The position numbers and the translations under genes were made by a program. A stretch of DNA of 35,684 nucleotides from Sphingobacterium thalpophilum (lineage in GTDB: Bacteria > Bacteroidota > Bacteroidia > Chitinophagales > Chitinophagaceae): assembly GCA_943325035.2 (NCBI GenBank), contig CALPNW020000009.1, positions 1-35,684 of the forward strand. The letters are read 5' to 3'. This document shows positions 1-35,684 of this stretch, one piece after another. Position 1 is the stretch's first letter; every line of letters begins with the position of its first letter. Below the pieces are notes generated by a model. The model was not told the origin of the DNA, did not search any database, and saw only the letters and a program-made list of their open reading frames with translations.

Positions 1-409
1 CTTTGATGAGTTCATTTGCCTTAACCCATTCTTCATCGGAGAGCATTTCAGTGGAAGCGGTGATTACTTCCGGAAGTTTAAGGATGGTACTCAGGATATC
101 TCCCTTTTCCAGGTTCAGTTCATCCGCCAGTGCTGCCACCGGCAGGTAATAGGCTTTTGCCAGTTCCGTATTGATGGTAACCGGTTTATGAGAACCGTTG
201 AGTTTAATGGTAATATTACATTCCACACTGCCTCTCTGCAAACCTTCGTTCAGGGTATTGCGTACTTCAAATTCAAAGGGCTTGAGTAAAGAAGGAATAT
301 TCAGGCGCAGGTCAAACTGTTTTCCGTTGAGCGATTTAACTTCTACCAGAAAATTCTTTTCACCAATAGCTTTCTCAGCCCTTCCATAACCCGTCATTGA
401 ATGTAGCAT
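1..409 (-). CDS. YicC/YloC family protein, partial (C-terminus runs off the window start)
   Basis: Minus-strand translation from ATG at 409: MLHSMTGYGRAEKAIGEKNFLVEVKSLNGKQFDLRLNIPSLLKPFEFEVRNTL..., the characteristic YicC N-terminus (MTGYGRAE...VEVKSLNxKxxDL). Not in the ORF track because it is open at the window edge. Confidence 0.93.
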   Translation of the reverse strand, partial: MLHSMTGYGRAEKAIGEKNFLVEVKSLNGKQFDLRLNIPSLLKPFEFEVRNTLNEGLQRGSVECNITIKLNGSHKPVTINTELAKAYYLPVAALADELNLEKGDILSTILKLPEVITASTEMLSDEEWVKANELIK

Positions 410-458
410 ACTGAATGTGTTGTGTTTTCGTAAAAGTAGTTGAACAAGGGGAGAATTA

Positions 459-1208
459 CTAAAAATCAATGCCAATCCACTTCCGCTTGTTCTTTTCGTA
501 TTTCTCGAAGTTGAACTTATAGAGTTTACCCGGACGATGAGAAACATCCTGTTCCATTTCATTGGTATCAATCAGCAGGTCCATGGAAGCAAATTTCTTG
601 CGAAAATTTCTTCTGTCGAGCGTAACCCCCAAAATGGCTTCGTATAAGTTCTGCAACTCCCGTAAAGAAAATTTTTCGGGCAGCAAATTAAAGCCCAGCG
701 GATGCTCCTGAATTCTTTTTTGCAGCCAGCGATAACAAACATCCACAATTTCTTTATGGTCAAAAGCCATTTCCTTTAAAGAAGCAAAACTAACCCAGCT
801 GAGTTCATTATCATGAATATTCATGGCATGGTGCTGGATGTTCAGCAGCGAACAATAAGCCAGCGTAATAACCCTTCCACCCGGATGACGGTCGGGTCTG
901 CCAAATGCACGCACCTGATCTAGAAAAACATTGGTCATGCCGGTCCGTTCCTTTAAAATACGGTAAGCTGCATCGTCCAGTTCTTCGTTGTCCCGCACAA
1001 AATCGCCCAGCAAAGAATACTTCCCCTGAAAAAGGGCAAGATCACTCTTGATCAGCAATATTTTGAGCTTGCTTTCCTCGAATCCAAATATCACACAATC
1101 CACTGTCAGGGGAACTTTGGGATAAGAATGTACAAGGGGAACTGCGTCATGTATCAGCTGCTGGTCATCCACAGCCTTAACAGGATTTTTTTTCATATGG
1201 AATTTCAT
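459..1208 (-). CDS. NUDIX-domain transcriptional regulator (NrtR/AraR-like), NUDIX domain plus C-terminal winged helix
   Basis: NUDIX fold region GDFVRDNEELDDAAYRILKERTGM with degraded catalytic glutamates, followed by a wHTH-like C-terminus (FSLRELQNLYEAILGVTLDRRNFRKKF) typical of NrtR-family regulators. Confidence 0.82.
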   Translation of the reverse strand: MKFHMKKNPVKAVDDQQLIHDAVPLVHSYPKVPLTVDCVIFGFEESKLKILLIKSDLALFQGKYSLLGDFVRDNEELDDAAYRILKERTGMTNVFLDQVRAFGRPDRHPGGRVITLAYCSLLNIQHHAMNIHDNELSWVSFASLKEMAFDHKEIVDVCYRWLQKRIQEHPLGFNLLPEKFSLRELQNLYEAILGVTLDRRNFRKKFASMDLLIDTNEMEQDVSHRPGKLYKFNFEKYEKNKRKWIGIDF

Positions 1209-1265
1209 TAGGGGAGAGATAGTGGCAAGTACCCTTACAATCGGGCAACAATATACAAAATTTAG

Positions 1266-3410
<2,145 letters not shown>

Positions 3411-3418
3411 AAATACTA

Positions 3419-3480
3419 TTCCCCTCCTGAAAGGCCTGACCGACCAAAGGAGGAAAGGGTGCCCGAAGGGCGGGGTGGTT
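3419..3480. repeat. GC-rich intergenic repeat, copy 1 (inverted relative to the 10223 copy)
   Basis: tcccctcctgaaaggcctgaccgaccaaaggaggaaagggtgcccgaagggcggggtggtt matches the reverse complement of 10223-10288 over most of its length, including the core aggcctgaccgaccaaa. Confidence 0.75.
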
Positions 3481-3493
3481 AAATAAACAGATT

Positions 3494-4165
3494 ATGCTAC
3501 AGACCAGTACGATCAAGTTCTTAAAGAATTTACAAAAGAACAACAGCAAAGAATGGTTCGATAAAAACAGGGCCGACTACGAAACTACCAAAGCCGATTT
3601 TGCGGAACTGGTAACCGGCCTCATTCAATCGATGAGTGCCAAAGACGCAACGATTGCTGCACTCACTTATAAGGATTGTATTTTCAGAATAAACAGAGAT
3701 GTACGATTCAGCAAAAACAAAGCACCCTATAAAAGTTACATGGGCTGCTACCTGGTAAAGGGTGGAAAAAAATCGATGCTGTCTGGCTACTATTTTCATT
3801 GCGAACCCGGAGGTAAAAGTTTTGTGGGCGGAGGACTGTACGGAGCAGAAACAGCGCAGCTAAAAAAGATCCGTCAGGAAATAGATTATAACTGGGAAGA
3901 GTTTAAAGGAATTCTGACCGACAAGAAATTTATAAAAGTATTTGGTGATTTATTGAGAGAAGAAGGCATGAGTCTGGTGCGTGAACCAAAAGGATACGAA
4001 AAAGAAAACCCCGCAATCGACTACCTGAAATTAAAAAGCTGGATCGGTTCTATGCCTCTGTCTGATACAGATTTAACCAATAAAGACCTCGCAAAAAAAA
4101 TCATAGAAGCATTCACTGCCTTGAAACCACTGGTGCTGTTTTTGAACAGAGCGCTGGAGGAATAA
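3494..4165 (+). CDS. DUF2461 domain-containing protein (TIGR02453 family)
   Basis: FLKNLQKNNSKEWFDKNRADYETTKADF...FRINRDVRFSKNKAPYKSYMG: hallmark DUF2461 motifs. Confidence 0.93.
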   Translation: MLQTSTIKFLKNLQKNNSKEWFDKNRADYETTKADFAELVTGLIQSMSAKDATIAALTYKDCIFRINRDVRFSKNKAPYKSYMGCYLVKGGKKSMLSGYYFHCEPGGKSFVGGGLYGAETAQLKKIRQEIDYNWEEFKGILTDKKFIKVFGDLLREEGMSLVREPKGYEKENPAIDYLKLKSWIGSMPLSDTDLTNKDLAKKIIEAFTALKPLVLFLNRALEE

Positions 4166-4220
4166 TGAATAACTTGTATACTCAATTTCTAATTGGTATT
4201 TAAAATAGCATGCATGCCCA

Positions 4221-4370
4221 ATGAAAAAATTCTTACTACTTATCCTGCTGTTAATGTTATTTAATTTGTCAAATGCACAAAATATATATGATGGGTCGGG
4301 CAGACAAATTGGAAGAGCGGATGGCTTAAGAAGAATGCAGAAGATTATTTTTTTCTATTTCTTTATGTAA
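4221..4370 (+). CDS. Small secreted peptide (49 aa) resembling the Bacteroidota 5-fold beta-flower repeat proteins, with one repeat unit
   Basis: ATG at 4221, TAA at 4368-4370: MKKFLLLILLLMLFNLSNAQNIYDGSGRQIGRADGLRRMQKIIFFYFFM. Clear signal peptide, YDGSGRQIGRADG motif and aromatic FFYFF tail. Below the ORF-track length cutoff. Confidence 0.72.
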   Translation: MKKFLLLILLLMLFNLSNAQNIYDGSGRQIGRADGLRRMQKIIFFYFFM

Positions 4371-4379
4371 ATTTATACC

Positions 4380-4829
4380 ATGATCACTAACAAAACCATT
4401 GCACTGATAGCACACGATGCCAGAAAGTCTGATATGATTCAATGGGTAACCCATAATGCCGATACCCTGATGCACAACCAACTCGTTTGCACCGGAACAA
4501 CCGGCGGCCTGATAGAAAAAGCCTTACAGGAATATATTGGCCATCAAACCGAAACAAATGTTACTAAAATGCTCTCCGGACCAATGGGTGGCGACGCGCA
4601 GATTGCCGCAATGGTGGTAGAAGGCAAAATTGACCTTTGTATTTTTCTGATAGACGATCTTACTGCCAATCCGCACGAAGCAGATATCCAGATGCTGCTG
4701 AGGCAATGCAGGTTGCACAATATACCGGTTGCCTGTAACCGGCATTCCGCAGACCTGATGCTTACCTCTACCCTATGGGGCACAAAGTACGCTCCTTCAG
4801 ATCCTACTTACAATAAGTTCAAACGATAA
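4380..4829 (+). CDS. mgsA: Methylglyoxal synthase
   Basis: IALIAHDARKSDMIQWV...CTGTTGGLIEKAL...LSGPMGGDAQIAAMV...FLIDDLTANPHEADIQMLLRQC...IPVACNRHSADLML: canonical MgsA. Confidence 0.98.
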   Translation: MITNKTIALIAHDARKSDMIQWVTHNADTLMHNQLVCTGTTGGLIEKALQEYIGHQTETNVTKMLSGPMGGDAQIAAMVVEGKIDLCIFLIDDLTANPHEADIQMLLRQCRLHNIPVACNRHSADLMLTSTLWGTKYAPSDPTYNKFKR

Positions 4830-4854
4830 ATTTTTTACAGGGATCCGGAAATAG

Positions 4855-6162
4855 TTATTGCCTGCGTTTTACCCGTTGGGTAATAAAATAGATGGCAATG
4901 GTTGCCGCAATAAAAATACCTGTTGAAATAATTTCGGTACGGCTTAAACGGGTTAGTAACCATACGATGGTAATAATGCCGATCACCGGAACGGTGAGCC
5001 CGCCGGGGATTCTGAATGTTTTTTCCGAAACATCCTGCGGTATTCTTCTGAGTTGTATAGTAGACAAAATGATGGCCAGGTAAATAATCAATATGGCCCC
5101 GCTCGCCAGAATGGCCAGTTCTTTAAATCCTCCGGAAATAGAAGCAATAAAAATCAAAGAGGCATAACAGGTGATGGCTACATGGGGTGTAGCAAACTTT
5201 GGATGCACTTTAGTAAGAAAGGAGGGAAACATCCCCTCTTTTGCGCCGGCAAATAATAACCTGGATGTTGTTAAGATATCAGTACTCACATTCCCGTAAC
5301 AGGATACCGCTGCTGCGATCAGCAGGATGGTTGCCCCCACCGGACCAATGATGATCCGGGCAACTGCTGCAAGGGGTGCATCTTTAAACTGTGCCATCTG
5401 CGATCCCAGTACACCCTGTGTTACTACTTGTAACAACAGATAAATCACCAGTATCACTGTTCCTCCTACCAAAATACCCAGTGGCACCGTACGCCTCGGA
5501 TTTTTGATTTCGCCGCTTGCATTTAACGATAACTCAAAACCCGCAAACGCAAAAAATAAGATCAGTGCTGTATCTGCAAATGTTTTAACCGATGGCAGGT
5601 GTTCCCATTGCAGGTTCACCATTTTTACTTTACTGAACCCAAAGAGAATGATGCCAAATAATGGAAGCAGCTTTACTACTGTAATGTATTTTACAAATCG
5701 CATTCCTTCTTTTGCACCCAGTATATTGATCAGCACTACGATGGATATCAGTACAAAAAATAACAATGCCCGCACCAGCGGATTTGTTAGCACCGGAAAC
5801 AATACGGCCAGTGAATCGGCTGCTAAATTCATTAATGCCGCACACGATAAAATACTCCAGCCCAACAGATACAACCAGTTGATCACATATCCGGGAAAAT
5901 GTCCGAAAGCAGCTTCTACATAGGCATACGAGCCTCCGCTGGTAGTTACCCTGCTACCGATTTCTGCATAGCACAATAATATAGCTGCCATCATCATACT
6001 GCAGAACAAATAACCAAAAATTCCAAATGCACCCAGCTCTATACTAATGATTGCCGGTAATGCAAAAATGCCGGCTCCAATGGTTCCGTTCACAATGGCA
6101 ACAGCCAGACCGGGTACATCTACTACCCTGTTTAATCCTTCTTCTGTTGTATGAATAGACAT
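4855..6162 (-). CDS. APC family amino acid permease
   Basis: About 12 hydrophobic segments; VVDVPGLAVAIVNGTIGAGIFALPAII N-terminal APC motif; FAFAGFELSLNASGEIKNPRRTVP. Confidence 0.93.
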   Translation of the reverse strand: MSIHTTEEGLNRVVDVPGLAVAIVNGTIGAGIFALPAIISIELGAFGIFGYLFCSMMMAAILLCYAEIGSRVTTSGGSYAYVEAAFGHFPGYVINWLYLLGWSILSCAALMNLAADSLAVLFPVLTNPLVRALLFFVLISIVVLINILGAKEGMRFVKYITVVKLLPLFGIILFGFSKVKMVNLQWEHLPSVKTFADTALILFFAFAGFELSLNASGEIKNPRRTVPLGILVGGTVILVIYLLLQVVTQGVLGSQMAQFKDAPLAAVARIIIGPVGATILLIAAAVSCYGNVSTDILTTSRLLFAGAKEGMFPSFLTKVHPKFATPHVAITCYASLIFIASISGGFKELAILASGAILIIYLAIILSTIQLRRIPQDVSEKTFRIPGGLTVPVIGIITIVWLLTRLSRTEIISTGIFIAATIAIYFITQRVKRRQ

Positions 6163-6235
6163 TTGGCTGATTCGTTGAAACCAAAAGATAAGTAATTAAT
6201 GAATAATCCGGTGCTATGTTGTTTTTTCCGGTCTT

Positions 6236-7048
6236 TCAATACCTCAGTACATCTGCTGCTGCTTCATCACTCAATAATTTCCGCAGTACCGGATGGCCCA
6301 TCACCTCCGCATAATTCATCCAGGCACCATTGATTCGGATGTACCGGTAAACCAGCCGTATACCATGGCTGTAATCTGCATACCAGTTAACATGCCCGGT
6401 GTACAGGGGTTGTATGGGATGGCCATCGGGCTTATGCCAGCCATATATGGCTACCCGGTTTGTTTTGGAGGAACGGGTCAGCTGATCACTGATGACCACA
6501 TCTTTTTTGATGCCCGCAATCAGTCCTGTTTGTCCTTTTCGCTGTGCTTCTATCAGCTGGTGATGCTGCCACATGGTTAGCGAACTGTCTCTGTAAAGCG
6601 TCATTGGAACCGGTTCCCGCTTTACAGTGGCTGCCGCATAAATATCGTTCACCATTTTACGCGTTGGTAAAAAACAGTGTAAACTGTCTGCAATTACTTG
6701 CGCTGCAATGGGTGTTAACGGAATCCTTGCCCAGTTGTTAGCAGTGCCTACACTTAAATAATCTGCCGTAACAAAATAGGTGGCTTGTATGGTTTGATGG
6801 GTTAGAGAATCGATGATGGAAACACGAACAGGCATCAACCGGTACAGGAACCCAGGCATATTGCCTTGCAGGATCCGGCTGACTGCAAAAGAATCTCTTT
6901 GTTTCCATTGCATGGTCATTGCCTGGCGGTAAAATTCTTCTCCGGTAATATTGTTGGATACCTGTTTTGGCTGCTTTAAGTGCATGACCAATGTACAGGA
7001 CATCGTGCAGGTAACCAGTGCAACAAAACAAAGACGTTGTAATATCAT
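6236..7048 (-). CDS. Hypothetical secreted or lipoprotein-like protein
   Basis: 270 aa; N-terminal hydrophobic segment with possible lipobox (LVTCTMSC); C-terminal GWHKPDGHPIQPLYTGHVNWYADYSHGIRLVYR motif looks conserved, but I cannot assign a function. Confidence 0.7.
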   Translation of the reverse strand: MILQRLCFVALVTCTMSCTLVMHLKQPKQVSNNITGEEFYRQAMTMQWKQRDSFAVSRILQGNMPGFLYRLMPVRVSIIDSLTHQTIQATYFVTADYLSVGTANNWARIPLTPIAAQVIADSLHCFLPTRKMVNDIYAAATVKREPVPMTLYRDSSLTMWQHHQLIEAQRKGQTGLIAGIKKDVVISDQLTRSSKTNRVAIYGWHKPDGHPIQPLYTGHVNWYADYSHGIRLVYRYIRINGAWMNYAEVMGHPVLRKLLSDEAAADVLRY

Positions 7049-7082
7049 TTGGCGTAATAAATGGACGTCTTAAAACTACTGA

Positions 7083-8024
7083 TTATTTAGTATGCAACTG
7101 TTCAAATGCTTCCCCGATGGCTGCAATCACATCGCTGGCCAGTAAACTTTCTACCGACTGAAAACGGAGTGCACAGTTGGCCGCCTGGCCGTGTACATAA
7201 ACACCCAGTATGGCTGCCTGTTCTGCGGTATAGCCCTGTGCTGCAAATGCGGTGATCATTCCTGTCAGGCAATCGCCCGTTCCGCCCTTGGCCAATCCGG
7301 CATTGGTATTGGTATTGAACCATGCTTTGCCTTTTGCTGCAATCAGGGTATAATGTCCTTTTACTACAATTACCCAATCGTGTTGCAGTGATGCGTCCAG
7401 TGCTTTTTGCCAGCGTTCAAATTCATTGGTACTGTTACCGAATAAACGATCGAACTCTTTGGGATGTGGTGTTAAGATGGTATTTGCCGGAACCAGCTTA
7501 CTCCAGCCCTGTTGAACAGACAACCAGTTCAATGCATCTGCATCCAATACCAGTGGTTGCTGAGCCTGTTGTAACAGCTGTTCCATTAATCGGCCGGAAA
7601 CCTCATCCGTTCCCAATCCCGGACCCGCGCCAATTGCCTGGTAGTCTTTCCATAAAATGGTTTCCTGGTTTCTGTTGAGCACCATGGCCTCGGGTAGTGC
7701 AGTAAAAACAATGGCTGCTGTGTTTTCGGGTATGGCCAGCGTTAACAATCCTGCTCCGCTGCGTAAACAGGCTTTGGCAGCAAGCAATGCGGCACCCATT
7801 TTTCCGGTATTGCCTGCCATCAATAATGCATGCCCATACGTGCCTTTGTGCGAAAAGGGTTTACGAGGTTTTAATAAACCCGCCACGATGGATCGGGTAA
7901 GCAGTGTATAGGGAATGTGTACGCTGCTTAAAATAGATTCCATCAAAGCAGTTGAAAGCAAAGGACCATCCTGATGAATGAATGCATCCCAATCCTGCAA
8001 CTGTTTGATGGAAATATTTTTCAT
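7083..8024 (-). CDS. nnrD: ADP-dependent NAD(P)H-hydrate dehydratase (NnrD-type) with a short N-terminal NnrE-like remnant
   Basis: HKGTYGHALLMAGNTGKMGAALLAAKACLRSGAGLLTLAIP, GAGPGLG, LDADALNWL, LTPHPKEF, NAGLAKGGTGDCLTGMI: diagnostic YjeF C-terminal (dehydratase) motifs. Confidence 0.95.
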   Translation of the reverse strand: MKNISIKQLQDWDAFIHQDGPLLSTALMESILSSVHIPYTLLTRSIVAGLLKPRKPFSHKGTYGHALLMAGNTGKMGAALLAAKACLRSGAGLLTLAIPENTAAIVFTALPEAMVLNRNQETILWKDYQAIGAGPGLGTDEVSGRLMEQLLQQAQQPLVLDADALNWLSVQQGWSKLVPANTILTPHPKEFDRLFGNSTNEFERWQKALDASLQHDWVIVVKGHYTLIAAKGKAWFNTNTNAGLAKGGTGDCLTGMITAFAAQGYTAEQAAILGVYVHGQAANCALRFQSVESLLASDVIAAIGEAFEQLHTK

Positions 8025-8029
8025 GATGG

Positions 8030-9019
8030 TTATAATAAGCCGTTCGCGAGTAAATACTCCGCAATCTGTACTGCATTGGTTGCAGCACCCTTACGTAAGT
8101 TATCACTTACAATCCACATATTCAGGGTGTTGGCCTGTGTTTCGTCTCTTCTGATCCTGCCTACAAATACTTCATCTTTTTCATGTGCCCATAATGGCAT
8201 CGGATAGACCTGGTTGGCCAGATCGTCCTGCACGATAATACCAGGTGCAGCAGCCAGCAACGCTTTTACTTCACTCACTTCAAAATCGTTGGCAAATTCT
8301 ATATTCACGCTTTCGCTGTGGCCACCTACCACCGGAATACGAACCGTAGTGGCGGTTACACGAATGCTGTCATCTTGCATGATCTTATTGGTTTCCAGCA
8401 CCATTTTCATTTCCTCTTTGGTGTAACCGTTTTCGAGGAACACATCTATCTGTGGAATCACGTTGAGGTCTATCGGATATTTATAGGCCATTTCTCCTTC
8501 TATTCCTTTGCGCTCATTGAACAACTGATCTACCGCTTTTTTACCGGTACCCGTTACACTCTGGTAGGTGCTCACCACTACCCGCTTGATGGTATATTTC
8601 AGGTGCAGCGGCTGTAGTGCAACCACCATCTGAATAGTAGAACAGTTTGGATTGGCAATGATAAAGTCATCGGCAGTTAATACAGCTGCATTCACTTCGG
8701 GAACCACCAGCTTTTTAGTAGGGTCCATTCTCCAGGCAGATGAATTATCGATCACCCGGATTCCTGCTGCTGCATATTTTGGTGCCCACTCCAGTGAAGT
8801 ACTGCCGCCTGCAGAAAATATAGCAACGGCTGGTTTTGCTGCAATGCCATCTTCCATGCTTACCACTTTGTAGGCCTTGCCTTTAAAACTCACTTCCTTA
8901 CCTACCGACCTTTCTGAAGCTACCGGTACAATTTCTGTTACCGGAAAATTACGTTCAGCCAATACCTGCAACATTTTAGTTCCAACTAAACCGGTTGCTC
9001 CTACTACTGCTACTTTCAT
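8030..9019 (-). CDS. asd: Aspartate-semialdehyde dehydrogenase
   Basis: MKVAVVGATGLVGTKMLQVLAERNFP...IIANPNCSTIQMVVALQPLH (catalytic Cys)...VGGHSESVNIEF. Confidence 0.98.
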   Translation of the reverse strand: MKVAVVGATGLVGTKMLQVLAERNFPVTEIVPVASERSVGKEVSFKGKAYKVVSMEDGIAAKPAVAIFSAGGSTSLEWAPKYAAAGIRVIDNSSAWRMDPTKKLVVPEVNAAVLTADDFIIANPNCSTIQMVVALQPLHLKYTIKRVVVSTYQSVTGTGKKAVDQLFNERKGIEGEMAYKYPIDLNVIPQIDVFLENGYTKEEMKMVLETNKIMQDDSIRVTATTVRIPVVGGHSESVNIEFANDFEVSEVKALLAAAPGIIVQDDLANQVYPMPLWAHEKDEVFVGRIRRDETQANTLNMWIVSDNLRKGAATNAVQIAEYLLANGLL

Positions 9020-9103
9020 TGTTTGTTCCCCCCGTTCTCTCTAAGAGAGATTTTTTTGGTGAATAATATCCCCGGGTTGTTCCCCCGTTAAGGGGCCAGG
9101 GGC

Positions 9104-9136
9104 AAAAAAAAGAGGCCCTCCAATGTGGAAGGCCTC
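9104..9136 (-). terminator. Rho-independent terminator (minus strand)
   Basis: Minus strand: gaggccttcc-acatt-ggagggcctc stem (one G-U pair) followed by TTTTTTTT. Confidence 0.85.
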
Positions 9137-9252
9137 TGTGTGATATAGTTATTATACAAACGTAGAGATACCTTCCGCCTAGCGTGGTTTTTTAATACGT
9201 TTTGTATGTTTATTATTCATCATTGTTGTACGAATATACAGATTTTAGTGAA

Positions 9253-10173
9253 TTATCCGAGTGAGATATCAAAATTCACCAGCTGAACAAATTCCTGCAA
9301 TCTGTTATCTACATCCGTTTTGGTGATCTCTCTCAAACGCTGTGTTCCAAATTTCTCAACACAATAAGAGGCCATCGCGCTTCCGATAATGATGGCTGTT
9401 TTCATATTCTCGAAAGAGATGTCTCTGGTTTTGGCCAGATGACCTATAAAGCCGCCTGCAAAAGTATCACCGGCTCCGGTTGGATCAAATACTTCTTCTA
9501 AAGGCAATGCCGGCGCAAAGAATACTTTGCTCTCATGAAACAGCAATGCACCGTGCTCTCCCTTCTTGATGATCACATACTTTGGTCCCATTTTCATAAT
9601 GGTAGCCGCTGCACGTACCAGCGAATAATCGCCGCTTAACTGGCGCGCTTCGCTGTCGTTCACCATCAGCACATCTACTTTAGCCAGTGTTTTTTTAAGA
9701 TCGTCCATCGCAATATCCATCCATAAATTCATCGTATCGAGTACGATCAGTTTTGGACGGGTTCTTAGTTGATCGATCACGCTTAATTGTACCGATGGAG
9801 CAAGGTTTCCCAGCATCAGAAATTCGCAATCCTGAAAACTTTCAGGAACCACCGGCTGAAAATCGCCCAGTACATTCAATTGCGTTTCTAAAGTATCGCG
9901 GCTGTTCATATCCATGTGATAGCGACCACTCCAGAAAAATGTTTTCTCATCTTTTTTGATCTGAACACCTTCCAGATCTACGCTACGGGCTGTAAGCTCA
10001 TCGAGTTCGGCCTGGGGAAAATCTCCTCCTACCACTGAAATTTGTTTTACAGGTACAAAATTGGTTGCACACCAGGCAATATAAGTACCCGCACCACCAA
10101 TGATTCTATCTGTTTTTCCAAAAGGGGTTTCGATGGCATCAAAAGCCATTGAACCAACAACTACTAAAGACAT
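9253..10173 (-). CDS. PfkB family carbohydrate kinase
   Basis: N-terminal IIGGAGTYIAWCATNF and C-terminal DPTGAGDTFAGGFIGHLA PfkB signature. Confidence 0.95.
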   Translation of the reverse strand: MSLVVVGSMAFDAIETPFGKTDRIIGGAGTYIAWCATNFVPVKQISVVGGDFPQAELDELTARSVDLEGVQIKKDEKTFFWSGRYHMDMNSRDTLETQLNVLGDFQPVVPESFQDCEFLMLGNLAPSVQLSVIDQLRTRPKLIVLDTMNLWMDIAMDDLKKTLAKVDVLMVNDSEARQLSGDYSLVRAAATIMKMGPKYVIIKKGEHGALLFHESKVFFAPALPLEEVFDPTGAGDTFAGGFIGHLAKTRDISFENMKTAIIIGSAMASYCVEKFGTQRLREITKTDVDNRLQEFVQLVNFDISLG

Positions 10174-10222
10174 AGATTAATTTTTTATATAGGCCGCGAA
10201 ATTAGGACATTGAGAGGAGATT

Positions 10223-10345
10223 ACCACCACCCCCTCCCTGCGAGCCACGCTTTCCTCTTTTGGTCGGTCAGGCCTGAAAGGAGGGGAGTATTATGGTATT
10301 GAAACCACCCTGCCCTTCATGCCACCCCTATTGGCAGGAGGGGGA
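10223..10345. repeat. Two adjacent GC-rich intergenic repeat copies (about 10223-10288 and 10301-10345)
   Basis: 10223-10288 ccaccaccccctccctgcgagccacgctttcctcttttggtcggtcaggcctgaaaggagggga; 10301-10345 gaaaccaccctgcccttcatgccacccctattggcaggaggggga. Both resemble the reverse complement of 3419-3480 (aaccaccccgcccttcgggcaccctttcctcctttggtcggtcaggcctttcaggagggg). Confidence 0.7.
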
Positions 10346-10394
10346 TTTGGATGTTGAATTAAAACTAACGATCCGGGAAATAATCAGATATTTT

Positions 10395-10425
10395 TTTGCT
10401 AACACGCGTTAGTATATTATCTTCG
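10395..10425 (+). promoter_or_regulatory. Bacteroidota-type promoter with palindromic operator in the spacer, upstream of the paa TetR regulator
   Basis: TTTG (10395-10398), 19-bp spacer, TATCTTCG (10418-10425; one mismatch to TAnnTTTG). Spacer contains CTAACACGCGTTAG (10399-10412), a 14-bp palindrome with one mismatched pair. Confidence 0.65.
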
Positions 10426-10429
10426 TTTT

Positions 10430-11023
10430 ATGGCAAGGATAAAAATCGAAAAAAACAGTTCCCGCAAAGAAGTGATAGTAACCAAAGCTGCTGCGCTGTT
10501 TCGGGAAAAAGGTTTTAAGGCCGCCAGTATGCGGGATCTGGCAGAATCGGTTGGTGTGGAAGCAGCCAGTTTATATAACCACATCAAATCTAAAACGGAA
10601 CTGCTGCACGAATTGTGCTTTGGCGTTGCCAATCGTTTCATGCACAAAATGGACGAAGTAGAGTCGATGAAAATTACGGCCATTGAAAAAGTAGAAGCGC
10701 TGATCCGTTTTCATATAGACGAAATGATCCACCACTACGAAGAAGTATATGTTAGTGACCGGGAGTGGAAGCACTTATCGGATCCTTATTTATCCAACTT
10801 TCAGAACCAGCGCAGAATGTACCGCAAGCGTTTTGCTGCTATCATTGAAACCGGTATCCGCAACAAAGAAATTAAATCTATAGACGCATCTACTGCTGTA
10901 CTGATTTTACTGCATGCGATCGGTGGAATTGAGAGCTGGCACCGTTCCACCCAAAAGATCAGCGCTACGGCATTAACAGATAATATGATCACCATTCTGG
11001 TTGGAGGATTAGAAACCAAGTAA
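10430..11023 (+). CDS. TetR/AcrR family transcriptional regulator (putative paa regulator)
   Basis: N-terminal TetR HTH: KEVIVTKAAALFREKGFKAASMRDLAESVGVEAASLYNHIKSKTELL; first gene of the paa cluster. Confidence 0.95.
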   Translation: MARIKIEKNSSRKEVIVTKAAALFREKGFKAASMRDLAESVGVEAASLYNHIKSKTELLHELCFGVANRFMHKMDEVESMKITAIEKVEALIRFHIDEMIHHYEEVYVSDREWKHLSDPYLSNFQNQRRMYRKRFAAIIETGIRNKEIKSIDASTAVLILLHAIGGIESWHRSTQKISATALTDNMITILVGGLETK

Positions 11024-11026
11024 CCC

Positions 11027-12103
11027 ATGTCTAAAAATTTTCAGCCACTTACCATCAAAGACATCCGCAAAGAAACCGATGACTGTGTTTCTATTGCGTT
11101 TGATATTCCTGTGGAATTATCCAACCAGTTTGTTTTTAAACAAGGACAGTACATTACTTTAAAAACAACCATCCAAAACGAAGAGGTTCGCCGTTCGTAT
11201 TCTATCTGCAGCAGTCCTTTAGACGGGGAGCTTCGGGTAGCAGTGAAGAAAGTGGAAAATGGAATTTTTTCTACTTATGCCAATGAACAATTAAAAAAAG
11301 GCGACCAGCTGGAAGTGATGCAGCCCCTCGGAAAATTTTATACCGATCTGGATGCTGCAGAAGCCAGACAATACATTGCATTTGCTGCCGGAAGTGGTAT
11401 TACCCCTATTATCTCTATTATCAAAACAACCCTGCAGACCGAACCATTCAGCAGCTTCACACTGGTGTATGGCAACAGAAACCGCAACAGCATTATTTTT
11501 AAAGAAGCACTGGAGGCCCTGAAGAACCGTTTCATGGGCAGACTGAGCATTGTTTATATTTTATCACGCGAGAGAACAGATGCACTCATTCATTTCGGAA
11601 GAATTGATGGACAAAAATGCGGGGATCTCTGCAAATTGATCATTGATCCATTAATTGCACATGCCATTTTTTTATGCGGACCCGAAGACATGGTATTCGG
11701 TGTTAAGGACCAACTGGAAAAAACCGGTGTTGACGCAAAAAAAATACATTTCGAATTATTTACTTCCAGAAAAAAAGAAAAGACCACTACCAGCAATACC
11801 CTTTCTGCCTCAACAATAGCTAAAAGCAGGATCACCGTAAAACAGGATGGAGTTGCCGTAGATTTTGAGCTGGCATTTGAGGGCGAAAGCATTCTGGAAG
11901 CCGCAATGAAAAACGGGGCCGACCTTCCCTTTGCCTGCAAAGGCGGTGTGTGCTGCACCTGCAGGGCTAAACTGATAGAAGGCGAAGTAATCATGGAGGT
12001 GAATTATGGCCTGGAACCCGAAGAAATTGACCATGGTTTTATACTCACCTGCCAATCGCATCCGGTAACAGAAAAAGTAGTGATTGATTTTGATATTAAA
12101 TAG
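11027..12103 (+). CDS. paaE: Phenylacetyl-CoA 1,2-epoxidase reductase component PaaE
   Basis: FNR-type domain ([38 protein letters not shown]) plus C-terminal 2Fe-2S ferredoxin ([20 protein letters not shown]); adjacent to paaA-D. Confidence 0.95.
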
Positions 12104-12111
12104 CAACAAGT

Positions 12112-13050
12112 ATGGAACAAGCCGTTCAGGAAGCATTTTTTCAGGATAAAATTGAAAAAGAAATAAAGATCGAACCCAAAGACTGGATGCCGGAGAAATA
12201 CAGGCAAACACTCATCAGGCAGATCAGCCAGCATGCCCATAGCGAAATCATTGGAATGCTGCCTGAGGCCAACTGGATCACCCGTGCGCCCTCACTGAGG
12301 CGTAAGGCAATTCTGCTGGCAAAAGTGCAGGATGAAGCCGGGCATGGTTTGTATTTATACAGTGCTGCAGAAACGCTGGGCATCAGCAGAGACCAGTTGT
12401 ATGATCAGCTGCATACCGGCAAAGCAAAATATTCTTCGATCTTCAACTACCCTACTTTAACCTGGGCCGATATGGGGGTGATTGGCTGGCTGGTAGATGG
12501 GGCTGCTATCATGAATCAGGTTCCCCTGTGCAGAAGCAGCTTTGGTCCTTATGCAAGGGCCATGGTGCGCGTTTGCAAGGAAGAAAGTTTTCACCAGCGG
12601 CAGGGTTTTGAAATATTGCTTACCCTCAGTAAAGGAACAGAAGCACAACGGAATATGGCACAGGATGCGATCAACAGATGGTGGTGGCCAAGCATTATGA
12701 TGTTCGGACCAAAAGATGATGAAAGCCCCAACAGCATCCAGAGTATGAAGTGGAAGATCAAACGTTTCAGCAATGATGAACTCCGCCAAAAATTTATTGA
12801 CGTTACTGCAGAGCAGATCAAAGTATTGGGATTCACTTTGCCCGACAAAGAGTTGAAATGGAACGAAGCCCGCCAGCACTATGATTTTGGCACCATTAAC
12901 TGGGATGAGTTCTGGCAGGTGATACAAGGCAACGGCCCCTGCAACAGAGAACGCCTTGATGCCAGAAAACAGGCATGGGCCAATGGTGCATGGGTGAGAG
13001 AAGCGGCCAGTGCCTATGCAGCAAAAAAAGAAAAAAATAAAACCATATGA
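12112..13050 (+). CDS. paaA: Phenylacetyl-CoA 1,2-epoxidase catalytic subunit PaaA
   Basis: [47 protein letters not shown]...[12 protein letters not shown]: conserved PaaA diiron motifs. Confidence 0.98.
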
Positions 13051-13415
13051 GCTTTCAGATAACCAAACAGTATTACGGCGATTACGGTGAAGCAAAAAAC
13101 GGCGCTGCTGATATTTCGGCAACCGGAACTGTAAAAGCAGAATGGCCGCTCTGGGAAATATTTATCCGCAGCAGACAGGGGCTTGATCATAAACATGCAG
13201 GTAGCCTGCATGCAGCAGATGCAGCTATGGCAATTGAAAATGCCCGTGACGTGTATACCAGAAGAATGGAAGGCGTAAGTATCTGGGCAGTAGAAAGCAA
13301 ATACATTCATGCCAGTAATCCGGATGAAGCAGCTGCTTTATACGACCCTGCCAATGACAAAGCATACAGGCATCCTACTTTTTATGACCTTCCGGAAGAA
13401 GTAAAATATATGTAA
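13047..13415 (+). CDS. paaB: Phenylacetyl-CoA 1,2-epoxidase subunit PaaB
   Basis: [51 protein letters not shown]; start overlaps paaA stop (ATGA). Confidence 0.97.
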
Positions 13416-13419
13416 GCAC

Positions 13420-14163
13420 ATGACAACAGCCAATCAAATAAATTCCATCCTCCACCTCGCCGATAATGCACTCATCATGGGGCATAGAAACAGTGAATGG
13501 TGCGGACATGGACCTGTGCTGGAGCAGGATATTGCCATCTCCAATATTGCGCTGGACTATATTGGTACGGCCAGAAATTTTTACCAGCATGCTGCCCAAA
13601 AGATCAACCAGACACCTGCTGACTATGCAGGATTTCATCTGCCCGCAACCGAAGACAGCCTGGCTTATCTGCGTGATGTAAGGGATTTTAAAAATCACCT
13701 GATCACCGAACTGCCCAACGGAGACTGGGCGCAAACCACCCTGCGCATTTTTCTGTTCAGCACTTACCAGTATTTTTTATACCAGCAGCTGCAAAAAGAA
13801 GAAGACATTGCGATTGCCGGCATCGCAGAAAAAGCGTTGAAGGAAGTGAGCTATCATGTAAAATGGAGTGGAGACTGGGTGATTCGTTTAGGAGACGGCA
13901 CCCCCGAAAGCCAGGAGCGCATGAACAATGCCCTGGAACATCTCTGGCCTTATACCAGCGAACTTTTTCTGGATGCAGAGGAACAGATTCACCAGCTGTG
14001 GTTTCAGAAAGTGAAAACTGTTTTTGCGGAAGCCGGTTTACATATTCCCCAGACAAGCTGGGTACAAAAAGGAGGAACAACCGGAAATCATACAGAACAC
14101 TTAGGATATATTCTGGCAGAAATGCAGTTTTTACAAAGGGCATATCCAAACAGTGAATGGTAA
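13420..14163 (+). CDS. paaC: Phenylacetyl-CoA 1,2-epoxidase structural subunit PaaC
   Basis: LADNALIMGHRNSEWCGHGPVLEQDIAISNIALDYIGTARNFYQHA...KEVSYHVKWSGDWVIRLGDGTPESQERM. Confidence 0.97.
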   Translation: MTTANQINSILHLADNALIMGHRNSEWCGHGPVLEQDIAISNIALDYIGTARNFYQHAAQKINQTPADYAGFHLPATEDSLAYLRDVRDFKNHLITELPNGDWAQTTLRIFLFSTYQYFLYQQLQKEEDIAIAGIAEKALKEVSYHVKWSGDWVIRLGDGTPESQERMNNALEHLWPYTSELFLDAEEQIHQLWFQKVKTVFAEAGLHIPQTSWVQKGGTTGNHTEHLGYILAEMQFLQRAYPNSEW

Positions 14164-14735
14164 CCGCCAACCCAATAATGATGAAACTCAATGACCCGAC
14201 TATTATAACCGTTCAACAGGTATGGGACCTGCTGGAAACCGTATCTGACCCGGAGATTCCGGTGATTTCTATCGTTGATCTGGGCATTGTAAGAAAAGTA
14301 GCGCTCATGGACGCTCCCCCTTTAAATGACACTACCGCTTTAAATGACACCCGTTCATTAAATGACCAGGGTGTGGTAGTAACCATTACGCCAACTTATA
14401 CCGGTTGCCCCGCCATGGACATGATTGCTGTGCAGGTTAGAATGGCTTTGATGGCAGCAGGATTTACTACGGTTAAGATTGTGCAGGAACTTTCTCCTGC
14501 CTGGACTACCGATTGGATGAGTGCAAAAGGCAAAGAGCAGTTACAGCAATATGGCATTGCACCTCCTATCGGAAGAAGTATAGATCAGACTTTTCTGGAA
14601 GACCTGAAAGTACCCTGTCCGCAATGTGGTTCCGTGAATACGGTGCTTGTTTCACAGTTTGGAAGTACTTCCTGCAAAGCACTTTTTAAATGTTGTGATT
14701 GCAAAGAACCTTTTGATTATTTTAAATGTCACTAA
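14157..14735 (+). CDS. paaD: Phenylacetate degradation protein PaaD (MIP18/DUF59 domain plus C-terminal Cys motif)
   Basis: VWDLLETVSDPEIPVISIVDLGIVRKV...TPTYTGCPAMDMI...CPQCGSVNTVLVSQFGSTSCKALFKCCDCKEPFDYFKCH. An inner ATG may be the true start. Confidence 0.95.
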   Translation: MVTANPIMMKLNDPTIITVQQVWDLLETVSDPEIPVISIVDLGIVRKVALMDAPPLNDTTALNDTRSLNDQGVVVTITPTYTGCPAMDMIAVQVRMALMAAGFTTVKIVQELSPAWTTDWMSAKGKEQLQQYGIAPPIGRSIDQTFLEDLKVPCPQCGSVNTVLVSQFGSTSCKALFKCCDCKEPFDYFKCH

Positions 14736-14765
14736 CCCTATTTTTTTATTCTAAATAATTGACTG

Positions 14766-15542
14766 ATGTCTTTGATTATTTGCAGCGTTGAAAAAAATAT
14801 TGCTTTCATTACCCTCAACAGGCCCGATAAACTCAATTCCTTTAACCGCGAAATGGCTTTGTTGCTACAGGCTGTTTTAGACGAATGCGCAATGAACAGA
14901 GAGATCCGTTGCATTTATCTGACCGGTGCAGGAAAAGGATTTTGCGCAGGACAGGATCTGGCAGAAGTTGCAGACCCTGAGGGACCGGGCATGGAGAAAA
15001 TTCTGGGAGAACACTACAACCCAATCATAGAAAGACTTCGGGCGATGCCCAAACCAATTGTTGCAGCAGTGAACGGTGTTGCTGCCGGTGCCGGTGCCAA
15101 TATTGCACTGGCCTGTGATGTGGTAGTGAGTACTGCTTCTGCTTCTTTTATTCAGGCTTTCTCTAAAATAGGACTGATCCCCGATAGCGGCGGAACATTC
15201 ACTTTACCCAGACTCATTGGTATGCAAAGAGCAAGTGCCCTGATGATGCTGGGCGATAAAGTGAGTGCAGCAGATGCCTTGCAAATGGGAATGCTGTATA
15301 AAGTTTTTGATGACCTTGTTTTTACTGAAGAGAGTAAAAAAATTGCAGCAACACTTTCCCAGATGCCCACTAAAGCCCTGGGATATATCAAGCATGCGCT
15401 CAACCAGTCTGCCGCCAATACCATTTCGGAACAGCTGCAGCTGGAAGATGAATACCAGCAGAAAGCTTCCTCTACCGAAGACTTTAAAGAAGGGGTTGCT
15501 GCCTTCCTCGAAAAAAGACCACCTGTTTATACCGGACAATAA
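14766..15542 (+). CDS. paaG: 2-(1,2-epoxy-1,2-dihydrophenyl)acetyl-CoA isomerase (enoyl-CoA hydratase family)
   Basis: LNRPDKLNSFNREM...GAGKGFCAGQDL...AAVNGVAAGAGANIALACDVV...AFSKIGLIPDSGGTFTLPRLIG; closest by eye to PaaG within crotonases. Confidence 0.9.
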   Translation: MSLIICSVEKNIAFITLNRPDKLNSFNREMALLLQAVLDECAMNREIRCIYLTGAGKGFCAGQDLAEVADPEGPGMEKILGEHYNPIIERLRAMPKPIVAAVNGVAAGAGANIALACDVVVSTASASFIQAFSKIGLIPDSGGTFTLPRLIGMQRASALMMLGDKVSAADALQMGMLYKVFDDLVFTEESKKIAATLSQMPTKALGYIKHALNQSAANTISEQLQLEDEYQQKASSTEDFKEGVAAFLEKRPPVYTGQ

Positions 15543-15554
15543 AAATCAACTGCT

Positions 15555-15965
15555 ATGACGCCCAACGATGTAGTTACCCATATTCTTAAGACCGATGCTT
15601 TTTCTAACTGGTTAGGCATTACGGTGCTAGAACTAAAAGAAGGGTACGCTAAAATTCAGATGACCGTTCGTGCAGAAATGATGAACGGACTTGGCATAGT
15701 ACACGGAGGTATTGCATTTGCACTGGCAGACAGCGCTTTTGCATTTGCGTGTAACAACAGAAATAATTTATCGGTGGCGCTCGATAATTCCATCAATTAC
15801 CTGAAGCCTGTGTATACCCATGATGTGCTTATTGCCGAAGCCATTGAAATACACAATGGAAGAAGTACCGGACTTTATCAGGTAACCATGACTAACCAAC
15901 ACGGGCATACAGTAGCTATTTTTAAAGGCACCTGTTTCAGAACAGGAAAGCCTGTTGTAAAATAA
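15555..15965 (+). CDS. paaI: Hotdog-fold acyl-CoA thioesterase PaaI
   Basis: MMNGLGIVHGGIAFALADSAFAFACNNRNNLSVALDNSINYLKPV: PaaI-type hotdog thioesterase. Confidence 0.95.
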   Translation: MTPNDVVTHILKTDAFSNWLGITVLELKEGYAKIQMTVRAEMMNGLGIVHGGIAFALADSAFAFACNNRNNLSVALDNSINYLKPVYTHDVLIAEAIEIHNGRSTGLYQVTMTNQHGHTVAIFKGTCFRTGKPVVK

Positions 15966-15971
15966 AATGAT

Positions 15972-16565
15972 ATGATCTATTCGTTCAAAGGCTTTATACC
16001 CGTGATCCATGAATCTTCTTTTGTGCACCCGCAGGCTGCAGTAACAGGCAATGTGATCATTGGTAAAAATGTATACATCGGGCCCGGTGCGGCCATCCGG
16101 GCCGACTGGGGATCCATCATCATCGAAGACGGTTGTAATGTACAGGAGAACTGTACCATTCATATGTTTCCGGGAACAGGCGTTCTGCTGAAAGCAGCCG
16201 CGCACATCGGGCATGGTGCCGTAATACACGGAGCTACCATCGGGCAAAACTGTTTGATAGGTATGAATTCGGTGATCATGGACAATGTAGTACTGGGTGA
16301 TGAATGCATTGTAGGTGCCATGAGTTTTATTAAGGCCGGCGAAATATTTGCACCGCGTTGTTTAATTGCTGGCAATCCGGCTAAAACCATTAAAGCCGTT
16401 AGTGATGAAATGATTGCCTGGAAAACCAAAGGCACTGCCCTTTATCAGCAACTGCCGGAAGACATGAAACAATACTGGCAGGAAACCACTCCCCTGCGGG
16501 AAATACCAGCCAACAGACCCTCGCAGGAAGTGCTTTTCAGCACCTGGAATGAAGCGAAAAACTAA
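15972..16565 (+). CDS. paaY: PaaY-like gamma-carbonic anhydrase/hexapeptide-repeat protein
   Basis: IPVIHESSFVHPQAAVTGNVIIGKNVYIGPGAAIRADWGSIIIEDGCNVQENCTIHMFPG...HIGHGAVIHGATIGQNCLIGMNSVIMD hexapeptide repeats; end of the paa cluster. Confidence 0.92.
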   Translation: MIYSFKGFIPVIHESSFVHPQAAVTGNVIIGKNVYIGPGAAIRADWGSIIIEDGCNVQENCTIHMFPGTGVLLKAAAHIGHGAVIHGATIGQNCLIGMNSVIMDNVVLGDECIVGAMSFIKAGEIFAPRCLIAGNPAKTIKAVSDEMIAWKTKGTALYQQLPEDMKQYWQETTPLREIPANRPSQEVLFSTWNEAKN

Positions 16566-16608
16566 CCAAATTACAATGTTGTATCTTCGCAGGCATTAAA
16601 CAGAATCA

Positions 16609-17613
16609 GTGGCAGAACGTAACAACTTTATAGACTATATCCGGATTTTTGCACGCAGTGGACACGGCGGAGCAGGTGTGAAGCATTTTATGCGCAACAA
16701 ACTGACTGCCATGGGCGGTCCTGATGGCGGAGACGGAGGAAGAGGCGGACATATTATTTTAAGAGGAAACAGTAATATCTGGACCCTCTTGCACCTGCGT
16801 TATTTTAAAAACGTGCTGGCAGAGGACGGGGAGAACGGAAGCAAAGACAATTGCACCGGTAAAGATGGTACGGATATTATTATTGATGTGCCTTTGGGAA
16901 CCATTGCCCGTGATGAAGAAACCGGAAAACAGGAAGCAGAGATTCTCGAAAACGGACAGGAATACATCTGGATCCGTGGTGGAAGAGGTGGACTGGGCAA
17001 TGCCCATTTTGCAACCCCTACCAACCAGGTTCCTGAACATGCACAACCGGGAGAAGACGGTATAGAAGGCTGGAAGAACCTTGAGCTGAAAGTATTGGCA
17101 GACGTGGGTTTGGTGGGTTTCCCCAATGCCGGTAAATCTACCTTGCTCTCTGTAATTACCGCAGCAAAACCTAAAATTGCCAACTACGCATTTACTACCC
17201 TTATTCCCCAGCTTGGAATGGTAGAATACCGCGACCAGAAATCATTCTGCATTGCAGACTTACCCGGAATTATTGAAGGCGCTGCAGAAGGCAAGGGCCT
17301 GGGTCATCGTTTCCTCAGACATATTGAACGAAATTCTATCCTGCTGTTTTTGATTCCTGCAGACAGTGCAGATCATAAAAAAGAATTCGACATACTTCGC
17401 AATGAACTGAAGTCTTATAATGAAGACATGCTTCAGAAAGACTTTATTATTGCCATCAGTAAAAGCGATATGCTGGATGACGAATTAAAAGAAGCCATCA
17501 GCCTGGAATTACCAACCGGTATACCCCATGTATTCATTTCTGCGGTTACCAACAAAGGACTTTCTGAACTCAAAGACCTGCTTTGGGATACCCTCAATAA
17601 GCCCGTTTCTTAA
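16609..17613 (+). CDS. obgE: GTPase ObgE/CgtA (GTG start likely)
   Basis: Obg fold [21 protein letters not shown]...[18 protein letters not shown], then G1 [15 protein letters not shown] and [25 protein letters not shown]. Confidence 0.97.
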
Positions 17614-17807
17614 TTTATTCACCCTGATTATCAATCAGTTACCACTAATTTTAAAAATAGTGGGTTACCTTTCTTTCGTTTAGGTATAAATGTGTATAGT
17701 GTACACTAAGTAGCTACTGCTACATTTCGATTTTATGCATTCGCATATTCACTTGCTTGCCGCTGTGAGATTGAACTTTTTTTATTCAACACTTTAAAAA
17801 TTCATTT

Positions 17808-18239
17808 ATGAAAAAGCAAGTATTAACTTCTTTCGCAAAAAAATTCTTTCTGGGAAATTTAATGGCAGCTATGATGTTCCTTTCTGCCAATGCATCTGTT
17901 GCTCCTGTTCGTTATAACTACGAGCCGGCTAAAACCAACAAAGCTGCATTAACTTTTAAAGGAACAGACAGTAACAACTACCTTACTTTTCAGGTAGCGT
18001 ACAACAACCCTGCATCCAGCGCATTTAAACTGATGATTGCGGATGAAACCGGTGAGGTTATTTATAATGAAACCTTTTACCAGACAGAACCGTTCAGCAA
18101 AACTTTTAAGCTGGATAAAGAGAATATGAGCAAACTGAACTTCTCTATCCGCGATACCAATTCCGGTGAAACAGAAAAATTCGGTGTTCAGATTAACACA
18201 GGTGTAATAGAGAATGTAGTTGTATCCCGCAAGAACTAA
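17808..18239 (+). CDS. Small secreted protein of unknown function
   Basis: 143 aa with N-terminal signal-peptide-like segment (FFLGNLMAAMMFLSANASVA) and a beta-rich, Ig-like remainder. Confidence 0.75.
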   Translation: MKKQVLTSFAKKFFLGNLMAAMMFLSANASVAPVRYNYEPAKTNKAALTFKGTDSNNYLTFQVAYNNPASSAFKLMIADETGEVIYNETFYQTEPFSKTFKLDKENMSKLNFSIRDTNSGETEKFGVQINTGVIENVVVSRKN

Positions 18240-18267
18240 TTCAATTCTTATTTAAGGCTAAAAAAAA

Positions 18268-18298
18268 GCTACCAGATTTGCATCTGGTAGCTTTTTTT
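18268..18298. terminator. Bidirectional rho-independent terminator between the secreted protein gene and typA
   Basis: aaaaaaa-GCTACCAGAT-ttgc-ATCTGGTAGC-ttttttt: perfect 10-bp stem with A and T tracts on both sides. Confidence 0.95.
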
Positions 18299-18317
18299 AT
18301 ATACTTGATTATTTAAA

Positions 18318-20132
18318 TTATCCTACTGCCTCCGACTTCATGCTCTTGGAAGCTTTGGTTCTTTCATTTTCATCCAGTATGGTTTTACGCATACGGATAT
18401 TTTTAGGAGTTACTTCTATACACTCATCCTGCTGAATGTACTCCATACACTCTTCTAAAGTAAACTGCATTTTCGGAACAATTCTAACTGCATCATCACT
18501 TCCGCTTGCACGGTGGTTGGTGAGTTTTTTCATCTCCACTGCGTTCACATTCAGATCACCTGGTTTGATGTGCTCGGCAATCACCTGACCTATATAAACT
18601 TCTTCGGTAGGATCAATAAAGAAAGCACCTCTGTCCTGCAACTTATCAATAGAGTATGCAGTGGTTATTCCCTGAAACTTAGCAATCAAAACACCATTGC
18701 TTCTTCCCGGAATAGGACCTTTCCATGGTTTGTAATCAATAAAACGGTGCGCCATAACCGCTTCGCCGGCAGTACCGGTGAGCATTTGTGAACGAAGACC
18801 GATCAACCCTCTGGAAGGAATTTCAAACTCAAGGTGCTGCATTTCTCCTTTAGATTCCATGATCTGCATTTCACCCTTACGCTGGGTTACCAGATCAATT
18901 ACTTTACCACTGTATTCGGCAGGTACATCTACAACCAGATTCTCATATGGTTCGTGTTTCTTACCATCGATGGTTTTAACGAGTACCTGAGGATTTCCTA
19001 CAGTTAACTCATATCCTTCTCTGCGCATGGTTTCTACCAGGATGCCCAGGTGAAGAATACCTCTTCCGAATACCAGGAAACTATCTGCACTGTCAGTATC
19101 TTCTACTCTTAACGCAAGGTTCTTCTCTGTTTCTTTCATCAAACGGTCACGCAGGTGACGTGAGGTAACAAACTTACCGTCTCTTCCAAAGAAAGGTGAG
19201 TTGTTGATGCTGAAAGTCATACTCATGGTAGGTTCATCTACACTGATAATTGGCAATCCTTCCGGATTCTCCACATCAGCGATTGTATCTCCAATGGTAA
19301 AATCTTCCAGTCCTACAACAGCACATAAATCACCGGCTATTACCTCGGTAACCTTACGCTTGCCCATTCCTTCAAAAACGTATAATTCTTTTACACGGCT
19401 TTTCTTAACAGAACCATCTGCCAGTACCAATGCAATTGGCTGACTTTCTTTTATAGAACCTCTGGTTACTTTACCAATGGCTATTCTACCTAAGAAAGAA
19501 GAATAATCCAGTGAAGTAATCTGCATCTGAAGTGGTCCTTCATTTACTTTAGGGGCCGGTACATATTTAATGATCCCATCCATTAAAGGGAAGATATCTT
19601 CTGTTTGTATATTGGTATCGTTGAACCAACCGTTTTTGCCACTACCGTAAAAAGTAGGGAAATTCAATTGCTCTTCTGTTGCATCGAGGTTAAAGAACAG
19701 TTCAAAAACCGCATCGTGCACTTCATCAGGACGACAGTTTGGCTTATCTACTTTGTTGATTACTACAATCGGGTGCAGGTTGAGTTGTAATGCTTTCTGC
19801 AGTACAAAACGAGTTTGGGGCATTGGCCCTTCAAACGCATCCACTAACAGAATTACCCCATCAGCCATTTTCAATACACGCTCTACTTCACCACCAAAAT
19901 CACTGTGGCCCGGTGTATCTATCACATTAATTTTATAGTCTTTGTAGGTAACAGCTGCATTCTTACTGAAAATAGTAATACCGCGTTCTCTCTCGAGATC
20001 GTTGCTATCCATAATCAACTCACCAGCATCCTGGTTGTCTCTAAATACTTTGGTTGCGCCCAGAATTCTGTCTACCAAAGTTGTTTTGCCATGGTCAACG
20101 TGTGCGATGATGGCAATGTTTCTTATATCCAT
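18318..20132 (-). CDS. typA: Translational GTPase TypA/BipA
   Basis: MDIRNIAIIAHVDHGKTTLVDRILGATKVFRDNQ...MDSNDLERERGITIFSKNAAV...DTPGHSDFGGEVERVL. Confidence 0.98.
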   Translation of the reverse strand: MDIRNIAIIAHVDHGKTTLVDRILGATKVFRDNQDAGELIMDSNDLERERGITIFSKNAAVTYKDYKINVIDTPGHSDFGGEVERVLKMADGVILLVDAFEGPMPQTRFVLQKALQLNLHPIVVINKVDKPNCRPDEVHDAVFELFFNLDATEEQLNFPTFYGSGKNGWFNDTNIQTEDIFPLMDGIIKYVPAPKVNEGPLQMQITSLDYSSFLGRIAIGKVTRGSIKESQPIALVLADGSVKKSRVKELYVFEGMGKRKVTEVIAGDLCAVVGLEDFTIGDTIADVENPEGLPIISVDEPTMSMTFSINNSPFFGRDGKFVTSRHLRDRLMKETEKNLALRVEDTDSADSFLVFGRGILHLGILVETMRREGYELTVGNPQVLVKTIDGKKHEPYENLVVDVPAEYSGKVIDLVTQRKGEMQIMESKGEMQHLEFEIPSRGLIGLRSQMLTGTAGEAVMAHRFIDYKPWKGPIPGRSNGVLIAKFQGITTAYSIDKLQDRGAFFIDPTEEVYIGQVIAEHIKPGDLNVNAVEMKKLTNHRASGSDDAVRIVPKMQFTLEECMEYIQQDECIEVTPKNIRMRKTILDENERTKASKSMKSEAVG

Positions 20133-20309
20133 TATTGTGTATTTGTCTCAGTATCAATTACTTATGTAAATAATACCATTTATTTGAGCGGCAAAGGTAC
20201 GCTATTACAACGGGCATAGCAAGTAAAACAAGGTCAATATTCTGTTATGATTGGTTCCGGAAGCGTTAGTGTAGAGTTAATACTTATATTTATCGCAACA
20301 TAACCAGCT

Positions 20310-20678
20310 ATGAAGCCTGTTTTATTAATACTGATGATTGGGTTTTACCTGTTTGCAGGCATAAACCACTTCTGGAACCCCCGTTTCTATACCCCCCTGA
20401 TCCCTCCTTATCTGGCAGCTTTCACCAACCAGATCAATATACTGTCTGGTATTGCTGAAATAGTACTGGCCATCGGGCTGATCTTTCCGGCCACCCGAAC
20501 TTTATCGGCTTATGGCATCATTGCTATGCTGATTGCCTTTATTCCCGCCCATATATATATGATACAGCTGGGTAAATTCAGTTTGGGCAAATTTGAAATG
20601 ACTCCCCTCATTGGCTGGGCCAGACTCCTGATCGTTCACCCCCTGCTGATAGGTTGGGCCTGGTGGATCAGTAAATAA
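20310..20678 (+). CDS. DoxX-like small integral membrane protein
   Basis: 122 aa, four hydrophobic helices; GFYLFAGINHFWNPRFYTPLIPPYL...LSGIAEIVLAIGLIFPATRTLSAYG. Confidence 0.85.
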   Translation: MKPVLLILMIGFYLFAGINHFWNPRFYTPLIPPYLAAFTNQINILSGIAEIVLAIGLIFPATRTLSAYGIIAMLIAFIPAHIYMIQLGKFSLGKFEMTPLIGWARLLIVHPLLIGWAWWISK

Positions 20679-20701
20679 GTTTTATATTTAAAATAAATAC
20701 T

Positions 20702-21718
20702 ATGCGTTTTTCGAAAATCATTATTGGTGTAGCAGCGCTTATTCTGGTCATCTATCTGGTAGGCCCGCATCCGGCCAAACCCAATTACAACAATGTGTTG
20801 CCCGAATTGCCCGCAGATGCGGCCGGTTTAGAACAATATATTGCCGGTATGGAATCTGCCCATAAAATCAAACCCAACAACGAAGCAAGGATTGTTTGGG
20901 CCAATGATACTTTGAAACAAAAGACCCGGTATGCCATTGTATACCTCCATGGATTCAGTGCCAGCCAGGAGGAAGGAAATCCGGTTCACCGGCAGATTGC
21001 CAGTGAATTTGGATGCAATCTCTATCTGGCAAGATTATCCCAGCATGGAATTGATACATCAGATGCCCTGATGAATATGACCGCCGAAAACCTTTGGGAA
21101 TCGGCAAAACAGGCCTATGCAATTGCCAAACAGTTAGGGGATACGATTATTTTAATGGGTACTTCTACCGGGGGAACGCTCGCTTTACAACTCGCCGCCG
21201 CTTATCCGGAAACCGGAGGGCTCATCCTGTATTCACCCAATATTGCCATCAACGATCCCAATGCCTGGTTGCTGAACAACCCATGGGGATTGCAGATTGC
21301 AAGAACGGTTAAGAAGTCTGATTATATGGTAACGGCGAAGGACTATCCTGCCTACAATCAAAACTGGAATCATATTTACCGCCTCGAAGCAACCGTTCAA
21401 CTCCAGGAATTACTGGAAACCACCATGCTGCCCGCTACGTTCAAAAAAATAAAACAGCCGGTATTAATGTTGTATTACTATAAAGATGAGCAACACCAGG
21501 ATCCAGTTGTTAAAGTTTCTGCCATGAAAGAGATGTTTGCTGCACTTGGCACACCGGAAAATAAAAAATCCATGATCCCCTTGCCTAACGCTGGTGGTCA
21601 TGTGCTGGCCTCTTCCATTGTTTCGGGAGATGTAGCCGGTGTAAAAAAAGAAACCAGTAATTTTTTAAAATCGGTACTTCATTTAACACGGCTGACCCCT
21701 CAGGTTGTTAGCCATTAG
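20702..21718 (+). CDS. Alpha/beta hydrolase (membrane-anchored or exported)
   Basis: N-terminal hydrophobic anchor; YLHGFSASQEEGNPVHRQIA; nucleophile elbow GTSTGG; GGHVLASS near the C-terminus. Confidence 0.88.
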   Translation: MRFSKIIIGVAALILVIYLVGPHPAKPNYNNVLPELPADAAGLEQYIAGMESAHKIKPNNEARIVWANDTLKQKTRYAIVYLHGFSASQEEGNPVHRQIASEFGCNLYLARLSQHGIDTSDALMNMTAENLWESAKQAYAIAKQLGDTIILMGTSTGGTLALQLAAAYPETGGLILYSPNIAINDPNAWLLNNPWGLQIARTVKKSDYMVTAKDYPAYNQNWNHIYRLEATVQLQELLETTMLPATFKKIKQPVLMLYYYKDEQHQDPVVKVSAMKEMFAALGTPENKKSMIPLPNAGGHVLASSIVSGDVAGVKKETSNFLKSVLHLTRLTPQVVSH

Positions 21719-21767
21719 GTAGAATGCCAAAGTTCATTACCTTCAGCCTACAATAAATTGCTTGACT

Positions 21768-22817
21768 ATGCCCCTCAGTAAGATTGCCGGCATTGGTAAA
21801 TATTTGCCTGCCAATGTAGTTACCAATGATGACCTCACTAAATACATGGATACCAACGACGCCTGGATACAGGAAAGAACTGGAATACAGGAACGCAGGT
21901 ATGCCCACAGAACCGAAGAAACAACCACTACCATGGCCATTGAGGCAGCCAAAATTGCCATTGAGCGCGCTGGTACTACTGCAGAAGAAATTGATTTTAT
22001 CATTTTTGCCACCCTGTCTCCGGATTATTATTTTCCGGGTTGTGGGGTGCTGGTTCAGCGTGCATTGAAAATGAAAGAGATTGGTGCGCTGGATATCCGC
22101 AACCAGTGCAGTGGATTTGTGTATGCTTTAAGCGTGGCAGACCAGTTCATTAAAAGCGGGATGTATAAAAACATTCTGGTAATAGGAAGTGAGAAGCATT
22201 CTTTTGGTCTCGATTATACTACACGCGGAAGAAATGTTTCCGTCATCTTTGGAGATGGAGCAGGTGCCGTGATTTTACAACCAACTGAAAAGGAAGGACA
22301 GGGCATTTTGAGTACCCATTTACACAGTGATGGAGAATCTGCAGAAACGCTGGCTATGTATAACCCTGGCTCTCACGCCAATCATTGGGGAACACAAAAT
22401 TATGCCGACTTTGATGAAGCAGAGATTTCACAGATGTTCCTTAGCCATAAGATGATCGATAAAGCACAGCTGTTCCCTTATATGGATGGCCCTGCGGTAT
22501 TTAAAAAAGCTGTGGTTAAATTCCCGGAAGTAATCATGGAGGCCTTAACTAAAAACGGTTATACCACCACGGATATTGATATGCTGATTCCCCATCAGGC
22601 CAATCTGCGTATCAGCCAGTTCGTTCAGCAAAAATTAAAACTTGCCGACGACAAAGTGTTCAATAATATTCAGCATTACGGAAATACTACTGCTGCGTCT
22701 ATTCCTATTGCACTTTGTGAAGCATGGGAAAACGGAAAAATAAAAGAAGGAGATCTTGTTTGCCTTGCGGCTTTTGGAAGTGGCTTTACATGGGCCAGTG
22801 CATTAATGAAATGGTAA
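21768..22817 (+). CDS. 3-oxoacyl-ACP synthase III family protein (FabH-like)
   Basis: KIAGIGKYLPANVVTNDDL...TNDAWIQERTGIQERRYA; DIRNQCSGFVYALSVADQFI; IPHQANLRISQFV; NTTAASIPIAL. ATG at 21768 preferred over the TTG at 21762. Confidence 0.94.
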   Translation: MPLSKIAGIGKYLPANVVTNDDLTKYMDTNDAWIQERTGIQERRYAHRTEETTTTMAIEAAKIAIERAGTTAEEIDFIIFATLSPDYYFPGCGVLVQRALKMKEIGALDIRNQCSGFVYALSVADQFIKSGMYKNILVIGSEKHSFGLDYTTRGRNVSVIFGDGAGAVILQPTEKEGQGILSTHLHSDGESAETLAMYNPGSHANHWGTQNYADFDEAEISQMFLSHKMIDKAQLFPYMDGPAVFKKAVVKFPEVIMEALTKNGYTTTDIDMLIPHQANLRISQFVQQKLKLADDKVFNNIQHYGNTTAASIPIALCEAWENGKIKEGDLVCLAAFGSGFTWASALMKW

Positions 22818-22839
22818 TTTTTACAAGTGAGTGTGGCTT

Positions 22840-23739
22840 ATGGAAAGGAAAATTATTTACCTGATCAACCCTATTTCGGGTACATCAAAGAAGAAGAATA
22901 TTCAGTTGCTGGTTGAAAGAGAAACTGCTTTTAAACAGATTCCCTTTAAAGTTTTTCCAACCAATGCTGCAGGCAATTATGACCTGGTGCGTGATGCCAT
23001 TGTGCAGGAACAATTTACAGATGTTGTAATGCTGGGTGGAGACGGCACTGTTAATCAGGTGACCAATGCGCTGCGTGATACCGGTGTACGCTTTGGTATT
23101 ATTCCTGCCGGTTCCGGCAACGGACTGGCCAGGGCGGCCAATATTCCTACCCGGTTAAAATCTGCACTCCATATTATTTTTGAAGGAAAAGCGGCTGCAA
23201 TAGATGCTTTTACCGTAAACGGCCACTACTCCTGCATGCTCAGTGGTATTGGGTTTGATGCGCAGGTGGCCCATGATTTTGCGCAGAAATCTACCCGCGG
23301 ATTATTTACCTATACCCAACAGAGCATTATTAATTTCTTTAAGGCCAACCCTTACCAGTTTGAAGTAAGCATAGATCAGTTTTCTTTTTTTACCGATGCC
23401 TTTTTCATCAGTATAGCCAACAGTAACCAATTTGGGAACAATGCTACCATTGCACCTCAGGCAAGTTTGTCGGACGGATTACTGGATATAGTGATCGTTC
23501 AGAAAATGAGTAAGGCTAAATTACCCTTTGCCATTTTGCGGCAGATGAGGGGTAACAACAAAGTACAACAGCTGGTAGAAGACATGAGCAATAAAAGTGT
23601 GCTCTATTTTCAGGCGCCGGCACTCACTATACTAAATCCAAAACTGGCTCCGCTGCATATAGACGGAGAACCCAGAGAAACTGCCGAAGCATTTTCGATT
23701 GAGATCATTAAAGATGCTTTTCTGCTGATTCAACCCTGA
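22840..23739 (+). CDS. Diacylglycerol/lipid kinase family protein (DAGK catalytic domain)
   Basis: IIYLINPISGTSKKK...VVMLGGDGTVNQVTNAL...GIIPAGSGNGLARAANIP; IDGEP near the C-terminus. Confidence 0.95.
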   Translation: MERKIIYLINPISGTSKKKNIQLLVERETAFKQIPFKVFPTNAAGNYDLVRDAIVQEQFTDVVMLGGDGTVNQVTNALRDTGVRFGIIPAGSGNGLARAANIPTRLKSALHIIFEGKAAAIDAFTVNGHYSCMLSGIGFDAQVAHDFAQKSTRGLFTYTQQSIINFFKANPYQFEVSIDQFSFFTDAFFISIANSNQFGNNATIAPQASLSDGLLDIVIVQKMSKAKLPFAILRQMRGNNKVQQLVEDMSNKSVLYFQAPALTILNPKLAPLHIDGEPRETAEAFSIEIIKDAFLLIQP

Positions 23740-23756
23740 TAGGATTCAACCCTGAT

Positions 23757-24857
23757 TCATGCTTTGTCTTTTTGTACCAGATAAAGCATGGTAACCAAAG
23801 TCAGCAGGTACAGCATTCCCGCAAGCTGGTGCAGTTGCGCCATCCATTCAAACAATCCCCATTTGCCCGCAATAATACCCGAACTGCTGAGTACACTGGT
23901 AATGCCCAGCACAACCTGTACCAGCACAATGATCATGGGCCATTTACGGAACCGGTTAAAGAGTTCCGTTCCATCGTATTTAAAAAGTCTGAACGACCAA
24001 ACCAAGGTAAGCACCAGTAACAGATAAGCAAGCCCTCTGTGGATGAAATGAACCAATAGGGTGTTGTCTATAAAATTTAACCAGAAAGGCTGATCGCGGA
24101 ACATTCCATCGGGAACCCAGCTGCCATTGATCGTAGGCCATGTAGCAGCAACATTGGCGGCCTTGTGTCCGGCCATTAATGCACCATACAATAATTGGAT
24201 GATCAATAAGCCTATTAATACCAGATTGGTATTCCGGAGTTGAGTATTGTTGATCTGCTGCTGCCCGGGTACCAGTAATTTTAAAGCAAACCAGCAGGTA
24301 TAACTGAGTAATCCCAGCGCAAGAATAAAGTGTAGTGCCAGTCTGGTAGGTTTAACGTACACCGCATCTCCGGTTAAACCACTTGCCACCATGATCCATC
24401 CTACCAGCCCCTGTAATGCCCCCAGCATAAAAAGTATGAGCAGCGGATTGACCATTTCTTTTTTGAAAGATTTTCTGACAATGAACCAGATAAAACCACC
24501 CGCAAACACCAGCCCTATAGACCGGGCCCATAAACGATGAAACCACTCCCAGAAAAAAATAAATTTGAAATCCTTTAAGGTGAATTCAAAATTCAGGAGT
24601 TGAAACTGCGGCGTTTGGCGGTACTTTTCAAATTCCTGCATCCAGCCTGCCTCGTTCAACGGGGGCAGCGCCCCTGTAATCACCTCCCATTCGGTGATGG
24701 ACAACCCACTGCCCGTTAACCGGGTAATGCCGCCCAGGGCAATCTGTATAACCGTCATCCCCACTCCTATCAGCAACCAGGTAGCTACCTGCCTGGAAGA
24801 TCTGTCTGTTGCACCCATAAAACTTGTTTTAACTGAAGAAATACAAATGTATAACAA
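23757..24857 (-). CDS. ctaA: COX15/CtaA family heme A synthase (start uncertain; MGATD... is plausible)
   Basis: ALGGITRLTGSGLSITEWEVITGALPPLNEAGW...EWFHRLWARSIGLVFA...LALHFILALGLL...FIHRGLAYLLL. Confidence 0.95.
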   Translation of the reverse strand: MLYICISSVKTSFMGATDRSSRQVATWLLIGVGMTVIQIALGGITRLTGSGLSITEWEVITGALPPLNEAGWMQEFEKYRQTPQFQLLNFEFTLKDFKFIFFWEWFHRLWARSIGLVFAGGFIWFIVRKSFKKEMVNPLLILFMLGALQGLVGWIMVASGLTGDAVYVKPTRLALHFILALGLLSYTCWFALKLLVPGQQQINNTQLRNTNLVLIGLLIIQLLYGALMAGHKAANVAATWPTINGSWVPDGMFRDQPFWLNFIDNTLLVHFIHRGLAYLLLVLTLVWSFRLFKYDGTELFNRFRKWPMIIVLVQVVLGITSVLSSSGIIAGKWGLFEWMAQLHQLAGMLYLLTLVTMLYLVQKDKA

Positions 24858-24921
24858 CGCAAACCTATATTTTGATTAAAACAATTTGATACTCTTGCGC
24901 GGATAGCTGAATTTTACCGGA

Positions 24922-25521
24922 ATGCTACCCTCATTTTACCAGGATATTTTATTGGAAGCCGGCTGTGATGAAGCCGGAAGAGGTTGCTATGCAGGACCTG
25001 TTTTTGCCGCTGTGGTTATTCTTCCGAAAGAGTTTAAGCATCCTTTGCTGAACGACAGCAAGCAGGTAGGCGAAAAACAACGGCTTATTCTCAAAGACGT
25101 TATCGAAGCCAATGCCATTGCATGGTCGGTAGCAAGCATTGATGCAGAAGAAATAGACAAGATCAATATTCTGAAAGCCAGTTTTAAGGCCATGCATAAA
25201 GCCATTGGCCAGCTGAAAACAAAACCTGAATACCTTTTAATAGACGGCAACCGCTTTACCCCCTACAAAAAAATTCCGCATATCTGTATTGTGAAGGGAG
25301 ACGGGAAATACGCATCAATCGCGGCAGCAAGCATACTTGCTAAAACTTACAGGGATGCCTATATGGAAAAGATTCATGCGCAATTTCCGCAGTATGGATG
25401 GAACAGCAATAAAGGATATGGAACACTCGAACACCGGATTGGTATAGAAAAAAACGGCCTCTGTGTTTATCACAGAAAAAGTTTCAATATTGTTCCTTCG
25501 CAAATAGAGATTGATTTTTAA
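24922..25521 (+). CDS. rnhB: Ribonuclease HII
   Basis: EAGCDEAGRGCYAGPVFAAVVILP...LNDSKQVGEKQR...KGDGKYASIAAASILAKTYRD...WNSNKGYGTLEH. Confidence 0.98.
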   Translation: MLPSFYQDILLEAGCDEAGRGCYAGPVFAAVVILPKEFKHPLLNDSKQVGEKQRLILKDVIEANAIAWSVASIDAEEIDKINILKASFKAMHKAIGQLKTKPEYLLIDGNRFTPYKKIPHICIVKGDGKYASIAAASILAKTYRDAYMEKIHAQFPQYGWNSNKGYGTLEHRIGIEKNGLCVYHRKSFNIVPSQIEIDF

Positions 25522-26129
25522 GACGCCTCCCAAACACCGGCACCCTGGCGGATCAGTTCATACTCCGCTTTGGTACAATCAATGATGGTAGAAGGAACCA
25601 TTCCTCCGTTACCGCCATCTACAACAATGTCTACCAGGTTCTCAAACTTTTCGTGCATCAGCTCCGGATCGGTATATTCTTCTACCATGTCTCCTGGCAG
25701 GGATGCAGATAACAGCGGATGCCCGAGCTGCTCTACAATGGTGCGTGCAATCAGGTTATCGGGGATCCTTAACCCAACTGTACTTTTTTTGTTCTGCAGC
25801 AATTTTGGAACCTCCTTACTGGCAGGCAGAATAAAAGTATACGGACCCGGTAAATGACTTTTCAATAAACGGTACAGCGGTGTATCAGTGCTCTTGCAGT
25901 ATTTGCTGAGATCACTCAGGTCATTACAGATAAAACTCAGTTGTGCTTTTGCAGGATCTACCTGCTTGATACGGGCAATTCTTTCGATGGCTTTTGGCTG
26001 AAAAATATCACAACCCAACCCATAGATGGTGTCTGTGGGGTAAATGATCACTCCGCCAGACAGTAAACAATCAATGATGGTTTTAATGTGTCGGGGATTG
26101 GGATTGTCCGGATGTATATGCAGTAGCAT
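25518..26129 (-). CDS. L-threonylcarbamoyladenylate synthase, Sua5/YciO/YrdC family
   Basis: LLSGGVIIYPTDTIYGLGCDIFQPKAIERIARIKQVDPAKAQLSFICNDLSDLSKYC...LPGPYTFILPA. ATG at 26129 preferred over the longer ORF in the track. Confidence 0.93.
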   Translation of the reverse strand: MLLHIHPDNPNPRHIKTIIDCLLSGGVIIYPTDTIYGLGCDIFQPKAIERIARIKQVDPAKAQLSFICNDLSDLSKYCKSTDTPLYRLLKSHLPGPYTFILPASKEVPKLLQNKKSTVGLRIPDNLIARTIVEQLGHPLLSASLPGDMVEEYTDPELMHEKFENLVDIVVDGGNGGMVPSTIIDCTKAEYELIRQGAGVWEAS

Positions 26130-26144
26130 ACTTAAAGGTACTTT

Positions 26145-26174
26145 AAAAAAACGAAGACGGCTTTCGCCGCCTTC
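26145..26174 (-). terminator. Terminator-like hairpin plus U-tract in the 5' leader of the Sua5/YrdC gene
   Basis: Minus strand gaaggcggc-gaaa-gccgtcttc (9-bp stem, one mismatch) then GTTTTTTT, about 15 nt upstream of the ATG at 26129. Confidence 0.65.
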
Positions 26175-26401
26175 TGTTTGTTTGTAACCCCTGGTTAAAA
26201 AATAGCAATAAAAACAGACAGTCACTTCTATTTCTATCACCCGATAAAAGTAGAAGCCCTGTACCAATTTTCAAAGGAGTTAATACCCATTTTTGTCCGG
26301 TGAAACAACGGAAAATTTATGGCACAAACACCCTGTTCAGTTTAGCTTATAATTATTATATTTAATACCATTAATACGCTTTTTTTAACCCAACTAAGTG
26401 C

Positions 26402-27055
26402 ATGAAAAAAATTGCAATAGTAGACGACCATTCACTCGTTCGTCATGGTTTGTCGGAAATTATCAAAGCCTACTCCGGTTACCGGATTCTACTGGAAGCC
26501 ACTAACGGACAGGACCTTATTGAACAGCTGCTGCCGGAGGATCTTCCCGATCTGATTCTACTGGATGTTAGTATGCCCGTAATGAATGGATACGAAACAG
26601 CCCTCTGGATCAGGCAGCATTATCCGCAGATCAGAATACTTGCATTAAGTATGCTGAGCGATGAGAGATCTGTTTTAAAAATGATCCAATGCGGGGCAAG
26701 GGGATATATCTTAAAGGAAGTAAAACCGGCAGAATTAATCAAAGCCCTCGATGAAGTGTACAACAAGGGCATTTATTTCAATGAGTTGCTATGCGGTAAT
26801 TTATTGCAGAATATAAAAAACAAGGTAGAAGAACCACAGGATGATTATCAGAAAATGATAGCGCTTTCCGAAAGAGAAAAAGATTTTCTCAAACGCTTAT
26901 GTTTAGAAAAATCGCTGAAGGAAATTGCAGCAGATATGCACCTGAGCCCACGAACCATCGATGGGTACAGAGATAATCTCTTCGAAAAATTAAAGGTAAC
27001 CAGCCGTATCGGGCTGGTGATGTTTGCAATCAGGAACGGATTGGTGCAATTATGA
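26402..27055 (+). CDS. LuxR/NarL-family response regulator
   Basis: REC: MKKIAIVDDHSLVRHGLSEIIK, DLILLDVSMPVMNGYE; C-terminal HTH LSEREKDFLKRLCLEKSLKEIAADMHLSPRTIDGYRDNLFEKL. Confidence 0.96.
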   Translation: MKKIAIVDDHSLVRHGLSEIIKAYSGYRILLEATNGQDLIEQLLPEDLPDLILLDVSMPVMNGYETALWIRQHYPQIRILALSMLSDERSVLKMIQCGARGYILKEVKPAELIKALDEVYNKGIYFNELLCGNLLQNIKNKVEEPQDDYQKMIALSEREKDFLKRLCLEKSLKEIAADMHLSPRTIDGYRDNLFEKLKVTSRIGLVMFAIRNGLVQL

Positions 27056-28087
27056 TTTGATCTCCCAAACCTCTCTTCCACGCAACATTTTATCGAGGTC
27101 GCCCTTGCCTTTTGCAGCAATGGTTTCTTCGATCTGCAGCTCCATCATTTCCTCGTAGCAAGGACGTTCTGTTTGAAAGAAAACACCAAACGGTCTTGGA
27201 TAATGACCACCGTCTTTATTTGGATCGTCGAACATGCGGATCAGCACCTGTGCTTTATAAAAATCCGTTTCGTCATGTATCCATAAATCGTCTGCAGTAT
27301 ACTCAGCACCCAGTTCAACCACTTCCGGTTTAAATCCGTTGAGTCTGATTCCTTTATTCTGGGTAGCACCAAAAATCATTGGTTTGCCCTGTTCTAAAAA
27401 CAAGGTTTCTTCGGGCTTGCTGCTCTTTTCAGTAAATATTTCAAAAGCACCATCATTGAAAATATTACAGTTCTGATAAATTTCCAGGAACGAAGTACCC
27501 TTGTGTGCATTTGCACGGGTAAGCATGTATTGAAGATGTTTTGGATCACGGTCCATGGTACGTCCTATGAAACTGGCATCCGCCCCCATGGCCAATGCCA
27601 ATGGATTGAACGGATGGTCGATACTTCCCATCGGGGAACTCTTGGTGATTTTATTTTGTTCTGATGTTGGAGAATACTGACCCTTGGTTAAACCATAGAT
27701 CTGGTTATTGAACACCAACAGATTTACATTGAAATTTCTTCTGAGCAGGTGAATGGTATGGTTACCACCGATACTTAAACTATCTCCGTCTCCGGACACA
27801 ATCCATACACTCAATTCTGGTCTGGCTGCTTTTAATCCGCTGGCAATGGCGGTGGCCCTGCCGTGGATGCTGTGCATACCGTAAGTGTTCATGTAATAAG
27901 GGAAACGACTGCTGCAACCGATACCACTGATGATAGCAATATTCTCACGGGCAACACCAATGGTTGGCATAACCTTCTGAACCTGAGCTAATATGGAGTA
28001 ATCCCCACAACCCGGACACCAGCGTACTTCCTGGTCGGTTGCAAAATCTTTGGACGTTAAAGGTGCGGCTGCTGTTAATGTAGACAT
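27050..28087 (-). CDS. 2-oxoacid:ferredoxin oxidoreductase subunit beta (KorB-like)
   Basis: WCPGCGDYSILAQVQKVMP; TPP motif GDGDSLSIGGNHTIHLLRRNFNVNLLVFNNQIYGLTKGQYSPTS. Confidence 0.96.
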   Translation of the reverse strand: MSTLTAAAPLTSKDFATDQEVRWCPGCGDYSILAQVQKVMPTIGVARENIAIISGIGCSSRFPYYMNTYGMHSIHGRATAIASGLKAARPELSVWIVSGDGDSLSIGGNHTIHLLRRNFNVNLLVFNNQIYGLTKGQYSPTSEQNKITKSSPMGSIDHPFNPLALAMGADASFIGRTMDRDPKHLQYMLTRANAHKGTSFLEIYQNCNIFNDGAFEIFTEKSSKPEETLFLEQGKPMIFGATQNKGIRLNGFKPEVVELGAEYTADDLWIHDETDFYKAQVLIRMFDDPNKDGGHYPRPFGVFFQTERPCYEEMMELQIEETIAAKGKGDLDKMLRGREVWEIKS

Positions 28088-28170
28088 GTCTCTCTTATTT
28101 CGGGTTACAAGTTACGAGTTTTATGGGCTTTCTGAAAGCCAATTTACCGTAATTTTTCAAATGCGATCAA

Positions 28171-28527
28171 TTAGCCTTCTGTGGTGGAAGACTGTAACTC
28201 CTCCCAATACTCTGCAGCCCTTCTGGTATGCGGAATTACGATGGTTCCGCCTACAATATTTGCCACTGCAAAAATCTCATACATTTCCTCGGTGCCTATC
28301 CCCAATTCATGGCTCTTCCCCAAATGATACTTGATACAGTCATCACAACGTAAAACCATGCTGGCAACCAATCCCAGCATCTCTTTTGTTTTACTGCTGA
28401 GGGCCCCGTCTTCATAGGTATTGGTGTCTAAATTCCAGAGTCTTTTCATGACCAGATTGTTCTTACTCAGGATCACTTCATTCATGCGTTCGCGGTAACT
28501 ATTAAACTCATTCACTATTTCGCTCAT
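28171..28527 (-). CDS. Carboxymuconolactone decarboxylase (AhpD-like) family protein
   Basis: 118 aa; LSSKTKEMLGLVASMVLRCDDCIKYHLGKSHELGIGTEEMYEIFAVANIVGG with CxxCxxxH motif. Confidence 0.93.
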   Translation of the reverse strand: MSEIVNEFNSYRERMNEVILSKNNLVMKRLWNLDTNTYEDGALSSKTKEMLGLVASMVLRCDDCIKYHLGKSHELGIGTEEMYEIFAVANIVGGTIVIPHTRRAAEYWEELQSSTTEG

Positions 28528-28612
28528 ATGTATATTTTACCCGGCAAAAATACAGAAGCGGTACTTTCTGCCGCCAAATTCTTTGTACTTTAACCGTCTA
28601 AATAATTGCTTT

Positions 28613-30760
28613 ATGAAGAAACTGATCCTCCTGTTGCTGATCCCCGTTATTGGCTTTGGCCAGAACAAGGGAGAACCCATTAAAATTGCTGATATGCTCA
28701 AAATGAAACAGATGAGCGGAGTAAGTATCAGCCCGGATGGAAGTAAAGCCGTTTTTGTGCTGAACAGCATAGAACCTGAGGCAGACAGTAAATGGGAATA
28801 CAAATACAATAACCAGATTTATATAGTACCCACAGATGGGTCGGCTGCACCAAAGGCCCTGACCTCCAGAGAAAATGCTTCTCAGCCTACATTTAGCCCA
28901 GACGGAAAGCAATTGGCTTTTGTAAGAGCGGTAGACGGAAAATCACAAATATTTTTACTGTCTTTCGACGGGGGCGAACCCGTTCAGCTGACGAAATTTA
29001 AATATGGTGCGGGCGGTCCTAAGTGGAGCCCAGACGGAAAACAAATTGTTTTCAGTGCATCTGTTCCTTTAAGAGATCTGCTGAAAGACAGCTTGCTGAA
29101 CCCGGCAAAAGCATTGCCTAAATGGCCGATGGAAAAACCAGGCTTCAGTAAAAATGAATTCCTGAAAGCAAGCACTGCCAAAGCAGATCCGGATGGCAAC
29201 ACCGAGGAGATCAGGGCCTACCTGGATCTGAACACTGTAGACCGGAAAGCCAAAGTGATCAATAAGCTGAACTTTCAGGAAGAATCCACCACGTCGGGCG
29301 ACATGGCTTTCAATCATATTTTTATTATCGCCGCTCAGGCAGGTGCCACGCCAAAGGCGATCACCAAAGGATTCTACCGGTTTAACAGCCCGGAATTTAC
29401 GCCCGACTCCAAAAAAATTGTGTTCAGCGGAAATATGGATTCTACCCAACATCCCGACCGTGCTTTAGAGAGCCAGCTCTTCATTGCCGATGCCGACGGA
29501 ACCAATCTGAAGGTATTGTTAAGCGCTTTAGGTAAAACCTACAACAGTCCTAAATTATCACCCAGCGGTAAATGGCTGGCATTTCAGGTTGGGGCTGTTT
29601 CTTTTGTAGATGTTCCTGCATTAGCAGTAATGCCATTAAACGGTACAGCAGCAGACGCTGTTATCCTTCCGTTCGACAGAAATAAAAGCGGACTGAACTG
29701 GACCAAAGACGAAAAATATATTTATTTCAACGCCCAAAGCAATGGAGGCGCACCTGTTTACAGGGTAGATGTAAAAACAAAACTGGTAGAGCAGTTAACC
29801 GAAGCCGATGCCGGTATCAGCAGCTATGATTTATCGGGCAATAAACTGGTGTTTGTAAAAACAGAAGTAGCCAACCCTTTTGAATTGTACAGCAGTGATG
29901 CGGCGGGTAAAAATGCTGCCCGCATCAGCAGTTTTAACTACGACTGGGTGAGCACTAAAGCCCTCAGCATTCCTGAAAAGAAAACCTTTGTGAACGAACA
30001 GGGAATGACTGTTGAATACTGGGTAATGAAGCCTGCTAATTTTCAGGCCGGAAAAAAATACCCAACCATTTTAAATATACACGGTGGCCCTTCTGCAATG
30101 TGGGGACCGGGCGAAAGCTCTATGTGGCATGAGTTTCAGTACTATGCTGCCAAAGGATATGTGGTAGTTTACGGCAACCCGAGAGGTTCCGGCGGATATG
30201 GTGCCGATTTTCTTCGTGCCAATATCAACGATTGGGGAACAGGACCAACCTCCGATGTATTAACCTCTTTAGACCTTGCTGCTAAAGAAGGTTTTATTGA
30301 TACTTCCAGACTGGCTGTTACCGGTGGTTCTTATGCCGGTTATTTAGTGGCCTGGATCGTTGGGCACGATCAGCGTTTTAAAGCTGCCTGTGCACAAAGA
30401 GGCGTATATGATTTAGGTACTTTCTTTGGAGAAGGAAATGCCTGGAGACTGGTACCGAATTATTTTGGCGGCTACCCCTGGGAAGAAAAAGCCAAACCGA
30501 TTATTGAGCGAGAATCTCCTTTAAAATATGTTGCCAATATTTACACTCCTTTCATCATTTTCCACGGAGAGAACGATTTAAGAACCGGTGTGATACAAGG
30601 TGAAATGCTGTACAAAAGTTTAAAGATTTTAGGCAGAACGGTGGAATATGTTCGTCATCCCGGTGGCACACATGAACTTACCCGTACGGGCAATAACCGC
30701 CAGCGTATAGACCAGATGCTGAGAACCATCGAGTTCTTCGACCGCTTTATTAAACACTAA
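28613..30760 (+). CDS. S9 family prolyl oligopeptidase-type peptidase, secreted
   Basis: Signal peptide MKKLILLLLIPVIGFGQ; beta-propeller repeats (SPDGKQ...); catalytic NIHGGPSAMWG, GGSYAGYLVAW, HGENDLRT, HPGGTHEL. Confidence 0.96.
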   Translation: MKKLILLLLIPVIGFGQNKGEPIKIADMLKMKQMSGVSISPDGSKAVFVLNSIEPEADSKWEYKYNNQIYIVPTDGSAAPKALTSRENASQPTFSPDGKQLAFVRAVDGKSQIFLLSFDGGEPVQLTKFKYGAGGPKWSPDGKQIVFSASVPLRDLLKDSLLNPAKALPKWPMEKPGFSKNEFLKASTAKADPDGNTEEIRAYLDLNTVDRKAKVINKLNFQEESTTSGDMAFNHIFIIAAQAGATPKAITKGFYRFNSPEFTPDSKKIVFSGNMDSTQHPDRALESQLFIADADGTNLKVLLSALGKTYNSPKLSPSGKWLAFQVGAVSFVDVPALAVMPLNGTAADAVILPFDRNKSGLNWTKDEKYIYFNAQSNGGAPVYRVDVKTKLVEQLTEADAGISSYDLSGNKLVFVKTEVANPFELYSSDAAGKNAARISSFNYDWVSTKALSIPEKKTFVNEQGMTVEYWVMKPANFQAGKKYPTILNIHGGPSAMWGPGESSMWHEFQYYAAKGYVVVYGNPRGSGGYGADFLRANINDWGTGPTSDVLTSLDLAAKEGFIDTSRLAVTGGSYAGYLVAWIVGHDQRFKAACAQRGVYDLGTFFGEGNAWRLVPNYFGGYPWEEKAKPIIERESPLKYVANIYTPFIIFHGENDLRTGVIQGEMLYKSLKILGRTVEYVRHPGGTHELTRTGNNRQRIDQMLRTIEFFDRFIKH

Positions 30761-30774
30761 CAGATCAAAACGCT

Positions 30775-30810
30775 AAAAAGCCCCGCAAATCATTCTTTGC
30801 GGGGCTTTTT
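30775..30810. terminator. Bidirectional rho-independent terminator between the S9 peptidase gene and serS
   Basis: aaaaagccccgcaaa-tcattc-tttgcggggcttttt perfect inverted repeat. Confidence 0.95.
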
Positions 30811-30828
30811 AGTAATGTATATCCTTCA

Positions 30829-32097
30829 CTAAATATTTTCTGCACCAAAATAAGCATGCAGTGCTTTCGGCAATTGAATGCCCGTATCGGTTTGGTTGTT
30901 CTCGAGTAAACAAGCTACTATTCGCGGTAAAGCCAGTGAACTTCCGTTCAGCGAATGCGCCAATTGTGTTTTACCATCCGCTCCTTTGAATCTGCACTTC
31001 ATCCGGTTGGTCTGGTAATTCTCAAAATTACTGACACTGCTTACTTCCAGCCAGCGGTCCTGTGCTGCACTGAATACTTCAAAATCATACGTGATGGCAC
31101 TGGTAAAGCCCATATCACCTCCGCATAAACGCAGAATACGGTAAGGCAGTTCCAGCGATTGCAGAAGTTGTTCTACGTGGCTGATCATATCCTGCAAGAC
31201 CTCGTAACTCTTATCGGGATGCACGATCTGAATAATTTCTACTTTTTCGAACTGGTGCAGGCGGTTTAATCCGCGCACATCTTTACCATAACTTCCCGCT
31301 TCTCGTCTGAAACAGGGAGAATAGGCAGTCATCTTTACCGGCAGTTCTTCTTCCTTTAAGATAGTATCACGGTATACATTGGTTACCGGCACTTCAGCCG
31401 TAGGTATTAAATAAAAATCATCTTCAGTGGCATGGTACATCTGGCCCTCTTTATCGGGTAATTGTCCGGTTGCATAAGCAGATGCGGCGTTTACCATAAA
31501 GGGTGGCAGGTATTCGGTATAACCGGCTGCTGTATTGAAATCCAGAAAATACTGGATCAGGGAACGCTGTAATTTGGCGCCCTTGCCAATATATACCGGA
31601 AATCCGCTGCCGGTGATTTTATTGCCCAGTTCAAAATCGATCAGGTTGTATTTTTTGGTCAGATCCCAGTGTGGTACTGCATTTGCTCCCAATACGGGCA
31701 TTTCGCCACCGGTTCTTACCACTTCATTTTCTTCGGGCGTTTTTCCTTCCGGAACTTCTGCTGCCGGCAGGTTAGGCAGGGTCACCAGCTGATCGGCCAG
31801 TTGCTTTTCCACTACTGCCATCTGTTCTTTCAAAGGCTCCAGTTCCTGTTTCCAGGAAGCAACATTTACCTTGATTGCCTCAGCGCCGGCCTTATCACCC
31901 TTGCCCATCAGCATACCTATTTCTTTTGAAGCGGCATTGACTTTAGACTGGGTATCATCGAAGGAAGCCTGCAGTTTCTTGCGTTCATCATCGAGCTGTA
32001 CAATGGTATCTACCAGTTGAAGCTCTTTAAAATTCTTTTTTGCCAACCGCTGTTTCACCAGTTCCGGGGCTGCTCTCAATACACTCACCTGTAACAT
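30829..32097 (-). CDS. serS: Seryl-tRNA synthetase
   Basis: N-terminal coiled coil; class II motifs TAEVPVTNVYRDTIL, FRREAGSYGKDVRGLNRLHQFEKVEI, NGSSLALPRIVACLLENNQ. MLQVSVLR at 32097 preferred as start. Confidence 0.97.
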   Translation of the reverse strand: MLQVSVLRAAPELVKQRLAKKNFKELQLVDTIVQLDDERKKLQASFDDTQSKVNAASKEIGMLMGKGDKAGAEAIKVNVASWKQELEPLKEQMAVVEKQLADQLVTLPNLPAAEVPEGKTPEENEVVRTGGEMPVLGANAVPHWDLTKKYNLIDFELGNKITGSGFPVYIGKGAKLQRSLIQYFLDFNTAAGYTEYLPPFMVNAASAYATGQLPDKEGQMYHATEDDFYLIPTAEVPVTNVYRDTILKEEELPVKMTAYSPCFRREAGSYGKDVRGLNRLHQFEKVEIIQIVHPDKSYEVLQDMISHVEQLLQSLELPYRILRLCGGDMGFTSAITYDFEVFSAAQDRWLEVSSVSNFENYQTNRMKCRFKGADGKTQLAHSLNGSSLALPRIVACLLENNQTDTGIQLPKALHAYFGAENI

Positions 32098-32172
32098 AAT
32101 ACTCGAAATTTGCTGCAAATATACCTTTTGCCAGTTGATGATGGCATGCTTAGAGCCTTTACCTTTGCGCAT

Positions 32173-32517
32173 ATGTTAATTACCGACGATTTACAGCAGC
32201 GCTGGTGGGCCCTGGAGGCCAAACTGATGGCGCGTTTTGATAAAAAACCCGATCTGGAGGCCGTTTTGTTTCTGATAGGAATGCAGGAAACGGGCTTTAT
32301 GCAGGAAAAAATATCCAAAGAAGAGAAACAAGACCTGATGCATGTAGCCGTTTGTACCGTTCTGGCACAAAGTGGTTACTATATAGTGGAGGGCACGGAT
32401 CCGGATCACTGGCCGCATTTCAAGCAACTGCAACAGCTCCCCGAAATGACGACTCACGAGCAGGAAAATTTTATAAAAGACCATGTACTGCTGTATTTTG
32501 AGCAGCAGGGTTTTTAA
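32173..32517 (+). CDS. Conserved hypothetical protein
   Basis: MLITDDLQQRWWALEAKLMARFDKKPDLEAVLFLIGMQETGFMQEKISKEEKQDLMHVAVCTVL...; ATG at 32173 chosen to reduce overlap with the serS promoter region. Confidence 0.7.
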   Translation: MLITDDLQQRWWALEAKLMARFDKKPDLEAVLFLIGMQETGFMQEKISKEEKQDLMHVAVCTVLAQSGYYIVEGTDPDHWPHFKQLQQLPEMTTHEQENFIKDHVLLYFEQQGF

Positions 32518-32594
32518 TGAATTCTAATGTTTCGTACATTTAATTTTATCCCATTGTTTTTTATTCAATATTTGCATTACTAAAAAACCGCTTT

Positions 32595-32972
32595 ATGAAT
32601 TTTCCCGAAGAACTGCGTTACACCAAAGACCACGAATGGATTCGCCTGGAAGGCAATGTTGCCACCATTGGCATTACTGATTTTGCACAGCACGAGCTGG
32701 GTGATATTGTTTATGTAGACATCAACAGTATTGGCAAAGCATTGGCAAGTGAAGAAATCTTTGGTACAGTTGAAGCGGTTAAAACAGTTAGTGACCTGTT
32801 TCTGCCTGTAGCAGGAACGGTTAATGAAGTAAACCCTTTGCTGGAAAAACAACCCGAGCTGGTGAACACTGATCCTTACGGAGATGGCTGGATGATTAAG
32901 ATGACCGTATCTGATGTTGCAGCTGTGGAAGGCTTAATGACCAGAGATGCCTATTCTTCCCTTGTTGGCTAA
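32595..32972 (+). CDS. gcvH: Glycine cleavage system H protein
   Basis: [37 protein letters not shown]...[27 protein letters not shown]: lipoyl-lysine motif. Confidence 0.98.
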
Positions 32973-33005
32973 TTGCGTTATTTCTAGTTAAATACATTCC
33001 TATAT

Positions 33006-33050
33006 AAAGCCCATTAAAGCTACTGGTAACAGTTTCCTTTATGGGCTTTT
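33006..33050 (+). terminator. Probable rho-independent terminator after gcvH
   Basis: aaagcccattaaag ... ctttatgggctttt inverted repeat with one bulge and a short T tract. Confidence 0.7.
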
Positions 33051-33099
33051 GCATGGCAACTTCCGTCTAAAACATTATCTTTAATACGACAATGCAAGT

Positions 33100-34893
33100 A
33101 TGAAGTACAACGAGCTAAAAAAGTTAATTGGATTAAAAAAAGAAGAAATCTCTCTCGAAAACAAGATTTTTAATCTGGTTTCCCTGCTCGTTTTTATGGC
33201 AATGTCTATCAGTTTTGCCAGTAATATCTACCTGGGCAGAAACAGTACGCTCAACTGGCTGATTCTGGCGATGCTGGTAATGTCCTTTTATTTTTTCTAT
33301 CTGGCCCGGTTCAAAGACCTCTACCAGCCAATTGCCGGATGGTACATTATTTTTTGCCATCTTTTTTATGTGCCTATCTGGTTCTCCAATGGGGGCATAG
33401 AAGGCCCCACCCTTATTGCCTATAGTTTGATTTTAGTGGTGGCTGTATTCATTCTTCCTAAAAAAAATCACGCAGCTTTTATAGGCATTACGATTGCAAT
33501 CATTATGCTGCTGATCTACCTGGAGCAGCAGCATCCCGAATGGATCCTCCCTTATCCGAATAACCAGGCACGTCAAACTGATCTTTTACTGACCATTTTT
33601 CTCTACTTCAGTATTACCGGCATAGCGGTGAGCCTTTATAAGCGTACCTACGATATGGAAAGGGATAACCTGATCAGGAAGTCGATAGATCTGGAAGAGT
33701 CCCGCGAATATTTGTCCGAAACTAAAATGCAGGCAGAAGAAGCCACAAAAGCCAAGTCTAAGTTTCTGGCCAATATGAGTCACGAAATCAGAACTCCACT
33801 GAATGGAATTATTGGAACGATAGATCTGATGCAGCACAGTTCTTTATCTGAAGAACAGGACGAATTAATGCTTTCCTTAAAATCGAGCAGTAACCTGCTG
33901 CTGGATATTATCAATGACGTGCTGGATATTTCTAAAATTGAAGCAGATAAACTGGAATTGTTCGAAGGCCCGTGCAACCTGGAGCTGATCATTAAAAATG
34001 TAGTTGATATCTGTTCTCCGAGAATCAATATGCTAAAAAAACAACTGGTCATCAGTTCATCGGTAGATTCTAAAGTGGAAGCCGAGATCATTGCAGATGA
34101 AAGCAGAATAAAACAGATTCTCATTAACCTGGTAGGGAATGCCATAAAATTCACAGAGTCCGGTAGTATCAGAATAGAAGTGACTTCATTACCGATCGAT
34201 GAGAGTTTACAGGAACTTAATTTTGCCGTAACCGATTCCGGTATCGGTATCAGTGAAGACCATATCCGTTCCCTCTTTGTTCCTTTTAGCCAGATAGATA
34301 ATACAGCTACCAGAAAACACGGCGGAACAGGTTTGGGTTTATCTATCTGCAGAAAAATCATTGAAGAGATGGGTGGCAGAATTTGGGTTGATAGTGTTGT
34401 AGGCAAAGGATCTTCCTTCCGGTTCATTATTCCTGTTCAGGTCAATCTGGTGAAAAAAATTCACAGTATGCCCGGAACAGCTGTTCATCCGCTCAACTCC
34501 GGACAGGTTCAGCGGGAATACAAAATGCTGGTGGCAGAAGACAACAGCATGAACCAGTTGCTGGCAAAAAAAATGTTCAAGAAAATAGGATACGAAATTG
34601 ATATTGCCAATAACGGCCGCGAAGCCATGGAGATGGCAATGAACAATAATTATGATTATATTTTTATGGATATTCATATGCCCGAAATGGATGGCCTGGA
34701 ATCTACTGTTGGTATTTTAAACAGTGAGATCGAAAAATTACCTGTTATTATTGCCATGACAGCCAACGTAGTAAAAGAGGCCGAAGAGGATTGTGTTGCA
34801 GCCGGCATGAAAGATATTATTACCAAGCCTTTTACCATAGAACAACTTAGAAAAATAATGGAGAAATTGACTTCTCAGGAGGTGCTTTCATGA
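33100..34893 (+). CDS. Hybrid sensor histidine kinase (membrane sensor, HisKA, HATPase, REC)
   Basis: N-terminal TM helices; H-box FLANMSHEIRTPLNGIIG; N-box LINLVGNAIKFTESG; G-boxes DSGIGIS and HGGTGLGLSI; REC domain DYIFMDIHMPEMDG. Confidence 0.97.
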   Translation: MKYNELKKLIGLKKEEISLENKIFNLVSLLVFMAMSISFASNIYLGRNSTLNWLILAMLVMSFYFFYLARFKDLYQPIAGWYIIFCHLFYVPIWFSNGGIEGPTLIAYSLILVVAVFILPKKNHAAFIGITIAIIMLLIYLEQQHPEWILPYPNNQARQTDLLLTIFLYFSITGIAVSLYKRTYDMERDNLIRKSIDLEESREYLSETKMQAEEATKAKSKFLANMSHEIRTPLNGIIGTIDLMQHSSLSEEQDELMLSLKSSSNLLLDIINDVLDISKIEADKLELFEGPCNLELIIKNVVDICSPRINMLKKQLVISSSVDSKVEAEIIADESRIKQILINLVGNAIKFTESGSIRIEVTSLPIDESLQELNFAVTDSGIGISEDHIRSLFVPFSQIDNTATRKHGGTGLGLSICRKIIEEMGGRIWVDSVVGKGSSFRFIIPVQVNLVKKIHSMPGTAVHPLNSGQVQREYKMLVAEDNSMNQLLAKKMFKKIGYEIDIANNGREAMEMAMNNNYDYIFMDIHMPEMDGLESTVGILNSEIEKLPVIIAMTANVVKEAEEDCVAAGMKDIITKPFTIEQLRKIMEKLTSQEVLS

Positions 34894-35270
34894 AAAAGAA
34901 ATCAGCGTCATTATATCTGCTTGTATTTCTGATTGCCTTTTTTGGGAGTATGTTTCTCTTTACGCTTCCCGGAAAAGAAATTCCTTCTGTTTTATGGATC
35001 AATATTCCCCAGTTAGATAAACTGATTCATGCGGGTATTTTTTTTACCCTTTGCTATACAGCGGCGGCAACCATCTTTGCCTTAACACAGAAAAAAATCG
35101 GAGGACTTTTAGCGCTGATTATTGCAGGTGTATTTATTGCGTACGGAACAGGTGTTGAATTTTACCAGGAACAGGAGGTGGAAGGGCGTTCTTTTGAAAA
35201 ACTGGATATACTGGCGGATGCTGCAGGGTGTTTGTTGTTTTTGGTATATATCCGGCTATCGGGGGACTAA
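34890..35270 (+). CDS. VanZ family membrane protein
   Basis: 126 aa with about four TM helices; LDKLIHAGIFFTLCYTAA...EFYQEQEVEGRSFEKLDILADAAGCLLFLV; start overlaps kinase stop (ATGA). Confidence 0.9.
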   Translation: MKKKSASLYLLVFLIAFFGSMFLFTLPGKEIPSVLWINIPQLDKLIHAGIFFTLCYTAAATIFALTQKKIGGLLALIIAGVFIAYGTGVEFYQEQEVEGRSFEKLDILADAAGCLLFLVYIRLSGD

Positions 35271-35275
35271 AAAAA

Positions 35276-35305
35276 GTTGGTCCCGATAGAAATCGGGACC
35301 TCAAC
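35276..35305. repeat. Intergenic inverted repeat (hairpin)
   Basis: ggtcccgat-agaa-atcgggacc perfect 9-bp stem with flanking gttg/caac. Confidence 0.7.
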
Positions 35306-35448
35306 CAAAACTAACTGCTTATGAGAAAAAGTTGATAATTATTTCCACCTAAAGTTCCGGAAAATAGATACAATATTTTCTTAAATGTCTAATAAGAAAT
35401 TGTTAAAGAATACGCTAAACGCTATAATCCTTATTTTTGCACCTGATT

Positions 35449-35684
35449 ATGGCTTATTTCAATTGGAACGACAGCATGAACCTTATCTCCAAAATGACCC
35501 TCCGTCGTTTCTGGAATGCAATGAAAGTGTATAGCAGTTATCAGATTTCGAGATTAACCCAACAACCGGTGCAGTGGGGGTACCCAATTTCCATCTCCTT
35601 TGAGCCCACTACCTCGTGTAACCTGCGTTGTCCGGAATGCCCCAGCGGATTAAGGGAATTTACCCGCCCAACCGGCATGTTGCA
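35449..35684 (+). CDS. Radical SAM protein, partial (N-terminus)
   Basis: ATG at 35449: MAYFNWNDSMNLISKMTLRRFWNAMKVYSSYQISRLTQQPVQWGYPISISFEPTTSCNLRCPECPSGLREFTRPTGML; CxxxCxxC [4Fe-4S] motif; runs off the window end. Confidence 0.9.
   Translation, partial: MAYFNWNDSMNLISKMTLRRFWNAMKVYSSYQISRLTQQPVQWGYPISISFEPTTSCNLRCPECPSGLREFTRPTGML

Follow-up and report, generated by a model that had tools for sequence, protein, structure and literature searches.

The nnrD-like gene at 7083..8024, on the minus strand of the window (the whole stretch of 35,684 nucleotides that was analyzed), raises two connected questions: whether the opening residues of its product are what remains of an epimerase domain otherwise lost, and whether such a remnant still matters to the protein. 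The original prediction had answered the first with an in-frame internal deletion that left the first helix of the epimerase beside an intact dehydratase, and had described the remnant as collapsed.

Gene architecture and homology of the stub

From its ATG start codon, the open reading frame (8024..7083, minus strand) encodes a 313-aa protein that, on the strength of profile matches and fold, is recognized as an NAD(P)H-hydrate dehydratase with a whole dehydratase domain and a residual NnrE N-terminus. The ribokinase-like dehydratase domain (7083..7859, minus strand) was delimited by profiles, alignment, and fold comparison, and it carries the conserved DADA, TPHPKEF, VKG, and NAGLAKGGTGD motifs. 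The predicted integrity of the domain was borne out by two family profiles scoring over their curated cut-offs, namely PF01256 over residues 67–301 (179.4 bits, cut-off 27, E 1.1e-52) and TIGR00196 (211.2 bits, cut-off 129.85). Across 35 aligned relatives, K222, N241, G248, G250, and D251 were invariant and the GG(S/T)GD motif was present; we take these five residues to have the catalytic or ligand roles familiar from the family. These observations were further strengthened by the structural model, which predicts a ribokinase-like fold (pLDDT 90.3) whose best solved matches, TM0922 and B. subtilis NnrD, are also the nearest solved relatives by sequence comparison. Between this domain and the N-terminus lies a linker (residues 31–55, 7860..7934, minus strand) defined by alignment and predicted structure, of which residues 39–50 form a strand and a helix also found opening stand-alone dehydratases.

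The stub itself comprises residues 1–30 (7935..8024, minus strand), and an in-register profile match, predicted helices, and selection identify it as homologous to the segment of NnrE (YjeF_N) made up of helix 1 and the opening turns of helix 2. The general YjeF_N profile (PF03853) gave no match to the window protein; a profile constructed on the N-terminal ~34 residues in 27 fused relatives matched it with 19.1 bits, confirming the resemblance noted at first. The same profile matched all six proteins of this architecture, with identical profile and protein positions within 1–29 and scores of 9–19 bits (the weakest, from genome G323, at 9.2), and none of the other dehydratase-only proteins matched it (best −0.8 bits). 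In a shuffle control, one of 1,000 shuffled window stubs reached 9.1 bits, and it did so out of register. Such homology to the start of NnrE speaks of ancestry only and not of activity.

Alignment with fused relatives, proposed as a check by the original prediction, placed the stub in register with the fused start and made the missing part explicit. Against the fused protein of genome G289 (locus L131), window residues 1–30 correspond to residues 1–30 and window residues 31–313 to residues 213–494, giving an offset of 182 residues (K60 against K242), that is, 182 codons missing. Since YjeF_N spans residues 26–189 in G289, a deletion of about residues 31–212 spares just a handful of residues at its start; the GNNGGDG loop and the column of the catalytic lysine (K192 in E. 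coli YjeF, PMC5938422) fall within the deletion and are missing from the window protein. The junction lies near 7935 on the minus strand, with an uncertainty range of 7925..7962, as “STxLMES” fits the sequence on either side and leaves the position uncertain by several codons. The site first proposed, 7900–7930, was roughly right, and the alignments shift it slightly.

Structure, proposed role, and selection of the stub

The window model contains helices at residues 6–17 and 25–34, predicted with moderate confidence, and a model of a fused protein places helix 1 at 6–19 and helix 2 at 24–42; confidence in the window model is lowest over the stub (pLDDT about 65 over residues 1–30 and below 50 at 19–21). 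We infer that the 30 residues fold as a two-helix hairpin, with the start of helix 2 joined to the linker, and that it is kept as a structural element that may stabilize, assemble, or shield the dehydratase. The role is the least certain part of this reading, and the selection that maintains it is directly observed, as set out below.

Residues invariant in the six stub species are S5, QLQ8–10, WDAF12–15, ST24–25, L27, and E29, and several of them are specified by changing codons (L27, for example, by TTG, CTA, CTG, or TTA). The pattern of conserved sites has also moved: T16, M28, and A31, which 19 fused proteins share without exception, are varied or replaced in the stub clade, and QLQ8–10 and T25 became invariant there. 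This shift after the loss is what lends some weight to a new role for the stub, for example as a regulatory lid, as a new interface for assembly, or in docking another protein; yet it is read from six sequences only and is also compatible with repacking of a structural hairpin, and we regard a new role as rather doubtful. The related scenario, in which the 30-residue stub was recruited after the epimerase deletion as a new element of the dehydratase and then refined by selection, would be a minority reading of much the same standing.

The structural hairpin also has to be weighed against a neutral leftover. Under a codon model with the rates of the dehydratase, the stub had an omega of 0.07, equal to that of the dehydratase, and with the local rate left free an omega of 0.28, both values being rough given six sequences and long branches. 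Synonymous divergence in the stub was 0.62 of expectation, and because of this locally low divergence the shared-rate value overstates protein-level constraint. A stub persisting only as a carrier of the start codon and translation start region would fit the low 5′-end synonymous divergence, which recurs in the same species over the first ~30 codons of asd (8030–9019; 0.44 of expectation) and pfkB (9253–10173; 0.67). This explanation is nevertheless unlikely: an omega of 1 was rejected even with a free local rate (2dlnL 20.4 for codons 2–30 and 22.1 for codons 8–30 alone), residues are invariant across six species in spite of codon changes at several, and the synonymous depression is stronger in codons 11–20 than in codons 2–10. 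The stub is under protein-level purifying selection and is not a decaying relic, and “collapsed” is a misleading term for 30 residues that are selected and whose conserved sites have shifted.

A nucleotide-level element in the stub was considered and dropped, as the starts of asd and pfkB behave alike and point to a general start-of-gene effect. All six stub genes have an ATG start codon. In G323, codon 28 reads TTA, which means that internal initiation at this codon is not conserved.

Search for a replacement epimerase

The original prediction had left the cell with either a separate epimerase or spontaneous epimerization, and had named a genome-wide search for a stand-alone YjeF_N domain as the means to decide. 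PF03853 found no protein in the window’s genome (90% complete), which holds one PF01256 protein, and none of the other five (99, 98, 96, 82, and 64% complete) had an over-cut-off match. None of the 147 genus genomes searched yielded a stand-alone YjeF_N: all but two of the 26 over-cut-off matches belong to fused frames, and the remaining two occupy frames of 175 and 130 residues, on short contigs, that are taken to be truncated at contig ends. With YjeF_N over the cut-off in none of the stub genomes and stand-alone nowhere in the genus, the epimerase appears to have been lost and not relocated. It is thus the spontaneous route, or an unknown enzyme, that survives of the two alternatives.

A separate or divergent epimerase elsewhere in the genome, restoring the full pathway, has some points in its favor, as weak sub-cut-off YjeF_N matches occur in some genomes and an unknown second epimerase has also been raised for E. 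coli (PMC5938422). We nonetheless consider it very unlikely, given that six stub genomes lack an over-cut-off YjeF_N, that the matches in the genus all lie in fused or contig-cut frames, and that the weak matches in the stub genomes are short stretches within 16–64 of the 169 profile positions.

The stub clade and loss in place

Loss of the epimerase, with its start retained, is a property of a clade. Searching the 147 genus-group genomes revealed the same stub architecture in G235, G247, G277, G335, and G323, whose proteins are 56–64% identical to that of the window. A dehydratase-domain tree unites the six stub proteins in a single clade (97/89), and eight fused proteins make up its sister group (97/92). 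A fault of assembly or binning that produced a 546-bp deletion or a chimera in a single metagenome-assembled genome (fragmented into 254 contigs and 90% complete) has negligible probability. It is refuted by these independent genomes, since the stub recurs in frame in five further species, at 56–64% identity and in one clade.

The gene order nnr, asd, pfkB, with tetR and paa genes where contigs reach, is common to the stub species and their fused relatives, which indicates that the loss happened in place. Directly upstream of the nnrD gene, with a 5-base gap, is asd (aspartate-semialdehyde dehydrogenase; 8030..9019, minus strand), a conserved neighbor in both stub and fused species. Together, the further stub species, their position as one clade among fused proteins, and the conserved gene order sustain the predicted in-frame deletion and support a fused NnrE-NnrD ancestor for the gene, from which the epimerase was lost internally and the first 30 residues were retained. 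As a separate observation, the nnrD start lies 0–5 bases after the asd stop in four of the six stub species (window 8024–8030; L126, L127, and L129), and the asd-nnr gap is 34–261 bases in the fused species measured with asd adjacent.

Apart from the window, the stub form was absent outside the genus group among the matches listed (best ~150) from 399 family genomes, and it was absent among the shorter proteins of 80 GTDB loci. Corrected for completeness, genome size is about 3.1–3.3 Mb in the stub clade compared with 3.4–3.9 Mb in the fused sister clade, which fits a loss during genome reduction, but as a single event.

Distribution of fused, stub, dehydratase-only, and gene-less states

Among the 147 genus genomes, the fused form was found in 24, the stub form in 6, another dehydratase-only form in 25, and no match to the window protein in 92; a PF01256 search added one weak match, below the cut-off. 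The dehydratase gene is missing from 53 of 93 good-quality genomes, and some of the absences will be due to incomplete genomes. About 60% of the genus group lack both NnrE and NnrD, including the complete-looking G218, G220, G222, and G225, so that known NAD(P)HX repair is absent in much of the group. In a survey of the family, 40 of 200 genomes lacked YjeF_N and 30 of these also lacked PF01256; one of the remaining ten (G088) has a weak PfkB-like match.

On its well-supported branches, the tree calls for the fused state to have changed three times or more, with no direction inferred. A grouping of G089, G221, and G336 with the stub clade was not rejected by the AU test (p-AU 0.39), and the two may share one epimerase loss. 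These three genomes (L138, L143, and L136, respectively) hold a second dehydratase-only form at the same locus adjoining asd, with a short N-terminus unrelated to NnrE. Two more dehydratase-only proteins, L159 and L160 (G257 and G217), have longer N-termini without a match to the NnrE start and form a clade of their own.

Comparison with known systems and proposed mechanism

Fused NnrE-NnrD proteins (E. coli YjeF; T. maritima TM0922, PDB 2AX3/3RT7) share the N-terminal start and the dehydratase domain with the window protein and occupy the same locus in the sister species of the stub clade; unlike them, the window protein is without 182 codons that hold the whole epimerase core, the GNNGGDG loop, and the catalytic lysine. 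The stand-alone, ADP-dependent B. subtilis NnrD/YxkO (PDB 3RPH/1KYH) likewise consists of one catalytic domain, which the fold comparison shows to be 35% identical with a TM-score of 0.86 by target length; the window protein adds to this a selected 30-residue N-terminal epimerase remnant. The other dehydratase-only proteins of the genus group (G336, G221, and G089; G215; and a small-genome clade) likewise have no epimerase in the genome, but they have no detectable NnrE remnant and branch separately in the tree. Bacteria with only the dehydratase have been described before, the dehydratase being alone in 168 of >1,600 genomes, about a tenth of the surveyed prokaryotes (PMC5938422). What is new is the retained, selected stub and a single genus with fused, stub, dehydratase-only, and no-gene states.

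Taken as a whole, the explanation we consider likely is a one-deletion origin, an S-specific dehydratase, spontaneous epimerization, and a stub kept as a structural hairpin. The sequences show a single in-frame deletion, which removed 182 codons (about residues 31–212) in an ancestor shared by at least six Sediminibacterium-group species. With the GNNGGDG loop and catalytic lysine gone, the product should no longer be able to epimerize NAD(P)HX, as judged from known active-site residues, and is probably a working one-activity repair enzyme whose whole dehydratase should, as in its family, turn S-NAD(P)HX back into NAD(P)H with ADP. As the genome holds no other YjeF_N protein, R-NAD(P)HX would have to reach the S form spontaneously or via an unrecognized enzyme. 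The epimers equilibrate spontaneously with a half-time of about 40 min, and an E. coli strain whose YjeF is epimerase-dead (K192A) shows NAD(P)HX levels close to normal; counting against this route, an in vitro assay at 22°C, lasting minutes, is reported to have detected no spontaneous epimerization (PMC5938422). The spontaneous rate may suffice for slow-growing plankton.

Spontaneous interconversion and the near-normal NAD(P)HX of epimerase-dead E. coli (PMC5938422) raise the question of why cells keep an epimerase at all. Four states among related species make the need for it testable by comparing relatives, as is its proposed second role in vitamin B6 balance, and the gene is an example of a bifunctional gene shedding a domain from inside while a selected remnant is kept. 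A link to vitamin B6 genes was tried and set aside, there being no difference among fused, stub, dehydratase-only, and gene-less genomes: pdxH is present in 22 of 23 genomes (the sole gap being G235, 64% complete), and the PLP-homeostasis family TIGR00044 scored over the cut-off in 22 of 23.

Two neighbors in the window merit mention. A 270-aa protein (6236–7048, minus strand), to which Pfam and NCBIfam gave no family match, has counterparts, among the fetched loci, in G247 and G277 only. A gene at 459–1208 (minus strand) encodes a NUDIX plus NrtR-type winged-helix protein, an architecture of NAD or sugar regulators, and lies a few genes away from ligA (1296–3410, NAD-dependent DNA ligase) and nnrD.
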